Shown here piece after piece: positions 1-64,000 of a DNA stretch of 64,000 nt (the stretch's first letter is position 1; each line of letters opens with the position of its first letter). Both the position numbers and the translations under genes were made by a program. Below the pieces are notes generated by a model. The model searched no databases, was not told the origin of the DNA, and saw only the letters and a list, made by a program, of their open reading frames with translations. The stretch lies in contig JAQVIJ010000001.1 of assembly GCA_028695735.1 (NCBI GenBank), positions 113,081 to 177,080 on the forward strand, in the 5' to 3' direction. This DNA comes from Deltaproteobacteria bacterium (GTDB taxonomy: Bacteria; Desulfobacterota; Dissulfuribacteria; Dissulfuribacterales; DYLC01).

Positions 1-481
1 CGCGAGCAACTTCCTGCTGAATATAGAGCTCGGCCTGCATCTTGACACGCTCAGCAGATTCCTTGGCCTGCGCAATAATTTTCTGCTTCTCGGCATTGCC
101 CTGTTCAACAAAATTCTTAAGAATACGTTCGGCCTCGGCATCCATTTCGGCCATCTTCTTCTGATAAGAGGCGTATTGGGCCTCGGCATCCATCCGCCTG
201 CGGTCCAACTCATCAAAGGAGGCCTTTATAGCCTCACGACGGCCGACCAAGGCGTCTGTAATGGGTTTTTTCAAAAACTTGACCAGAACCACCGCCAGGA
301 TGCTGAAGTTGAGGATATGCCACACAAAATTCATCAGCTGGCTGTGCGTTATGCCGTGCCCCCCTTCATGCCCACCGCCTTCGGATGCAAAGACAACGGC
401 GGCAAAACAAGAACACAATGCAAAAGCAACCAAAAAACGCCCAACAGACCACAAGACCCTTTTCCCAGCAAACAAATTCAT
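1..481 (-). CDS. atpF: ATP synthase F0 subunit b (partial, 3' end off window)
   Basis: Peripheral stalk subunit of the F-type ATP synthase, joining the membrane F0 part to F1. The gene runs leftwards off the window, so only the first 160 residues are visible. They show a signal-like hydrophobic stretch (about 10-32), a Gly/His-rich linker, a membrane segment around 49-67 and then a long charged helix rich in Glu, Lys, Ala and Arg, as expected for the b-subunit stalk. The ATG at 481 shares one base with the stop of the preceding b'-type gene (TAATG), so translation is probably coupled. The order b' then b suggests an atp operon that continues to the left. The extra N-terminal hydrophobic segment is typical of b subunits in Desulfobacterota, by inference. 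Confidence 0.88.
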   Translation of the reverse strand, partial: MNLFAGKRVLWSVGRFLVAFALCSCFAAVVFASEGGGHEGGHGITHSQLMNFVWHILNFSILAVVLVKFLKKPITDALVGRREAIKASFDELDRRRMDAEAQYASYQKKMAEMDAEAERILKNFVEQGNAEKQKIIAQAKESAERVKMQAELYIQQEVAR

Positions 482-915
482 TATACCGCCCTCCCCAAAA
501 GCTTCTGTGCAACCTCACGAGCGAAGACCTCGCACTGCGCATCCAGGCTCTGCTTGACACCTGCGATGTCGGCGGCCAGCTCGGATAAAAGCTGCTGTTT
601 TTTGGCATCGCTTTCCTTGGCTGCGGCAGACATGAGGCCTTTTTCTTCGGCCCTTGCTTCAGCCTTCAATGACTCTTTCTGCTGCTGCCCCATCCGCCTG
701 GCGTCGGCGAGTTTCTGATTGAACTGGGTCAACAATTGAGCCGCATTTCCCTCATACTTCTCTACCTCTTTGCGCATGGAAGCAAGCTTGTCTTCCCGGT
801 CCTTCAGCATCTGCCTCATGGGCTTGTAGAGCATTGAATTCAACAAGACCATGAGCAACAACATGGCGCCAATCTGTACCAGCAAAGAAATGTCAAAGAC
901 ATTTATGGTAATCAT
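481..915 (-). CDS. atpF: ATP synthase F0 subunit b' (second stalk subunit)
   Basis: Second b-type stalk subunit, 144 aa. A single N-terminal membrane helix (residues about 5-27) is followed by an uninterrupted amphipathic helix with repeated Lys/Glu/Ala/Gln, the standard build of b and b' subunits. The motif YKPMRQMLKDRE just after the membrane segment matches the conserved junction of this family. The start at 915 is preceded by a purine-rich GAAGGGAGAGGG ribosome binding site. It overlaps the next b gene by one base. Together they would form the heterodimeric peripheral stalk of the ATP synthase. Whether it is called b or b' depends on comparison with close relatives. Confidence 0.85.
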   Translation of the reverse strand: MITINVFDISLLVQIGAMLLLMVLLNSMLYKPMRQMLKDREDKLASMRKEVEKYEGNAAQLLTQFNQKLADARRMGQQQKESLKAEARAEEKGLMSAAAKESDAKKQQLLSELAADIAGVKQSLDAQCEVFAREVAQKLLGRAV

Positions 916-1069
916 GACCCTCTCCCTTCAAAAATATATGTTCTAAAAAAATAAGCCTGCCAAAAAGTTGCAAAAAATGAAGAGCCATTCATAATATTGA
1001 AAAAGTCATTACTCCATTTACAGAACTCTGTCAACGGCTTTCTCTCAAAAAAAATGGCGGCGGTCTCTC

Positions 1070-1711
1070 TTATACACCACGCCTGTCGCCCCAAAGTAAT
1101 TTGTGTAATTGCAATTGTAATCTGACCTGCAAACCATCCCTCAAAATCCAATGGGCCAATTCCCGGGGGGCTATTCCGCCCCAGGCAGGCGAAAAGATCA
1201 CCTGAACAAAAAATGAAAGCCCGCATGAACGAACCCAGTCTCTTGCCCATAGATAGTCGGCCTCGCCGGTCAATACACACTTGATCTGATCCTTCAAATG
1301 CACAAACCTCAGGTTTTCAGGCAACCAGGCCTGCGCCATGCCGCTTCCGGGCGTCTTTCTATCTACGACCTTGACGACCCTTTCTGGGACATTTTGCAGG
1401 GAAATGCTGCCATTCGTCTCCAATATCACATCAGCTCCTGCATTCAGTAACTCCCGCATGAGGGCAATTGCAGCGGGCTGCAACAAGGGTTCACCGCCTG
1501 TAATCTGCACCAACCCGGTCCCGCTTTTCCTCCAGAGAGACAGCACCTCCTCGAAATCCATGTCCACGCCGCCTGAATAAGCGTAGGCGCTGTCACAATA
1601 GCTGCAACGGAGATTGCAACCGGTCAGCCTCACAAAAAAACACGGCCATCCGGCATGTGCTCCCTCGCCTTGCAGGCTGGTAAAGGTCTCTGTCACACGC
1701 AGCAAGGACAT
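1070..1711 (-). CDS. queE: 7-carboxy-7-deazaguanine synthase (radical SAM)
   Basis: Radical SAM enzyme that converts 6-carboxy-tetrahydropterin to 7-carboxy-7-deazaguanine in queuosine/preQ1 biosynthesis. The 213-aa length fits the family. The cluster-binding CX3CX2C motif is visible at C32, C36 and C39 (GCNLRCSYCD), the SAM-binding GGEPLLQ follows, and the TSLQGEG start is typical of QueE. The gene follows queD by 12 nt on the same strand, so the two consecutive pathway steps are co-transcribed. An AAGG ribosome binding site precedes ATG at 1711. Confidence 0.95.
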   Translation of the reverse strand: MSLLRVTETFTSLQGEGAHAGWPCFFVRLTGCNLRCSYCDSAYAYSGGVDMDFEEVLSLWRKSGTGLVQITGGEPLLQPAAIALMRELLNAGADVILETNGSISLQNVPERVVKVVDRKTPGSGMAQAWLPENLRFVHLKDQIKCVLTGEADYLWARDWVRSCGLSFFVQVIFSPAWGGIAPRELAHWILRDGLQVRLQLQLHKLLWGDRRGV

Positions 1712-1723
1712 TCAGCCTTCTTT

Positions 1724-2098
1724 TCAATGCCTTGTATAGACCACGCCGGAATTCTGTGTCTCACAGACCACCACCTTCGAAACTTGGACAGATTGATGCT
1801 TGGCCAGCTCCTGTTCCACCCTGCCGAAAATATATTGAGCGATACGCTCAGAGGATGGGTTCTGTCCCTGAAACGCCGGGTGATCGTTGATGTTGGTGTG
1901 ATCCAGCTCTTCCAACACCCCGTTGACCACTCGCTTCAAGACCTTAAAGTCTATGCCCACATCTATGGCATCCAGTTCCTTGGTCTTTACAAAGACCTCC
2001 ACATCCCAGTTGTGGCCATGCAGATGCTCACAATTGCCTGGATAATCCCGAAGATAATGGGCCGCCGAAAAATGTGTTCTTACAAATATCTCAAACAT
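1724..2098 (-). CDS. queD: 6-carboxytetrahydropterin synthase
   Basis: Converts dihydroneopterin triphosphate to 6-carboxy-tetrahydropterin, the step before QueE. The 124-aa protein has the zinc ligands H14, H27 and H29 (FSAAH and HLHGHN) and the catalytic C23 just before them. A clear AAGGAG ribosome binding site lies 5 nt before ATG at 2098. It is followed directly by queE, and preceded on the same strand by the unrelated yggS-maf-tatD genes, so it may belong to a longer transcript. Confidence 0.95.
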   Translation of the reverse strand: MFEIFVRTHFSAAHYLRDYPGNCEHLHGHNWDVEVFVKTKELDAIDVGIDFKVLKRVVNGVLEELDHTNINDHPAFQGQNPSSERIAQYIFGRVEQELAKHQSVQVSKVVVCETQNSGVVYTRH

Positions 2099-2113
2099 AT
2101 CAACTCCTTTTAT

Positions 2114-2821
2114 TTACAATCTCTCTCCGAAAATTGCCGTGCCGACACGCACTATAGTTGCGCCTTCCTCCACAGCCACTGCAAAATCATGAGACATGCC
2201 CATGGACAATTCAGCAAGGCGCAATGTCCCGAACCTGTCCTGCATATCATCCCTCAACCGCCGCAACGCCCGGTACCACAGCCTGACCTGCTCCAAATCC
2301 TCCGAATAGGGTGTTATGGTCATCAAGCCCCTGACAAAAACACGGGACAGGGGTTGCATTTTCTGTAGAAAATCAGGCAGTTCCCCCGGAGCAAGCCCGT
2401 TCTTAGCAGGATCACCCCCTATATTCACCTGCACCAGAACGTCCAGATGTGTATTCATGGCCTCACACCTGCGATTCAGGCCACAAGCCAGATCCAGGCT
2501 ATCCAGGGTCTCCAGACAATGAAACCTGCCCGGTGCCTGTCTGGCCTTATTGGTCTGAAGATGCCCTATAAAATGCCATTCGATACGGGAAAACAAGGCC
2601 TCATCCGCAAGAAGCATTCTGACATCCTCGATCTTGGCACAACCTTCCTGCATGTAGTTCTCGCCGAACAGAAACTGGCCCAAATGAACCGCCTCAACTA
2701 TAGTAACGGCGGACACGCCTTTGGTGACAGCCATCAGGCGCACATCCGCCTCATTCCGGCCCGTCTTGAGTGCCGCCCTTCTTATTACCTCTCTGACCTC
2801 ATTCAATCTTTCCGCTATCAT
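2114..2821 (-). CDS. YggS/PROSC family pyridoxal phosphate homeostasis protein
   Basis: Single-domain fold type III (alanine racemase-like) PLP-binding protein of 235 aa, the usual length. The PLP-lysine is K34 in LMAVTKG, and the phosphate-binding end shows SMGMSHDF and a C-terminal RVGTAIFG, both hallmarks of the family. Members bind PLP without a known strong catalytic activity and keep free PLP and amino-acid pools balanced. It lies 15 nt upstream of queD on the same strand. An AAGGA ribosome binding site supports ATG at 2821. Confidence 0.93.
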   Translation of the reverse strand: MIAERLNEVREVIRRAALKTGRNEADVRLMAVTKGVSAVTIVEAVHLGQFLFGENYMQEGCAKIEDVRMLLADEALFSRIEWHFIGHLQTNKARQAPGRFHCLETLDSLDLACGLNRRCEAMNTHLDVLVQVNIGGDPAKNGLAPGELPDFLQKMQPLSRVFVRGLMTITPYSEDLEQVRLWYRALRRLRDDMQDRFGTLRLAELSMGMSHDFAVAVEEGATIVRVGTAIFGERL

Positions 2822-2870
2822 GCCGGATTCCTTGGAAAATAAACCATGTCATAATATCGTTCCCTGCTGG

Positions 2871-3488
2871 TTATATGCCAACAATGCCCATTGCCAGAAG
2901 CCTCTGCACGGTCTCAGTGACAGGCAACCCTATCACATTACTCACTGAACCCTGAATCTCCTGCACCAAGAACATACCGGAACCCTGGGCTGCATAGGCA
3001 CCCGCCTTGTCCATGGGTTCTCCTGTGGCGATGTATTTTTCCAATATATCATGAGAGAAATAACCCATACGCACCTCGCTGACCGCAAAAAAGGCCTCCT
3101 CCCTGCCTAAAGACGGCTGCAGAATACAACAGCCGGTTATAACTTGATGTGTGTTACCCATCAGTCTCGAAAGCATGGAAAAGGCATGTTCCGGGCTGCA
3201 TGGTTTGCCGAATATCTCTCCATTCAATACAACTATCGTATCGGCAGCCAGCAACGCCGCACCAGAAGGCGCTCTTCTCGCCACCTCCTGAATCTTTTTT
3301 CTCGCGACCATCATGGCGTATTCAACAGGTTCCTCTCCCGGCGATGAGGCAGGTTCCGGCTCACATGCCGGTATGACTTGAAACTCCAGGCCGAGCGCCC
3401 TCAGCATATCCTGCCGCCGCGGGGAGGCGGATGCCAGAATCAAAGGGACGGCAGTGCGAAAAGGGCCTGGGCATTTTGTGTTGTGCAT
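2871..3488 (-). CDS. maf: Maf-like nucleoside triphosphate pyrophosphatase
   Basis: Hydrolyses non-canonical or modified NTPs (dTTP/UTP or m7GTP type) to monophosphates, a house-cleaning role. The 205-aa protein shows the signature SASPRR (residues 20-25), the AADTIVV acidic site and GKAGAYAAQG-like late motif (KAGAYAAQGSG). I chose ATG at 3488 because a strong AGAGGAGGTGG ribosome binding site precedes it; an upstream in-frame start at 3605 would add 39 residues that overlap tatD and are unlike the family. The start lies inside the 3' end of tatD, overlapping by 49 nt, so the pair is probably translationally coupled. Confidence 0.92.
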   Translation of the reverse strand: MHNTKCPGPFRTAVPLILASASPRRQDMLRALGLEFQVIPACEPEPASSPGEEPVEYAMMVARKKIQEVARRAPSGAALLAADTIVVLNGEIFGKPCSPEHAFSMLSRLMGNTHQVITGCCILQPSLGREEAFFAVSEVRMGYFSHDILEKYIATGEPMDKAGAYAAQGSGMFLVQEIQGSVSNVIGLPVTETVQRLLAMGIVGI

Positions 3489-4231
3489 GAGGCCACCTCC
3501 TCTAATGTCAGACACTTGAGCCTTGCGATTTCTTCTGCCACATATTTCACATACCCCGGCTCGTTGGTCTTGCCGCGATATGGTACAGGGGCCAAAAACG
3601 GACAATCCGTTTCTATGAGCAATCTGTCAATCGGCGCGAACCGGACCGCCTCCCTCAACACATCGGCCTTTGCAAATGTGACAACACCGGATACAGAGAG
3701 ATAAAATCCCATGTCGAGCACGCGCCGTGCAGTGTCCGTGTCTCCGGAAAAACAGTGCAGAACACCTGTCAGCCCCTTGCCGGCATACTCCGCCAACACA
3801 TCGAGGGTCTGTTCATGGGCATCCCTGTCGTGCACCACCACCGGCAAACTCCACTTCAGCGCCAGTTCCAGATGCCAGCGAAAGGCATGAAACTGGGCCT
3901 CACGAGGTGAATACTCCTTGGCGAAGTCCAGCCCCGTCTCTCCAATGGCCTTTATCTTGCATAAGACATCCTGCAACCGAATGAGGTTCAACTGGTCCTC
4001 AAGCCATTCAAATGAAGATATCTGCGAGGCATCGTGGGGGTGTATGCCCACAGCGCAGAATACCTGTGGCCAGTCAGAGGCTATGCGCAGGGCATTGAGG
4101 GAACTGGGCAGGTCCACGCCTATAGTCATGACCTGCCCCACCTGATTGGCAGCCGCCCTGTACATCACATCGGGCAGGCTGTTCACCAGGGGCTGCATGT
4201 CCAGATGCGCATGTGAATCGATGAATTGCAA
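3440..4231 (-). CDS. tatD: TatD family metal-dependent hydrolase (DNase-type)
   Basis: TIM-barrel metallohydrolase of the TatD/YcfH/YjjV type, 263 aa; members act as 3'-5' exonucleases or D-aminoacyl-tRNA deacylases. Metal ligands are visible: H7 and H9 (DSHAHLD), the Glu of GETGLD, the His of VVHDR and HCFSG, and the Asp of ETDCPFL. The start appears to be TTG at 4231, since MQFIDSHAHLD is the canonical N-terminus and no ATG is available; GAAAGG sits 8-9 nt upstream. Its 3' end overlaps maf. Confidence 0.93.
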   Translation of the reverse strand: MQFIDSHAHLDMQPLVNSLPDVMYRAAANQVGQVMTIGVDLPSSLNALRIASDWPQVFCAVGIHPHDASQISSFEWLEDQLNLIRLQDVLCKIKAIGETGLDFAKEYSPREAQFHAFRWHLELALKWSLPVVVHDRDAHEQTLDVLAEYAGKGLTGVLHCFSGDTDTARRVLDMGFYLSVSGVVTFAKADVLREAVRFAPIDRLLIETDCPFLAPVPYRGKTNEPGYVKYVAEEIARLKCLTLEEVASCTTQNAQALFALPSL

Positions 4232-4319
4232 TGTTTTGACCTTTCTGATTCCCTGATTTTGATATATATTATCTTTTTACTAAAAGATACAGGAACTATT
4301 CATTAAAAGAAAGGGCGCC

Positions 4320-6023
4320 ATGAGATATTCCAAACTGTTTTTGCATACCCTGAAGGAAACCCCGGCGGACGCCGAACTCATTTCCCACAAATTCATGCTC
4401 CGCTCGGGCATGATTCGCAAACTGGCCTCCGGGCTCTACTCCTATCTGCCCACAGGGCTTCGCTCAATTCATAAGGTCATGGCCATTGTCAGAGAAGAAA
4501 TGAATGCCATCGATGCGCAGGAGGTCATGCTGCCCATGGTGCAACCCGCTGAACTCTGGCAGGAAAGCGGCAGATGGGACCTTTACGGCAAGGAGCTTCT
4601 GCGCCTCAAGGACAGACACGACAAATCCTTCTGCTTAGGCCCTACTCACGAAGAGGTCATAACAGACATTGTAAGAGGCTTCGTCAGGTCATACAGGGAG
4701 CTACCCGTATATCTGTATCAGATTCATACCAAGTTTCGTGACGAAATCCGGCCGCGTTTCGGTCTGATGCGCAGCAGGGAATTCATCATGAAGGACGGCT
4801 ACAGCTTTCATGTGAACGATGAGGATTTGGACAGGACATATCAGGCTACTTACGGGGCATATAACCGCATCTTCGAGCGCTGCGGACTGGACTTCCGGCC
4901 CGTTGAGGCGGACACAGGGAGCATCGGAGGCCATGCGTCTCATGAATTCATGGTCATGGCCGATGCAGGCGAGGATGCGATTGCCTGCTGCACTGCCTGT
5001 TCTTATGCAGCCAATGTGGAACTGGCGCCCTGTCCCTTGCCTGACACGGCCTCACCCGCCACGCCTGAGCCCCTGCAGGAGGTCCCGACCCCTGGCAAAA
5101 GCTCCGTGGAGGAGGTAGCTGCATTTCTGGGCAAAGGCCCCGCGCAGGTATTGAAGACACTCATCTATATGGGCGAAAAAGGGCCGGTGGTAGCCCTGAT
5201 TCGCGGGGATTACAGCATAAATGAGGTGAAACTCCAGAGACATTTGGGGATAGATGAATTACGCATGGCCACAGACGAAGAGGTAGCGGCTATAACAGGT
5301 GCCCCGGTTGGTTTTGCGGGCCCCATCGGGCTCAGAGGTTCCTATACACTGGCAGCCGACCACAGCGTTACAACCCTCCAAAACTTCGTAGCAGGTGCAA
5401 ATACCTTTGAAAAACACCTGACAGGTATCAACTGGAACCGCGACCTGCCCCTACCAGCCACCACAGACATTCGTATCATCACGGAAAATGACCCCTGTCC
5501 CAAATGCGGTAACCCCGTCGAGATCCGCCGCGGCATAGAGGTGGGTCATGTATTCAAACTGGGCACCAAATACAGCAAGGCCCTGAACGCCTGCTTCACT
5601 GATGACAAGGGTATGGAACACCCGATGATCATGGGCTGTTACGGCATCGGCATCGGCAGGACGGTGGCCGCCTGCATAGAGCAGAACCACGACGGAAACG
5701 GCATCGTTTTCCCTGTACCAGTGGCGCCGTTTTCATGCCTCATAACATTGATCAATCCAAGGGATGCCCAAATGACTCAAACAGCCGAAGGCATTTACAA
5801 CGGCCTGCTCAGGCAGGGACTGGATGTGCTGCTGGATGACAGGGACGAACGTCCCGGCGTTAAATTCAAGGACGCCGACCTCATCGGCATACCTGTTCGC
5901 ATCGTAGTCGGCAAGGGCGCAAAAGACGGCATGGTGGAGATGAGTCTGCGCAAAAACAACGAAAAACTCACAGTGCCAGTGTCATCCTGTATCGAAACCA
6001 CGTTGCGGCTTCTGAAATCATGA
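4320..6023 (+). CDS. proS: prolyl-tRNA synthetase (bacterial type)
   Basis: Charges tRNA-Pro. The 567-aa length and an insertion (editing) domain between motifs 2 and 3 (about residues 225-390, with KSSVEEVAAFLG and ALIRGDYSINEVKL) mark the bacterial long form. Class II motif 2 is seen as FRDEIRPRFGLMRSREF and motif 3 as GCYGIGIGRTVAA. The C-terminal anticodon-binding domain starts near PVPVAPFSCLI. Start ATG at 4320 follows AAAGAAAGG. It is followed 19 nt later by the rel gene on the same strand. Confidence 0.97.
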   Translation: MRYSKLFLHTLKETPADAELISHKFMLRSGMIRKLASGLYSYLPTGLRSIHKVMAIVREEMNAIDAQEVMLPMVQPAELWQESGRWDLYGKELLRLKDRHDKSFCLGPTHEEVITDIVRGFVRSYRELPVYLYQIHTKFRDEIRPRFGLMRSREFIMKDGYSFHVNDEDLDRTYQATYGAYNRIFERCGLDFRPVEADTGSIGGHASHEFMVMADAGEDAIACCTACSYAANVELAPCPLPDTASPATPEPLQEVPTPGKSSVEEVAAFLGKGPAQVLKTLIYMGEKGPVVALIRGDYSINEVKLQRHLGIDELRMATDEEVAAITGAPVGFAGPIGLRGSYTLAADHSVTTLQNFVAGANTFEKHLTGINWNRDLPLPATTDIRIITENDPCPKCGNPVEIRRGIEVGHVFKLGTKYSKALNACFTDDKGMEHPMIMGCYGIGIGRTVAACIEQNHDGNGIVFPVPVAPFSCLITLINPRDAQMTQTAEGIYNGLLRQGLDVLLDDRDERPGVKFKDADLIGIPVRIVVGKGAKDGMVEMSLRKNNEKLTVPVSSCIETTLRLLKS

Positions 6024-6042
6024 CGCTGTCTTTCGTCCGCTC

Positions 6043-8241
6043 ATGATCCGTTTTTCAGACATACTCGACCAGCTGCACACCTATCTGCCGGACGCCGATA
6101 CAGGACTGCTGGAAAAGGCCTATGTGTATTCGGCCAAGGTGCACGCAGGCCAGAAACGGCTTTCAGGAGAGCCATACCTGTCACATCCTCTTGAGGTGGG
6201 CCACATCCTCGCCCAGATGAAACTCGACACAGCCAGCATAGCCGCTGGACTGCTGCACGACACCATCGAGGACACCCTGACCACCATGGAGGACCTGAAA
6301 GACATGTTCGGCGAGGATGTGGCCCTGATCGTAGATGGAGTCACCAAGCTCTCCAAGATACATTTCGAGACCAAACTTCAGAAACAGGCCGAAAACATTC
6401 GCAAGATGATTCTGGCCATGTCCCGGGACATTCGAGTCATTCTGGTGAAACTTGCCGACCGGCTGCACAACATGCGCACCCTGGAGCATCAAAAGCCCGA
6501 AAAGCAGATACTGATCGCACGGGAGACCATGGACATCTACGCACCCCTGGCCAGCAGGCTGGGCATAGACTGGATCAAACGGGAACTGGAAGACCTCTCC
6601 TTCATGTATCTGTACCCCGTTGAGTACCGGGAACTGAAAGAGACCATTGAGCAGAAACTTGGTCAAAAAAAGACCTACCTGGAAGAGATCAAGGATTTTC
6701 TGGCCCGAAAAATGGGGGAATACGGTTTTTCGTGCAAGGTACTGGGAAGACCCAAACATCTTTACAGCATCTTTCGCAAGATGCAACAACGGCAGCTTCC
6801 ACTGGATCAGATATATGATCTCATAGCATTTCGCATCATTCTCAAAAATACGAAAGAATGTTACGAGGCCCTTGGCATCGTGCATTCCCTATGGAAACCC
6901 ATCCCAGGCAGATTCAAGGATTATATCAGCCTGCCAAAGGCCAACGGCTATCAATCCCTTCACACAACGGTCATAGGCCCTGACGGTGACCGGATGGAGA
7001 TACAGATACGCACGGAAGAAATGGATCTGGTAGCGCGTGAAGGTATAGCGGCGCACTGGCTTTACAAAGAAGGCAACATCGTCACCAAAGAAAAACAGAA
7101 GGCCTTCGGGTGGCTGGAACAGCTCATGGAATGGCAGCAAGAGCTGCATGACCCCAAGGAATTCATGGAATCCGTAAAGATGGACCTGTTTCCCAACGCC
7201 ATCTGGGTCTTCACTCCCAAAGGCGATATCAAGGAACTGCCTAAAGGCGCCACACCCGTTGATTTCGCCTATGCCATTCACACGGATATCGGCCACCACT
7301 GCGCCGGGGCCCGAGTCAACGGCCAGCTTGTCCCTCTCAAACACGAGCTGCAAAACGGCGATATCATCGACATCATAACATCCCCTCATCACAAACCCAG
7401 CAGGGATTGGCTCAAATTCGTAAAGACCAGCAAAGCGGTCACCCGCATTCATAACTGGCTCAAACAGGAAGAAAAGGAAAAGAGTATCGCCATCGGCAAG
7501 GAGATCTGCTCAAAGGAGTTCAGGAAACACCGGCTGGATATAAACGATGTCCTGAAAAGGCAATGGGACGAACTGTCCAAGGCCTTCTCATCCGTATCGG
7601 TCAAGACACCCGAAGACCTCTTCATGGCCATAGGCACAGGCAAGCTGTCGGCTGCCCAAGTAGTCAAAAAACTCCTGAAAGAAGGCTCAACAGACTCCAG
7701 AGAACAGACGGCGGCAGCCACAACAGACTTGCAGGACACCGGACACGAAGGCGTTGAAGGACTGGTAAGTGCAAAGGCCACGAAAGAAAAGGCAACCAAT
7801 GCAGTCATAATCGACGGTGTGGACGATGTAATGACCCACCTGGGCAGGTGCTGCAACCCCCTTCCCAACGATGAGATCATCGGCTACATCACACGCGGCA
7901 GGGGGCTGACCATTCATCGCACCACCTGTCCCAATGTAAGAAATATGGACCCGGACAGAAAGATAGATGTCTCGTGGTCATCTGTCAAAAACAAGGCCCA
8001 AAAATATCCAGCGCGCATCATAGTGGTCACTCGTGACAAACAAGGTATGCTCGCCACCATCAGCAACGCCATAAGCGCCACCAACACCAATATCCTGGAT
8101 GGACGCGTCACCACAAACCCGGATCAGACAGCGGTCTTCCATTTTCTGCTGGAGATAACAGACAACAGTCACCTGCAAAACCTCTTCGCAGCCATAAAAA
8201 AATGTGATGGGGTAATACGGGTGATGAGGGCCAGCAAATAA
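6043..8241 (+). CDS. rel: bifunctional (p)ppGpp synthetase/hydrolase
   Basis: Makes and degrades the alarmone (p)ppGpp in the stringent response. The 732-aa protein has all domains in order: HD hydrolase with H48 and H72-D73, nucleotidyl synthetase (RPKHLYSIFRKM, RFKDY, GYQSLHTTV), TGS (about 390-455), helical and zinc-finger region with CCNPLP, and C-terminal ACT (about 655-732). The RFKD motif in the synthetase is the basic RXKD form associated with bifunctional SpoT/Rel enzymes rather than monofunctional RelA (EXDD). It lies 19 nt after proS. No strong ribosome binding site precedes ATG 6043, so translation may be coupled to proS. Confidence 0.95.
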   Translation: MIRFSDILDQLHTYLPDADTGLLEKAYVYSAKVHAGQKRLSGEPYLSHPLEVGHILAQMKLDTASIAAGLLHDTIEDTLTTMEDLKDMFGEDVALIVDGVTKLSKIHFETKLQKQAENIRKMILAMSRDIRVILVKLADRLHNMRTLEHQKPEKQILIARETMDIYAPLASRLGIDWIKRELEDLSFMYLYPVEYRELKETIEQKLGQKKTYLEEIKDFLARKMGEYGFSCKVLGRPKHLYSIFRKMQQRQLPLDQIYDLIAFRIILKNTKECYEALGIVHSLWKPIPGRFKDYISLPKANGYQSLHTTVIGPDGDRMEIQIRTEEMDLVAREGIAAHWLYKEGNIVTKEKQKAFGWLEQLMEWQQELHDPKEFMESVKMDLFPNAIWVFTPKGDIKELPKGATPVDFAYAIHTDIGHHCAGARVNGQLVPLKHELQNGDIIDIITSPHHKPSRDWLKFVKTSKAVTRIHNWLKQEEKEKSIAIGKEICSKEFRKHRLDINDVLKRQWDELSKAFSSVSVKTPEDLFMAIGTGKLSAAQVVKKLLKEGSTDSREQTAAATTDLQDTGHEGVEGLVSAKATKEKATNAVIIDGVDDVMTHLGRCCNPLPNDEIIGYITRGRGLTIHRTTCPNVRNMDPDRKIDVSWSSVKNKAQKYPARIIVVTRDKQGMLATISNAISATNTNILDGRVTTNPDQTAVFHFLLEITDNSHLQNLFAAIKKCDGVIRVMRASK

Positions 8242-8255
8242 TCTGACAGGCTTAT

Positions 8256-8281
8256 GGGCATCTCTACGAAATTAGAATTTT
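8256..8281. repeat. possible relic of the 150-bp inverted-repeat element
   Basis: A short stretch reading GGGCATCTCTACGAAATTAG and then AATTTT resembles the left arm of the element at 38203-38353 (GGGCGCC...GAAAAATTAGAATTTT). Only this arm is recognisable, so it may be a decayed copy or chance. Confidence 0.35.
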
Positions 8282-8362
8282 CACCTGAAAATACCCTCAT
8301 AATTATTTGATTTTTCTAAGTATTCCTATATTTCCATCGTTCCCAGGACGGGGATTGGGGCT

Positions 8363-9049
8363 TCATTGATTCCCAACCTGCTTAGCCACGTCTTTCAGGC
8401 TGTGCCTGATGTCACTCAGGGCAGGCAGTGCGGGGGCTGACGGCAGTTGCTCCCTTGGATCAGGCAGTTTGGCAAGCCTCAACCCATCCTCCCTCGCATC
8501 GGGGTTTGCTATGAGATTCTGGCCAAGGACACCCTCAAGGGCAGGATCCCGATCCATTGTCCGCAAAAAACTCATCATCTCATCTAACGAAAACCTCCTC
8601 TCGAAAAGGGCTATCTCCTCGTTGATGGTGGCCACCTCATCCGCCAGACTTTCGAGCCGATCGTTGTATTCCCGTACATCTTTTTCCAGCAATTCGTAAG
8701 CGTTACATAATTCATTGAAAAAACGGTAAAATGCCGTGATGCCCCATGAGGTCACCGGTTCCTGAAGACGCCTGGCGATATTCCTGGAAGCGACCATGTA
8801 ATCATCGTAAAAAGGAAGCCCCTGCCAATGAATAATCGACATAAAGCCCTCTGCCAGATCTTTGTCCTTCAACATGGAATAGATACGCAACAGATCGACT
8901 CCGATTCTGAGGTCATAAAAATCTTGCAAGGCCTTGTACTCCGGCTTCAAGGCCTCGATATCCTCCTCGATCACCTTACGGGCGCCGAAATACTGCTCAG
9001 CCATCTCCCTTTTCACTTGATAAGCAAGGGCCTTTGAGATATCATCCAT
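8363..9049 (-). CDS. hypothetical protein, helical, 228 aa
   Basis: I do not recognise this family. The protein has no signal peptide or membrane segment, is rich in charged residues and appears mostly alpha-helical; residues about 120-160 (LLEKDVREYNDRLESLADEV and onward) could form a coiled coil. A proline-rich patch (DPREQLPSAPALPALSD) separates a C-terminal helix. Start ATG at 9049 is well supported by CAGGAG eight nt upstream. It stands alone between convergent rel and the divergent lipoprotein gene. No catalytic motif is visible. Confidence 0.75.
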   Translation of the reverse strand: MDDISKALAYQVKREMAEQYFGARKVIEEDIEALKPEYKALQDFYDLRIGVDLLRIYSMLKDKDLAEGFMSIIHWQGLPFYDDYMVASRNIARRLQEPVTSWGITAFYRFFNELCNAYELLEKDVREYNDRLESLADEVATINEEIALFERRFSLDEMMSFLRTMDRDPALEGVLGQNLIANPDAREDGLRLAKLPDPREQLPSAPALPALSDIRHSLKDVAKQVGNQ

Positions 9050-9131
9050 ACATTTCTCCTGTATGATAAAGAAGATGGGGTTGAGCCATTACTCCAGTTA
9101 CATCCAATAATCCCTGCCACACCATTACACC

Positions 9132-10025
9132 ATGTCCTGTAAAAAGAAAATGCCCCGAATAACAAAGACATTACCAACCATCATAAGGCTCTGCGCCTGC
9201 CTTTGTATGGGCCCTTGCCTGCTTTTCCATGGTTGTGCAGCCAAAGAGGCACCGCCAGCCCCCATTACCGGCGTATCGGGTCCTGCCCAAGGCAAGCTGC
9301 AAGACAAGACCGAACCAGCCGGAATGCGCTCTCAAGTCATCGCCCAGATCATACTCAAAGACCACCCTCAACCCAAATTCAGGGCAGTGCTGACCTGGGC
9401 CAAGACATCAAATTCCATAAACATGAGACTTACAGGCATCGGGGCCCTCGGCATGCCCATCTTCGATTATCTATCTATCGGTGAAAACGTCTATCTTTCA
9501 CTGCCATCAGAGGACATGGTTTATTGGGCGGACAGCGAACATGGCCTCAGTGGCCAGGACATGCGCCTCATAGCCACCGAGATACGGCTCGCCCTGTCCC
9601 CATGGGAGGCATCGACTCGATGCGATAATCAGGAAATATCCTGCAACCGCCGCATGGATTCACCTCTACAGCAGATGCCGCAAGATACCCTGCTTTGCAA
9701 TGCCATATCCTGCAACGACGGATACAGGGGCATGAAGGGCCTCACAGGACTATGGGCTATGGACTCCAGTACCATGGCTCCTGAGTATTTAGGGCTGAAA
9801 GACATGGAGATATTTTACAGAAGGCCGCAGATGATTCAAAGCGGCTCTCTTTATCCAACCGATATCACATTGAGATTGACGGCCTTCCCCCTGGAGATCC
9901 GGATGGAATTGAAGGAACTGGAAACAACCGGAGTGCTGATGGAAGACCCGGCCTTTGACCCTGCGCCATTTCTCAGCAGACCTGCATTGCATATGGATGA
10001 GCTCATACGGCGCATAAAAGAGTAG
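9132..10025 (+). CDS. putative outer-membrane lipoprotein, 297 aa
   Basis: The N-terminus is basic, then hydrophobic, and ends in a lipobox LFHGC with the lipidated Cys at residue 35, so the mature protein is probably anchored in the outer membrane. The body has alternating beta-type segments (FRAVLTWAKTSNSINMRLTG, MPIFDYLSIGENVYLSLP) reminiscent of LolA/LolB or DUF4292-like lipid carriers, which is inference only. Several Cys in the middle (residues about 160-200) may form disulfides. There is no clear ribosome binding site before ATG 9132; ATG 9150 is an alternative. It is divergent from the helical protein at 8363-9049. Confidence 0.75.
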   Translation: MSCKKKMPRITKTLPTIIRLCACLCMGPCLLFHGCAAKEAPPAPITGVSGPAQGKLQDKTEPAGMRSQVIAQIILKDHPQPKFRAVLTWAKTSNSINMRLTGIGALGMPIFDYLSIGENVYLSLPSEDMVYWADSEHGLSGQDMRLIATEIRLALSPWEASTRCDNQEISCNRRMDSPLQQMPQDTLLCNAISCNDGYRGMKGLTGLWAMDSSTMAPEYLGLKDMEIFYRRPQMIQSGSLYPTDITLRLTAFPLEIRMELKELETTGVLMEDPAFDPAPFLSRPALHMDELIRRIKE

Positions 10026-10109
10026 GGCTCCCTTCTTTTCCTTGAATGCCGCCAGCAGCACATCCTCACTTATATTGGTACAGAGGGCATTCATGAATAT
10101 ATAGGAATA

Positions 10110-10415
10110 TCAGCCAGCTGTACTGCATGGGCTTCCACTGGCAGAGGAACCACATGAACAGGCAGGAACAGAGGAGGAGGTTTCATCCTTCTTTGCAGGG
10201 ACCGGGGCCTCGGATGCCGCCTGAGTGCCTGATTTCCTGCCCGCATAATCAGTCACATACCAGCCGTTTCCCTTCAAATGAAAACTCGAATGAGAGATGA
10301 GCTTCTGCACCTCACCTCCACACTCAGGGCATGTCTCCAGGTTAGGGTCTGAGATTTTCTGCATATGTTCAATGATTTTGTTGCATTTTTTACACTCGTA
10401 CTCATAGATCGGCAT
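10110..10415 (-). CDS. FmdB-type zinc ribbon protein
   Basis: Small 101-aa protein of the putative regulatory FmdB family. The N-terminal MPIYEYECKKC with CPEC about 22 residues later gives the four-Cys zinc ribbon; a low-complexity Ser/Gly/Cys tail (CSCGSSASGSPC) ends the protein, as in many members. Function in the family is not established beyond a suggested regulatory role. AGGAGG precedes ATG 10415. The stop is TGA; I considered read-through but rejected it because family members end here. Confidence 0.9.
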   Translation of the reverse strand: MPIYEYECKKCNKIIEHMQKISDPNLETCPECGGEVQKLISHSSFHLKGNGWYVTDYAGRKSGTQAASEAPVPAKKDETSSSVPACSCGSSASGSPCSTAG

Positions 10416-10516
10416 GGGAATTCCTCCTGTTTTTTTGCATTAACTTTTCACGATCCCTTTGCGCCTCTACGGCGCACACGTAAGTCGTTCAGAAAATAAT
10501 CTTCATTTGAATCTTG

Positions 10517-13183
10517 TCAAGGAACCGCCGCCGTGCTGTGGGGCACAGACCATGAAAATTCCCTTTTGACCAGTGCCAGCTCGCCTTCCTTGTCCGCAAC
10601 CTCCCCATCCAGACGGGCGGTCAAAAGACGTGTGAGAATGGCCTTGTACACCGGGCCAGGAGCGATTCCCATGGCCTTGAGGTCATCACCCGTGGTCAAT
10701 GGATGTTGGTCCTGAATATCCATGATGTACTGGCTGATGTATTGGCGGACATGCTCATGCCCGACCACCGCCAGCATGTAAAGCAGGTGTTCTATGGAAA
10801 GGCCACGCAACATCAGATAAATCTCACTGGGCCGCAGATTCTTTCTGCGAATCAACATGCCGAGGGTCTTCTTGGCGTTTATCAATCCACTGCCGCACAA
10901 CTCCTTCACAGCCCCGGTGATCTGCAATCGTTCCGGCACAGTCATGGCGTCCTTCAACTTCATGGATTCCAGCAGGGCAAGCAGATAGACCACCCATTTC
11001 CTGGGTTTTTTGAGCCTGAAAAGCAGTTCATACCAGGAAAGTGTCTCATAAACGGCTGTCAGGCGCTGTTCTTCCACATCGGTCAATTTCAGATTCGCAT
11101 GAATCAACTGAAGCAATCCCAGGTCCCACATACGCCGGACAGCCTGTCTGGGATCAGCCTCTTCCAGAATGAGCTTCAACTCCGTTAAAATACGTTTACC
11201 GGAAAGTCCCTGAAAAAGCTGCAGCGACAAGGCGTTTTGAATGAGCTTTACCGTCTGTTTCGCCATGGAGAAACCATATCTCGTCTCAAAACGAATGGCA
11301 CGGAATGCCCGCGTTGGGTCCTCCACAATACTGAGGTTGTGCAGCACACGAATGAGCTTGTCCTTGATGTCCCTCTGCCCACCGAAGTAATCCAGCAATA
11401 TGCCCTGTTCCTGAGGGGTAAGACCGATGGCCATAGCGTTTATGGTAAAATCTCTGCGATACAGATCGAGCTTTATGGAGGAAAGCTCAATGGTGGGAAG
11501 CGCCGCAGGGTATTCATAATACTCCCATCGGGCGGTGGCCACGTCCAGCTTAAAACCGTTTGGAAACACCAGAACAGCCGTCTGAAACTGTGCATGGGGC
11601 CTGACCCTGGCATGGAACACCTCGGCCATGGCATGAGCGAACTGAATGCCATCGCCTTCTATTACGATGTCCACATCAAGGGGCGGCCTGTCTAACAGTA
11701 TGTCCCGCACAAACCCACCAACTGCATATGCCTTGTAATGCAGTTTTTGCGCGACCTCCCCGGCTGTTTTGAGGTAGTTCAATACCTCCTTTGAGCAGCG
11801 CTCCTGCACAAGGGGCCAGATGTTTCTGTGGGCAGTTTTTTCTGCCAGCAAGGGCATGGGTTTGAGAGAGGGGTCGTTGGTGAACAGCTGCAAAAGATCG
11901 GTCCTTGTGATAACGCCTTCCAGCATGCCATTTTCCACCACAGGCAAAAAACGCTGCCTGGAATTGACGATTATCTCCTTGATGCGCTGTAAGGGCGCAG
12001 ACGGAGGCACCACCTCGAAATCTGTTGTCATGTAGTGTGTCACAGGCAGGTCGGCCAGCCCGTGTGAAATGGCCTTTTCCACAGTGCGCCGGGAGATAGC
12101 ACCCAACATGCGGCCATCCTGTGTCACAGGCAGCACCGTTATGCCGTAACGGGTCAACAGCTCACTGGCCGCCGCCAGCGTTGTTTCAGGTGGAATGGAT
12201 ATGACGGGTTTGGACATCAAGTGCATGGCCAATGGTTCCGGGCCGAGCGCTGTCTTGACGGCCTGTAGCAGCATCTCCTCAGCCTCGTGCAATGGCATCC
12301 CCTTGAGGGTGGCCGATGCAGCGGAAGCATGGCCGCCGCCCCCCAGTTTTCTCAGTATGTCACCCACATTGACCCGTGCATCCCTGCTTCTGCCGATCAC
12401 AATGGTCTGCTCCGGCATCATGCCCACCAGAAAGATGCATGGCAGCTTCTGCATGTCCATGATCTCATGGGCCAATACAGCGAAATCCTCCACATACTGG
12501 TTCATGCTGGTCTTGGCTATGGTGATGGGAATACCTGCTATGGAATAGGCACTGGCATGGGTGAGCAGGTCGTCCAGTATGCCTACATGTTCAGGGGTCA
12601 GTGTCTTGGTCAAGACATGCGATACATCCTGCACGGAGGCGCCTTGCTCCAGAAGCCATGCAGCGGCCCTCATGTCCTTGGCGGTGGTGGAATTGAAACC
12701 GAAAAAACCTGTGTCTTCATAGATGCCTGCGGCCATGAGCGTGGCCTCGTCCGGCTCCAGAACCACATTCCGTTCCATGAGATACTGCACCATGATTGTG
12801 GTATTCGCCCCCACATCATCAGAAAACATTTCATGTCCTTGAATATCCTGAGGTGAAGGCGGATGATGGTCATAGACATGTATCTCCACTCCATCCCGAT
12901 TCAGCAGGTCGGCAAAGACACCTATGCGGTCTTTCTGCCGGGTATCGACCACCACCAGCAGACCCACGGCGTTCAGATCGATATCCTTGAGGGCCGCCTG
13001 ACACCTCACCGCGTTTGAATGCCCGGCCAGAAAATCCCGCAAACCCTTTTCCTGAGAGCCAGGCAGAACAATTACAGAATTTGCATAGAGTTTGGATGCC
13101 GCCACTGCAGATGCCATGGCATCAAAATCGGCATTGACATGCGTAGTGATGACAGTGAGAGAATGAGAGTCTGTATGAGACAA
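10517..13183 (-). CDS. DHH phosphoesterase - CBS pair - tRNA nucleotidyltransferase fusion
   Basis: Large three-part protein of 888 aa. Residues about 1-310 form a DHH/DHHA1 phosphoesterase (NADFDAMAS, VYDHHPPS, GGGGHASAASATL). Two CBS domains follow (about 320-440). From about 470 on is a class II poly(A) polymerase/CCA-adding head with YAVGGFVRDILLDRP and the catalytic DVDIV, and then the RNA-binding helical part. In Aquifex-like and deltaproteobacterial genomes such proteins are A-adding enzymes or CCA enzymes for tRNA 3'-end maturation; the DHH part may act on oligonucleotides. The start appears to be TTG at 13183 without a good ribosome binding site, so the exact N-terminus is uncertain. 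Confidence 0.9.
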   Translation of the reverse strand: MSHTDSHSLTVITTHVNADFDAMASAVAASKLYANSVIVLPGSQEKGLRDFLAGHSNAVRCQAALKDIDLNAVGLLVVVDTRQKDRIGVFADLLNRDGVEIHVYDHHPPSPQDIQGHEMFSDDVGANTTIMVQYLMERNVVLEPDEATLMAAGIYEDTGFFGFNSTTAKDMRAAAWLLEQGASVQDVSHVLTKTLTPEHVGILDDLLTHASAYSIAGIPITIAKTSMNQYVEDFAVLAHEIMDMQKLPCIFLVGMMPEQTIVIGRSRDARVNVGDILRKLGGGGHASAASATLKGMPLHEAEEMLLQAVKTALGPEPLAMHLMSKPVISIPPETTLAAASELLTRYGITVLPVTQDGRMLGAISRRTVEKAISHGLADLPVTHYMTTDFEVVPPSAPLQRIKEIIVNSRQRFLPVVENGMLEGVITRTDLLQLFTNDPSLKPMPLLAEKTAHRNIWPLVQERCSKEVLNYLKTAGEVAQKLHYKAYAVGGFVRDILLDRPPLDVDIVIEGDGIQFAHAMAEVFHARVRPHAQFQTAVLVFPNGFKLDVATARWEYYEYPAALPTIELSSIKLDLYRRDFTINAMAIGLTPQEQGILLDYFGGQRDIKDKLIRVLHNLSIVEDPTRAFRAIRFETRYGFSMAKQTVKLIQNALSLQLFQGLSGKRILTELKLILEEADPRQAVRRMWDLGLLQLIHANLKLTDVEEQRLTAVYETLSWYELLFRLKKPRKWVVYLLALLESMKLKDAMTVPERLQITGAVKELCGSGLINAKKTLGMLIRRKNLRPSEIYLMLRGLSIEHLLYMLAVVGHEHVRQYISQYIMDIQDQHPLTTGDDLKAMGIAPGPVYKAILTRLLTARLDGEVADKEGELALVKREFSWSVPHSTAAVP

Positions 13184-13198
13184 GTCAGGAAGATAATA

Positions 13199-13226
13199 TA
13201 AAACACAAGGGGGCTGAATGCCCCCT
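13199..13226 (-). terminator. Rho-independent terminator after the usp gene
   Basis: On the minus strand a perfect GGGGGC/GCCCCC stem with a 5-nt loop is followed by TTGTGTTTT. It lies 24 nt downstream of the usp stop codon and upstream of the DHH-CBS-PAP gene, separating the two transcription units. Confidence 0.75.
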
Positions 13227-13249
13227 GAATTGTTCGAAAAAAACAGATA

Positions 13250-13705
13250 TCAGGACTTGATCTTGTAAGGATTGATCGTCATAACAGGGCAAGGCGCGGC
13301 CTTCACAACGCCTTCCGCCACGCTTCCGAACATGGCCTTTTCCAGCCCTTTCCTGCCGTGAGTGCCTATGAGGATCAGGTCGATCTTGTTTGCATTGGCG
13401 TAACTTATGATCTCTTCCACAATGTCTCCGATGGTTACGAATGTTTTTACATTGGGCACATCAGCCAGATTGTCCTTTACAAACTGTTCCATAGCCTGAT
13501 TGGCGCCATCCATCACCTCTTTCTGAATGGATGTCCACCAGGCCGCTCCGAGCTCAAAACCGGCGAAATCCTCCGGCCCTCTCACCACATGTATCAGTGA
13601 AAGTTGTGCGTTGCAGGACTGAACAAACTGTTTTACATAAGAAACGATCTTCTGGGAGCTTTCAGTAAAGTCAACAGGGAAAAGAATGCGTTGAATGTTC
13701 ATCAT
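13250..13705 (-). CDS. universal stress protein (UspA family, ATP-binding type)
   Basis: Single-domain 151-aa Usp protein. It starts with RILFPVDFTE and ends with CPVMTI, typical of the family, and carries the ATP-binding pattern G-x2-G-x9-G-S (GTHGRKGLEKAMFGS), so nucleotide binding is likely. Members accumulate in stress or growth arrest. AGGAGGGCACT precedes the double ATG at 13705. It has its own terminator and a 13-bp palindrome (ATTAGT-T-ACTAAT at 13757-13769) upstream, so it is probably a single-gene unit. Confidence 0.9.
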   Translation of the reverse strand: MMNIQRILFPVDFTESSQKIVSYVKQFVQSCNAQLSLIHVVRGPEDFAGFELGAAWWTSIQKEVMDGANQAMEQFVKDNLADVPNVKTFVTIGDIVEEIISYANANKIDLILIGTHGRKGLEKAMFGSVAEGVVKAAPCPVMTINPYKIKS

Positions 13706-13756
13706 AGTGCCCTCCTGATAGTGTTTTAAATAGGCTGCACAATATTATCTCAACAT

Positions 13757-13769
13757 ATTAGTTACTAAT
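13757..13769. promoter_or_regulatory. 13-bp palindrome upstream of usp
   Basis: ATTAGT-T-ACTAAT is a perfect inverted repeat about 50 nt upstream of the usp start, between fhs and usp. Its place in the leader or promoter region of usp suggests a regulator site, but no factor can be assigned. Confidence 0.35.
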
Positions 13770-13844
13770 TACATGTTCATGAAATATCGCACAGCCTTTG
13801 TAAAACAATATATCTAATCCAGCAGGTTTGCAAGTAAATAAGAC

Positions 13845-15608
13845 TTAAAAAAGCCCTTTGACCTTTCCGGTCGCCGTATCCACATCCACCCTTCTGTATG
13901 CGGGATCCGAACCCGTACCAGGCATGAGGCTGATAGCCCCTGCCACCGGCACCACAAAACCAGCGCCTTTGTAGGTCAGTATATCCCTGACATGCAGCTT
14001 CCAACCCTTTGGAGCGCCCTTCATATTCGGATTGTCCGAGAGGCTCAAATGGGTCTTTACCATACAGGTACCAAGCCTTGACAGCTCCGCATCCTTTTCA
14101 ATGGCCTCCGCCTTTGCGGCTGCTTCCGGAGTGTAGGTGACACCATCGCCTCCATAGACCTCTTTTGTAATCATTTCAATGCGTTTTCTGAGGGGCACAT
14201 CCAGCTCATACAGGAACTTGAAGTTATTCTTCTCGCTACAGGCATCCATGACCGCATCCGCAAATTCAAGGGCGCCTTCTCCACCCTTCAGCCAGTGTTC
14301 GGACACAGCCACACGGGCCCCTGCCTGTTCACACAATCTTCTGACGGCCTGTATCTCGTTTTTGGTATCTGTATAGAATGCGTTTATGCACACCACTGGA
14401 TTAATTCCGGCCTTCTTGACCGTCTCGATGTGATGCAGGAGGTTGGCGCAACCCGCCTCGGCCCAGCCAACATTTTCCTTGCTGTATTCCTCAGGCATTG
14501 GCTTTCCTGGAACCGGAATAGGGGCGCCGCCATGGCACTTCAGGGCCCGTATGGTCGCAACCACAACAGCGCAATCAGGCTTTATGCCGCTGAAACGGCA
14601 CTTGAGATTCCAGAACTTCTCGAAACCTATGTCTGCGCCGAAACCGCTTTCTGTCACCACATAATCACTGAGTTTCAACCCAACGCGATCGGCTATGACA
14701 GATGACTGGCCGATGGCTATATTGGCAAACGGCCCTGCATGGATGAGACATGGCTGGCCTTCAATGGTCTGCATCAGGTTGGGATTCACTGCCTCAACCA
14801 TCCATGCCGTCATGGCGCCAGCCACATCCAGGTCTTCCGTGGTAACAGGTTTACCGCTGCGGTCATAGGCCACCACAATACGCCCTATGCGTTCACGCAG
14901 GTCCTTGAGGTCGTTGGCAATGGCGAGAATGGCCATGATTTCGGAGCTGACCGCTATATTGAAGCCGCTCTGCATGGTAAAACCATCCATCTTGCCGCCC
15001 ATGCCGATTGTGATATTGCGCAGGGCCTGTGCACAGAAATCTATAATCCAGCGGAATTCCACCATCTTTGGATGTATGTTCAGGCGTTTGAGACCTCTCT
15101 TGGCCAGTTCTTCATCGGAATAATTGGCCTCATGCTGCATACGGGCGGTCAGGGCAACCATACCCAGGTTGTGGGCATTCATAATGGCGTTGATATCGCC
15201 GGTAAGCCCCAGGGAAAACTTGGCAAGGGGGATTACCTGTGCAAGCCCGCCTCCAGCCGCGCTGCCTTTGATATTAAAGGTCGGCCCGCCTGAAGGTTGA
15301 CGCAGGGCCCCCATTACATTTTTGCCGCGCTTGCCAAGGCCCTCCATCAGGCCCACCGAACACGTGCTTTTCCCCTCTCCCAATGGAGTCGGCGTGATGG
15401 CCGTGACATCAATATATTTGCCGTCCGGCCTATCCTTAAGTCGCTCTAACACCTTGGCATAGTCTATTTTAGCGACATAGTGGCCATACGGCAGCAGCTC
15501 ATCCTTTTCGAGCCCCATCTCCTCGGCCAGCTGATAGACGGTCTTCATGTTCTCCTCGGCAGCCTCTGCGATCTGCCAGTCCTTCATGGTAGTGGGATCT
15601 AACTTCAT
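13845..15608 (-). CDS. fhs: formate-tetrahydrofolate ligase
   Basis: ATP-dependent synthesis of 10-formyl-tetrahydrofolate from formate, part of one-carbon metabolism and of the methyl branch of the Wood-Ljungdahl pathway. The 587-aa protein has the P-loop TPLGEGKST early and the conserved [14 protein letters not shown] region and [11 protein letters not shown] later. AGGAGAGAG precedes ATG 15608. It is a single gene between usp and a repeat-rich intergenic region. Confidence 0.96.
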
Positions 15609-15668
15609 AAACTCTCTCCTTTCTTTTTAGGGATATTTTAATAGCTTTCTGTTATATTCGTCACTATC

Positions 15669-15696
15669 GTAGGGGCGACCGGCCGGTCGCCCCTAC
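15669..15696. repeat. 28-bp perfect palindrome, copy 1
   Basis: GTAGGGGCGACCGG followed by its exact reverse complement. An identical copy lies at 17172-17199. Such GTAGGGGCG palindromes are REP-like extragenic repeats seen in many bacteria. It lies 60 nt upstream of the fhs start codon. Confidence 0.85.
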
Positions 15697-15698
15697 TT

Positions 15699-15776
15699 CC
15701 CCCCTGATAAGGGGGGATTGAGGGGGGTTTTTGATTCTGATAACCCCACCCCATCCCTCCCCTTATCAGGGGAGGG
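15699..15776. repeat. imperfect inverted repeat rich in C and G
   Basis: The left arm CCCCCTGATAAGGGGGGATT and the right arm, whose reverse complement begins CCCCTGATAAGGGGAGGGAT, match over about 30 bp with small differences and enclose a short spacer. This type of CCCCTTATCAGGGG repeat occurs widely between genes and folds into a long hairpin. Confidence 0.65.
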
Positions 15777-15899
15777 TGATAACCCCCTTTTTCTGTCTCA
15801 AAGGGAATAAAAATAGCCAAAAACATGCCACACTATTCCCAAATATTTTGGGCCGGAATCAGTCCCGACACTCGTTACAACAGGCGATTTTTACTACTC

Positions 15900-15923
15900 A
15901 AAAGAGGCCATCTTGCCTCTTTT
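15900..15923. terminator. terminator-like hairpin downstream of the M20 peptidase gene
   Basis: AAAAGAGGC pairs perfectly with GCCTCTTTT across a 6-nt loop. Read on the minus strand it ends in GCCTCTTTTGAG, fitting a Rho-independent terminator about 100 nt after the peptidase stop. The direction is not certain. Confidence 0.55.
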
Positions 15924-16020
15924 AATGGCCGCTCAAGGGCCACAATGCGGAATTTTCACTCGCAAGCCGCAAATAAACGGGCAAAATACCCCCTTATGAC
16001 GGGGCAAAACACCCCACTAT

Positions 16021-17148
16021 TCATCTCCACTCTCTTATGATGGCGAGTACCAGTTCGCAACAGTTCTCCATATCCTTGAGTCGTATGAATTCATTTACGG
16101 TATGTACCCGCTCCATGCCGATGCCCATGACAGCGCAGGTGATTCCCTTTCCGCACAATATGTTGGCATCGCTTCCGCCGCCTGTCCTGCCCAAAACGAG
16201 TTCCCTGGACAGAGAGGCTGCCGCTGCCATGACCGCGGCGACTACTGCGTGTTCCTTGTCTATATGCAACACCGGATAATCGTTCTGAACAGATGTCTCC
16301 AATCGGGGCAGGCCGTCCTGTTTGGGGCAATCCTCTATGACCCTGTGCAGCAAGGACAGTATCTCATCCTGTGTTTTACGCAATCTTTCCGGGTCATGAC
16401 TGCGCACCTCGCCGTGTATCTCCACCAGATCAGGTATGATATTTGTAGCCTTTCCGCCCTGAATCAGGCCGATATTGGCGGTGGTATCGGCATCGACACG
16501 GCCTAAAGGCATGGCGGAAATGGCCTTGGCCGCCAGCTGAATGGCATTGATTCCGGCCTCAGGGTTGGCGCCTGCATGGGCCGCCTTGCCGATAACACTG
16601 GCCTTAAAACGCGTGGCGCACGGCGCTTGAGTGATGAGCTTATAGACATCGGTGGCATCCAGGGCGTAACCTGACCTGGCCTGCAACAGCGAGATATCCA
16701 AGGCCTTTGCACCAAGCAGACCGATCTCCTCACAGACAGTGAAGAGGAACTCCAAAGGCCCGTGAGGTATTCCGTTTTCCTGTATGAGAGCCAACACCTC
16801 CAGAAGTATGGCTATGGCGGCCTTGTCATCCGCCCCCAGAATGGTGTCGCCGCTGGAGGTAAAGATGCCGTCATTGAATTGCGGCTGAATCCCACGGCCG
16901 GGCTCCACCGTATCCATGTGCACGCAAAAAAGCAGGGGCGTGACAGCAGAATCACCGGGGAGGCGCGCTATCAGATTTCCTGTATTGGAACCTGTCACTG
17001 CCTGCGAGTCATCCTCATATACCTCTGCACCGAGGGCCGCAAGACGGGATTTAAGCCAATGGGCCAGTTGGGCCTCTTCTTTTGAGGGGCTGTCGATTCT
17101 CACAAGGGTTGTAAATGTATCGCTCAGTCGTTGTAGATTCGAATTCAT
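16021..17148 (-). CDS. M20 family metallopeptidase (PepT-like)
   Basis: Zinc-dependent exopeptidase of the M20 family, 375 aa. Metal and catalytic positions are visible: H and D in CVHMDTVEPG, D in GADDKAA, and the EE of TVCEEIGLLG; a dimerisation domain follows (GKAAHAGANPEAG) and HTVNEF near the end carries the last ligand. The overall pattern resembles peptidase T-like (YqjE/PepT2) proteins. I place the start at ATG 17148; an earlier in-frame start at 17238 would read through the neighbouring palindrome and lon 3' end. It follows lon by 16 nt, so the two are likely co-transcribed. Confidence 0.9.
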   Translation of the reverse strand: MNSNLQRLSDTFTTLVRIDSPSKEEAQLAHWLKSRLAALGAEVYEDDSQAVTGSNTGNLIARLPGDSAVTPLLFCVHMDTVEPGRGIQPQFNDGIFTSSGDTILGADDKAAIAILLEVLALIQENGIPHGPLEFLFTVCEEIGLLGAKALDISLLQARSGYALDATDVYKLITQAPCATRFKASVIGKAAHAGANPEAGINAIQLAAKAISAMPLGRVDADTTANIGLIQGGKATNIIPDLVEIHGEVRSHDPERLRKTQDEILSLLHRVIEDCPKQDGLPRLETSVQNDYPVLHIDKEHAVVAAVMAAAASLSRELVLGRTGGGSDANILCGKGITCAVMGIGMERVHTVNEFIRLKDMENCCELVLAIIREWR

Positions 17149-17164
17149 GTTAATGACATCCAGT

Positions 17165-19612
17165 TCAGAATGTAGGGGCGACCGGCCGGTCGCCCCTACT
17201 GCTGATTTTATCCTTGAAGACCAGGGGCAAAACCTCATTCATGTGCCTGACCGGCATAAAGTTTACGGCACGTCTGAGATACGCAGGCAATTCCTCCAGG
17301 TCCTTCAGGTTCTGTTCAGGGATTATGACCGTCTCGATTCCATAGCGCAGGGCAGCCAAGGCCTTTTCTTTCAGCCCGCCTATGGGCAAGACACGGCCTC
17401 GCAGAGTGATCTCTCCGGTCATGGCCACATTCTTCCGGACAGCCTTTCCAAGGGCCGACGATATGATGGCGGTGGTGAGGGTGATGCCTGCGGAGGGCCC
17501 ATCCTTTGGGACAGCGCCGGAGGGCACATGGACATGCAGGTCCTTTTCCTCGAAAAATTTGGGGTCTATGCCCAATTTCTCCAGAATGGACTTGGTATAG
17601 CTCAGGGCGGCCTGGCAGGATTCCTTCATAACCTCGCCCAGAAGCCCTGTGATCACCACATTGCCCTTGCCCTTCACAAGGGCCGCCTCTATACGCAGGA
17701 CTTCCCCTCCATAGGGTGTCCAGGCCAGCCCTGTGGACACGCCTATCTCATCCTCTTCCATGGCCAACTCAGGCTGGTATCTGGCCACACCCAGGTATCG
17801 CTGAAGATTTTTGGGAGTGACCTTGAACGGCCCCTCCTGACCCTCAGCCAGTCTTTTGGCCACCTTTCTGCAAATTGCACCGATCTGACGCTCCAGCTCA
17901 CGCACACCGGCCTCACGGGTATAATCAGTAATGACAGCTGTGAGGGCAGGTTCGGTTATCTCCATCTGATCCGGTTTTATTCCGTGTTCTTTGGTCTGCT
18001 TGGGAATGAGATACCGCATGGCTATCTGTTTTTTCTCTTCAGTGGTATAGCCAGACAGCTCTATGAGCTCCAAACGGTCTAAAAGAGGGGATGGAATGGT
18101 ATCCGTGGCATTGGCCGTCAGGATAAATATGACCTTGGAGAGGTCAAAGGGCAGATCGATATAGTGGTCCACAAAGCTGTTGTTCTGCTCGGGGTCCAAT
18201 GCCTCCAGAAGGGCTGATGCAGGGTCCCCTCGAAAATCCGTTCCAATCTTATCCACCTCGTCCATCATAAAGACAGGGTTATTGGTGCCGGCACGTTTGA
18301 GACCCTGTATGATCCTGCCAGGCATGGCGCCTAAGTATGTCCGCCTGTGGCCTCGAATCTCCGCCTCATCCCTCACTCCGCCCAAGGAGATGCGCACGAA
18401 CTTTCTACCTATGGCCCTGGCGATGGAGCGGCCGAGGGAGGTCTTGCCCACACCCGGGGGCCCCAGAAAACACAGAATGGGGCCTTTCGCCTGACGATTC
18501 AGCTTTCTGACGGCTATGTACTCCAATATCCGCTCTTTGATCTTTTCCAGGTCATAATGTTCTTCGTCCAACACCCGTCTGGCATAGGCCACATCCATCT
18601 TGTCACGCGTCGCTGACGACCACGGCAGATCGATGAGCCATTCGATATACGTACGCACCATGGAGGTCTCGCCGGAATCTGGATGCATGGCCTCCAGGCG
18701 GTCTATCTGTTTCATGGCCTCTTCATAGACATCCTGCGGCATCTTCGCCTCTAAAACACCCTCGCGCAATTCCTCCAGTTCATCCTCTTTTTCGTCGAGT
18801 TCTCCGAGTTCTTTTTTTATGGCCCTAAGCTGTTCACGCAGGAAATACTCCCGTTGCGTGCGATTCATCTCCTCTTTGGCCTCGGATTGAATCTTGGCCT
18901 GCACAAACGATATCTCCAGCTCGCGAGAGAGCAGGTCGTTTAAGACCTTGAGCCGCTCCAATGGATCAACGAGTTCCAGCAGATGCTGTGCGTCAGCAAG
19001 TGCAAAACGCATATTGGAAGCGATCATGTCGGCCAATCTGCCGGGGTCGTCAATCTCATTCAAAATGCCGGTCAATTCAGGGTTCAATACACCCTTAAGC
19101 CCGAAAAGCTTTTCTGCCTGCTCTCTGACATTTCGGATAAGGGCCTCGATCTCGACCCCTGTTCCCTTGGGCGGCACCTCAGGCAGGGGCTTGAGCCTCA
19201 CAGAGATAAACGGCTTTTCCTGAACGAATGTCAGTATTTTGGCCTTCATGATGGCCTGAGCGAGTATCTTGAGACGTCCGTCAGGCAACTGAAGCCCCCT
19301 CATGACCACAGCGACCACCCCTATCTTATACAGCCCATCCTTGCCCGGGTCCTCTTCGGCTGAATCCTTCTGCGTAACGAGAAAGATGAGTTTATTGGTG
19401 GCCATGGCCTCGTTGACCGCCGCCACAGATGCGCCTCTTCCCACAAATAACGGGACGATCATGGATGGATAAATAACTATGTCTCTTACCGCCATGAGGG
19501 GCAATTGATCTGGAATGTCGATGGATTGTTGGTCCCCGAATTCGATTATGCTGGTCAAGGTGTCAGATATTTCCATGGATTGAACCGCCTCATTTAAAGA
19601 ATTGACCGACAC
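17165..19612 (-). CDS. lon: ATP-dependent protease Lon
   Basis: Cytoplasmic AAA+ serine protease degrading damaged and regulatory proteins. The 815-aa protein has the N-terminal LON substrate domain, a coiled coil, Walker [14 protein letters not shown], Walker [12 protein letters not shown], and the Ser-Lys catalytic dyad S707 (KDGPSAG) and K750 (GGLKEK). The call starts at GTG 19612; ATG 19576, which has GAGGCGG upstream, is an equally good start. The last codons ([12 protein letters not shown]) are encoded by a 28-bp palindromic repeat, so the C-terminus has been replaced or extended by repeat DNA. Confidence 0.95.
17172..17199. repeat. 28-bp perfect palindrome, copy 2, inside the lon 3' end
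   Basis: Identical to the palindrome at 15669-15696. Here it is inside the lon reading frame, encodes residues of RGDRPVAPT and ends 5 nt before the TGA stop. It probably also forms a strong hairpin at the end of the lon message before the peptidase start. Confidence 0.85.
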
Positions 19613-19671
19613 CGCTATAAAAAGATGTCACACTCGGTAGCTGAACGCCGTATCGGAATTTTTCATTCCAA

Positions 19672-19699
19672 ATTACAGGATACCACGGCAGGCTGTCAA
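19672..19699 (-). promoter_or_regulatory. putative sigma-70 promoter of lon
   Basis: On the minus strand TTGACA (19699-19694), a 16-bp spacer and TGTAAT (19677-19672) lie 60 nt before the lon start. A small inverted repeat GGAAT-TTTTC-ATTCC follows at about 19655-19669, in the untranslated leader. Confidence 0.55.
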
Positions 19700-19771
19700 A
19701 CCCTGATATAATGGTGATGATTTATTTTTGAGGGCACCCCTATGCAACAATACCCCGTAAAGGGAACGGTC

Positions 19772-21049
19772 CTATCTACCTACCAGATGATTTTGGTGCC
19801 ACCTGCCCACATATCTTTTGCCGGTTGAGTCTATGTAAATGCCATCGCCCTCCGCAGCGTTGTTTTTGAATTTACCCATAAACTTGCTGACATCAGAAAA
19901 GACATACACGCCTTCACCGGAAAACCTGTTTTCAGACCATTCACCCGAATATTTATGCCCGTTTTTGAAAAGATATGTGCCATTGCCGCTTCGCAGACCA
20001 TTTTTTATAGTGCCGGAATATCTGTCGCCATCAGGGTATGTAACTACTACCTCACCCACAAAGTCATTCTTTTTCATGGGACCGGACACCTTTATGCCAT
20101 TGCCGCAATCCAAGGCACCCTCCCCTGCCGGCAGATCCTCCAACCACCTGCCGCCATAGCGGATTCCGGCCGATGTGGTGTAGGCGCCTTGACCGCTCCT
20201 TTTTCCGTGCTCCCAATGACCCTGATATACATCACCGTTCCAATAAACCTGTTTACCCTCGCCATGGGGAATGCCGTTTACAACATCGCCCTGGTAACTC
20301 ATTCCATCCGCATACTTGAAATAGCCCTGACCATTGGGCAGGCCGTCGGCAAACTCGCCTTCGTATCTCGTTTTGTCAGCCAGCACAAGGGTCCCCTTGC
20401 CGTTTTTTACACCCTTTTTCCAGTCGCCGTCATACACCGTTCCATCAGGATAGGTCATGATGCCTTTCCCCGAGGGCAATCCTCGTTCCCAGTAACCGTC
20501 ATAACGCGCCCCATCGGCAAATATCCGAATGCCTTTCCCGTGATAAAGACCATTCAGCATCTCCCCTGAGTATGAACCGCCATCGGCATAAATCTGCTGC
20601 GTAGCCGCCTTTCCAGACGCAGCAGCATGAACATCAGAGACCTTTCCACCGGCCACATCCTTGACACCATTCACCACGAGCACACCGTTTTCATAGGTCA
20701 CAGCATGCCTCGAACCATCCTGCAATGTGAGATAGCCATTTCCATGCCTATCCCCCCTTTTCCATTGTCCTTCATATTTTTCGCCGTTGGCGTCCAATAG
20801 AATCCCGAAACCATCCTCCCTGCCATTGACCCATTCGCCCTCATAATAAGAACCATCATTATAGATTCTCTTACCCTTACCATGACGCTTACCGTCTTTC
20901 CACTCTCCCAGATACTTGCTGTTGCTGTACTCAAATACACCATAACCATCCATACAATTTCCTTGCACACAATCAGCAAGAATTTTATTTGCCACAAGTA
21001 TATTTAATATTATCAATGTGCTTAAACAAATGATTATTTTATTGAGCAT
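19772..21049 (-). CDS. secreted MORN-repeat protein
   Basis: 425-aa protein with an N-terminal signal peptide (hydrophobic about residues 5-24) and about 14 MORN repeats of the form Y-x-G-x-W/F-x2-G-x3-G-x-G, e.g. YEGEWVNGREDGFG and YDGDWKKGVKNGKG. A degenerate stretch (about 115-145) divides the array. MORN repeats form an elongated beta sheet that acts as a scaffold or lipid- or cell-wall-associated platform; the precise role here is unknown. A clear AAAAGGAG site precedes ATG 21049. It is the last gene of a three-gene unit with a TPR protein (20 nt upstream) and a haem-type sensor. Confidence 0.88.
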   Translation of the reverse strand: MLNKIIICLSTLIILNILVANKILADCVQGNCMDGYGVFEYSNSKYLGEWKDGKRHGKGKRIYNDGSYYEGEWVNGREDGFGILLDANGEKYEGQWKRGDRHGNGYLTLQDGSRHAVTYENGVLVVNGVKDVAGGKVSDVHAAASGKAATQQIYADGGSYSGEMLNGLYHGKGIRIFADGARYDGYWERGLPSGKGIMTYPDGTVYDGDWKKGVKNGKGTLVLADKTRYEGEFADGLPNGQGYFKYADGMSYQGDVVNGIPHGEGKQVYWNGDVYQGHWEHGKRSGQGAYTTSAGIRYGGRWLEDLPAGEGALDCGNGIKVSGPMKKNDFVGEVVVTYPDGDRYSGTIKNGLRSGNGTYLFKNGHKYSGEWSENRFSGEGVYVFSDVSKFMGKFKNNAAEGDGIYIDSTGKRYVGRWHQNHLVGR

Positions 21050-21069
21050 GTTTTTCTCCTTTTACTAAA

Positions 21070-21756
21070 CTATTTACTGCCTAATGTTGTAAAATAACCC
21101 ATATCCATATTGTTTTTTTGTTTCAACTCATTGATATATTTTTCTGTCATATTCGACAAATTCTTTTGTTTTTCTATTTCAGTAGCATTCAATGAACAAA
21201 TTTGTTTATCAAATGGCTGCTGGATACTTATCGCAATATTTTCTATAGGTTTTTCAATCTCTTTTGCCGCTGGCGGTTCTTTAGGTTTTATCTCCTGTGT
21301 TTCAGGCATTTTAGGTTGCGATACTTCTTTTTTAGGTATCATTGGCGTCAATGCTTCCAATTCCTTAGCCAATCTCTGATCATTTGGATTTAATCTCAGT
21401 GCATTTTTATATGCCTCTGCTGCCTCTGCATAACTACCACTATTTTTTAATACATCTCCAAGCCCTACATAATACTTTGGATTCTTGCTGTCTGTTGATA
21501 TAGCTTTCTTATAATAATTAGCTGCCTCTGAATACTTTCTCAAGCGTTCAAGAGAATAGGCATAAGCATAATTCCAGTCAGGATCCTTATTACACTGTTC
21601 AATAGCATTCCCCAGAATTTTATTTTTTTCCAATAATGAACTTGTTGATTCAGCCTGTCCGATAACAGCTTTACAGTCAGCGGCACTAACATTTGAAGTA
21701 CTTATACAAGTTACAGCTAAAAAGGCATAACATATAAGAATTATTTTTCTGAACAT
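21070..21756 (-). CDS. secreted TPR-repeat protein
   Basis: 228-aa protein with a signal peptide (residues 1-26, ending around SNVSAAD). Two to three TPR units cover about residues 60-130 (WNYAYAYSLERLRKYSEAAN, then YYVGLGDVLKNSGSYAEAAE). A Lys/Pro/Glu-rich linker and a helical C-terminus follow. The gene starts 9 nt after the sensor gene stop, with AGGAGAG before the ATG, and is followed by the MORN gene. A periplasmic adaptor in one assembly with these neighbours is a reasonable guess, but unproven. Confidence 0.85.
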   Translation of the reverse strand: MFRKIILICYAFLAVTCISTSNVSAADCKAVIGQAESTSSLLEKNKILGNAIEQCNKDPDWNYAYAYSLERLRKYSEAANYYKKAISTDSKNPKYYVGLGDVLKNSGSYAEAAEAYKNALRLNPNDQRLAKELEALTPMIPKKEVSQPKMPETQEIKPKEPPAAKEIEKPIENIAISIQQPFDKQICSLNATEIEKQKNLSNMTEKYINELKQKNNMDMGYFTTLGSK

Positions 21757-21765
21757 ATGTCTCTC

Positions 21766-22638
21766 CTATAACATCTTTTGCATTTTATTTATACTTATTC
21801 TCAGTCTGTTGATAGATTTTGCCAACTCTGATATCTCATCTTTTCCCGAATATACTATCTTTTCGTCCAATTTTTCACCAATACTGATCTCTTCAGCCCG
21901 CTTGCTCAGCTCGACTATGGGTCTTATAATGGTCTTGTTCAAGGTCAGACTGATAATAAGAATAGCTACCAGCAAAATGGCTGCGCCAAGACCAAATATC
22001 CTGAAGGCATTGTATCTGGCATCGATCAAAACCTGCTCAAATGGAATATAGACTATAAACATCGAAAGGACATCATTCACCTGCCAATTATAACCATGAG
22101 TCGAACCATATATGGCAACCTGATCCTTGGGCGCATCCACAGGAGAACCATGACACTTGAGACAATCGGCCTTCACAGCAATAGGCCGAGCCAGAAAATA
22201 AACACGGCCTCTATTATCTAAGGTTAAAAAACCCTTCTGTTGTTTAAGATTGGGTTGGGCCTTGAACTCCTGAATTATACGGGTTTCTTCCGGATTAGCT
22301 GCATTTTCCTTGCGCAGAGGATTGAGACTGGCATATTTTATTTCATAAGCAGGCATATAGGTCTTGAAATTTTCATGTATCAAGCGTGATGCAGCAAAAC
22401 CTGACATGAGTTCCGGATAGAAACGATCCTTTTCCAGAAGCTCCATAGCCAGAGGTATCTGCTTCTGCATAAAATAATCGAGGGATGCCAGTTGATACAG
22501 AAATATCAATTCCCCTTTCTCTTCAGCCGCCATTTTGGCGTTGTTGACACCCATCCAATACGTGGCGATACTTATAACCGTCAAAACCAAAAAACTGATA
22601 GCCCCCAAAAGTATGCCAAAACGTCTGCCGATTCCCAT
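21766..22638 (-). CDS. membrane sensor with DUF3365 haem-type domain and HAMP
   Basis: 290-aa inner-membrane protein with two membrane helices (about 7-28 and 205-227) enclosing a periplasmic DUF3365 (Tll0287-like) domain that has one c-type haem motif, C159-L-K-C162-H163. The second helix leads into a HAMP domain (about 228-280) and the protein stops there, with no kinase, cyclase or methyl-accepting output domain. Members are gas or redox sensors. I use ATG 22638 because GAGGGGG lies 6 nt upstream; an upstream start would add 20 atypical residues. Output must come from a partner, perhaps the co-transcribed TPR or MORN proteins. Confidence 0.85.
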   Translation of the reverse strand: MGIGRRFGILLGAISFLVLTVISIATYWMGVNNAKMAAEEKGELIFLYQLASLDYFMQKQIPLAMELLEKDRFYPELMSGFAASRLIHENFKTYMPAYEIKYASLNPLRKENAANPEETRIIQEFKAQPNLKQQKGFLTLDNRGRVYFLARPIAVKADCLKCHGSPVDAPKDQVAIYGSTHGYNWQVNDVLSMFIVYIPFEQVLIDARYNAFRIFGLGAAILLVAILIISLTLNKTIIRPIVELSKRAEEISIGEKLDEKIVYSGKDEISELAKSINRLRISINKMQKML

Positions 22639-22668
22639 AATGACCCCCTCTTGTGAAAATTGTTTTTT

Positions 22669-22697
22669 ATAATAAAACAAAAAACCGCAAAAAGACA
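22669..22697 (-). promoter_or_regulatory. putative promoter of the sensor-TPR-MORN operon
   Basis: On the minus strand TTGTCT (22697-22692), 17 bp and TATTAT (22674-22669) lie 31 nt before the sensor start codon. Confidence 0.4.
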
Positions 22698-22943
22698 ATA
22701 TGAATAAATTATTATGCCCTCACAGATACCCAAATTTCGCGATCGAATCTAAAAAAATAAAAAAGATACTGTGAATGGGGCGGCAGAGGGGGGTCTTTGT
22801 TCCTTAATGCAGCACCTTCAAAACATCAAGGCTAGCCAAGACATTTTTTGCTTTTCTGACAGATAGAAGGCTGAATTTGAAATAATTCTCTATTGCACAA
22901 TCCTTTCTTCTATATTATTAAACCAAAGGGATATACTGTCGAT

Positions 22944-22992
22944 GCCGGAAGGGCAACATATCAAGTTGGTTATATTGTCCGGCGTGTTTTTT
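22944..22992 (+). terminator. hairpin with T-run in the leader of the cytochrome gene
   Basis: GCCGGA and TCCGGC, with further partial pairing CAACATA/TATATTG inside, form a stem followed at once by GTGTTTTTT. It sits 55 nt upstream of the cytochrome start, so it could end an upstream transcript or attenuate this one. Confidence 0.45.
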
Positions 22993-23046
22993 GATCGTCT
23001 TATGCGATATGAATAATAAAGAACAACAGGGGCGGAGGTGTGTCAA

Positions 23047-23352
23047 ATGCGAAAATTCATGGTCAGTCTCATGGCGAGTGCCTTCCTTATGGCCGGCATG
23101 GATGTAATGGCTGCCGGTGATCAGGATTTATTTCTGTCCAAGTGTGGCAGCTGTCACAAAAAAGATGGGCCGGCTGCCGTTATAAGCCCAGGGGAAAAGG
23201 CTGGGGCTGTGTGGAAGAAATATTTCGAGAGGGCAAGACATCCTGTGGATATCTCGAATATATCGGCTGCTGACATGGCAAAAATTGTCGATTTTCTGGT
23301 ATCACATGCAGCGGACAGCGAACAACCTGCCGCAGCCATCATACCTAAATAA
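23047..23352 (+). CDS. small periplasmic monohaem cytochrome c-like protein
   Basis: 101-aa exported protein with a signal peptide (cleavage likely after VMAAG) and one haem-binding motif CGSCH near the mature N-terminus. The remainder (WKKYFERARHPVDISNISAA and then ADMAKIVDFLVSHA) resembles class I cytochrome c C-terminal helices. I choose ATG 23047 because GGAGGT lies 7 nt upstream; the GTG at 23038 is inside that site. It is followed by a porin gene 108 nt later on the same strand. Probably a soluble electron carrier in the periplasm. Confidence 0.85.
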   Translation: MRKFMVSLMASAFLMAGMDVMAAGDQDLFLSKCGSCHKKDGPAAVISPGEKAGAVWKKYFERARHPVDISNISAADMAKIVDFLVSHAADSEQPAAAIIPK

Positions 23353-23460
23353 TACAACTGATCTAACTGGATATTATTAGCACAAGATATCTACTTTGAA
23401 TCTGTTTATTTTTTACTTGTATTATTGCTTATAGAATTTGTCATATTAAGGAGGGTAGTT

Positions 23461-24921
23461 ATGAACCGTTTGACGGTATCAGTTTTGGGATTGGCATCCG
23501 TATTTGGGATCGGTTCGGCGATCATTCCATCAATGGCAACGGCAGAACAGACCGTAACCATACCTGCGGATACATATAAGGCTATTATTGAACGTCTCGA
23601 TACCCTGCAAAAAAGGGTGGAGCAGTTGGAAAGCAAACCCAAGGAGGCAGCTGCATCCGGAAATGTCAAAAAACAGATAGACGATCTATACGACGCCATG
23701 GACAGAGTTGAGACCAAGACACTCAAAGACCGTCTCAATCTGGGTGCCGAGATTCGCACAAGGCTGGACAACTTCTACGACAAAAACTACATGACACCTC
23801 GTGGAGAAGAGCGGGACCATAATGATAACCACTGGAGCAGCCGCTTCAGAATCAATATGGACGCCGAGATCTCTAAAGAACTGCTTTTCCACGGCCGCCT
23901 TGCAGTCACAAAGAACTGGGCTGACAGCGACAATCCATTTTTCTACACCGACTTCAATCGCGGCCATGCCGCATCTTCGACAAACGTCAATTTCGAGCGC
24001 GCCTATGTGGACTGGACAGTGCCGAATATGCCGGTACCGCTGGCCATCACCTTCGGGCGCCAGCCATCCACCGAAGGCCCTCCTGTGGAATTTAGGGAAA
24101 ATCGTCCTCGCCAATCCACATATCCTTCCCTGCTTTTTGACGGCGAAGCAGATGGTGTGATAGCCACCATAGGTCTGGAACGCTATATTGGATGGAAAGA
24201 ATCCGGACTTCGCTTCGCCTATGGCAAAGGTTATCAGGATGACGACGATTTCGCCAATTACAGGGATTCCGGCTGGGGCATAAAGGACACAAATCTGTTG
24301 GGCGTGTTTTTTGAAAGCCAGATCCCGTCTCTATCCGACAGTCTGATGGTTTTAAGCTATGTACGCGCATGGGACATGGTTGACATGCCCATGAATACAA
24401 ATGTCAATCTTGGGGATCTCGACCTCTTCGGTCTTCATCTTCAGGGGCAGAATATCCTGAAATCCGGTTTTGATGCATTTCTGTCCTTTGGTATGGATGT
24501 AAGCCATCCCAACGGGAAAACCACCATGATAACCTTCAATGGACAACCCCTGTTTGGAGGCGGTCTGCTTTCCAATGACGGACAGGATACCAAAACGGGC
24601 TGGGCCATTTATGCCGGTCTTGTATATACCATGCCGCTTGAGATGCTGAACAACCCTAAACTTGGATTTGAGTATAACCATGGCAGCAAAGACTGGTTCT
24701 CGTTTACTCAATCGAGCCTTGAATTCTACAACAAGTTAGCTACGCGCGGTAATGTATACGACTTCTATTATATCCAACCCTTTAACAAGAATCTTTTTGC
24801 AAGACTTGGTTATACATTTATAGACTATGATTATACATTCAGCGGAATCCATGTAGGTAGCCCACAAAAGAGTGATGAAACATTACAGGATGTCTATCTA
24901 TTGTTAGACTGTAAATTTTAA
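23461..24921 (+). CDS. DUF3373 family outer-membrane porin
   Basis: 486-aa protein with a signal peptide (residues 1-27), a short coiled coil (about 35-60: YKAIIERLDTLQKRVEQLES), and a long beta-strand-rich body that ends with a C-terminal aromatic residue (LLLDCKF), as in outer-membrane beta-barrels. The body matches the DUF3373 type common in Desulfobacterota, with ATFGRQPS-like and GFEYNHGSKDWF motifs. Start ATG 23461 has AGGAGG eight nt upstream. A strong terminator follows. The neighbouring cytochrome suggests the two could serve extracellular or cross-membrane redox work, but that is conjecture. Confidence 0.85.
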   Translation: MNRLTVSVLGLASVFGIGSAIIPSMATAEQTVTIPADTYKAIIERLDTLQKRVEQLESKPKEAAASGNVKKQIDDLYDAMDRVETKTLKDRLNLGAEIRTRLDNFYDKNYMTPRGEERDHNDNHWSSRFRINMDAEISKELLFHGRLAVTKNWADSDNPFFYTDFNRGHAASSTNVNFERAYVDWTVPNMPVPLAITFGRQPSTEGPPVEFRENRPRQSTYPSLLFDGEADGVIATIGLERYIGWKESGLRFAYGKGYQDDDDFANYRDSGWGIKDTNLLGVFFESQIPSLSDSLMVLSYVRAWDMVDMPMNTNVNLGDLDLFGLHLQGQNILKSGFDAFLSFGMDVSHPNGKTTMITFNGQPLFGGGLLSNDGQDTKTGWAIYAGLVYTMPLEMLNNPKLGFEYNHGSKDWFSFTQSSLEFYNKLATRGNVYDFYYIQPFNKNLFARLGYTFIDYDYTFSGIHVGSPQKSDETLQDVYLLLDCKF

Positions 24922-24945
24922 CAGGATTCATATCTCGTAAAACAT

Positions 24946-24984
24946 AAAAGAGGATGTCCAGCTTCATATCTGGCATCCTCTTTT
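24946..24984. terminator. bidirectional Rho-independent terminator
   Basis: AAAAGAGGATG pairs perfectly with CATCCTCTTTT, with additional CCAG/CTGG pairing inside. It separates the porin gene on the plus strand from the PATAN gene on the minus strand and has A/T runs on both sides. Confidence 0.85.
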
Positions 24985-25011
24985 ATATTGTCACATCACT
25001 GCTGGCAATAT

Positions 25012-26064
25012 TCAATCAATCTTTTGAATAGCCTTCCTAAAATCAACTATCACTTCTTCTTCGTCTATCTCTGTACACAACATCTCAGTAAGATGCGGCA
25101 GATTCTCTTTGGCAATAACATTATCGCGTGCCCACTCCTCCAGATGTCTTTTGAAGATATTTTTGGCTATAGGGCCTATGGCACGGGCAAAAACCCTTTG
25201 AATTTCAGTTAATTGTGGGGCAAGGGGGCCAGCCATTATGTCGTCATAAGAAAGGGATGCAGCCCTTCGGTCAAAATCCATGGCATCCACTCCAGACAAT
25301 TCTTCATCAGGCAGATCTGAACTTGCAGAGGCTTCGCCTTGCCAGCCCGTTGCATCAGATGAGGCCAGCTCCGCGCCGTTTGGCTCCTCCGGCAAATCCA
25401 GATCCTCATCTTTTTGACGGGATGCCTCCAACAACAGGAATGTCAGAGGGGTATCAATGTTTTTTTGCTTTTTAGGACAGAAATTTTGAAACTCGAGAGT
25501 GGCATTGTCCCATGCTACGATCTCCAAAGCGGCTTCCTTGCCCGACAATTCGCCGCATCTCGCATCCAGTAATTCCCCATTCTTAAAAAACAATATGCCG
25601 TTTCCCTTGTCTGATTTAACTGTAATCAGACAGGTCTTTGACTCCAATTCTATCATCTGCAGGGCGACCTGCAACGACACACCTGATATATAACCTTTTT
25701 GAGTGGCTGCCATGGCATCCGCAACGGACTTTTCCAATTGCTCCACGCTGGATACAAAACGGAAGCAATCATATCGTTCAGCCAATGTGACAACAGGCAT
25801 ATCTGTATTTGCAAATGCTATGACAGGTATCTCCGACTTAATTGCCGTGAGCTGCGAAAGAAAATTAAAATCATAGGTTGTGATATCAGGAATACAGACT
25901 ATTATGATCTTTATATCCTGCTGTGATATCTCATCAATGATATTATCATGTCTCACAACTGATATTACTTGATAATTATCATATGATGTTTTTATTTTCT
26001 CATATGCATTTAAACATTGCGTAGCATTTTCTATAATGAAAAGGATCGTCTCCATGCCTTTCAC
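25012..26064 (-). CDS. receiver-like and PATAN (DUF4388) domain protein
   Basis: 350-aa cytoplasmic protein. Residues about 5-120 look like a degenerate response-regulator receiver fold (ILFIIENATQ, IIIVCIPDI, IPVIAFANTD), but the usual phospho-Asp pocket is not clear. Residues about 125-225 (KGYISGVSLQVALQMIELES, GILFFKNGELLDARCG) are a PATAN/DUF4388 domain, common in gliding, pilus and phototaxis regulators. The rest is acidic and then helical. GTG at 26064 overlaps the stop of the PilZ gene (GTGA); ATG 26055 is an alternative. It is likely co-expressed with the PilZ protein and may link c-di-GMP to motility or surface behaviour. Confidence 0.8.
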   Translation of the reverse strand: MKGMETILFIIENATQCLNAYEKIKTSYDNYQVISVVRHDNIIDEISQQDIKIIIVCIPDITTYDFNFLSQLTAIKSEIPVIAFANTDMPVVTLAERYDCFRFVSSVEQLEKSVADAMAATQKGYISGVSLQVALQMIELESKTCLITVKSDKGNGILFFKNGELLDARCGELSGKEAALEIVAWDNATLEFQNFCPKKQKNIDTPLTFLLLEASRQKDEDLDLPEEPNGAELASSDATGWQGEASASSDLPDEELSGVDAMDFDRRAASLSYDDIMAGPLAPQLTEIQRVFARAIGPIAKNIFKRHLEEWARDNVIAKENLPHLTEMLCTEIDEEEVIVDFRKAIQKID

Positions 26065-26432
26065 TTGACCTCATTATAGATAAAATTACCAAGTCTGTCT
26101 GTGAATTCACAAGGCGGATTGACAAACTCACAGCCGATAGCAGGATGCTCAAAAAAATTATTGGCCATAATCCACTTGACCTGCAATTGCAATCTTCCGC
26201 TGAAAGTGATGGGCAATCTGCCTTCCAGATGCGTAAGTGTCAATATATCCCCCACATGCAGCTGAATATTACCCACAAGCTGAAAGGCCAGACCGTTTAT
26301 AGAGATATTCATAAGCTGTCCATGAAACGGCGGCTCACCCACTTTTAGAGGTTCAAATGTGGCCATCATCCAATCCGCAGGATCAAAATATATTCGCCTG
26401 TATCGCCTGTTTTCGTTGGCACGCACTGGCAT
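26061..26432 (-). CDS. PilZ domain protein (c-di-GMP receptor candidate)
   Basis: 123-aa single-domain protein. The N-terminal arginine motif (RRYRRIYF, RxxxR type) and the later D/NxSxxG motif (MNISINGLAF) are those needed to bind cyclic di-GMP, so binding is likely. Its last codon overlaps the start of the PATAN protein gene by 4 nt, which indicates translational coupling. There is no membrane segment. Confidence 0.88.
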   Translation of the reverse strand: MPVRANENRRYRRIYFDPADWMMATFEPLKVGEPPFHGQLMNISINGLAFQLVGNIQLHVGDILTLTHLEGRLPITFSGRLQLQVKWIMANNFFEHPAIGCEFVNPPCEFTDRLGNFIYNEVK

Positions 26433-26697
26433 TCTCCATCCTCCTCCGGTTTATTCAATTCGAGTGTAACACTTGAATGGGAATTCTTTAACACAAAATG
26501 TCTTGAATTGCACTCACATTTTATAGCATCCTGTGATTATGGACTTGCACTTACGATGGCTTCGAGTTTTCAAATCCCTTGCGAAACTTATTCATAAATG
26601 GCATTATGGAAAAAATTGAGGTAAGGTGTTCACAAGGCTCATTATTTGAATGCTGGTATGATTGACAGACCTGTCACTCTGCAAGGAAGGAATAACA

Positions 26698-27195
26698 ATG
26701 AGCGAATTAAACGACAACATACCCAACTGGGAATCCCGCTCCCGCAGCCTTTGCCTGCGAATAGAACGCGTGCTCTATCTGCTCGTGGGCATAGGCCTGC
26801 TTTGCACCGCTGTGGTATCCTTGTGTAGCGCTGTAATAGGCCTACTGCACATCTTTGAAAAAGGCGCCACATTCTTCTCGGTCATCTTTCACTCGGTGGA
26901 CAACCTGCTTTTGGCCCTCATGTTTCTGGAGATATTTCACACAGTGGAGGTGGTCTTGCGGGGCAAATTACACATAGCCTGCATCGAGCCGTTTCTCTTT
27001 GTGGGCATAATAGCGAGCATTCGGCGCATACTCATCATATCCCTTCAAACGGCCCATGCAGAAAACCCCCTGTCTCAACAGGCATTTCAAAATGCCATGT
27101 GGGAGACCGCCATTTTGGGGGTGCTGATACTGATATTGATTGCAGCAGTCTGGGTACTCAGGCATTCCAAGACTCAGGCAGAGAACGCCTGTTGA
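26698..27195 (+). CDS. PsiE-like four-helix membrane protein
   Basis: 165-aa integral membrane protein with four hydrophobic helices (about 24-50, 62-82, 95-115, 135-155) and conserved-looking HTVEVVLRGKLHI and GIIASIRRILI segments, matching the phosphate-starvation-inducible PsiE family. Its biochemical role is unknown in the family. I use ATG 26698 because AAGGAAGG precedes it. It is convergent with the arsR operon. Confidence 0.8.
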   Translation: MSELNDNIPNWESRSRSLCLRIERVLYLLVGIGLLCTAVVSLCSAVIGLLHIFEKGATFFSVIFHSVDNLLLALMFLEIFHTVEVVLRGKLHIACIEPFLFVGIIASIRRILIISLQTAHAENPLSQQAFQNAMWETAILGVLILILIAAVWVLRHSKTQAENAC

Positions 27196-27201
27196 CCGAG
27201 T

Positions 27202-27435
27202 TCAACCAGCCAGAAAGCCCTTTATCTCATCCACCGTAAAAAGCTTGCCTGAACCCTTGAGCTTTCCATCCACCACTATGCCTGGTGTCGCCATAACGCC
27301 ATAGCCGACTATCTTGGCCATGTCGGTTACCTTGACCAACTCACAGGGAATCCCCAGTGCCTTGGCCGCCTCCTCGGCATTCTTGGCAAGCTGCTGGCAA
27401 CGGGCACAACCTGGGCCTAAAATTTCGATCTTCAT
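27202..27435 (-). CDS. thioredoxin-like small redox disulfide protein
   Basis: 77-aa protein of the MTH895/TM0996 thioredoxin-like type, with the active-site CxxC as GPGCARCQQL (C10, C13) and the cis-Pro loop MATPGIVVDG. AGGAGG precedes ATG 27435. It is the last gene of the ArsR-controlled unit, 30 nt after the true stop of the selenoprotein gene. In known operons of this kind such proteins go with DUF318/ArsP-type permeases and probably supply reducing power for metal or metalloid handling. Confidence 0.92.
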   Translation of the reverse strand: MKIEILGPGCARCQQLAKNAEEAAKALGIPCELVKVTDMAKIVGYGVMATPGIVVDGKLKGSGKLFTVDEIKGFLAG

Positions 27436-27465
27436 GTTTACATCCTCCTAAATTTTAATATAATT

Positions 27466-27678
27466 TTACTTAACAGATGCCCTCATCGCCTCGTCCGCAA
27501 CCCGGCGGACATCAGCAATACATCACTTACCCTTGGGATTCTTATGGCTGCAATCGCATTTGCCGCCTTTTTTAGCCGCCATAATGGCCTCCAGAATGGA
27601 AGAACGGCCGTGAGCCTGCACATCCCTGACAATATCCTCGTCCGTATAACCAAAACACCAACAGATCTTTTCAGCCAT
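27466..27678 (-). CDS. BFD-like/CopZ-N [2Fe-2S] selenoprotein (TGA = Sec52)
   Basis: Small Cys-rich protein, 70 aa if the TGA at 27523-27525 is read as selenocysteine. Residues 1-51 hold ICWCFGYTDEDI (C6, C8), HGRSSI and CDC (C41, C43), then NPKGK. In relatives this is followed by Cys-Cys and a short helix; here the codons after NPKGK are TGA TGT, then IADVRRVADEAMRASVK and TAA. A hairpin of bacterial SECIS type follows the TGA. If TGA is a true stop, the product is 51 aa and lacks the last cluster ligand. The gene starts 9 nt after the permease stop, with AAAAGG as ribosome binding site. Probable role: iron-sulfur or metal chaperone/redox partner of the permease. Family resemblance is from memory, not a search. 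Confidence 0.82.
27492..27525 (-). promoter_or_regulatory. putative SECIS element with its UGA
   Basis: On the minus strand TGA (27525-27523) is followed, after an 11-nt gap, by the stem TGTCCGC/GCGGACG closing a CGGGTT loop. The loop begins 18 nt after the UGA and has G at its second position, which fits the known bacterial SECIS rules on loop distance and a G in the first two loop bases. Confidence 0.75.
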
Positions 27679-27687
27679 AGCAACCTT

Positions 27688-28647
27688 TTATGATAAAATA
27701 AAATTAAACAGATAGCCCACCAGAATTATGGCCACGGAGACTGTGCCAAAAAATATGATGAGCAGTTCTTTTTTTAATACCTGAGTGAGGATGGTGGCCT
27801 CCGGAAGTGACAAAGCGGTAACCGCCATCATAAAGGCCAGAGTCGTGCCCAGAGGCAAGCCCTTGGACATCACGGCCTGCACCACGGGAATGACGCCAGC
27901 AGCATTGCTATAAAGGGGCACGCCGATCAAAACTGCTATGGGCACAGCCAAGGGATTGCCAGGGCCTGCGTATCGCAATAAGAAATCCTCAGGCACATAC
28001 CCATGAATCAGCGCACCTACGCCGATACCGCCCAACACATAGGGCCAGATGCGGCGCAGAATGTCCTTGACATAGCCCCTGGCGTATTCGATGCGCTCCC
28101 GCCAGCTCATGACCGCTTCCTGCACCTCTCCCATGCGAATCTGCCAGACATAGTCCTGCACATAGCGCTCAAGATTGAGTTTGCCGATGACAATGCCGGC
28201 CACAATGGCCACCAAAAGCCCTGATATAAGATATAACCCTGCAATCTTCCAGCCAAAAAGGCCGAAAAGCAGCACCAGGGCCACCTCGTTTACCATGGGA
28301 GATGATATGAGAAAGCTGAATGTCACTCCCAAGGGAATGCCCGACTCCACAAAACCTATAAACAGGGGGCAGGCGGAACAGGAGCAAAACGGTGTGACCA
28401 CCCCCAGCATGGCAGCCAGTATGTTGCCCAAAAAGAGTTTTTTGCCACTCAAAAAGCGGCGAGTCCGCTCAGGTGTGAAGAAACTGCGAATAATGGAGAC
28501 GAAGAAGATGATGACTGTCAGTAAGAAAAAGATCTTGGTGGTGTCTTCTATGAAGAAATGCAGGGCCTCGGTCAGGTGCCTGCCCTTTTCCATGCCCAAC
28601 CAGTCATAGACCACCAGATTCGCCAGCATAGTGAATATCTTCAGCAT
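27688..28647 (-). CDS. DUF318/ArsP/SO_0444-type permease
   Basis: 319-aa membrane permease with about eight helices in two halves. The signature FCSCSACPLF (about residues 87-96) and SSPMVNEVAL in the first half, and VPLYSNAAGVIPV in the second, place it in the family that includes ArsP and SO_0444 metal or metalloid exporters. Its start overlaps the end of arsR by 7 nt, and the arsR 3' end supplies the AAAGGAGG ribosome binding site. Being behind an ArsR regulator with a CVC box, arsenic(III), antimony(III) or a related soft metal is the likely signal; the transported species cannot be told from sequence. Confidence 0.9.
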   Translation of the reverse strand: MLKIFTMLANLVVYDWLGMEKGRHLTEALHFFIEDTTKIFFLLTVIIFFVSIIRSFFTPERTRRFLSGKKLFLGNILAAMLGVVTPFCSCSACPLFIGFVESGIPLGVTFSFLISSPMVNEVALVLLFGLFGWKIAGLYLISGLLVAIVAGIVIGKLNLERYVQDYVWQIRMGEVQEAVMSWRERIEYARGYVKDILRRIWPYVLGGIGVGALIHGYVPEDFLLRYAGPGNPLAVPIAVLIGVPLYSNAAGVIPVVQAVMSKGLPLGTTLAFMMAVTALSLPEATILTQVLKKELLIIFFGTVSVAIILVGYLFNFILS

Positions 28648-28994
28648 ACATCCTCCTTTACATCACAGACCTTGCCGCACACCGCTACAAGCCTCTTCCG
28701 CAATTTTTCTATCTCAGCATTCCCCTCCAGCCAGCGAGAGACACACTCCAAAAGCTCCTTGGCCTCGCCATCAGGGTTTGAATGAAGACGATAGTCCACA
28801 CGCATGCCGTTTCTTTCCGATTCCACCAGGCCTGCATGCTCCAATATGCGCAGATGCTTGGAGACAGTGGGCTGGGCCAGGCCCAAAACCGCTGTCAACT
28901 CACAGACACAGGCAGGCTGAAATGCCAAAAGTTTGAGTATTTTAAAGCGGGTGGAGTCCGCAACTGCCTTTAGGGAGGTGATGAGCCTTTTCAT
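28641..28994 (-). CDS. arsR: ArsR/SmtB family metalloregulator
   Basis: 117-aa winged-helix repressor. The metal-binding box in the third helix is present as PACVCEL (C29, C31), and the tail has three further Cys (C106, C110, C117), a pattern of As(III)/Sb(III)-type sensors. The DNA recognition helix is QPTVSKHLRILE. I place the start at ATG 28994: two upstream in-frame ATGs lie within or beyond the operator. No ribosome binding site precedes it, and the predicted transcription start is at or next to the ATG, so the message may be leaderless. It begins the operon arsR-permease-selenoprotein-thioredoxin and should repress itself. Confidence 0.93.
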   Translation of the reverse strand: MKRLITSLKAVADSTRFKILKLLAFQPACVCELTAVLGLAQPTVSKHLRILEHAGLVESERNGMRVDYRLHSNPDGEAKELLECVSRWLEGNAEIEKLRKRLVAVCGKVCDVKEDVC

Positions 28995-29001
28995 AAATAG
29001 C

Positions 29002-29030
29002 AATATAGCCATATGGCTATAAGCTGTCAA
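29002..29030 (-). promoter_or_regulatory. arsR promoter overlapped by a 16-bp palindromic operator
   Basis: On the minus strand TTGACA (29030-29025), 17 bp and TATATT (29007-29002). The spacer holds the perfect palindrome ATAGCCATATGGCTAT (29005-29020), which overlaps the -10 box. This is the usual layout of ArsR-family operators. The -10 box is 7 nt from the arsR ATG. Confidence 0.8.
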
Positions 29031-29054
29031 GGGGCAGTGACTTTTCATATTTCC

Positions 29055-29132
29055 CCCTTTTCATTGCAAACTCTTGGCAATTGATATTTAATATGCCAAT
29101 TCCATTTTCGGTATTTTCTGGAGGCAATCATG
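29055..29132 (+). promoter_or_regulatory. upstream region of the cysteine synthase/CysRS fusion, duplicated before murJ
   Basis: CCCTTTTCATTGCAAA and TTGGCAATTGATATTTAATA, ending in a GGAGG ribosome binding site and ATG. The stretch 29055-29092 recurs at 35443-35480 with two mismatches. A promoter is likely here (TTGCAA with an AT-rich TATTTAATA) but the boxes are not canonical. Confidence 0.55.
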
Positions 29133-31508
29133 GAAGCCGACTCCATATTAAGTAAAATTGGTAACACCCCCCTCATTCCCATAAGCCGTCTCAACCCCTA
29201 TAAAAATGTTCGCATACTGGCCAAGATGGAGGCCTTCAACCCAGGCGGCTCCATAAAGGACCGCATCGCCCTCTCCATGATTCAAAGGGCGGAGGCCAGG
29301 GGAGAACTCTCGCCCAATCGCATTATATTGGAGGCCAGCAGTGGCAATACAGGAATCGGGCTGGCCATGGTCTGCGCCGTAAAGGGGTATCGCTGCCTCA
29401 TAGCCATGAGTGAATCGGCCAGCATAGAACGCAGGCAGATTATGCAGGCATTTGGGGCAGAGATACTTTTGACACCTGCCAAACAAGGCACAGATGGGGC
29501 CATTGAAGCGGTCTATAACCTGGGCAGAGAATACCCTGACCGCTATTTTCTCACGGATCAGTTCAATAATCCTGACAACTGGCTTTCTCATTACAACGGC
29601 ACCTCCCTGGAGATATGGGAACAGACTCACGGCCAGGTCAATGTAATAGTGGCCACCATGGGGACCACAGGCACCCTGATGGGCATTACCAGGCGCATGA
29701 GGGAGTTGAATCCGCAGGTCCGTATGGTGGGGGTGGAGCCGTATCTCGGCCACAGGATTCAGGGGCTTAAAAACATGAAGGAGTCCTACCGGCCAGGGAT
29801 ATACGATAAAAACCTGCCCGATGCCATTGTCAACATTCACGATGATGAGGCCTTTGAATACGCCAGGCGTCTGGCAAGGGAAGAGGGGCTCTTTGTGGGC
29901 ATGAGTTCAGGTGCAGCCTTTGCAGCGGCCCTGAAGGAGGCCGCCCTGCTTAAACAAGGCATTGTGGTGGTGATCTTTCCAGACGGCGGAGAGCGCTATT
30001 TGAGCACAGGTCTCTTCTCTGTGGCCTCGCAAAAAAGGAAGGCGCAAAAGGAAGAGGGCCTCTGTTTTTATAACAGCATGACTTTAAAAAAGGAACGGTT
30101 TGAGCCGGCTGATGCAGAAAAACGCATAGGGATGTATAGCTGCGGCCCCACTGCCTATGAAGAGACACACTTAGGGTTGTGCCGACGAGTGCTGGTCTCT
30201 GACCTGATTCAGCGCCTTTTGGAGGCCAAGGGCATGAAGGTGGTGCATGTGATGAACATCACTGATATCGATGACAAGACCATTCGAGAGGCCATCGCAA
30301 ACCATGTCTCCCTTTCCGAGCTCACTCAGGGCTATATTCAAAGGTTTCTAAACGACCTCAAGTTGCTGAATGTACGCCCGGCCACCTTCTATCCCAAGGC
30401 CAGTGAACACATAGAAGAGATGCTGGAAATCACTCGAGAACTCCTGCAAAAGGGCTATGCCTATGTAAAACACGGCTCTATCTATTTCGACATCTCCAAA
30501 CTCTCCAATTACGGCAGGCTTTCCCGCATAGATGCAAATGGGCTGGACATAGGCCGCACCGTTGACCTGGACAACTACGAAAAGGACAACCCAGCGGACT
30601 TTACCCTCTTTAAGAGGGTCACCCTGCAGGAGCTGAAGTATGGCATAGGGTTTCAGACGGAGTGGGGCAGAGTGAGGCCGGGCCTGCACATCGAGTGCGT
30701 GGCCATGTCTCGAAAATACTTAGGCGACCTCTTTGACATTCACACCAGCGACAAGAGCCTGTTATTCCCCCATCACGAAAACGAGATAGCCATCTCCACG
30801 GCCCTGACCGGCAAACCCCTTGCCCGCTACTGGCTGCACAGCGACCTGGTCTATTGGAAGGGCAAAAAGATCTCCAGGCAAAACGACAACATCATCACTT
30901 TAAGAGAGCTTTTAGAACAGGGCTGGTCTGGCCGAGAGATTCGCTTTTTCCTTCTAAAAACCCACTACAGAAAGCCCATTCACTACGCCTGCACTCAAAT
31001 AAAGGAGGCGGCCAGGCTTCTTAGAAAGATAGATGAGTTCTGGTATGAGGTGGTATTGGCGCCCACACAGGACACAGTGAAGAACCATGCCACAACCCTG
31101 GAGGCCATCTCCAATCTCTTGAATGCAGTCAAAAAGGAGTTTTTTAATGCCCTGGAAGACGACCTCAATGTCTCCAATGCCATCACCGCCCTTTTGGGGT
31201 TCATGAAGGGTGTTTACGCTATAAAGCAAAGATCACCCCTTTTAAGGCCGGAAAAGGAGGCCATCTCCAGCTTTTTATTGGAGATAGACGACATACTGGG
31301 CATTCTAAACAGAGAGGTCCTGGCGCCCGATTATCTGCCGCAGACCGCCCAGAAACTGCTTGATCTGCGTGAACAGGCCAAAATAGCCCAGGATTGGGCC
31401 AAGGCCGACGGCCTCAGGCAGGAGTTATATGCCATGGGGTTTCAGGTCATGGATACTCATTGCGGCTCCTACTGCATACCCAATGCAAACACCAACCTCT
31501 GCAAGTGA
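29130..31508 (+). CDS. cysteine synthase - cysteinyl-tRNA synthetase-like fusion
   Basis: 792-aa two-part protein. Residues 1-300 are an O-acetylserine sulfhydrylase/cystathionine beta-synthase-type PLP enzyme: K43 in NPGGSIKDR, SSGNTG (70-75), GTTGT (178-182) and SSGAA. Residues about 311-785 are a cysteinyl-tRNA synthetase-like class I domain with the zinc ligands C338, C523, H548 and E552. However, the HIGH motif reads H347-L-G-L350 and KMSKS reads K580-I-S-R-Q584, both eroded. Start ATG 29130 has CTGGAGG upstream. Possible roles are a working but divergent CysRS channelled with cysteine synthesis, or a ligase paralogue. The C-terminus and stop are in a sequence repeated before murJ. Confidence 0.88.
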   Translation: MEADSILSKIGNTPLIPISRLNPYKNVRILAKMEAFNPGGSIKDRIALSMIQRAEARGELSPNRIILEASSGNTGIGLAMVCAVKGYRCLIAMSESASIERRQIMQAFGAEILLTPAKQGTDGAIEAVYNLGREYPDRYFLTDQFNNPDNWLSHYNGTSLEIWEQTHGQVNVIVATMGTTGTLMGITRRMRELNPQVRMVGVEPYLGHRIQGLKNMKESYRPGIYDKNLPDAIVNIHDDEAFEYARRLAREEGLFVGMSSGAAFAAALKEAALLKQGIVVVIFPDGGERYLSTGLFSVASQKRKAQKEEGLCFYNSMTLKKERFEPADAEKRIGMYSCGPTAYEETHLGLCRRVLVSDLIQRLLEAKGMKVVHVMNITDIDDKTIREAIANHVSLSELTQGYIQRFLNDLKLLNVRPATFYPKASEHIEEMLEITRELLQKGYAYVKHGSIYFDISKLSNYGRLSRIDANGLDIGRTVDLDNYEKDNPADFTLFKRVTLQELKYGIGFQTEWGRVRPGLHIECVAMSRKYLGDLFDIHTSDKSLLFPHHENEIAISTALTGKPLARYWLHSDLVYWKGKKISRQNDNIITLRELLEQGWSGREIRFFLLKTHYRKPIHYACTQIKEAARLLRKIDEFWYEVVLAPTQDTVKNHATTLEAISNLLNAVKKEFFNALEDDLNVSNAITALLGFMKGVYAIKQRSPLLRPEKEAISSFLLEIDDILGILNREVLAPDYLPQTAQKLLDLREQAKIAQDWAKADGLRQELYAMGFQVMDTHCGSYCIPNANTNLCK

Positions 31509-31539
31509 TACTCGGCACATCGCCCGTTATTTAAAGGCT
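31453..31539. repeat. direct repeat copy A (3' end of the fusion gene)
   Basis: 31453-31528 is repeated at 35528-35603 (76 bp, two mismatches), and 31485-31539 is repeated at 35177-35231 (55 bp, two mismatches). Copy A holds the last codons and stop of the cysteine synthase/CysRS fusion and also an out-of-frame ATG that in copy C is the murJ start. Confidence 0.9.
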
Positions 31540-32358
31540 ATCCACCTCCGTTGAATCGCTATACACCCTTATACCAAGCTCCCGAGCAACCGACATGGCC
31601 TTGTCATCCACCATGGGAGAGATGACGATCAGACTGTCCGCCTTTCTTTGATGCCGCTTCTCATAAAAACGCACCTTGCGCTCAAAGGCATACATATCGC
31701 CCTTACTCATAGAGGACTTCAATTCACAGATTATCAGCATGCCATTTTTGATGATAATATCCAGTTCTACCTGGTCAGGACGGCCAAATACCTCACCAGT
31801 GTCATCATAGTCACGAATATTTAAGACCTTTACACCAAAGTTCTCCTCCAAGATACCTGCCAGGGCATTTCTAAAGGCCATTTCAGACTGCATTCCCCAT
31901 CGAGCCCCAATGGCACTTAGCTTGCGGTCAAGCTTATCAGCCATTTTCATGATCTCTTCATGAACCTCATAAAAACGTTTATTATTTTCCTCCCACTTTT
32001 TATTCTGTTCTTCCCATTTACGACGGTCTTCCGCCTTCCATTCTTCCCACTTTCTGTTCCACTCTTCCCATTTTTTATTCTGTTCTTCCCATTTGCGTCG
32101 GTCTTCGGCCTTTTCTTCTTCCCACTTTCTGTTCCACTCTTCCCACTTTTTATTCTGTTCTTCCCATTTGCGTGCATTCTCTTCTCGATCCCGTCTCAAC
32201 TCCTCCATCATCATCAAAAACCGATCCTCTGTCTTCTGCTGATCGGCATAGAGACCCTGTGTGGCTTTTATTACAGACTCCTTTACAGGTTCCTCCTCCA
32301 AAAGCTGCGGAAGCTCACGCCTCATAGCTGCCTTTAACACCGCTGTATCCATATCCAT
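31531..32358 (-). CDS. coiled-coil DUF3782-like protein with PD-(D/E)XK-type domain
   Basis: 275-aa protein. The middle (about residues 60-130) is a coiled coil made of a 25-residue unit rich in Lys, Trp and Glu (KWEEQNK, KWEEWNR, KWEEEKA, EDRR) repeated about 2.4 times. The C-terminal part (from about 155) has the layout of a PD-(D/E)XK fold: QVELDIIIKNG, then ICELKSSMSKGD. Such proteins (DUF3782 and similar) are common in variable regions and have unproven nuclease activity. ATG 32358 has GGGGTG upstream; GTG 32367 is an alternative. Its stop codon lies inside repeat copy A, so it belongs to the inserted cassette. Confidence 0.8.
   Translation of the reverse strand: MDMDTAVLKAAMRRELPQLLEEEPVKESVIKATQGLYADQQKTEDRFLMMMEELRRDREENARKWEEQNKKWEEWNRKWEEEKAEDRRKWEEQNKKWEEWNRKWEEWKAEDRRKWEEQNKKWEENNKRFYEVHEEIMKMADKLDRKLSAIGARWGMQSEMAFRNALAGILEENFGVKVLNIRDYDDTGEVFGRPDQVELDIIIKNGMLIICELKSSMSKGDMYAFERKVRFYEKRHQRKADSLIVISPMVDDKAMSVARELGIRVYSDSTEVDSL
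31987..32169. repeat. 75-bp tandem repeat, about 2.4 units
   Basis: In-frame tandem duplication within the coiled-coil gene. Each unit encodes 25 residues, i.e. three heptads plus four residues. Units one and two are nearly identical in DNA, which suggests recent slippage and possible copy-number variation. Confidence 0.85.
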
Positions 32359-32515
32359 AATTAACACCCCGTTTGAAATGAAATAGGCATATATAATATA
32401 ATTACAACAAATTTTAAGGGAATACCAGAAAAATAAGTAGCCAAATTCAGCAATTAAATCTCAAGAATAAAAAACATTGAAATGAGCCGGTAACCAAGGC
32501 TGCTCATCGCCATAA

Positions 32516-32551
32516 AAACAAACAGGGGCAGACGTTATATCTGCCCCTGTT
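32516..32551 (-). terminator. Rho-independent terminator after the beta-helix gene
   Basis: Perfect 12-bp stem AACAGGGGCAGA/TCTGCCCCTGTT with a 7-nt loop, followed on the minus strand by a T-rich tail (TTTGTTTTTATGG). It ends the message of the gene at 32574-34994. Confidence 0.85.
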
Positions 32552-32573
32552 GAATGTCAGAGAATAAGGCGTA

Positions 32574-34994
32574 TTACCGCACGATGGCCGCTGTCCTCCA
32601 GAGGTAATAGCCGGATGTAAAATCGCTGCTGCCGGCAGGCACGGCCAAGAGGTAGAACTCATATCTGCCTGAAGGCACTGCTATGCCAAATGGCATAACC
32701 CCATTATACCACTTGCTGATCGGCTGCTCCCAAAAGGGCTTGCTCACACTGGAACGCCAACGGCTCTCCATGGTCAGCCCATTAAATACTCCAAAGTCTC
32801 CATTGGGCTTTACGATATAGATATGGGCGGGGTCCAAATCAGGCAGATATATGCCTAAATAGAGGTCCATGGGCGCCACAAAACCCGCAAGCATCACTCG
32901 TAAGTCCACATAACCATTCCCCTTAGAGGCCATACCCACTCCAATGGGGTCAACACATGAGGCAAAAAACACAGGCCCAAAGTCAATGAACGAACCACTG
33001 GAAGGCGGTAATGCCAATGGTTTGGAAAAGACTGCCTTGGCATATACAGAACGATTCAGCTCAAGGCTGCAGACAGGATTACTACCACAGGAAACCCCCT
33101 CCCAGCCAATGAAGGTATAGCCTGCCTTAGGCTGGGCAGTAAGGGTGACGGGCTGTATGGAACTGTAGATGTGTTCGCAACTACTTGGGCTTATATTCCC
33201 ACCGCAGTTGATGGACCCATCATCACTTGTAACCGTGCCGCCATATACCTCTGGATTACAAAAGTCTGAGGCGCTCACAGTCAAGCCGTATTGTTGAATG
33301 GGCGGATTCTGTGTAAATGTGGCCGTGCAGGACTTGGCTGCGTCCATGGTGATGGAGGAGCATATGGTGTTTGCACCGCAAGAAGAGCAATCACCGCCCC
33401 AGCCCCCAAAGCTTGAACCCGAATCGGCTGTCGCTGTCAGAGTAACCGAGGTGTTGGCGGTGTATGGCTCGGTGCAGTCATTACCGCAGCTTATGCCTGC
33501 TGGCGAGCTTGTCACCGTGCCGCTGCCGTTACCTGATTTGGTGACGGTGAGAGTTTTTGCGCTTGTTGTGAGCTCATCAGCCCCGATGTCGCAGGCGGGG
33601 CCTTGAGGGCGATGGTCGCCGTCGAAATCATCGGTGGGTGCGCCGGTGCAGACCCCCGTGTCAATCGCCGGGCTGCTGGCAAGCAAGTGCCCGTCCGTGG
33701 TCAGTTGGGGGGTGCTGGTCAGGCTGTGACTCTCTCCGTTGATGTGAGATTGCCATTGAGAGAACGTTCCATGATCTAGGGGACTGGTGGGCCTTCGGTC
33801 TGTAAACTGGCAGTTGCTGCCGGCGTGAAAATAAAGGTTGTAATCCATGGCCGGCATTCCGGCGAGTGCGGACAGCCCACCCAGATCGTTGGAATAACGG
33901 ACGAACACGCATTCCGTCGGCAAGTTGCTGGATTGATAGACCAGGTTGTTGCGAAGGATGGGGTTGACCGAGGGCGGGCGTCCGGCATGGGGGTCCCAAT
34001 CCTGGTAGGTAATGCCAAAATAAATCGGACTGTGATACGCCTGCGCCGTATCTATGAGCGTGTTGTTCCAAATCTGCGCATCCTTCGCCGCATATAGGCC
34101 GATACCTGCCCCTTGCGTGTTGCGAATGATGTTGTTCCGCACCACCCCGCGAATGCTTTCGTAATACTGGGGATTGACGGTCAGATCAAAGAATTCCGGG
34201 CTGGTGTCAAAGCCCACCAGAATGCCCGCTCCGCCGGTTCGTTCGATGCGATTTCGCTCGATAAGGGTATCGGTCGAACCGCCCTTGAAGTAAATGCCGT
34301 TGGTGGCAATATCATGCAGATAACTATCCTGCACGATCATGCGGTCACCGTTGACGTTGTCAATGCCTTCGGCGTTCGAGTTGTCTCGTATGCCTGTGTT
34401 GAAGATCTCGGCGCGGCGGATGGTGACATCGTCACAGCCGGGCGTAATTTTGATGGCGTCGCGAGCGGTATCATGCACCTTAATATCTTCGAGCAGGATA
34501 TGCGACGCTCCCCTGCGGTCGTTCGGGTCGCCCCAATCCCATTTGGTCTCCAGTTTGATGCCGTAGTAATAGCCACCGATGACTTCGACGCGTTGCAGTC
34601 GGCTGCCGTCGCTGTCCACGTCGAAACGCACGCATTGACCAATGTTTTCATCGTTCGTCGGGCACTGGATTATAGCCCACTCGCCGCTTTGCGAGCGTAT
34701 GGTGATGTTGGGCCGCTGAATGCGGATAGATTCGGCGTAGATGTTGTGGACTAGGGCGGGCGTCCCGCGCAGGACGATTTCATCGCCCGATGTGGCAATC
34801 GTAAGGGCGTGGCCAATCGTGCGAAACGGGTTGGCGAGGCTGCCATCGCCGCTGGTGTCGTTGCCGGCGGTCGAGACGTAGATGGTACTCACCGCGCGGG
34901 CGGGGCTCGCCGGCGTCAGCATCAGCGCCACAAGCAGAAAGAACCAAAAGACCCTACCGTTACCCCTAAAAACCGTCTTGTTAGACCCTTGCAT
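32574..34994 (-). CDS. secreted right-handed beta-helix protein with Cys-containing repeat domains
   Basis: 806-aa exported protein. A signal peptide (residues 1-34, ending ASPARA) is followed by a DUF1565/parallel beta-helix region (about 36-470) with repeated I-x-R/N-N motifs like VVRNNIIRNTQGAGIGLYAA, ending with DTGVCTGAPTDDFDGDHRPQ, the choice-of-anchor Q pattern. Two Cys-rich bacterial repeat domains (about 478-565 and 570-655) follow, and then a C-terminal beta domain. Beta-helices usually bind or cleave polysaccharides; no catalytic residues can be assigned. The gene is in the cassette between direct repeats A and B, and was probably acquired. Confidence 0.85.
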   Translation of the reverse strand: MQGSNKTVFRGNGRVFWFFLLVALMLTPASPARAVSTIYVSTAGNDTSGDGSLANPFRTIGHALTIATSGDEIVLRGTPALVHNIYAESIRIQRPNITIRSQSGEWAIIQCPTNDENIGQCVRFDVDSDGSRLQRVEVIGGYYYGIKLETKWDWGDPNDRRGASHILLEDIKVHDTARDAIKITPGCDDVTIRRAEIFNTGIRDNSNAEGIDNVNGDRMIVQDSYLHDIATNGIYFKGGSTDTLIERNRIERTGGAGILVGFDTSPEFFDLTVNPQYYESIRGVVRNNIIRNTQGAGIGLYAAKDAQIWNNTLIDTAQAYHSPIYFGITYQDWDPHAGRPPSVNPILRNNLVYQSSNLPTECVFVRYSNDLGGLSALAGMPAMDYNLYFHAGSNCQFTDRRPTSPLDHGTFSQWQSHINGESHSLTSTPQLTTDGHLLASSPAIDTGVCTGAPTDDFDGDHRPQGPACDIGADELTTSAKTLTVTKSGNGSGTVTSSPAGISCGNDCTEPYTANTSVTLTATADSGSSFGGWGGDCSSCGANTICSSITMDAAKSCTATFTQNPPIQQYGLTVSASDFCNPEVYGGTVTSDDGSINCGGNISPSSCEHIYSSIQPVTLTAQPKAGYTFIGWEGVSCGSNPVCSLELNRSVYAKAVFSKPLALPPSSGSFIDFGPVFFASCVDPIGVGMASKGNGYVDLRVMLAGFVAPMDLYLGIYLPDLDPAHIYIVKPNGDFGVFNGLTMESRWRSSVSKPFWEQPISKWYNGVMPFGIAVPSGRYEFYLLAVPAGSSDFTSGYYLWRTAAIVR

Positions 34995-35176
34995 TTCATC
35001 TTCCTCCTTATTGTGTTGGGGACATACCCTATATGCCCCCTAATTGAATCCCATGCCTTGCCGCCTCAAAGCCCTGCGCCCCTACAAACTCCTTTGACAC
35101 CAGTAATGCCTAAAGTTTTTAAATACATTACACGAAAAACCAGGTCAATGGAAAATTTCATTCTTTGAACAGCCTC

Positions 35177-35231
35177 GCAAACACCAACCTCTGCAAGTGA
35201 TACACGGCACATCGTCCGTTATTTAAAGGCT
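35177..35231. repeat. direct repeat copy B
   Basis: 55 bp matching 31485-31539 with two mismatches, including the shared downstream flank ATTTAAAGGCT that copy C lacks. Copies A and B bracket about 3.6 kb with the nuclease-like and beta-helix genes. Confidence 0.9.
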
Positions 35232-35269
35232 GATAAAAAAGGACAATATCTGGGCGATGAGCAGCCGAT

Positions 35270-35329
35270 ATTTGTTCCATGCCCCACATAACCGCCAGGG
35301 AGGGCAGTTATGCGCCGCATGGAACAAAT
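35270..35329. repeat. two-step inverted repeat (cruciform)
   Basis: ATTTGTTCCATGC (35270-35282) is the exact complement of GCATGGAACAAAT (35317-35329), and within it CATAAC (35287-35292) pairs with GTTATG (35307-35312). No T-run follows. It may be the remnant of a small element or a structured site. Confidence 0.75.
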
Positions 35330-35442
35330 GCTTCACCACTGCCGCCCTCAAGAGATTTAATTAAAAAAGTTGTTCAGAAATGTGTTCAGAAATGTGTCTG
35401 TCCTTTTGTTTTTTTGTTTTAATGTCATTGCCACACTTCCTT

Positions 35443-35511
35443 CCCTTTTCATTGCAAAGCCTTGGCAATTGATATTTAATACGTCGATTTTATCTTCAGG
35501 AGGCAAGCATG
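35443..35511 (+). promoter_or_regulatory. fossil copy of the fusion-gene promoter and ribosome binding site, now before murJ
   Basis: 35443-35480 repeats 29055-29092 with two mismatches, and is followed by AGGAGG (35498-35503) and ATG 35509. It should still drive transcription of murJ through the short leader ORF. Confidence 0.65.
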
Positions 35512-35583
35512 AAGACCATCGGCATCAATACTCATTGCGGCTCCTACTGCATACTCGATGCAAACACCAACCTCTGCAAGTGA
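35509..35583 (+). CDS. 24-codon leader ORF, fused ends of a lost fusion-gene copy
   Basis: ATG with a strong AGGAGG site encodes MKTIGINTHCGSYCILDANT then NLCK and TGA. The last 17 residues match the C-terminus of the cysteine synthase/CysRS fusion with small changes, and the upstream DNA matches its promoter, so this is a copy with nearly all of the gene deleted. The murJ start codon (35558) lies inside it in another frame. It probably acts only as a translational leader for murJ. Confidence 0.55.
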   Translation: MKTIGINTHCGSYCILDANTNLCK

Positions 35584-35603
35584 TACTCGGCACATCGCCC
35601 GTT
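35528..35603. repeat. direct repeat copy C (murJ start)
   Basis: 76 bp matching 31453-31528 with two mismatches. Beyond 35603 the sequence continues into murJ, whereas copies A and B continue ATTTAAAGGCT. Copy C therefore shows the likely ancestral junction of the fusion gene and murJ. Confidence 0.9.
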
Positions 35604-37153
35604 CGGCTGGGGCCGTAGGAGTAGCGGTATTCCTGTCCCGCATTCTGGGAGTGGTGCGGGAACAGGTATTTGCATGGCTTTTTGGCGCAGGCATGGCCGC
35701 GGATGCCTTTGTGGTGGCCTTTCGCATTCCAAATCTTTTAAGGGACCTCTTTGCCGAAGGGGCCTTGAGCTCTGCATTTGTCACGGTCTTTACGGATTAT
35801 GAAAAAAGACAGACTCACGAGGCCTTGAAACAGTTGGTCAACAATGTCTTTACAGTGATGGCTGCTGTGGTCTCTCTGGTGGTGGTGTTGGAGATGGTCT
35901 TTGCCAAGGAACTGGTGCAGCTCATGGCCCCTGATTTTCAGGCCATTCCAGGCAAGACAGGGCTCACCACTGATCTAACTCTGATCATGGCGCCGTTTCT
36001 GCTCTTCGTGTCCCAGGCCTCCATTCTCATGGGCATCTTAAATACCAAAGGCTTTTTCTTCATACCTGCCTTTTCATCCGCCTGTTTTAACTTGGGCTCC
36101 ATTGGCGTGGGCGCAGGCCTGGCCCTGTTTCTGCCTCGTTTTGGAGTAAACGGCATCGTGGGCATGGCCATCGGCACCCTGGCAGGCGGCATTCTGCAGT
36201 TTCTCATTCAAGTGCCCTTATTGAAAAGAGTAGGCTTTTCCATCAGACCTGCCTGGAACCTCGCCGAACCAGGGCTGAAACGCATCTTTCGGCTCATGCT
36301 GCCCGCTGTCATAGGGCTTTCCGCCACACAGATCAACATCTTCGTCAACACCAACTTCGCCTCACAGTGCGGCCAGGGAAGTGTGGCCTGGCTCAACTAT
36401 GCCTTTCGATTTATGCTCTTTCCCATAGGACTCTTCGGCGTAGCCATGTCCGTGGCCAGCATGCCTGCCATCTCGCGCATGGCCGCCAGTCAGGACACAA
36501 GGCGCATGAAGGATGTGCTGCAATCCAGCCTGATTCTATGCCTTGCCCTGGCTGTCCCTGCCTCTGTGGGGCTTTTTATTCTGGCGGAGCCCATCATAAG
36601 GCTCATCTATGAACACGGCAGGTTTCTGGCCCATGACACTCACATGACCGCAGAGGCGCTCAAACTCTATGCCCTCGGCCTTACGGCATATGCAGGCGTC
36701 AAGGTCATGGCACCCGTATTTTATGCCCTAAACGACACCAAATGGCCTGTAATGGGCAGTTTCCTGGCGGTCATCTGCAACATCCTCTTCATTCTGGCCA
36801 CACTGTCGCAACTGGAACACAGGGCCATCGCCCTTGCCACCTCTCTGAGCGCCATGGCAAACCTTGCGCTGCTCACCGGAGTCTTGCACAAAAAGATCGG
36901 CGGGCTATGTGTGAAGAGGCTCTTGAGGGCCACTTTCAAGATAGGGGCATCCTCCCTTGTAATGGGCGTTTTGGTGATGTCTTGCAGAAATCTCTGGCAG
37001 CATCAGGGGATGTGGCTTCAGGCACTGGGCCTTTTGATGGCAGTGGCGGCAGGCGCCATTTTTTATGCAGGCATGGTCTATGTGTTACGGGTAGAGGAGG
37101 TGAAGACCGTGATGGACGGCATAGGCCATAGAATAGGGCTACTCAAGCAGTAG
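35558..37153 (+). CDS. murJ: lipid II flippase MurJ
   Basis: Polytopic inner-membrane protein that flips the peptidoglycan precursor lipid II. The 531-aa protein has about 14 membrane helices. It begins with the family pattern RSAGAVGVAVFLSRILGVVR, then DAFVVAFRIPNLLRDLFAEG with further MurJ signatures such as GALSSAFVTVF. The start ATG 35558 lies within repeat copy C and inside the leader ORF, with no ribosome binding site of its own, so translation probably depends on the leader. It is tail-to-tail with the DUF1521-like gene, overlapping 11 nt. Confidence 0.93.
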   Translation: MQTPTSASDTRHIARSAGAVGVAVFLSRILGVVREQVFAWLFGAGMAADAFVVAFRIPNLLRDLFAEGALSSAFVTVFTDYEKRQTHEALKQLVNNVFTVMAAVVSLVVVLEMVFAKELVQLMAPDFQAIPGKTGLTTDLTLIMAPFLLFVSQASILMGILNTKGFFFIPAFSSACFNLGSIGVGAGLALFLPRFGVNGIVGMAIGTLAGGILQFLIQVPLLKRVGFSIRPAWNLAEPGLKRIFRLMLPAVIGLSATQINIFVNTNFASQCGQGSVAWLNYAFRFMLFPIGLFGVAMSVASMPAISRMAASQDTRRMKDVLQSSLILCLALAVPASVGLFILAEPIIRLIYEHGRFLAHDTHMTAEALKLYALGLTAYAGVKVMAPVFYALNDTKWPVMGSFLAVICNILFILATLSQLEHRAIALATSLSAMANLALLTGVLHKKIGGLCVKRLLRATFKIGASSLVMGVLVMSCRNLWQHQGMWLQALGLLMAVAAGAIFYAGMVYVLRVEEVKTVMDGIGHRIGLLKQ

Positions 37154-38177
37154 CCTTATTGCCCCATAAAAGCCTGCCATGCTCATCATACCAGTCGTTT
37201 CCATCCCCGCCTGCCATGACCCTGTCAGCCTGTTCCAATGGGGCCTTCAGGTCAGTTAAGTCTGTGAAACGAAAGAAGACGCCAGCAGTGGCCGTGGTTT
37301 CTGAGGCGGCGCCACCTCCTACGGCATGCATGCGCTCATTGCCCTTGATGACATCCACAAAGCGAATGTTACCTGAGTCAGGGGCGGTAAACAGGACCTT
37401 TGTGCCGTCCTGCAGGGAAAAGACCGTAAAGAGGTCGCTTTTTTTCAGGTCGCTGAACTCTCCATTGACGGCCCCCTCCACATCTGAAAGGTCCACATGG
37501 GGATCCCCCCAGATCACCGTGGAGAGCCTGGAGAATTTCTCGTATATCTCCACTGTCATCTCGTTTTTAAAACCTATGAGGTACTGGCCCGTATCCACTA
37601 TATTTGGGGCAGGAAGCGTCAAGCCATGGCTGCTGTAATTCACGGTCAAGGCGGAATAGGAGAGATATTCCAGGTGAATGGCTATGCTGTCTGCCAGCAG
37701 GCCTGCCCTGCCCTGCATGGCAGTGCCATTTTGAAGCTCGATTCGTATGTCAAGGGAGAGATACGAAGCGGAGACGGCCGCGGCTCGCTGGAGTTCCAGG
37801 CCGGGGCTGACTGATGGCCTCATCTCGATAAATCCCTTTACATCAGAGGGGTTGTTGTGAGTCAAGCGGTCTATGATGAGCTTTTTGAGAAGCAGGGCTG
37901 AGTCATTTATGTCAGTTGTGTTGAGTGTGCCGTCGGCCTTCTTGTCATTTAGGCGCCGGGCCAAGGTCTGCACCATGTCCTTTAGGTCATTTAAGGATAG
38001 AAAAGACCCGTTTGCCCGAGTAGTTAGGCCTGAAGAGGCAGAAAGTGCCTGCCGCACCAGGGCATCTTTTTTGGCAATTCGGTCTTCGTTTGCCTTGGGA
38101 GCAGGCGTCTGAGGCAGGGCAGGTGTAAGTGCCTGAGGGATTGAGAATCGGTTGAAAATACTGTTTAGTGTGAACAT
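37143..38177 (-). CDS. DUF1521-like protein with GD/PHVD self-cleavage motif
   Basis: 344-aa protein, no signal peptide. After a Pro/Ala-rich N-terminus and a helical region, residues about 195-300 contain VIWGDPHVDLSDVEG (G224-D225-P226-H227-V228-D229). GD/PHVD is the cleavage site of the metal-ion-inducible autocleavage domain (DUF1521) known from the rhizobial effector NopE1, where Ca2+ triggers hydrolysis between D and P. The C-terminus has GGDGNDWYD (323-331), resembling a single RTX-type Ca-binding repeat. GGAGGG precedes ATG 38177. It is divergent from the flavoprotein gene across a small inverted-repeat element. Function here is unknown; Ca-triggered processing of an exported protein is the leading idea. 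Confidence 0.7.
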   Translation of the reverse strand: MFTLNSIFNRFSIPQALTPALPQTPAPKANEDRIAKKDALVRQALSASSGLTTRANGSFLSLNDLKDMVQTLARRLNDKKADGTLNTTDINDSALLLKKLIIDRLTHNNPSDVKGFIEMRPSVSPGLELQRAAAVSASYLSLDIRIELQNGTAMQGRAGLLADSIAIHLEYLSYSALTVNYSSHGLTLPAPNIVDTGQYLIGFKNEMTVEIYEKFSRLSTVIWGDPHVDLSDVEGAVNGEFSDLKKSDLFTVFSLQDGTKVLFTAPDSGNIRFVDVIKGNERMHAVGGGAASETTATAGVFFRFTDLTDLKAPLEQADRVMAGGDGNDWYDEHGRLLWGNKATA

Positions 38178-38202
38178 GTGACGACCCTCCGTTGTTATTG
38201 TG

Positions 38203-38353
38203 TATAGGGCGCCTTGAAAAATTAGAATTTTTGTCCGAGAACAAGGCGCGATGAAAGGCGAAAAAGCGGAGCATACTCCATGTATGTGAGCATTTTTTGC
38301 CGACGAGCAACGCAGTTATGGGGCGAAAGGGCAATTTTGCAAGGCGCCCTATA
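38203..38353. mobile_element. 151-bp MITE-like element with 21-bp terminal inverted repeats
   Basis: The ends TATAGGGCGCCTTGAAAAAT and their complement match over 21 bp with one mismatch, and the interior forms an imperfect long hairpin (GGCGAAAAAGC...GCATTTTTTGCC). It has no coding capacity and starts and ends at TA, as mariner/IS630-type MITEs do. It sits between two divergent genes, and its ends create TATAAT- and TATACA-like hexamers facing outward on both sides. Confidence 0.75.
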
Positions 38354-38393
38354 ATTTATCGGCACAAAATACCCTTTGCTTTAAGGAGGTCTT

Positions 38394-38984
38394 ATGCCCT
38401 ACTCCATCCTTGGTCTCATGGGTTCGCCTCGAATGGGCGGCAATACAGATATTCTGATGGACGCACTCCTTTCCCATGCTCAAGCGCTGGGTGCGGTCAC
38501 AGAAAAACTTCGGCTCTATGCCATGCGATTTCAGGGCTGCATCGAGTGCGGCGGCTGTGACCACACGGGTGTGTGCGTGTTGCAGGACGACCTCACTCCT
38601 GTTTATGAACGCCTGCTGCAGGCAGACTATGTGGTGGCGGCCTCTCCCATGTTTTTCTACAACATCTCCTCTCAAATGCAGGCCCTGGTGGAGCGCTCAC
38701 AGGCCCTCTGGGTCTCCAAATATCGCCTAAACGGCCTCGTCAAACGCCAAAAACCAGGGCAGGCGGTCTTTATCGGCATAGGGGCAACGCGAGGCAAATC
38801 CCTGTTTGACGGCGCTCAAAGGGTGATGAAATACTTCTTCGATGCCCTGGACATGCGGTTTGCAGGAAGCCTACTCTATAGAGGCATCGATGCCAAAGGA
38901 GAGATAAAAGGCCATGAAACGGCCATGGCGGATGTGAAAAGACTGGCCGAGGCCATGGCCAAAGGGGAACGAATAGAATTCTGA
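38394..38984 (+). CDS. iron-sulfur flavoprotein (NADPH-dependent FMN reductase fold)
   Basis: 196-aa flavodoxin-like protein. The FMN phosphate loop is GSPRMGGNTD near the N-terminus, and the cluster motif CIECGGCDHTGVC (about residues 47-59) gives the compact four-Cys set of Isf-type flavoproteins. AAGGAGGT precedes ATG 38394. Such proteins move electrons between ferredoxin and oxygen, peroxide or other acceptors in anaerobes. Its end lies against a remnant of the MITE-like element. Confidence 0.88.
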   Translation: MPYSILGLMGSPRMGGNTDILMDALLSHAQALGAVTEKLRLYAMRFQGCIECGGCDHTGVCVLQDDLTPVYERLLQADYVVAASPMFFYNISSQMQALVERSQALWVSKYRLNGLVKRQKPGQAVFIGIGATRGKSLFDGAQRVMKYFFDALDMRFAGSLLYRGIDAKGEIKGHETAMADVKRLAEAMAKGERIEF

Positions 38985-39010
38985 AATCAAGGCAATTTTT
39001 CAAGGCTCCC
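38984..39010. repeat. right-arm remnant of the inverted-repeat element
   Basis: AATCAAGGCAATTTTTCAAG and GCTCCC match the right half of the short copy at 60107-60153. The left half would fall in the end of the flavoprotein gene. Confidence 0.5.
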
Positions 39011-39084
39011 TTTAGCATTGACCAACACATTGAAGTTGTTTAAGTTAATCCGCACAGATCAATTGATACAACGAGGCACCTGAC

Positions 39085-39894
39085 ATTACGACTTTCTCCG
39101 ATTCACTTGATTTTAGAATTCTTGACCTGCTCGCCCAGAAGGACACGTCCATACACAGAACGAACCCCGCGGCCAAGCTCCTGACCACCCTTATCTTCAT
39201 CGTCCTCGTGACATCGCATAACCGCTATGCCATCCTGTCTCTGCTGCCCTACACCATATTCCCTGTCACCATGTTGGTGCTGGCTGACCTGCCACTCCGC
39301 GTAATCCTGCAAAAAATGCTGTTGGCAGCGCCGTTCACGCTGTTCGTGGGCATCCTGAACCCGTTTTTCGACACAACACCCATGTTGCAACTGGGAAACA
39401 TATACCTCACCGGCGGGTTTGTATCCTTCATATCCATCTTTTTACGAATGTTTCTTTGTGTAACCGCCAGCCTTTTACTCATAGCCACCACACCCTTTCA
39501 TGAAATCTGTCACAGCCTTAGACGCCTGGGCCTTCCCAAACCTTTTGTAATACAGCTCATGCTGTTACACAGATACATATTCCTTCTTGCCGAGGAGGCA
39601 GCCCGGCTCATTCAGGCCCGCAGCCTGAGAAGCTTTAACGGCAGAGGCGCCGAACTACGCTATTTCATTCCGATGCTGGGCCAGCTTCTGCTGCGTTCCA
39701 TGGACAGGGCACAGCGCGTCCATGCGGCCATGCTTTCGCGAGGATTCACTGGAGAGATACATCTTCTGAGGCCTTCCACCATAAAAAATACCGACATAGT
39801 CTTTGTTGCAGCCTGGTCAGCAGCCTTCTACCTGTTTCGCACGGGCATTCCATCCCATATAATCAGACGAATCGGGGCCTTCTTTCTGACATGA
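39085..39894 (+). CDS. cbiQ: CbiQ-type ECF transporter transmembrane (T) protein
   Basis: Membrane coupling component of an ECF/cobalt-type transporter, 269 aa, with about six helices and the family's AARL motifs: EEAARLIQARSLRSF and DRAQRVHAAMLSRGF. Codons back to 39085 continue a typical N-terminus (LDLLAQKDTSIHRTNPAAKL), but between the stop at 39064 and GTG 39208 there is no ATG, GTG or TTG in frame. The best start is ATT at 39085, with GAGG 8 nt upstream; GTG 39208 would cut the first helix. The end overlaps cbiO by 4 nt (ATGA). No substrate-binding S component lies beside it, so the substrate is unknown. Confidence 0.8.
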   Translation: MTTFSDSLDFRILDLLAQKDTSIHRTNPAAKLLTTLIFIVLVTSHNRYAILSLLPYTIFPVTMLVLADLPLRVILQKMLLAAPFTLFVGILNPFFDTTPMLQLGNIYLTGGFVSFISIFLRMFLCVTASLLLIATTPFHEICHSLRRLGLPKPFVIQLMLLHRYIFLLAEEAARLIQARSLRSFNGRGAELRYFIPMLGQLLLRSMDRAQRVHAAMLSRGFTGEIHLLRPSTIKNTDIVFVAAWSAAFYLFRTGIPSHIIRRIGAFFLT

Positions 39895-40649
39895 GCCATC
39901 ACATAGTCGAGGTCAAAAACCTTTATTACCGCTACACAGACGGCACAACCGCCCTAAACGGCGTCTCGTTTCGCATCACTCACGGCGAGTCCGTGGCCAT
40001 CGTAGGGGCAAACGGCGCCGGCAAGTCAACTATGCTTATGCATCTAAACGGCTATCTCACGCCTCAAACCGGTGAGGTGCGCATAGGAGACATGCCACTC
40101 ACACGCCAGACCATTTCACACATACGCCGCACCGTCGGCATGGTATTTCAGGATCCGGATGACCAGCTCTTTATGCCCACTGTGGAAGAGGACGTGGCAT
40201 TTGGACCGCTGAACCTCGGATTGCCCCTCGAAGACGTAAACACGCGCGTGGACCAGGCCCTGAAACAGGTAGAGGCCCTGCATCTTAAAAAGCGCCTGTC
40301 TCATCGCCTCTCCGGCGGTGAAAAACGCCGCGTGGCCATCGCCTCGGTACTGGCAATGGAGCCTGACATCCTGGTCTTAGACGAACCAGGAACCGGTCTG
40401 GACCCGCACGGACGCAGGCTGCTCATAGAGCTCCTGGCCTCCTTCAGACACACCAAGATACTCGCCACACACGACCTGGACATGGCCATGGACCTGTGTG
40501 AACGCACAATAGTCCTTCACAACGGGCAAATAGCGGCAGACGGCCCGACTCAGAAAATTCTCAGAGACGACGAACTCCTTCAAAAAAGCCATCTGGAACG
40601 GCCTTTGCGGCTTCAGGGATACCCTATCTGCAATAGAGGAAATACATGA
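39891..40649 (+). CDS. cbiO: ECF transporter ATPase (CbiO/EcfA type)
   Basis: 252-aa ABC ATPase that powers the neighbouring T protein. Walker A is GANGAGKST, the Q-loop FQDPDDQLF, the signature LSGGEKRRVAIA, Walker B ILVLDEPGTG and the switch His follows in ATHDLDMA. The VGMVFQDPDDQLF pattern is typical of CbiO/EcfA. It overlaps cbiQ upstream and the GT39 gene downstream by 4 nt each, so all three are translationally coupled. Confidence 0.95.
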   Translation: MSHHIVEVKNLYYRYTDGTTALNGVSFRITHGESVAIVGANGAGKSTMLMHLNGYLTPQTGEVRIGDMPLTRQTISHIRRTVGMVFQDPDDQLFMPTVEEDVAFGPLNLGLPLEDVNTRVDQALKQVEALHLKKRLSHRLSGGEKRRVAIASVLAMEPDILVLDEPGTGLDPHGRRLLIELLASFRHTKILATHDLDMAMDLCERTIVLHNGQIAADGPTQKILRDDELLQKSHLERPLRLQGYPICNRGNT

Positions 40650-42133
40650 ATAGAGCGACACTCGATTTTTCACACTTGCTTTCGGTCCTCTGGCGCGCAT
40701 TGACAGACTCGCCGGTCAAAATCCTATTTTTCGCCCTGATTCTCGCCCTATGCCTTCAGGGGACACGCGGTCTCTTTGATGAAGACGAGACTCGATATGC
40801 GGAATGCGCCCGTGAAATGCTGATTTCAGGCCAATTTCTGGTGCCTCAGCGGGATTTTCGGCCTCATATCACCAAGCCACCCCTTACCTACTGGGCCATA
40901 GCTGCCTCCATGAAGGTATTCGGCATAAACGAATGGGCTGCGCGTCTGCCCAATGCCGTAGCCTTTGGCGTAACCACATTTTTGCTGGTGCTCCTGGCCT
41001 CCAAACTCTGGAACCAAGACACGGGCAGGCTTGCAGGGCTTATTTACATGACAAGCCTTGTACCCTTTGCAGCCTCCAATATAATCACCACCGACACCCT
41101 GCTTGGAATGTGGGAGGTCTGCGCCGTCTGGGCCTTTGTCAACTGCTATAAAGCGGCCACACGCAGGCAGGCCCGCATCTGGTCGTATTTGATGGGGCTG
41201 TTCTGGGGCATGGCCTTTCTCACCAAGGGGCCTGCCATACTGCCGGTCGGTGCGGCGATTCTGATCTTCTGGTGGTTTCACAGAAGGGCATTTAAACTCT
41301 TTCCATTTGGTCCTGTCATGCTGGGCCTCTTCATGCTTACTGGAGGCCTCTGGTATCTTCTCCTGATTTTGAATGATTTCAGCCGATTACAGTTCTTCAT
41401 CACCGAACAGGTCACGGGCAGGCTCATTGGAAATGTACATCATCGAAACAGCGGGCTTCTGGCCTCCCTTTACATCTATCTTCCCACGGTCTTGCTGGGC
41501 GCCATGCCCTGGCTGGGAATCCTGCTCAAAAAGGCAAAGACCTCTCTGGTTTCAAAGGCAATCTTTCAAGACGAAGGGCTGTTTCTGGCCTATTTTTGGT
41601 TCTTGGTACCCCTTGGAGTGTTTTCTCTGGCCAGCTCCAAGCTCCCCCTTTACATACTGCCGGTCTTTTCGGCCCTCAGCCTTTTGACCGCCAGACACCT
41701 GACAAAGGCAAATATCCATACAGGCAGTTTCACCAAATGGCTTTTGGCCTGGTGCTGCCTGCTCGTAGTGCTAAAGGGGACTGCCGCATACCTACCCTTT
41801 CAGCAGGATGCGCGCAGGCTTGTGCAACACATCCCTGTGCTTTCACAGCCCGATACGCAAATCTGGTCCCTTACCGAGACCTTCATAGACGGCATTCCCT
41901 TCTATACGGGCAAGGATATCCTATATCTCCAATGGCATACAGAAAACAAAATAGCCGAAGCCAATCTGGAGGACTGCCTGAACCAAAATAAATTCAGCGG
42001 ATTGCAAGTCATTCTGTTAGTGCCCAATGCCATGGAACAGGCGTGTAAGGAGCTTTTACTGGCGCATAATGTCAGAATTCAAGAGATGGGTGGTTATAGA
42101 AAATCAAAGATATTACAACTCTCATTCAATTAA
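40646..42133 (+). CDS. GT39 family glycosyltransferase (ArnT/PMT-like)
   Basis: 495-aa integral membrane glycosyltransferase of the lipid-phosphosugar type. About 11 helices; the catalytic loop between helices one and two is DEDETRYAECAREM, followed by ITKPPLTYW, as in ArnT-like enzymes. Family members move a sugar such as aminoarabinose or mannose from an undecaprenyl or dolichyl carrier to lipid A or a protein. Its ATG overlaps cbiO by 4 nt, an unusual partnership. The acceptor cannot be told. Confidence 0.88.
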   Translation: MNRATLDFSHLLSVLWRALTDSPVKILFFALILALCLQGTRGLFDEDETRYAECAREMLISGQFLVPQRDFRPHITKPPLTYWAIAASMKVFGINEWAARLPNAVAFGVTTFLLVLLASKLWNQDTGRLAGLIYMTSLVPFAASNIITTDTLLGMWEVCAVWAFVNCYKAATRRQARIWSYLMGLFWGMAFLTKGPAILPVGAAILIFWWFHRRAFKLFPFGPVMLGLFMLTGGLWYLLLILNDFSRLQFFITEQVTGRLIGNVHHRNSGLLASLYIYLPTVLLGAMPWLGILLKKAKTSLVSKAIFQDEGLFLAYFWFLVPLGVFSLASSKLPLYILPVFSALSLLTARHLTKANIHTGSFTKWLLAWCCLLVVLKGTAAYLPFQQDARRLVQHIPVLSQPDTQIWSLTETFIDGIPFYTGKDILYLQWHTENKIAEANLEDCLNQNKFSGLQVILLVPNAMEQACKELLLAHNVRIQEMGGYRKSKILQLSFN

Positions 42134-42143
42134 GCAAAACCTA

Positions 42144-42182
42144 TTGACCACACACAAAGAAGGTTTTAGGTTATGCTAACCT
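42144..42182 (+). promoter_or_regulatory. weak promoter with palindrome before the hexapeptide gene
   Basis: TTGACC (42144-42149), 17 bp and TAGGTT (42167-42172). The palindrome AGGTTA-TGC-TAACCT (42168-42182) overlaps the -10 box, so this could be a regulated promoter. Confidence 0.35.
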
Positions 42183-42201
42183 CAAGACACATGAACCGAC
42201 C

Positions 42202-43026
42202 ATGACAATACCGTTTTTTGCAGAGATACCCAGCGCCATCACTGAACTTTTCAATGGGCAGGCCCAATGGCCTGATTGGCAGAATGTCTGGGAACCCCTT
42301 CGCAGGCTTTCAGACTACCTGCATTCCACAACCCAATCCAACATAGAAGCCATTTTCGAGACAGGCAGGCCCCTGCCCCATACCATGGTACTCTTGCCCC
42401 ATGGCCAATGGCTTTCAGAAGCAGGGCTAAAGCAGGCAGGTTTTTGCCTTGGCTGGTCTTCAAAGGGCAGACCAGTGTTGAAAGATGAGGCCAATGAGAC
42501 CGTGTTGAATGCAAGCATCCTATGCGCAGGTGCAATCTTTGCAGATGAACGCATTCAAATCGGCCACGGCGTCACTGTAGAGCCATGCGCCTTTCTAAAG
42601 GGCCCTATCATACTGGAGGACCATGTGGAGATTCGGCACGGCGCCTATTTACGAGGCAATTGCTTTATCGGGCCTGAAAGCGTGGTGGGACACGACACAG
42701 AGGTCAAAAACGCCATTTTTATGCGAGGCGCTAAGGCAGGTCACTTCGCCTACATCGGAGACAGTATCCTGGGAGGCAATGTAAATTTAGGTGCAGGCAC
42801 AAAACTTGCTAATTTTCGTTTTACATCGGGCACGGTACGGATTAGAATAAATAAAAATATAGTGGATACCGGCCTCAAAAAGATGGGGGCTGTTCTGGCT
42901 GACGCAGTGCAGACAGGCTGCAACACGGTATGCAACCCTGGCACCATCATAGGGCCTCGGTCTGTGGTATATCCCAACACCACGGCAGGCCCTGGATTAT
43001 ATGAAGCACGCATCAAAATCTGCTGA
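42202..43026 (+). CDS. left-handed beta-helix (hexapeptide) acyltransferase/nucleotidyltransferase-like protein
   Basis: 274-aa protein. The N-terminal 100 residues are not catalytic in an obvious way; from about residue 105 on it is a hexapeptide-repeat beta helix (IQIGHGVTVEPCAFLKGPII, GPESVVGHDTEV, GDSILGGNVNLGAGTKLANF) as in the C-terminal half of GlmU. The full uridyltransferase site of GlmU is missing. It is probably an acyl- or sugar-nucleotide-modifying enzyme of envelope glycans, which would fit the GT39 gene upstream. Confidence 0.8.
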   Translation: MTIPFFAEIPSAITELFNGQAQWPDWQNVWEPLRRLSDYLHSTTQSNIEAIFETGRPLPHTMVLLPHGQWLSEAGLKQAGFCLGWSSKGRPVLKDEANETVLNASILCAGAIFADERIQIGHGVTVEPCAFLKGPIILEDHVEIRHGAYLRGNCFIGPESVVGHDTEVKNAIFMRGAKAGHFAYIGDSILGGNVNLGAGTKLANFRFTSGTVRIRINKNIVDTGLKKMGAVLADAVQTGCNTVCNPGTIIGPRSVVYPNTTAGPGLYEARIKIC

Positions 43027-43054
43027 AATATCAGCATAAAATAAAGGAGAACCA

Positions 43055-44029
43055 ATGAAAAAGACATCCTGGCTCAAACCCCTTACAATCTCTTGCACAG
43101 CACTTATGTGCGTAGCTACGTTTTCAACCCACGGTATAGCAGCAGACAAAAATGCTGTCCTGGCCGAGGTCGGCGGAAAGAAGCTGGAAGCAAAGGTTTT
43201 GGAGGAACAGATCGCCAATCTGCCTCCTCAGATGCAGATGATGCTCGTTCAAAATCCACAGATCAAGAAACAGTTTGTGGAGAGGTGGGTTGACACCAAT
43301 CTGCTGGCCCTGGAGGCGCAAAAAACCAAATTAGACCAGGATCCAGCCGTAAAAAATAAGTTGGACGAGGCCAAGACCTTCATCCTTGCCCAGGAATATG
43401 TGATGAAGGAGATCGAAAAGAAGATCAATGTAACGGATGCCGATGTAAAGGCATACTTTGAAAAAAACAAGGCCGAGTTCAGTGAGCCTGAGTCCGTAAA
43501 GGCCAGCCACATCCTCGTCAAGGTACCGCAGGACGCCGATGAAAAGGCATGGAAGGATGCCGAGGTCAAGATCAAGGACATCAAAAAGAAGTTGGATGGC
43601 GGGGCAGACTTTGCCAAGCTGGCCCAGGAGATGTCTGATGACCCAGGCTCCAAGGCAAAGGGCGGTGATTTGGGCTTCTTCTCCAAGGGCCGCATGGTGC
43701 CCGAGTTTGAGGCAGCCGCATTTGCACTCAAACCAGGTGAGGTCAGCCAGCCTGTCAAGACGCCCTTCGGATACCATCTCATAAAGGTAGTCGAGAAAAA
43801 AGACGCCCATGAGAAGTCATTTGACGAGGTCAAGGACCAGGTGAAACAGAACCTCCTCAATCAGAAGAGAAGGGAGGCCTTGGACGCCATGCTGCTGAAT
43901 CTTAAAAAACAGTATCCTGTCAAGATAAATGAAACCGCTATTGATGAAACAGGAAAGGCCCCTGCTGCTGCACCTGCAGCTCCTGCAGCCACTCAACCCA
44001 AGGCGGCTCCAACTCCCAAAAAGAAATAG
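43055..44029 (+). CDS. periplasmic parvulin-type peptidyl-prolyl isomerase
   Basis: 324-aa exported foldase of the PpiC/SurA/PrsA type. A signal peptide (residues 1-29, ending HGIA) is followed by a SurA-N-like chaperone region, a parvulin domain (about 148-248: VKASHILVKV, GGDLGFFSKGRMVPEFE, TPFGYHLIKV) and an Ala/Pro/Lys-rich tail. AAAGGAG precedes ATG 43055. It helps fold exported proteins and lies before ftsH and degP, so this stretch is a protein quality-control block. Confidence 0.93.
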   Translation: MKKTSWLKPLTISCTALMCVATFSTHGIAADKNAVLAEVGGKKLEAKVLEEQIANLPPQMQMMLVQNPQIKKQFVERWVDTNLLALEAQKTKLDQDPAVKNKLDEAKTFILAQEYVMKEIEKKINVTDADVKAYFEKNKAEFSEPESVKASHILVKVPQDADEKAWKDAEVKIKDIKKKLDGGADFAKLAQEMSDDPGSKAKGGDLGFFSKGRMVPEFEAAAFALKPGEVSQPVKTPFGYHLIKVVEKKDAHEKSFDEVKDQVKQNLLNQKRREALDAMLLNLKKQYPVKINETAIDETGKAPAAAPAAPAATQPKAAPTPKKK

Positions 44030-44055
44030 CCATTCCTTGACCTTCTCTTAATAAA

Positions 44056-44090
44056 AATGGGGCGCAGCCATAAAGTTTTTGCGCCCCATT
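44056..44090. terminator. hairpin downstream of the parvulin gene
   Basis: AATGGGGCGCA/TGCGCCCCATT is a perfect 11-bp stem with a 13-nt loop. On the plus strand no T-run follows; on the minus strand the stem is followed by TTTTATT. It probably marks the end of the parvulin message. Confidence 0.6.
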
Positions 44091-44190
44091 GCATATCCGC
44101 TCATTAGGACACATAATTATTGCGATTCTTGCAACATTCGATTTTATTTATTGAAATGTAGTAGTTTAATCCAATAAAAAGGGCCTTTGA

Positions 44191-46134
44191 ATGAACAAAG
44201 ACAAAAAACGGCTGATCTTTCACGCCATTTATTGGGCCATAGGCCTATTCATAATCTTTGGCCTTCCTCAACTGTGGCTGCATTCACAGACCCAGGAAAT
44301 CTCCTATTCTCAATTCAAGACATGGCTCAAGGACGGCCGCATTCTGAAACTCAAGATACGACCGTCGGAGATTCGTGGATTGGCCTATAAAGGCCCGATG
44401 GAAGGGCTGCCCGGCATCAAGGGCCTTCTTAAAAACATCGAAGAAAAACAGGATGTCACAGCCATTTTCAACACCATCAAAACAGGCTCCCTTCAGGATT
44501 GGCTGAAAGAATTGGACAGCAACAAGGAAAAGCAGGCCGGCATCATACTATTTCAGACAGTCAAGGTGGAAGACCCAAAACTGGTGGAACTGCTGGATCA
44601 AAACGGCATAGACTACTCAGGCGCCCAGGAAAGCCTGCTGGGACAACTCTTCTGGGGGACCCTTCTGCCCATCATGTTCTGGGTAGGGCTCTGGTTTCTG
44701 ATTCTGCGCGGCATGGGGAAACCAGGTGCAGGGCTGTTGTCCATAGGCAAGGCCAAGACCAAGATCGATGTGGAGCAGGATACAGGGGTCAGATTTGACG
44801 ATGTGGCAGGATGCGAAGAGGCCAAGGAAGAGCTCAAGGAAGTAGTCCAATTCCTGAAAGAACCCCAGAAATTCCAGGCATTGGGCGCTAAAATCCCCAA
44901 AGGCGTATTGCTGCTCGGCCCTCCAGGCACAGGCAAGACGCTTCTTGCCAAGGCCCTTGCCGGTGAGGCGGGCACACCTTTTTACAGCATATCGGGCTCT
45001 GAATTCGTGGAGATGTTCGTGGGAGTGGGTGCGGCCCGCGTGCGAGACCTGTTCAATCAGGCCAAACAGAACGCCCCATGCATCATCTTCATAGACGAGA
45101 TAGACGCCATCGGCAAATTCAGAAGCGGAGGCATGATGGCAGGCGGCCATGAGGAACGGGAACAGACATTGAATCAGCTTCTGGTGGAGATGGACGGCTT
45201 TGAGCCCAATATCGGCGTGATTCTGTTGGCGGCCACAAACCGGCCTGAGGTGCTGGACCCTGCCCTCATGCGACCAGGCAGATTTGACCGGCAGGTCATT
45301 CTGGATGCACCTGACGCCAAAGGCCGCGAGGCCATTCTGACTGTCCATTCCAAGGGCAAACCACTGGCGCCTGATGTAAATCTAAAGGCCATTGCCATGA
45401 GAACGCCCGGCTTTTCCGGGGCTGACCTGGCCAATGTGGTCAACGAAGCAGCCCTATTGGCGGCCCGCGAAGGACTTTCTCAAATACATCAAAAACACAT
45501 GGAAGATGCGGTTGAAAAGGTCATGGCTGGCCCTGAACGAAAGAGCAGACGCATCGGAGAAAAGGAACGCAGACGCGTGGCTGTGCATGAAGCCGGGCAC
45601 GCCATCGTGGCATTCAACTGCCCGACAGCACCCACTGTCGCCAAGATCTCCATCATACCAAGGGGCAGGGCTGCCTTGGGCTACACGCTCCAATTGCCTG
45701 AAGAAGAACAGTTTCTGCTTACGAAAAGCGAGATGCTGGACAAGATATGTGTCAGTCTCGGCGGAAGAATGGCGGAAGAGGTCATGTTCAACGAGATCAG
45801 CTCCGGTGCGCAAAACGACCTGGAAGTGGCCACAGAGATGGCGCGCGGCATGGTCTGCCGGTTTGGCATGAGCGAAAAGATCGGCCCCCTTTCACTTTAT
45901 CATGAGACCAATCCGTTTCTGAAGCTTCAGGGCATGCCCGGCCAATCAGAGGCCATGAGCCCTGAACTGGCCACGGAGGTTGACAAGGAAGTGCGACGGA
46001 TCCTGATGGAACAACAGGAACGGGCCAGGGATATCCTGACAAACAGGAAAAACTCCCTTGAAATTGTCACGGAAAAACTGCTACAGCAAGAGGTAATGAG
46101 TGCCGAGGAATTCAAGGAGCTGGCTGCTCAATAA
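44191..46134 (+). CDS. ftsH: ATP-dependent zinc metalloprotease FtsH
   Basis: Membrane AAA+ protease degrading misassembled membrane and some soluble proteins. The 647-aa protein has two membrane helices (about 9-29 and 150-173) around a periplasmic domain, Walker A GPPGTGKT, Walker [13 protein letters not shown], the SRH region [20 protein letters not shown], and the zinc site HEAGH. The start ATG 44191 lacks a strong ribosome binding site. The periplasmic domain is longer than in E. coli FtsH. Confidence 0.96.
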
Positions 46135-46254
46135 AAAAACGAAACGGTTATTGGGTATAACGTGGAAAAGGCTTTGTGTTTTTTACGGAGGGGAAGAGGG
46201 GGAGGATGTTTTTTTTACACCTTCAAATTCTCAAAACAGGAGGAACACACGGCA

Positions 46255-47763
46255 ATGATTCAAACATCACAGGCGATCAAAAAGGGGTACGCAAGCAGAA
46301 AAATGACGGCAAGCGTCAAAAACGGCTTTTATCTCCTATTCACACTCATGGCGGTCATCTTGCTCCAGGGCCAGACAGCGCTCTCCGCCAATCTGTCGGA
46401 CCAAGATCTGGCCTTGCTTCAACGCACTTCCAAGGCATTTGCAAGCATAGCAAAGGAAGTGACGCCTGGCGTTGTGGCAGTGCAGGTGGAAAAGACGGCA
46501 AGCTCTGCAGGCATGATGCAGTTTCACGGAGGCGATCCATTCGGATTCTTCGACGATCCGCTCTTTGAACACTTCTTCGGCCCGCAGATGCGGCCAAAAC
46601 GTTCGCCTCACAACCAGCCCAAATCCATGGGCCAGGGCTCAGGCTTCATCATATCAAAAGACGGCTATATCCTTACCAATAACCATGTGGTTGACGGCGC
46701 CGATAACATCAAGGTCAAACTGGCCGATGGACGCGAGTTGAAGGCCAAACTCATTGGGGCCGACCCACCATCGGATGTGGCACTCATTAAAATAGAGGGG
46801 AACAATTTTCATGCCCTGACCCTGGGGGATTCAGACAAACTCGAAGTGGGTGAATGGGTCATAGCCATCGGCAATCCCTTCGGCCTGCAACATACGGTCA
46901 CAGTGGGCGTGGTCAGCGCCAAGGGCAGAAGCCGCATAGGCATCAACGATTATGAGGACTTCATTCAGACGGATGCGGCCATCAATCCAGGCAATTCCGG
47001 CGGACCTCTGGTCAACATACAGGGTGAGGTCGTAGGCATGAGCACCGCCATATTCTCTCGAAGCGGTGGCTATATGGGTATCGGCTTTGCCATTCCCATA
47101 AACATGGCAAAAAGCGTCAAGGATCAACTGCTTGAATCAGGAAAGATCACTCGCGGCTGGCTTGGCGTTATCATTCAGGAAATAGATGAAGATATCGCTC
47201 AATCCTTTGGGCTTAAGAGTGCAAAGGAAGGGGTGTTGATCGCCGAGGTCGCCAAGGATTCACCTGCTGAAAAGGCCGGTCTAAAGGACGGGGATATCAT
47301 TCTGGACATGAACGGCGTGAAGACCACTGATGTCGGTGAATTGCGCAACAAGATTGCTCTGATGCGCCCGAATACCGTGGTAAAATTCACGATCCTGCGT
47401 GACGGCAAGCAGATGCCGGTCTCCGTAACGATAGGGGAACAAAATCCGGCAAAGATGGCCAAACTGGATACCCCGAAGCTCGTCAAGGATATGGGAATAA
47501 CCGTGCAGAATCTCACTCCGGAACTGGCTGAGCAATTCGGCTATAAAATGGGACAAGGTGTAATCATCACAGATGTGGAACAAGGCAGCCTTGCGGATCA
47601 GGCAGGTCTGAGACCGGGTCAGCTCATCGAATCAGTAAACCAGAACCCTGTGAAGAACCAGGCGGATTTTCATAAGGCCATAGCCTCCTCGGCCAAAAAC
47701 GTCCTGGTAATGAAGATACGCGCCGGTACGATGAGCCGATTTGTGGCCATAAGACTGAAATAA
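46255..47763 (+). CDS. degP: periplasmic serine protease DegP/HtrA (Do family)
   Basis: 502-aa exported chaperone-protease. After an N-terminal signal anchor the trypsin-like domain has the catalytic His (NNHVV), Asp (PSDVALI) and Ser (NPGNSGGPL), and two PDZ domains follow (from about GWLGVIIQEI and GITVQNLTPEL). I use ATG 46255, which has AGGAGG 11 nt upstream; an earlier in-frame ATG at 46162 would add 31 odd residues. It degrades or refolds damaged periplasmic proteins and lies 120 nt after ftsH on the same strand. Confidence 0.95.
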   Translation: MIQTSQAIKKGYASRKMTASVKNGFYLLFTLMAVILLQGQTALSANLSDQDLALLQRTSKAFASIAKEVTPGVVAVQVEKTASSAGMMQFHGGDPFGFFDDPLFEHFFGPQMRPKRSPHNQPKSMGQGSGFIISKDGYILTNNHVVDGADNIKVKLADGRELKAKLIGADPPSDVALIKIEGNNFHALTLGDSDKLEVGEWVIAIGNPFGLQHTVTVGVVSAKGRSRIGINDYEDFIQTDAAINPGNSGGPLVNIQGEVVGMSTAIFSRSGGYMGIGFAIPINMAKSVKDQLLESGKITRGWLGVIIQEIDEDIAQSFGLKSAKEGVLIAEVAKDSPAEKAGLKDGDIILDMNGVKTTDVGELRNKIALMRPNTVVKFTILRDGKQMPVSVTIGEQNPAKMAKLDTPKLVKDMGITVQNLTPELAEQFGYKMGQGVIITDVEQGSLADQAGLRPGQLIESVNQNPVKNQADFHKAIASSAKNVLVMKIRAGTMSRFVAIRLK

Positions 47764-47827
47764 GACCTGGGTTCGAAAAATCCGTTACATCTGATAACAA
47801 ACCGCCTGGCTTGACTTCATCCATTCA

Positions 47828-49186
47828 ATGATGAAGACAGACAGCCAGGCGGATACAATCTACATTCAGGACAATCATATGCTTCCGATACTTGAATATA
47901 ACACAGCAGAGGCCGAAGCCAGACTGCGTCAAATTAAAAATCGTCCTTTCGACCTGCCCAAAGACATGGAAGCAAAGGTAGAAAAGATATTGCAGGATGT
48001 CAGGAACAGGGGAGATGAAGCGGTAATACACTGGTGCCAAACCTTCGATGCGCCTGCGATATCCATTTCAAATCTCATGGTGAATGAAAACGAGATTCAA
48101 CAGGCATATTCCGAAGTATCTCAAGACTTCCTGCAATCACTGCGCAAGGCCATTACCAATATAAAAAATTTTCACTCTCCTCAAACACAAAATTCCTGGT
48201 TCATGACCAGAGAAGACGGCGCGGTTATGGGGCAAATGGTTAGGCCGGTTGACCGGGTGGGTATTTATGCGCCCGGCGGCAAGGCCGGCACCACTCCGCT
48301 CATCTCCACGGTACTCATGTGCGCCATTCCGGCCAAGATAGCCGGAGTTGAGGAGGTCATACTTGCCTCCCCTTCCAGAAAAGACGGTACCCTTGATGCA
48401 CATCTGCTGGTGGCGGCCAAGGAATGCGGAGTCACAAAGATATACAAGATGGGGAGTGCATGGGCCATAGCAGCCATGGCCTTCGGCACAGCCACCATAG
48501 TTCCGGTGGATGTCATTGTCGGACCCGGCAATATCTATGTTGCCCTGGCCAAAAAACTGCTTTCAGGCATGGTGGGAATCGACATGGTGGCAGGCCCCAG
48601 TGAGATACTGATCATAGCCGATGAATCAGCCGATGCATCCTTTGTGGCGGCCGATCTGCTCTCTCAGGCGGAACACGACTCCATGGCCAGCTCTCTTCTG
48701 ATCACAACATCCCATGCACTCGCACAGGCTGTGCAAAATGAACTGGAGAAACAGCTGAATGACCTCACTCGAAAGGACATCGCCATGCAATCCCTCTCCA
48801 GAAACGGCATGCTGTTGCTTACAAAAGACCTGCCTACAGCTGCCGGCATATCGAATCAAATGGCACCCGAACACCTGGAGATAATGGTCGCCGACCCATG
48901 GAGCCTCTTGCCTTTCATCAAACATGCCGGTTCCATCTTCCTCGGTGCATGGACACCAGAGGCCGCCGCAGACTATATCGCAGGTCCAAATCACGTCCTG
49001 CCCACAATGGGCACCGCACGTTTTTCATCAGGTCTTGGAGTCGCCACCTTTCTCAAACGATCCAACGTCCTGTCCTATACGCAACAGGCCATGGAAAGGG
49101 ACGCCAAGGACATCCTCCGCTTGGCGACAGCTGAAGGTCTCGACGCCCATGCCCGTTCCGCCCTGAAACGCGTGAAGACACCATAG
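47828..49186 (+). CDS. hisD: histidinol dehydrogenase
   Basis: Zinc enzyme catalysing the last two steps of histidine synthesis (histidinol to histidine, with NAD). The 452-aa protein has the conserved VDMVAGPSEILIIAD-like region (GIDMVAGPSEIL), QAEHDSMASS with the zinc/catalytic Gln and His, and APEHLEIM. ATG 47828 and ATG 47879 are both possible starts. No other his gene is in the window, so the pathway is scattered. It is followed closely by birA. Confidence 0.96.
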   Translation: MMKTDSQADTIYIQDNHMLPILEYNTAEAEARLRQIKNRPFDLPKDMEAKVEKILQDVRNRGDEAVIHWCQTFDAPAISISNLMVNENEIQQAYSEVSQDFLQSLRKAITNIKNFHSPQTQNSWFMTREDGAVMGQMVRPVDRVGIYAPGGKAGTTPLISTVLMCAIPAKIAGVEEVILASPSRKDGTLDAHLLVAAKECGVTKIYKMGSAWAIAAMAFGTATIVPVDVIVGPGNIYVALAKKLLSGMVGIDMVAGPSEILIIADESADASFVAADLLSQAEHDSMASSLLITTSHALAQAVQNELEKQLNDLTRKDIAMQSLSRNGMLLLTKDLPTAAGISNQMAPEHLEIMVADPWSLLPFIKHAGSIFLGAWTPEAAADYIAGPNHVLPTMGTARFSSGLGVATFLKRSNVLSYTQQAMERDAKDILRLATAEGLDAHARSALKRVKTP

Positions 49187-49193
49187 ATTTCTC

Positions 49194-50126
49194 TTGCCAC
49201 ACCTTCAATGGCTGCTGTTCAACCATATCGATTCACAAAAAATGGAAAATCGCATCAAAAAACTGGTGATCGACCATCTACAACGCAAAAAGGCCGGTTA
49301 CAACGGGCATGATTCCATTTTTCAACGGGCGTTTAACCACGCATGCCAGCGTATATACCATCTGAAAAGCACGGAACGGCTGATGCCCCTGGCCAAGCAG
49401 GCCATTCTGAACGCCGAAGCAATGGGCTCAAGCCTTCCATCAGGATGTCTCTGGGTGGCAGAAGAGCTGATTTCGGCGAAAGGCCGCATGACCAGACAGT
49501 GGTGGTCTCCGAAAGGCGGCATCTATCTGTGCCTCGCCATTCATCCGGTCTTACTGCACAGAAATTGGGCACATTACAACCTTGCAGTAGGCGCAGGAAT
49601 CGCAAATGCCCTGCGTAACTTGGGCATAACGGCCTTTGTGAAGTGGGTAAACGATGTCTTTTTGAACGGAAAAAAACTGGCGGGGGTCTTGAGTGAAACC
49701 GTGCACTCTCAAAATGAAACCTATCTCCTGTTCGGCATAGGCATCAATGTAAACCAACAGGCATTCCCTTCAAATCTGCCTTTTGCCACCTCACTGCTGA
49801 TGGAAACAGGTCAGAAATGGGATATCACCGAATTGACTGGGGCTGTCCTGGCGGAAATATGCTGGCTTTTTGGTGAAATAGAGGAATGGGAGGCGGAAAA
49901 CCTGATGGAGGACCCCATTATTGCAAGCCATACCAACCCCGTGTTGCTGAACTGGCATGCCGTGACCAATACCATCGGTAAAACCTGTCTGTATGGAAAT
50001 GACGCCATGAACCGCCCGGAACTCCGAGCCACCGCCGCAGGGATTGCTCACGATGGCAATCTGGTGCTGGAGACCGAGGACCATCAAACAATCAATGTTT
50101 CTACTGGTGAGATATGGTATATCTGA
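49194..50126 (+). CDS. birA: biotin-[acetyl-CoA-carboxylase] ligase
   Basis: Attaches biotin to its carrier protein. The 310-aa protein lacks the N-terminal DNA-binding domain of repressor-type BirA. The catalytic part shows the equivalent of GRGRRGR as SAKGRMTRQWWSPKGG, KWVNDVFLNGKKLAGVL and LFGIGINVN. The glycine-rich loop is more diverged than usual. The start at TTG 49194 follows hisD by 7 nt; ATG 49242 is an alternative that loses no conserved motif. Confidence 0.85.
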   Translation: MPHLQWLLFNHIDSQKMENRIKKLVIDHLQRKKAGYNGHDSIFQRAFNHACQRIYHLKSTERLMPLAKQAILNAEAMGSSLPSGCLWVAEELISAKGRMTRQWWSPKGGIYLCLAIHPVLLHRNWAHYNLAVGAGIANALRNLGITAFVKWVNDVFLNGKKLAGVLSETVHSQNETYLLFGIGINVNQQAFPSNLPFATSLLMETGQKWDITELTGAVLAEICWLFGEIEEWEAENLMEDPIIASHTNPVLLNWHAVTNTIGKTCLYGNDAMNRPELRATAAGIAHDGNLVLETEDHQTINVSTGEIWYI

Positions 50127-50134
50127 AACATGCC

Positions 50135-51046
50135 TCATCTAATCTCACATGATGCCGCAATAAACTCTTTCAATGACTTAGCCAGTGGAGAAAGCGGTCT
50201 TTTTTCATGCCAGATCAGATAAAAATTCCTTGTCAATTCCACACCTGAAAATCGCGGGGATGCGATGGAACCGCTGCGGATCTCTTCTTCCACCGCCCGC
50301 CGGGATAGAATGGAACACCCCACGCCCTCTCGAACCGATTGCTTCACTGCCTCCGAGCTGCCCATTTCAGCAACAATATTCAGGTCTTCCAGACGGCGCA
50401 GACCCGCCTTTTTCAACGCATGCTCCATGATCCTTCGAGTCCCTGAGCCCATCTCTCTGATAACAAAAGCTGCATTGGCCTTGAGTATCTCAGATAATGT
50501 CACCGATTCCCTGTCAGCCAACAAATGACCCTTCGGCGTTACAAAGACAAGCTCGTCTCGAAAACACTCCTGGCCAACCAGCCAACGCTGTTCCTGGAAT
50601 GCCCCCACCACACCCAATTCTATCTCCCCTGTCATGACCTTTGCAGTTATGTCAGCGGAATCGCCGATCTTTATAACTATATGAATACCAGGTCTTGTAT
50701 CCTTGAAACGGCTCATAAGCCTCGGAAGGATATATTGCCCCGGAATGGTACTACCGCCTATCTCGATACTGCCCTTTTGCTGGTCCCTGAAAAGGCTCAA
50801 TTCCTTGACGGCCTGGGTGGTCAGGGAAACTATCTGGGAGGCAAATGGAAACAAGACCATGGCAGCCTTTGTCGGAATTACTGACTTTCCTGTCCTATCG
50901 AACAAGACCACTCCAAGTACATCTTCAAGTGTCTTGATATGACCGCTGACAGTAGGCTGCGTGATGTAAAGCTGATGCGCCGCCTTGGAAAAACTGCGAG
51001 TCTTGAAGACCGCCACGAAGACCTGCATATAACGATTTTCCAACAT
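50135..51046 (-). CDS. LysR family transcriptional regulator next to the dsr operon
   Basis: 303-aa regulator with the N-terminal winged helix (FSKAAHQLYITQPTVSGHIK) and a two-lobed effector domain of the CysB/CysL-like kind (IGGSTIPGQYILPRLMSRFK). I place the start at ATG 51046 because GGAGG lies 5 nt upstream. It is on the same strand as, and 62 nt behind, dsrP, but a strong terminator lies in between and its T-run ends in the ribosome binding site of this gene. A sulfur or redox effector is likely by position only. Confidence 0.9.
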   Translation of the reverse strand: MLENRYMQVFVAVFKTRSFSKAAHQLYITQPTVSGHIKTLEDVLGVVLFDRTGKSVIPTKAAMVLFPFASQIVSLTTQAVKELSLFRDQQKGSIEIGGSTIPGQYILPRLMSRFKDTRPGIHIVIKIGDSADITAKVMTGEIELGVVGAFQEQRWLVGQECFRDELVFVTPKGHLLADRESVTLSEILKANAAFVIREMGSGTRRIMEHALKKAGLRRLEDLNIVAEMGSSEAVKQSVREGVGCSILSRRAVEEEIRSGSIASPRFSGVELTRNFYLIWHEKRPLSPLAKSLKEFIAASCEIR

Positions 51047-51057
51047 GTTCGCCTCCA

Positions 51058-51085
51058 CAAAAAAGGCTGCCCACAGGCAGCCTTT
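51058..51085 (-). terminator. strong terminator after the dsr operon, touching the LysR gene start
   Basis: AAAGGCTGCC pairs perfectly with GGCAGCCTTT (4-nt loop), followed on the minus strand by TTTTTT and then GTGGAGG, the ribosome binding site of the lysR gene. It ends the dsr operon, and read-through past it would be needed for lysR expression from the dsr promoter. Confidence 0.9.
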
Positions 51086-51108
51086 CAAAAAAAGATATAA
51101 TGGGAACC

Positions 51109-52269
51109 TTACGCCATCTGCTGTTCCTCACGGACGGATATGGCAATTTTGTACAGGATCGTCAAGACCAAGGCGCCGATAGCCCAGATGGCGATGGAAA
51201 TGGCGATCTCAGGGAATGTGGGATAATACTCAGTTACAGTCTCGAACGGGTTGGGAATAAAACCTCCTATGACAAGGCCAACGCCTTTATCAATCCATGT
51301 AGAAAGGAAGATCGATGCGCAACCCAGCACCAAATAAGCCGTCTGTTTTCTCAATGGTGGAACCAGCATTATGAAGATACCGACTACAGCAAGGAATGCA
51401 GATGTCCACATCCATGGCACCAGTCTATCATGGCCGTGCAACCCAGCGAAGAGATACTGCAAGCTGTACATGTGACCGGGGATATTGCTGTAAAAGGCGG
51501 TAAAAAACTCCATGCACAGGAAGAATACATTGATAATCATTGCATAGCACACGGTCTTCGCAAGGGACTGAATAGCCTCTTTGCCCGGATCAAATTTACT
51601 CACGCTCTTCACCAACAAGAGCAGAAGAATGAGCAAGGACGGACCTGATGCAAAGGCCGATGCCAGAAAACGGGGGGCCATGATAGCAGTCAACCACAGG
51701 TGACGACCAGGCAGACCTGCATATAAAAATGCGGTGACTGTGTGAATGCTGGCGGCCCATGGAATAGACAGGTATATGAATGGCTTGACCCATCCCGGAG
51801 ATGGAACATCCTTTTTGTCAGCCAACAGGGTGTTCCAGCCAACGATTACATTGATAATCAGATAGCCGTTCAGCACTATCATATCCCAAAACAGAATGGA
51901 ATTGGGAGTCGGATGTAAAAGCACATTCAAGACGCGGGCAGGCTGACCTATATCCACAATTATGAATAACATACACATGGTAACGGCTGCGATTGCCAGA
52001 AACTCGCCGAAGATAACCACATTGGTATACTTTTTATAATTGTGCAGATATTTGGGAATAACCAACATAACTGCGGATGCAGCCACACCCACCAGATAGG
52101 TGAACTGCGCAATATAAACACCCCATGATATGTCTCTACTCATGCCGGTTATACCCAGGCCGTTATAGAGCTGATAGATATAACAGGCAAAACCAACGCC
52201 GATCAGGAGCAAGAGCAGACCAACCCAGCCCCAATATTTTTCATTTCCCTTCAATGCCCTTTCAATCAT
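51109..52269 (-). CDS. dsrP: DsrP, NrfD-like integral membrane subunit
   Basis: 386-aa quinone-interacting membrane subunit of DsrMKJOP, with about ten helices and no cofactor-binding motifs of its own, like NrfD/PsrC. It pairs with DsrO and lies 7 nt downstream of dsrO. It is thought to exchange electrons or protons with the menaquinone pool. The ERALKGNEKYWGWVGLLLL start and GYLIINVIVGWN region match the family. Confidence 0.95.
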   Translation of the reverse strand: MIERALKGNEKYWGWVGLLLLLIGVGFACYIYQLYNGLGITGMSRDISWGVYIAQFTYLVGVAASAVMLVIPKYLHNYKKYTNVVIFGEFLAIAAVTMCMLFIIVDIGQPARVLNVLLHPTPNSILFWDMIVLNGYLIINVIVGWNTLLADKKDVPSPGWVKPFIYLSIPWAASIHTVTAFLYAGLPGRHLWLTAIMAPRFLASAFASGPSLLILLLLLVKSVSKFDPGKEAIQSLAKTVCYAMIINVFFLCMEFFTAFYSNIPGHMYSLQYLFAGLHGHDRLVPWMWTSAFLAVVGIFIMLVPPLRKQTAYLVLGCASIFLSTWIDKGVGLVIGGFIPNPFETVTEYYPTFPEIAISIAIWAIGALVLTILYKIAISVREEQQMA

Positions 52270-52276
52270 ATCGACC

Positions 52277-53107
52277 TCACACCAAGAAAAATACCGAAGG
52301 CTGTGTGCCTAACTCGGGTTTACGGCGAATAGAAGTTCTCTTTCTGAGTATCTTACGCACTTCAGACTCAGGATCATTGAGATTGCCAAAAATCAGGCAG
52401 TCAGATTTACGTTTTTTACATGCCTCCACACAGGCCGGCTCCAGCCCCTTTGCCAATCTTTCAGGGCAGAAGGTGCATTTTTCCACCACACCCTTTGTGC
52501 GTGTCGGCTGCTCCGGATTTAACATGGCCTCCTTGCCCTCAAAATACTTGCGAGGATCCCGCCAGTTGAAGCTGCGGGCGCCATATGGGCAGGCAGCCAT
52601 ACAGAAACGGCAGCCTATACACCTGTGCATATCCATCATAACAATGCCATCCGGTCTTTTGAATGTAGCCTTGGTGGGACATACCCGCACACAAGGCGGA
52701 TATTGGCAATGGTTACACATGACAGGAAACGCCTTGCCCTCCAGCCCCTCATCCACATACTGACTATGCTGGTCGGGGAAGAGATGCTCAAATGTATCCT
52801 TCCATATCCACTTAATCTCTTCCTTTGGATTGCCCACAGTCGGAATATTATGAGTGGAATTGCAGGCCAATACACAATCCTGGCAGTCCTCCTGCAAAAT
52901 GCATTTACGGACATCGATCACCATTGCCCATCTCGTTGCGGCCTGAACGCCTTCGGCAGCCTCGCCATGGGCCGCTCCATGAGCAACTTCGGATGAGGCC
53001 TCCAATGCCCCAGGCGTCAATAACTCAAAGGCAGCATTGGCACCCAGACCAAATAGGGCCGAAACCCCCGCCAATTTCAAAAATTCTCTCCTGGATGCTT
53101 TCATCAC
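52277..53107 (-). CDS. dsrO: DsrO, periplasmic iron-sulfur subunit
   Basis: 276-aa ferredoxin-like subunit with several [4Fe-4S] clusters. A twin-arginine signal (ASRREFLKLAG) sends it to the periplasm. Cys clusters are visible as CILQEDCQDCVLACN, CNHCQYPPCVRVCP, CIGCRFCMAACP and CTFCPERL with CVEACKK. It passes electrons between DsrJ and DsrP. Its start overlaps dsrJ by 4 nt. Confidence 0.96.
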   Translation of the reverse strand: MMKASRREFLKLAGVSALFGLGANAAFELLTPGALEASSEVAHGAAHGEAAEGVQAATRWAMVIDVRKCILQEDCQDCVLACNSTHNIPTVGNPKEEIKWIWKDTFEHLFPDQHSQYVDEGLEGKAFPVMCNHCQYPPCVRVCPTKATFKRPDGIVMMDMHRCIGCRFCMAACPYGARSFNWRDPRKYFEGKEAMLNPEQPTRTKGVVEKCTFCPERLAKGLEPACVEACKKRKSDCLIFGNLNDPESEVRKILRKRTSIRRKPELGTQPSVFFLV

Positions 53108-53511
53108 ATAGACTCCTTTGCAGCTTTCGGTTCAATATGACAGTCCCAACAATAAGGCTTGACACTTGCGTATGTATGGCAGCTGTCACAGAAATCTTTT
53201 TTGTTGGAATGACACTTCATGCAGGTATTCTGCAGACTGATATCATATTTTTTGCCGTTCAACTTGCTGTCATATGTCCTCTGATCCTCCCTGACCGCTT
53301 TATCCCTCCAATAATTCAAAAACTGCATGTGAGAGGTCCTCATGAAATGCGTGTCTTCCACACACTTCTTGTCGGTGAGTTTCTGAATCTCAGGGGTATC
53401 CAGCTTGGGCTTGGGGGCAGGCACAGCCGAACCCATGCCATATAATATAGGAAAGGTAAAAAACAGCAGGAATATCGCCAATCCTACCAGAATCTTGTTT
53501 AGATCGTACAT
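53104..53511 (-). CDS. dsrJ: DsrJ, triheme cytochrome c
   Basis: 135-aa periplasmic cytochrome held by an uncleaved N-terminal helix (about 7-27). Three c-type haem sites are visible: CMKCH, CDSCH and CWDCH. One haem in DsrJ has unusual ligation in known proteins; the Cys at KKCVED could serve there. It is 1 nt after dsrK. Confidence 0.95.
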   Translation of the reverse strand: MYDLNKILVGLAIFLLFFTFPILYGMGSAVPAPKPKLDTPEIQKLTDKKCVEDTHFMRTSHMQFLNYWRDKAVREDQRTYDSKLNGKKYDISLQNTCMKCHSNKKDFCDSCHTYASVKPYCWDCHIEPKAAKESM

Positions 53512-53512
53512 A

Positions 53513-55120
53513 TCAACCCTCCATCAAATCGGCTATTTCTTCGCCGCGAAGATTGGTGGTGCGCTCGTTTTCTCCTTCCATAATCAGGGCATTGGCCACC
53601 AATTCACTGACACCGGCCACTCTGATGCCCGGGACCCAATAGTCCATGGATGCCGGCAATACAGCCCTGTCTATGGCGCATACATTGGCCAAGGTATTGA
53701 CACCGTACTTATCCCTTACATACTTGACCGCATTCGCCCTGGGGAATCCACCGCGCATCCTCAATTCCATGTCTTCACTGGCATTCAGACCTGAACCGCT
53801 GCCGCAGCAGAAGGTCTGCTCGCGAATGGTATTTTCAGGCATCTCATAAAAATGATTGCACACATTCTTGATGACATAGCGAGGTTCCTCCAGCAACCCC
53901 ATGGCCCTTGATGGGTTACAGGAATCGTGGAAGGTGACCTTCAAATAATCATTTCTGCTCTTATCCAGCTTCAGCTTATTGTGTTTAATAAGATCCGCAG
54001 TAAACTCAGTGATATGCACCATCTTGGTACTCTTTGCATTCTCGAATTTCGTACCGGTGATGGGTGATACAGGCTCTTCCAAGAAGTCAGCAGGGCCGTT
54101 GAATGTGTCCATATATTGATGGATAACACGCCACATGTGACCGCACTCACCACCCAGTATCCACTTGACACCTAACCTCTTGGCCTCGGCATATATCTTA
54201 TAATTCAAACGCTTGGCCATCTCCAATGAGGTGAAGAAACCGAAGTTTCCACTTTCAGAGGCATAGGTGCTCCATGTGTAATCCAGACCGATATGCTCAA
54301 AAAGCATAAGATAACCCATCAGCGTATATATACCTGGGTCTGCAAAGACATCGCCTGATGGCGTTACAAAGAGGATCTCCGCGCCCTTGCGGTTGAAGGT
54401 TGGATTGATACGAATACCTACATTGGCCTCTATATCATCCAGAAGAAACTCTATGTTGCCTTTATAAGTATGAGGCTGCAATCCTAAGTGGTTACCAATT
54501 CTATAGCAGTTGGAAACAGGTTCCTGTATCCAGTTGATATTCAGACCAAGCAGGTTCAAAAGCTCACGGCCGATAATGGTGATCTCGGCTGTGTCTATGC
54601 CGTACGGACAGAACAGGGAACAACGCCGACACTCCGTGCACTGAAAGAAATAATACCAGAGCTGCTTGATTACCTCCGGTGTAAGCTTGCGGCCGCCGGC
54701 CAGTCTGCCCAAAATCTGCCCTGCCTTGGTGAACTCGCCCCTGTAAACGGAGCGCAGAAGCTCTGCCCTGGCCACAGGCATGTTGCGGGGGTCGCCGGAA
54801 CCAAGAAAGAAATGGCATTTGTCTGCACATGCGCCGCAGCGCACACAGATGTCCATGAATATCTTGAAGGAGCGATGCTTGTCGAGTCTCTCTCGCATGC
54901 CCTCAAGAAAGGTCTCTTTCCACCCCTCCGGCAGATTCCAGTCCTCGTTGGTAGGTGCCCACTCATGGGGATTGGGCATACCAACATCTATTATCTTCTG
55001 TGGTTTGGCGGGATGGCAAAACATGCCTGGCTTGATTTTAACAGGCTCTTCCAGCCAACCAGGCCCAGAAGGATTCAAATCTATTCTGAGCATCTCTTGT
55101 GGTTTAAGATTTTTAGCCAT
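53513..55120 (-). CDS. dsrK: DsrK, HdrD-like catalytic iron-sulfur subunit
   Basis: 535-aa cytoplasmic subunit related to heterodisulfide reductase HdrD. Two [4Fe-4S] motifs occur near residues 90-215 (CVRCGACADKCH, CTECRRCSLFCP), and CCG-type Cys (HDSCNPSRAMG, FCCGSGSG) bind the special [4Fe-4S] centre that handles thiol-disulfide chemistry, presumably the DsrC trisulfide. It lies 2 nt after dsrM. Confidence 0.96.
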   Translation of the reverse strand: MAKNLKPQEMLRIDLNPSGPGWLEEPVKIKPGMFCHPAKPQKIIDVGMPNPHEWAPTNEDWNLPEGWKETFLEGMRERLDKHRSFKIFMDICVRCGACADKCHFFLGSGDPRNMPVARAELLRSVYRGEFTKAGQILGRLAGGRKLTPEVIKQLWYYFFQCTECRRCSLFCPYGIDTAEITIIGRELLNLLGLNINWIQEPVSNCYRIGNHLGLQPHTYKGNIEFLLDDIEANVGIRINPTFNRKGAEILFVTPSGDVFADPGIYTLMGYLMLFEHIGLDYTWSTYASESGNFGFFTSLEMAKRLNYKIYAEAKRLGVKWILGGECGHMWRVIHQYMDTFNGPADFLEEPVSPITGTKFENAKSTKMVHITEFTADLIKHNKLKLDKSRNDYLKVTFHDSCNPSRAMGLLEEPRYVIKNVCNHFYEMPENTIREQTFCCGSGSGLNASEDMELRMRGGFPRANAVKYVRDKYGVNTLANVCAIDRAVLPASMDYWVPGIRVAGVSELVANALIMEGENERTTNLRGEEIADLMEG

Positions 55121-55122
55121 TG

Positions 55123-56112
55123 CTACTCCTTCTCCACCGGAATGCCGGCATCTTTCATAATATCTCTAAATTCATTTTCATAAGCTTCATAGGTATGCAC
55201 CTTGACTGGATAATTCCAGGGGTTCACATGCCTGACCATACGATTGTTGTTGGCAAGGTTACGCGTGGGGCTCAGAAATACACCGCCGAAGTGCATGAGC
55301 TTGCTGAAGGGGAAGTAAGCCAATAAGGTGCTCACAAATGCCACATGGACAAAAAAGATAGCGCCTATTCCATCCGGTAAAGTGGGATGGAATGTGGCCA
55401 GCCCCACCAAAATGCTCTTGATGCCGACAATATCCACCCGCACAAAGAAACGCATCAGAATACCTGTGACAGCGATGCCAAGTAGCAGAAATAACGGAAA
55501 ATAGTCGGCCGGTAGTGAGAGAGAGCGCACCTTGGCATCTAAAAATCTTCTGCCCAACAGAAACAGAATCGCCAAGGTAAAGAATACATCCGTAAGATAC
55601 AAAGGTGGAGCTCCCACCTGAAGGATACCATCAAGGTGATCGAATAACTGAACAAAACCCGGCACCGGCTCCATAAACAGCCTGAAGTGCCTTACAGCAA
55701 TGACAAAAAACGACCAATGGAAAAGCAGGGCAAAGAGCCACAGCCACTTACTTGGGCCATAGACCAGATTACCACTCCTCAATTCGGCCTTCGTATTTCG
55801 GAAAAGCGACCGGAACAGAAAGACCTCGAAAAACATGCGGCCAAGCACTCCAGGCAAGGTGCTGGGATTGTCCAGCTTGGCTTGTTTGATCCAGGGCAGA
55901 CTGAACTCTTGACCGGCAGTCGTAGGGATACGAAACGGCACCGGAGACTTGGCCCAGTACAATACCCTCCACACAAAACCCACGAGAAACGTGGCAAAGG
56001 CAGCGTATGGCAAAAGAATGCCCAACACATACTGCAGCCCTTTGACCTGGGCCCCAACCAAGGCCGCTACGGCAATGGCCAGAACCACACCAAGAGAGAA
56101 TTGAATTCCCAT
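55123..56112 (-). CDS. dsrM: DsrM, haem b membrane subunit
   Basis: 329-aa membrane subunit of the NarI/HdrE type, with about six helices and His residues in the helices (LLFHWSFFVIAVRH, FVHVAF) that could bind haem b. It links quinone oxidation to DsrK. It is the second gene of the operon, 10 nt after the RsbRD-like gene. The C-terminal cytoplasmic tail is charged. Confidence 0.95.
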   Translation of the reverse strand: MGIQFSLGVVLAIAVAALVGAQVKGLQYVLGILLPYAAFATFLVGFVWRVLYWAKSPVPFRIPTTAGQEFSLPWIKQAKLDNPSTLPGVLGRMFFEVFLFRSLFRNTKAELRSGNLVYGPSKWLWLFALLFHWSFFVIAVRHFRLFMEPVPGFVQLFDHLDGILQVGAPPLYLTDVFFTLAILFLLGRRFLDAKVRSLSLPADYFPLFLLLGIAVTGILMRFFVRVDIVGIKSILVGLATFHPTLPDGIGAIFFVHVAFVSTLLAYFPFSKLMHFGGVFLSPTRNLANNNRMVRHVNPWNYPVKVHTYEAYENEFRDIMKDAGIPVEKE

Positions 56113-56122
56113 TGCACACCTC

Positions 56123-56668
56123 TCAACTTATATTGTTCTTGTCCACCTGTCTGCCCAGGATACCTTTCTTGAGCAGATATGACGGACACATACCAACCTC
56201 TGCAAAAAACGGTCGCTGCATGAACTCGTTATATTTGATCTCCCACAATTTTTCCCTGCATTTCATGTAGGTGTCAAAGGCAATGAGTTGCAGTCTATCC
56301 ACCAGACCCGAAAGCTCCATCAAGGCGCCTGGGGCATCTATATGTTTTTTATCGATGAGATGACCGATTGCTTCCTTCAGCAACAAAAAGACAGCCACAG
56401 CCCTGGACGGCATAAAGTCCTGCACAGCCCTGACATGCATCATATCATCTATAAAACCAACCAGTTCTTCGGGCGCCTTGCCGTTTTCAAGACCAGTCAG
56501 TATTCCCATCATACTGCTGCGAAAGGTCGAACCCACCGGATTGGCGAATTGATCCTGCTTGCTCTTCAGAAATTTGGCTGTCTCTTCCGGATAGGTCGCA
56601 ACCACCAAATCATACCAATGATTGAAAATATCTTTTTTATGATTGCTTAATAATTCTTTCCAGTCCAT
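56123..56668 (-). CDS. RsbRD-like N-terminal domain protein, first gene of the dsr operon
   Basis: 181-aa helical protein of the RsbRD N-terminal (RsbR globin-like) type; WKELLSNHKKDIFNHWYDLV is the usual start of the domain. Related genes are regularly found before dsrMKJOP in sulfate reducers. The function is unknown; a sensor or assembly role is possible. It follows the dsr promoter. Confidence 0.88.
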   Translation of the reverse strand: MDWKELLSNHKKDIFNHWYDLVVATYPEETAKFLKSKQDQFANPVGSTFRSSMMGILTGLENGKAPEELVGFIDDMMHVRAVQDFMPSRAVAVFLLLKEAIGHLIDKKHIDAPGALMELSGLVDRLQLIAFDTYMKCREKLWEIKYNEFMQRPFFAEVGMCPSYLLKKGILGRQVDKNNIS

Positions 56669-56682
56669 TGCAATGACCTATG

Positions 56683-56715
56683 TACAAGACTTGTAATTTC
56701 TGAACAGACATTCAG
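56683..56715. promoter_or_regulatory. two small inverted repeats in the dsr leader
   Basis: TACAAG-A-CTTGTA (56683-56695) and CTGAA-CAGACA-TTCAG (56700-56715) lie between the -10 box and the first gene of the dsr operon. Either could be the site of the LysR regulator or another factor. The call is positional. Confidence 0.4.
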
Positions 56716-56723
56716 TTTTGTCA

Positions 56724-56752
56724 TGTATAAACTCGATACAAAAACATGTCAA
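56724..56752 (-). promoter_or_regulatory. sigma-70 promoter of the RsbRD-dsrMKJOP operon
   Basis: On the minus strand TTGACA (56752-56747), 17 bp and TATACA (56729-56724), 56 nt before the RsbRD-like start. Confidence 0.75.
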
Positions 56753-56798
56753 GCCCTAAAATCACACTTTGTCCCTCACAATCTTTCGATCAGGCAGT

Positions 56799-57296
56799 TC
56801 AAGCCCGGTGCTCCTGCCACACCAATGCGTCTGAGTAGGCACACTCCACGGCTGTAAGCCAATAGCCATCTCCGGCATCAGGCGAACTCAATTTCATTCG
56901 CAGGGACTGACTGACACCATGGGACCCTTCGACCAAATTATAAAATCGGGAATCTATACCAAAAAAACCGTCCACCATGTGTGCGGTAACATGAAACAGT
57001 TTGGAGACATAACCTGTGGGGAGCCCCCTGAGATCATCCATGTTGTGAAAGCCTTCAGCCGCCAATTCCTGAATGAGCGTCTTCAGAAAAGTTTCATTTT
57101 CCTGCACCAACCCCTGCAATCTTTCAAAAAAATCAGGGTGATTATGGGGAATGGACCGCTCTTCCAAAAGCTGAATGCGTTCATAAGACACAAGGGTATA
57201 ACCCGTCAAAAAACGAGATACCTGTTCATAACAACTCTGTAGAGTGTCGCCCTTTACCAGAAAATCATGATAAAAAAGCCCAGGGATACCAGCCAC
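56799..57296 (-). CDS. hypothetical protein following ispH
   Basis: 165-aa soluble helical protein that I do not recognise. Features are HNHPDFFERLQGLVQENE and VTAHMVDGFFGIDSRFYNLV, the latter a possible conserved core. The GTG start at 57296 is immediately next to the ispH stop (TAAGTG), with AGGTGG as ribosome binding site, so the two are co-transcribed. It is the last gene before the dsr promoter on this strand. No catalytic motif or export signal is seen. Confidence 0.7.
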   Translation of the reverse strand: MAGIPGLFYHDFLVKGDTLQSCYEQVSRFLTGYTLVSYERIQLLEERSIPHNHPDFFERLQGLVQENETFLKTLIQELAAEGFHNMDDLRGLPTGYVSKLFHVTAHMVDGFFGIDSRFYNLVEGSHGVSQSLRMKLSSPDAGDGYWLTAVECAYSDALVWQEHRA

Positions 57297-58148
57297 TTAT
57301 GCCACCTGAAAGGTTCTTATACAGTACGCCACCCTGTCTATCACCCAATCCGGCGTGGATGCCCCGCCTGTGATACCGATACGGCTAAAACCTGCGAACA
57401 TATCTCTATCCAGATCGTTTTCAGTCTCTATGGCAATGACAGGACGACCTTCCTCCTTGACAATCTCCACAAGCCGTCGCGTATTGGCGCTGTTTTGTCC
57501 ACCCACCACCACCACTGCATCCACCTCTGCGGCGATGCGCCTTGTCTCCGACTGCCGCAGATGCGTGGAGTCACATATGGTATGGAATACGCGGCCATTT
57601 GAATTTCGGGCCAGGATATCCCTTGCCATGGCCTCATATCGCGACTCGTCCTGCGTAGTCTGGGCCAACACTATGTATTTCCGACCCTCCGGAAGGCATG
57701 GTAGATGTCTTTCGTTCTCATAATCAGAGACCAGACATCCCATTTCTCCTGCATAACCCATAATACCCTTGACTTCAGGATGCCCCCTGTCACCCAGCAG
57801 AACGCACAGATATCCCTTGGATGCAAAGTGTTTGGCCAGCATCTGCACCTTTACCACCTTTGGACATGTGGCATCCACCACTTGAAAACCTGCTGCTAAA
57901 AGCATGGCCCTTTCCTGAGGCGGCACGCCGTGGGCCCGAATGATAACGATGCCGGAGCCTCTTTCAGGTATGCTTTGCAGTATGCCCACCCCTCTGGAAG
58001 CCAATAATTCTATTGCTGAGGGGTTATGAATCAACGGCCCATAGGTATAAACCCGACCTTGTGCCCTATCAGCCATGGCCAGAGTGATCTCCATTGCCCT
58101 TTTCACCCCCATGCAAAACCCTGCAACACGGGCCAATTCTATCTCCAT
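57297..58148 (-). CDS. ispH: 4-hydroxy-3-methylbut-2-enyl diphosphate reductase
   Basis: Iron-sulfur enzyme of the last step of the MEP isoprenoid pathway, making IPP and DMAPP. The three cluster Cys are visible: C12 (AGFCMGVKRA), C95 (DATCPKVV) and the one in TICDSTHLRQ. The 283-aa length is normal. It stands alone on the minus strand, convergent with nothing and divergent from dsrN. Confidence 0.96.
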   Translation of the reverse strand: MEIELARVAGFCMGVKRAMEITLAMADRAQGRVYTYGPLIHNPSAIELLASRGVGILQSIPERGSGIVIIRAHGVPPQERAMLLAAGFQVVDATCPKVVKVQMLAKHFASKGYLCVLLGDRGHPEVKGIMGYAGEMGCLVSDYENERHLPCLPEGRKYIVLAQTTQDESRYEAMARDILARNSNGRVFHTICDSTHLRQSETRRIAAEVDAVVVVGGQNSANTRRLVEIVKEEGRPVIAIETENDLDRDMFAGFSRIGITGGASTPDWVIDRVAYCIRTFQVA

Positions 58149-58250
58149 ATACGCTGCTCCCTGTATTTATGGACAGATTTCACAAAATACATATCTCAAG
58201 CGCAAAATCCATGTTAAATTAAAAAATCATAGAGATGTGAGGATTACAAA

Positions 58251-59654
58251 ATGTCTTTTTCTACACCTCGAATCACCATAGTAGCCACGCGCGGTGGCTC
58301 TGGCAAGACTCTTCTCTCCCTGGGTATCGCAAGGTGCCTGGCGAATAAAGGGATGAAAGTGATCCCTTTCAAAAAAGGGCCTGATTACATCGATGCAGCC
58401 TGGCTGGCAAAGGCAGCTGGACAGCCTTGCTACAATCTCGACCCATACCTCATGAGCAGCGAGACAATCCTCAACTCCTTCTGCATGAGGGGGCAAAACG
58501 GTTCTTTCTGCCTTGTGGAAGGAAACAGAGGGCTTTTTGACGGAGTGGACGAACAGGGCAGCCGAAGCTCCGCAGAACTGGCGAAACTGCTCTCTTCACC
58601 GGTCATTCTGGTTATGGACGCCACCAAGGCCACGCGGACCATGGCCGCCCTCGCACTTGGATGTAAAATCTTTGATCCGGACCTGAACATAGCCGGTATT
58701 GTACTGAACAATATCGCAAACACGCGGCACAAAAGGCTGATTACCACCACCATAGAACAGGCCACTGGCATTCCTGTACTCGGTGCCGTTCACCGCCTCA
58801 AGGAAGACCCTATGCCAATGCGCCATCTGGGCATAACCCCTTACAATGAATACGAAAATGCAGAAAAAAATCTGGAATGCATAGCGGCCCTTATAAATGA
58901 ACAGGTGAACATGGAAGCCATTCTAAAAACAGCGGCATCAGCACCGGCCATAGAATGCGCGGCTGCATCGCAGCCACCACTGCACACGCCTGTAAAAGAC
59001 CATCTGCAAATCGGCATATTACGGGACGCAGCCTTTCAATTTTATTACCCTGAGAACCTGGAGGCCCTGGAAAAAGGAGGGGCAGAGCTGGTCTTCATAG
59101 ATGCCATTTCCCAGCAGACCTTGCCGCCGCTCCATGCACTCTACATCGGCGGAGGATTTCCGGAGACTCAGGCCGTAAGGCTCTCGCAAAATCTGTCCCT
59201 TATGCAACAATTGAGCGCAGCCATCGAAAACGGGCTGCCCGTATATGCAGAGTGCGGTGGTTTGATGTATCTGGGCAGACACATACACTGGAAGGGCATG
59301 AAACACCTGATGCTTCAGGTGATCGACTGGGATTTTATACTCCAGGATACACCCGTAGGACATGGCTACTGCACTCTGGAGATCATGCAGGACACCCCAT
59401 TTTACAAGGCAGGCACCCTGCTCAAGGGACATGAGTTTCACTATTCACGGCCTGTTCCATTGGATGGGCGAAATTCGGGGAGTCTCAGTGCCAGGGTCGT
59501 GCGCGGGCATGGCTTCGACGGCAAATCGGACGGCTTGTGCTACAAAAACATCTTCGGCACATATCTGCATATCCACGCCTTGAGCCATAGTGAATGGGCA
59601 CTGGGTCTGCTTCAAAAGGCCTCGGATTTTGCGGAACAAACCCGATACTTATAG
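58251..59654 (+). CDS. dsrN: DsrN, cobyrinate a,c-diamide synthase-like siroheme amidase
   Basis: 467-aa glutamine-dependent amidotransferase of the CbiA/CobB family. The ATP-binding part starts with ATRGGSGKTLLS; the GATase domain with its nucleophile Cys is VYAECGGLMYLG and later GHEFHYS. Because the organism carries dsr genes and a ferredoxin follows, the likely substrate is siroheme (amidated for DsrAB) rather than cobyrinate. CbiA for B12 cannot be excluded from sequence alone. GTGAGG precedes ATG 58251. Confidence 0.88.
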   Translation: MSFSTPRITIVATRGGSGKTLLSLGIARCLANKGMKVIPFKKGPDYIDAAWLAKAAGQPCYNLDPYLMSSETILNSFCMRGQNGSFCLVEGNRGLFDGVDEQGSRSSAELAKLLSSPVILVMDATKATRTMAALALGCKIFDPDLNIAGIVLNNIANTRHKRLITTTIEQATGIPVLGAVHRLKEDPMPMRHLGITPYNEYENAEKNLECIAALINEQVNMEAILKTAASAPAIECAAASQPPLHTPVKDHLQIGILRDAAFQFYYPENLEALEKGGAELVFIDAISQQTLPPLHALYIGGGFPETQAVRLSQNLSLMQQLSAAIENGLPVYAECGGLMYLGRHIHWKGMKHLMLQVIDWDFILQDTPVGHGYCTLEIMQDTPFYKAGTLLKGHEFHYSRPVPLDGRNSGSLSARVVRGHGFDGKSDGLCYKNIFGTYLHIHALSHSEWALGLLQKASDFAEQTRYL

Positions 59655-59782
59655 TAAAATACACACAGTCTAAAAATTTATAGGGCAAAAGCCCATAATA
59701 TCAGACATAATATGCTGTTTCAAAAGGTTTTCCTGAAAATAATCCAAAAATACAGAAAATTATCGCCCGCCGTTTTTTTTAG

Positions 59783-59812
59783 TTGACAAGCCCCAACTGT
59801 TCGGTCTATATG
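59783..59812 (+). promoter_or_regulatory. promoter of the ferredoxin gene
   Basis: TTGACA (59783-59788), 18 bp and TATATG (59807-59812), or CTATAT with 17 bp. It lies about 47 nt before the ATG, so the ferredoxin has its own strong promoter besides any read-through from dsrN. Confidence 0.65.
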
Positions 59813-59858
59813 AAGAACATTGAATAGCCTAAAGGCAAAAAACAACAAGGAGGAAAAT

Positions 59859-60044
59859 ATGTTCCAGATCACCATTGATTACGACAAATGTCAGGGCGAT
59901 GAAGAGTGCGTAAACGCCTGCCCAGCTCAGGTCTATGACTTTGAAGACGGCAAGCCCGTACCAACCAGGCAGGATGACTGCCTTGGGTGCGAAACCTGTG
60001 TAGAGGTCTGCCCTGTGGGAGCCATCACAGTGGAAGAGGTCTAA
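59859..60044 (+). CDS. 2[4Fe-4S]-type ferredoxin
   Basis: 61-aa ferredoxin. The C-terminal half has a full cluster motif CLGCETCVEVCP, and the N-terminal half has CQGDEECVNACP, where the second Cys is replaced and two residues are inserted (C-x4/5-C-x3-C), so the first cluster may be altered or of the [3Fe-4S]-type. ATG 59859 has AAGGAGG upstream. The gene follows dsrN, a common arrangement in sulfate reducers; it probably supplies electrons to sulfite reduction. Confidence 0.93.
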   Translation: MFQITIDYDKCQGDEECVNACPAQVYDFEDGKPVPTRQDDCLGCETCVEVCPVGAITVEEV

Positions 60045-60106
60045 TGGTGCCACACAAGACGACTGTGTGTCTGACACCAGCCATGCCGACATAAAGATTG
60101 GCACAA

Positions 60107-60153
60107 GGGAGCCTTGGAAAAATTAGAATCAAGGCCAATTTTTCAAGGCTCCC
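60107..60153. repeat. short copy of the inverted-repeat element after the ferredoxin
   Basis: GGGAGCCTTGGAAAAATTAG and its partner CCAATTTTTCAAGGCTCCC form a hairpin with a few bases between. It is a 47-bp version of the ends of the element at 38203-38353 and can also act as the ferredoxin terminator. Confidence 0.7.
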
Positions 60154-60159
60154 ATAAAC

Positions 60160-60194
60160 ATTTTGCCCTTATGCGATGAACATAAGGGCAAAAT
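60160..60194. terminator. bidirectional hairpin between ferredoxin and ribF
   Basis: ATTTTGCCCTTATG pairs perfectly with CATAAGGGCAAAAT over 14 bp with a 7-nt loop. It abuts the stop codon of ribF on the minus strand. Confidence 0.8.
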
Positions 60195-60196
60195 CA

Positions 60197-61162
60197 TCAT
60201 GGCATAATCCCTTCCACGCACCCCTTTCCAAGACCAGGCTCCTGCGACAAAATTACGCGGGCCTTTTCAATATCCCTTCCGATTTGCATCCTCAACGCAT
60301 CTACACTGTCGAATTTTCGCTCGTCACGCAGTTTTTCCACCAGATTCACCTTGATCTGTTTGCCATATAACTCACCGTCGAAATCCAGGAGATGCACCTC
60401 TGCAAGCACGGTCTGGCCATTGAATGTGGGATTTGTACCTATATTTAACACCCCCCAAAAACAGCTGGACAGGCAGATCACCTGTACGGCATAAACCCCT
60501 GAAGCAGGGCTTAAGTAATCCTCTTCCAGATGCAGATTGGCAGTGGGATAACCTAAAAGCCTTCCACCACGCCTTTGACCATGTCTGACTTCGCCCCGAA
60601 TCTGATAGTATCTGCCCAGAAGGTCATAAACCAGACGCATCTCGCCCCTGGCGACCAGTTCCCTCACCTTTGTGCTGCTGACCACCATATGATGCACCAG
60701 AACCGGCTCTACCACATGCACACTGAAACCATACTCCGCACCCTTTTGCTCAAGAAACGGGATATCCCCCTGTCTGCCCTTACCAAATGCATAATCATAG
60801 CCTACGACCAAGTGCTTGACTCCGATTTTTTCACACAGGACATGTCTCACAAAGTCCTCCGCCGTGGTGTCGGCAAGCTCCTTGTTGAAGGGCAATATGA
60901 TGAGATGCCCTATACCTGCACGCTGAATCATCTCTATTTTATGCTCCAGGGTGGAGATGCGCTTAAGCCCCCTCTCAGGCCGCAAAAAAACCATGGGGTG
61001 GGGTTCAAATGTCAGGGCCAGCTTGTCTCCGTCTCCGGCCACCTCCACCACCTTCTGAAAAAGCGCCTGATGCCCCAGATGCACGCCATCGAAATTGCCT
61101 ATTACCAGCGCCGGCTCATGAAATGGCTTGCATATTTCGTGCAACCCGTTATATATCTGCAT
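60197..61162 (-). CDS. ribF: bifunctional riboflavin kinase/FAD synthetase
   Basis: 321-aa enzyme converting riboflavin to FMN and FAD. The N-terminal adenylyltransferase domain has GNFDGVHLGHQ and VVSSTKVRELV; the C-terminal flavokinase domain has GRLLGYPTANL and NIGTNPTF. ATG 61162 has GAAGGAAGG upstream; an ATG at 61183 is less likely. It may be transcribed towards the hairpin at 60160-60194. Confidence 0.95.
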   Translation of the reverse strand: MQIYNGLHEICKPFHEPALVIGNFDGVHLGHQALFQKVVEVAGDGDKLALTFEPHPMVFLRPERGLKRISTLEHKIEMIQRAGIGHLIILPFNKELADTTAEDFVRHVLCEKIGVKHLVVGYDYAFGKGRQGDIPFLEQKGAEYGFSVHVVEPVLVHHMVVSSTKVRELVARGEMRLVYDLLGRYYQIRGEVRHGQRRGGRLLGYPTANLHLEEDYLSPASGVYAVQVICLSSCFWGVLNIGTNPTFNGQTVLAEVHLLDFDGELYGKQIKVNLVEKLRDERKFDSVDALRMQIGRDIEKARVILSQEPGLGKGCVEGIMP

Positions 61163-61239
61163 TTTCCTTCCTTCGACAAACAAAAGATGGTAAAAATAAG
61201 GGTTCCAACAAGAACCTCCAGAAAATTTACATCAACGGC

Positions 61240-61269
61240 TTGACAATGACAAGGCAATACAATTAAAAT
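61240..61269 (+). promoter_or_regulatory. promoter of the tRNA-Leu gene
   Basis: TTGACA (61240-61245), 17-18 bp and TTAAAA/TAAAAT (61263-61269), 15 nt before the tRNA. Confidence 0.65.
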
Positions 61270-61283
61270 AGCTGATTACCGTT

Positions 61284-61370
61284 GCCGAAGTGGCGGAATT
61301 GGTAGACGCGCTAGGTTCAGGGTCTAGTGAATGCAAATTCGTGGGAGTTCGAGCCTCCCCTTCGGCACCA
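61284..61370 (+). tRNA. tRNA-Leu (anticodon CAG)
   Basis: 87-nt type II tRNA with the acceptor GCCGAAG/CTTCGGC, D arm GCG-GAATTGGTAGA-CGC, anticodon stem CTAGG/TCTAG with loop TTCAGGG, a long variable arm, T arm GGGAG-TTCGAGC-CTCCC, discriminator A and an encoded CCA end. The anticodon CAG reads CUG. It is followed by a PxxKW protein gene on the same strand. Confidence 0.97.
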
Positions 61371-61402
61371 CCTTTAATTTTTATTCTCCACAGGAGCAAC
61401 AA

Positions 61403-61669
61403 ATGGAATCAACCACCACTTCTACAAATAACGAGATCTTTTTTAATGGTGTGCCTTGCCAGGAGATCATCGACAAATGCGAAGGATGCGGCCGTATCAT
61501 AGTCCAGGCCGAGAAAAAATTATGTTCAGTCTATCCGATGCCCGCAGCCAAGTGGCGTAAAGGCCTGTGTAACTTTGCAACCCATGTAAAGCTGGAAGTT
61601 CCAAAAGACGAAAAGGGCAAAAAGGTCAACCCGCTCAAGGCAGCCAAGAGGGCGGCAAGGGGCGGATAG
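61403..61669 (+). CDS. PxxKW family cysteine-rich protein
   Basis: 88-aa protein with the family mark PMPAAKW and several Cys (CQEIIDKCEGCGRII, KLCSVYP, GLCNFATH), probably binding a metal or iron-sulfur cluster. The family is found mainly in Desulfobacterota; the function is unknown. I use ATG 61403, with CAGGAG upstream; an ORF start at 61331 would be inside the tRNA. Confidence 0.88.
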   Translation: MESTTTSTNNEIFFNGVPCQEIIDKCEGCGRIIVQAEKKLCSVYPMPAAKWRKGLCNFATHVKLEVPKDEKGKKVNPLKAAKRAARGG

Positions 61670-61686
61670 TTAAAGATAACTTTTAT

Positions 61687-63009
61687 CTATTCTATGCCCG
61701 CAGCCGTTTCCTTTACAGGGTGCCATGCCCCATCCTTCCGCTCTGCAATGACATTCGTATCAAAAACAGCCTTTCTATGGGCCCCTTTTCTAAAACCGAA
61801 CCTTCCAGTAGCGCCAGTAAAGGTGCGCTGTGAACCCTCGAGGGTCTCAAGAAACCATTGCCTTTCCTTCTCCGTGCCCCACTTATTGGACGGCAGACTG
61901 CATTCTTGATGCAGGGCCTCTGCAACCAACCATAAGGCATCCCAAAGGATGGCACTGTAAGTCAAGTGCCTGACATCGTCATTACCATCTTCCTCCATTG
62001 CCAGAGAGAACCTCATGACCGCCATGGCGCAGGGGTGTTCTGAAGGCAACTCCCCTCCCAATACCGCCGGTGGCAAGGATGCCATGAGCCTAAAACGGCC
62101 TTCGTACCTATTAACCACATCCTTCTCCAGGGCCGCGGCTGGAATAAACAAAATGGATTTAATCTGTGCACCCTCGGGCAGGGCCGGAAACAGGGCATGA
62201 GGCGGTAAAAGGCTCACCACAGCGGACTTTTGCAGGTCTCCCTGTTTTTTGATCACTTTCGCCTCAAATCCACGAATAGCCTTATAAACCGGCGAGATGT
62301 AAGCAGCGCCATCTGTTTCACTGGAGGCCTCCTGTTTTTTGATGCCAGGTTGGTCAAATGCAGGGGCAAAGAAAAACAGGATGTTCTTCATTCCTGTCTC
62401 TGTGGCATAGGCCCGCAACAATACCTCTGTCTCATGATCTTCAGGTGTATCCTGCAACAGGACCAAAACCCGTTCCAGATTCGGCCCCATGGCCTTTAAA
62501 AAGGCCTTAAACTCCTCAAAGGTATTGGATGCCAGCTGAAACGACCAGTTGTCAGCAGGGGCTGTCCCTGTCTTGTAGGTCAGGGAGGGGCTGTCAGTCA
62601 AAAATACAGGCACAGAAGCGGATGCAGCATAATTCGACAAAGATTGCACGAATCTGGAATCAAAAGGCCCTATCAACAGAGTGACTCCGTTCTTTTCGGT
62701 AAGGGTCTTGGCCTCATTCAAAACCACCTGTAACTCCGGTTGGACACAGCGCAGAATCGGTGTAATTCGGCACTTTTTACAGGATTCCATGGCGCACACG
62801 CTGGAAACGGCCTGTTCCAGGGTCTTTTGAAGCAAAGGGCATAGCTGGTCATCCTGACTGGATACGATCACACCCACCTGCATCTCTCCTCTGCCGTCAT
62901 CCTTGGCGACAAGTCCCATTATATCCGCCAGATCACGCTCAGCATCTGCATTGAATGCTGCGACAAACAACACACAAAAAATCGTAAGTAAAAAAGGCCT
63001 AATTTTCAC
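61687..63009 (-). CDS. type I periplasmic binding protein-like protein
   Basis: 440-aa exported protein with a signal peptide (residues 1-23, FNADA) and a bilobed receptor fold of the Peripla_BP_6 type (VGVIVSSQDDQLC, LLIGPFDSRF, VPVFLTDSPS). No transporter genes are near, so it may be a stand-alone receptor or a LpoA-like envelope protein. The GTG start at 63009 has AGGAGG seven nt upstream. Four Cys at 57-89 (LCPLL, VCAMESCKKC) could form disulfides. Confidence 0.8.
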   Translation of the reverse strand: MKIRPFLLTIFCVLFVAAFNADAERDLADIMGLVAKDDGRGEMQVGVIVSSQDDQLCPLLQKTLEQAVSSVCAMESCKKCRITPILRCVQPELQVVLNEAKTLTEKNGVTLLIGPFDSRFVQSLSNYAASASVPVFLTDSPSLTYKTGTAPADNWSFQLASNTFEEFKAFLKAMGPNLERVLVLLQDTPEDHETEVLLRAYATETGMKNILFFFAPAFDQPGIKKQEASSETDGAAYISPVYKAIRGFEAKVIKKQGDLQKSAVVSLLPPHALFPALPEGAQIKSILFIPAAALEKDVVNRYEGRFRLMASLPPAVLGGELPSEHPCAMAVMRFSLAMEEDGNDDVRHLTYSAILWDALWLVAEALHQECSLPSNKWGTEKERQWFLETLEGSQRTFTGATGRFGFRKGAHRKAVFDTNVIAERKDGAWHPVKETAAGIE

Positions 63010-63032
63010 TGACAGCCTCCTTGAAACACAAA

Positions 63033-63051
63033 GGGCGCTGTAAAAGCGCCC
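63033..63051 (-). terminator. terminator after the CpoB-like gene
   Basis: GGGCGCT/AGCGCCC with a 5-nt loop, followed on the minus strand by TTTGTGTTT. It lies between the CpoB-like gene and the binding-protein gene. Confidence 0.7.
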
Positions 63052-63083
63052 ATTTTATGAAATCCCTTGAAATCACCACTCCC

Positions 63084-63932
63084 TTATTTGAATTTGGCCA
63101 GTTCTTTTTGTGCCACAGGGGCCTGTTCGCTTTTCGGATATTGTTTCAGCAACTTCTCATAGAGGATCTTTGCGCTCTGCTTGTCCCCTAACTTTTCAAA
63201 GGACATGGCCTGTTTCAGAAGTGCCGCAGGTGCCTTGTTACTTTTGGAAAATTTGCTTATGACCTTCTGATATTCCAAAATGGCCTCCTCATAACGCCCC
63301 ATTCCGAATTCACAATCCCCCAGCCAGAAATAGGCACTGTCCAGCTTGTCTCCGTTGGGGTTCTTGTCGATATAGACCTGAAAAGACTTTTTGGCCTCCT
63401 TGAAATCCTTTTGCTTGTACAACTCCACACCACGGTCATAGGGATTGACCTCTTTCACTGGAGCAGGGGCAGGGGGTGCCACCACAGGTGCACCGGTCTG
63501 TACCGGCGCAGTTACTTTACGGCCATCATCCGGTATCTCCGGACCAACTGGTGCCATGGCCTCGTTCATCATTTTGTTACGCTCGTTGATCTTGTCTATC
63601 TGTTCCTTGACCTCGCTGGCAAAACGCATGACCTCCTGTTTATCCTGCTTGTTTCTATACTCGATCTGCTCTATCAAACCATTCAAACGCAGTATCTCCG
63701 CCTCCACCTGCTCCACCCTGTTATATAAATCTGCCTGGCCGCTTTTAAGGGTCATAGCCTGCTCGCCCTGCATGGCATTGATCTTCTTGTTCAATGAGGC
63801 GTTCTCCAGCACAAGACCGTCGATTCTGCGTTCAAGCATGGCCACCTTATCCTGCGGCGCACAATTGGCCAGAAAAACCGGCAGGCAAATACCGATGACA
63901 CCCAGTAGTTTTTTGTTTAAGATGAGGGACAT
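63084..63932 (-). CDS. CpoB/YbgF-like Tol-Pal system lipoprotein
   Basis: 282-aa exported protein. The N-terminus ends in a lipobox LANC, so it is likely lipidated. A coiled coil (about 30-115) leads to a Pro/Ala linker and three TPR repeats (from about 160: NPYDRGVELYKQKDFKEAKK, AYFWLGDCEFGMGRYEEAI, PAALLKQAMSFEKLGDKQSA), the build of YbgF/CpoB, which coordinates Tol-Pal with peptidoglycan synthesis. ATG 63932 has AGGAG seven nt upstream; ATG 63938 lies too close to it. No tol or pal gene is in the window. Confidence 0.88.
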   Translation of the reverse strand: MSLILNKKLLGVIGICLPVFLANCAPQDKVAMLERRIDGLVLENASLNKKINAMQGEQAMTLKSGQADLYNRVEQVEAEILRLNGLIEQIEYRNKQDKQEVMRFASEVKEQIDKINERNKMMNEAMAPVGPEIPDDGRKVTAPVQTGAPVVAPPAPAPVKEVNPYDRGVELYKQKDFKEAKKSFQVYIDKNPNGDKLDSAYFWLGDCEFGMGRYEEAILEYQKVISKFSKSNKAPAALLKQAMSFEKLGDKQSAKILYEKLLKQYPKSEQAPVAQKELAKFK

Positions 63933-63985
63933 GGACATACTCCTATTACTTAAAATTTAACCACTCCAAACATTGATAATTTCAT

Positions 63986-64000
63986 GGGTTCCTTGGAAAA
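63986..64000. repeat. possible left arm of another inverted-repeat element, cut by the window end
   Basis: GGGTTCCTTGGAAAA matches the left arm of the short copy at 60107 (GGGAGCCTTGGAAAA) with two differences. Confidence 0.4.

Follow-up and report, generated by a model that had tools for sequence, protein, structure and literature searches.

A predicted CopZ-type [2Fe-2S] selenoprotein, truncated by standard ORF calling, in an ars operon of the Dissulfuribacterales

Within a 64,000-nt stretch of DNA (the window) from a member of the order Dissulfuribacterales, phylum Desulfobacterota, a short reading frame in an ars operon is interrupted by a TGA, which raises the question of whether this codon ends a 51-residue protein or is decoded as selenocysteine (Sec) within a longer one. 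On the minus strand, the frame starts with the ATG at 27678, runs through 51 sense codons to the TGA, and then continues for 18 sense codons to a TAA at 27468-27466, which lies 30 nt ahead of the ATG (27435) of a thioredoxin gene. These boundaries had been given in a preliminary description of the locus, and a second reading found them to be exact; the truncation that it had predicted is also seen, as standard ORF calling at this locus yields a 51-aa ORF. With TGA translated as U, the read-through product is MAEKICWCFGYTDEDIVRDVQAHGRSSILEAIMAAKKGGKCDCSHKNPKGKUCIADVRRVADEAMRASVK. Recognition of this product corrects an annotation in which ORF calling would otherwise yield the 51-aa fragment or nothing. 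The features of the locus are collected in Table 1.

Table 1. Features of the selenoprotein locus and its operon, numbered by position within the 64,000-nt window
Feature	Position	Strand	Basis
ArsR/SmtB-family regulator, first gene of the operon	28641..29048	minus	NF033788, 85 bits, over cut-off
ArsP-type permease, 319 aa, directly upstream of the selenoprotein gene	27688..28647	minus	PF03773 (ArsP_1), 255.5 bits
Predicted CopZ-N/BFD-like [2Fe-2S] selenoprotein, 70 aa	27466..27678 (TAA stop included)	minus	translation with TGA=U
TGA codon read as selenocysteine, residue 52	27523..27525	minus	codon shared by relatives; Cys in TGA-less homologues
Putative bSECIS apical hairpin, stem TGTCCGC/GCGGACG, loop CGGGTT	27492..27511	minus	fold z -3.8; stem pairing
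Extended hairpin with lower stem	27484..27520	minus	minimum-energy fold
ArsE/MTH895-type thioredoxin-like protein, 77 aa	27202..27435	minus	TIGR00412, 96.3 bits, over cut-off; Thioredoxin_3, 92 bits

If the TGA were a genuine stop, at which standard ORF calling does indeed halt, the protein would be 51 aa long and any conservation beyond the codon would be incidental. The relatives of the gene argue against this. A search of 198 relatives gave 35 matches, counting that of the window itself, with a single in-frame TGA each, and when 395 genomes of the phylum were surveyed, exactly one TGA was present in 63 of 69 family matches, a count in which the position of the TGA was read for fetched loci and the unfetched matches, the weakest among them, were scored by the presence of a TGA. 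When 48 distinct TGA-bearing loci were read in detail, the TGA was found at the identical codon (xPxxxUC) in 47. The sole exception (locus L077 of genome G030, 2290-2478, minus strand) is a degenerate-looking copy of the gene, with its TGA elsewhere and conserved, key residues lost.

Homologues without a TGA, which belong to other phyla, have Cys-Cys at the Sec site; the 30 Cys-form loci that were read come from Planctomycetota, Neomarinimicrobiota, Acidobacteria, Cyanobacteria, and others. It had been suggested that homologues might end before the TGA or that relatives might fail to keep the 18 codons beyond it, but neither was the case: homologues run past the site, the 18 downstream codons are conserved, and Cys stands at the TGA position in the TGA-less forms. 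In 47 loci, moreover, these codons are kept both as protein and as RNA structure. The source genome (G000) also encodes the Sec machinery, and all four genes that the preliminary description had proposed to look for, selA, selB, selC (a tRNA-Sec with a UCA anticodon), and selD, were found. Relatives keep the TGA, the codons beyond it, and the hairpin described below, which places the observation far beyond chance. Taken together, these comparisons indicate that the gene almost certainly encodes a real selenoprotein, in which UGA codon 52 would be decoded as Sec through SelB and Sec-tRNA(UCA); that the TGA is a genuine stop is extremely improbable.

A scan of named genomes with the single protein found no relative, and an alignment-based scan of named genomes found 35; the pattern behind the latter demanded Cys-Cys, and consequently these 35 are uninformative as to which Cys is dispensable. 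A viral scan gave none. Separately, the selD gene (G000:C5:312661-313581) carries one in-frame TGA, and SelD itself appears to be a selenoprotein.

Outside the window, the source genome contains a second SelB (G000:C2:676472-678454; 273 bits, over the cut-off), which adjoins a tRNA-Sec-like gene with a GCA (Cys) anticodon, itself over the gathering score for the tRNA-Sec family (L048, G000:C2:676472-678567); a normal tRNA-Cys and the normal tRNA-Sec(UCA) are present as well. Of the 46 genomes of the order, 4 have this pair, namely G000 and three more (L183, L184, L185); its tRNA is 90 nt long and nearly constant, and in three of the four genomes it adjoins formate-dehydrogenase-like or thiosulfate-reductase-like molybdoenzymes. 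In two of the three further genomes, it lies directly 3' of a gene encoding RVCHAPS, a formate-dehydrogenase-like motif in which the Cys codon is TGC. In G000, a thiosulfate/polysulfide-reductase-like molybdoenzyme comes next, and its Cys181 (TGC) aligns with a Cys of 2VPW that is taken here to be a metal ligand; no convincing hairpin was established for this molybdoenzyme. The combination of the second SelB with the GCA tRNA suggests recoding of Cys codons as Sec, which is known but rare, and the pair may be more unusual than the CopZ-type selenoprotein.

The hairpin that follows the TGA had been proposed to be a bacterial SECIS element, and its stem, its loop, and its spacing are present as they were given, with the loop starting 18 nt after the TGA. 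The fold has an energy of -19.9 kcal/mol, which none of 200 dinucleotide shuffles equalled (z -3.8). Across 47 Sec forms, the six stem pairs are standard in 268 of 282 cases, against 182±5 expected and a maximum of 201 in 2000 trials under a null of random synonymous codons weighted by local usage; with uniform codon choice as the null, 26 sequences gave 150 of 156 pairs against 103±4, although all of these counts come from related sequences and are not independent events. Cys forms have, on average, 2.8 of the 6 pairs at the same offset. Within the stem, the codons GTC CGC show almost no variation, although other codons could encode the amino acids, and one compensatory change, from C-G to A-U, retains the pair. 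A shuffle control was only mildly exceeded, as is expected where most stem positions are invariant. Taken one sequence at a time, the homologues mostly give modest fold z-scores, and thus the case for the hairpin rests on the comparative pairing test. The lower stem of the extended hairpin is not conserved in the consensus fold, and no Rfam family was found over the region. The pairing test indicates that the hairpin after the TGA is under selection at the RNA level.

What kind of protein is encoded? The product aligns with positions 86-137 of the 138-position model NF047645 (CopZ_Nterm_CC) at 49.8 bits (E 4e-13; cut-off, 100), with NF045877 (CopZ_Nterm_CU, the Csac_0668 (seleno)protein) at 30.5 bits against a cut-off of 190, and with Fer2_BFD (PF04324) at 19.8 bits against a gathering score of 26. 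There is also a weak alignment to the N-domain of Archaeoglobus CopZ (2HU9), in which the TGA is matched by the first Cys of GRCC. In most Cys forms, the domain is preceded by roughly 80-130 residues; the Sec form of the window lacks these. A confident AlphaFold2 model was obtained (pLDDT 91); Foldseek found no significant match to it (E >= 2.2), the best being a weak one to Pseudomonas Bfd, the [2Fe-2S] bacterioferritin-associated ferredoxin. As judged from the alignments, the protein is the cluster half of a CopZ N-terminal domain without the part that precedes it, and it is very probably a selenoprotein of 70 residues that belongs to the CopZ N-terminal [2Fe-2S] family in its GxUC form.

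In 28 of 28 aligned sequences, Cys6, Cys8, Cys43, and Cys53 are Cys, while Cys41 is absent from some Sec and some Cys forms. On the basis of this conservation, Cys6, Cys8, Cys43, and Cys53 are predicted to hold the [2Fe-2S] cluster. The preliminary description had proposed that Sec replaces either the last cluster ligand or a redox Cys. Sec52 aligns with the first Cys of the Cys-Cys pair, the second Cys does not vary among the aligned forms, and one distant homologue (L072) has Ser-Cys in place of Cys-Cys; because of the invariance of the second Cys and this one homologue, Sec52 is probably beside the last ligand. Thus, replacement of the last ligand is not favored, and replacement of a redox Cys fits better. 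A few variants therefore suggest that Cys53 is probably the fourth ligand and Sec52 its neighbor, where it would present a soft, highly nucleophilic selenolate. An alternative is that Sec52 itself is the fourth [2Fe-2S] ligand and shifts the potential of the cluster. It is located in the ligand segment, and in the accessible part of a 2026 review the known CU form has its Sec second (PMC13188914), so that either position can be Sec. However, here it is the first Cys that is replaced while the second is invariant, and the distant homologue with Ser-Cys also speaks against Sec52 as a ligand, which makes this alternative unlikely.

In the window, the gene order of the operon is ArsR, the ArsP_1 permease, the selenoprotein, and the ArsE-type thioredoxin, which keeps its CxxC and has no Sec. 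The TGA, the hairpin, the domain, and the decoding machinery support the BFD-like/CopZ-N-type selenoprotein that had been described, here in an ArsR-ArsP-thioredoxin operon. Among the 19 Dissulfuribacterales genomes with a TGA-bearing copy, ArsP is directly upstream of the selenoprotein gene in 15, one of which has a divergent permease, and in several relatives the neighborhood also includes a pI258-type arsenate reductase and a TauE/SafE permease. ArsR together with the ArsP_1 permease and the ArsE-type thioredoxin, and with the arsenate reductase in some relatives, identifies this as an ars operon kept in relatives. Outside the order, 12 loci were examined, and at none of them does the gene adjoin ArsP; it is found there beside a flavin reductase and unrelated housekeeping genes, among others. 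Two of these loci (L053 and L066) have an ArsP-thioredoxin pair nearby, within about 1-3.5 kb, accompanied by ArsR in L053. The ars context is a feature of the order Dissulfuribacterales and not of the family. The proposed tie between selenium and metalloid resistance consequently holds within the order (15 of 19 beside ArsP) but not elsewhere (0 of 12 loci), and since the gene is found outside ars operons beyond the Dissulfuribacterales, a metalloid role is not general to the family.

Two further observations concern the neighborhoods. Divergent from the ars operon, a single 792-aa ORF (29130-31508, plus strand) fuses a CysM-like cysteine synthase to a cysteinyl-tRNA synthetase (CysRS); in the order, 35 of 46 genomes carry the fusion near full length and 3 more carry it partially, and most of the 35 also have a separate CysRS. 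In another locus (L062, 5759-5995, plus strand), a short ORF whose product resembles Cys-rich proteins of the C_GCAxxG type lies just upstream of the CopZ-type selenoprotein gene and gives the impression that it, too, may end early at a recoded TGA.

These findings have led to a model for the function of the protein in the Dissulfuribacterales. In this model, a small, soluble, cytosolic protein would use its cluster and selenolate together, either to transfer electrons or to act on a soft metal(loid) by binding or reducing it. It would act before the ArsP permease, a possible acceptor, with the ArsE-type thioredoxin as a possible reductant or partner and ArsR as the switch. A specific role in handling metalloids is suggested only tentatively and is doubtful. 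More improbable still is its most detailed version, a dedicated Sec/[2Fe-2S] metalloid carrier or reductase in which Sec52 would bind As(III) or an organoarsenical, the cluster would give an electron, and the cargo would be handed to ArsP for efflux; if this were true, the selenoprotein would gain a defined step in an ArsR-controlled operon. Alternatively, the protein may be a general redox or Fe-S selenoprotein, such as an electron donor or a carrier of clusters or copper, that is in the ars operon by happenstance and has no specific metalloid role. The 12 of 12 loci outside the order that do not adjoin ArsP, with their flavin reductase and housekeeping neighbors, agree with this explanation, as does the biochemistry of a relative, since the CopZ N-domain acts on copper. 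That the gene is so closely coupled to ArsP (15 of 19), in several families of the order, however, suggests selection for a role there, and the general explanation stands at about an even chance. The locus offers a testable case, within an operon of the arsenic type, of a selenocysteine beside a predicted Fe-S cluster.

How does this protein compare with known systems? It resembles NF047645 and Archaeoglobus 2HU9 in the CxC...C...NPxGxCC pattern over model positions 86-137, but it lacks the preceding domain, which in Archaeoglobus CopZ is zinc-binding, has Sec instead of Cys, and falls outside NF047645 by score, as it does outside Fer2_BFD. Like Csac_0668 (NF045877), it has a [2Fe-2S] domain of the CopZ N-terminal type in which one residue of the Cys pair is Sec; however, NF045877 is a 161-position model with Sec second (CU), whereas the window protein has 70 aa and Sec first (UC), and it is not a member. 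The SAO (SaoE) and SO_0444-type systems likewise combine an ArsP_1-family permease with selenoproteins and have been suggested to act in metal(loid) handling, but the permease of the window scores 135.6 (cut-off, 325) and 107.1 (cut-off, 300) and belongs to neither family by those models.

A search of titles and abstracts on ars operons and selenoproteins listed nothing specific, and an earlier description of this neighborhood by Haft and co-workers is possible; in the accessible parts of the GOS and comparative genomics papers, CopZ is not mentioned. The accessible part of the 2026 review lists a "(2Fe-2S)-binding protein (copper chaperone CopZ family)" with the motif GxUC in form 1 and CU in form 2 (PMC13188914), and that of a 2022 review also lists both forms (PMC9312934); in both, the reference protein for form 1 is WP_245779778.1. 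There, the 2026 review does not mention an ars operon context for form 1, and ArsR is absent from it. The form 1 domain is of the CopZ-like Fer2_BFD type (cd10141). The window protein, under the cut-off for NF047645, probably has the same type of domain, and it places Sec before Cys as form 1 does (G-x-U-C; NPKGKUC in the window), a likeness of motif and domain description rather than of sequence identity to WP_245779778.1. Thus, the gene that was described as an unannotated selenoprotein is indeed unannotated, but its family is not new: as far as the accessible text of the review goes, it is very probably a member of the CopZ-family selenoproteins already catalogued, GxUC forms included (PMC13188914). 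To these it adds a widespread set, with 63 matches that carry a TGA in 395 genomes sampled from the phylum, in a family that provides a clean comparison of Cys forms with Sec forms and their hairpin.
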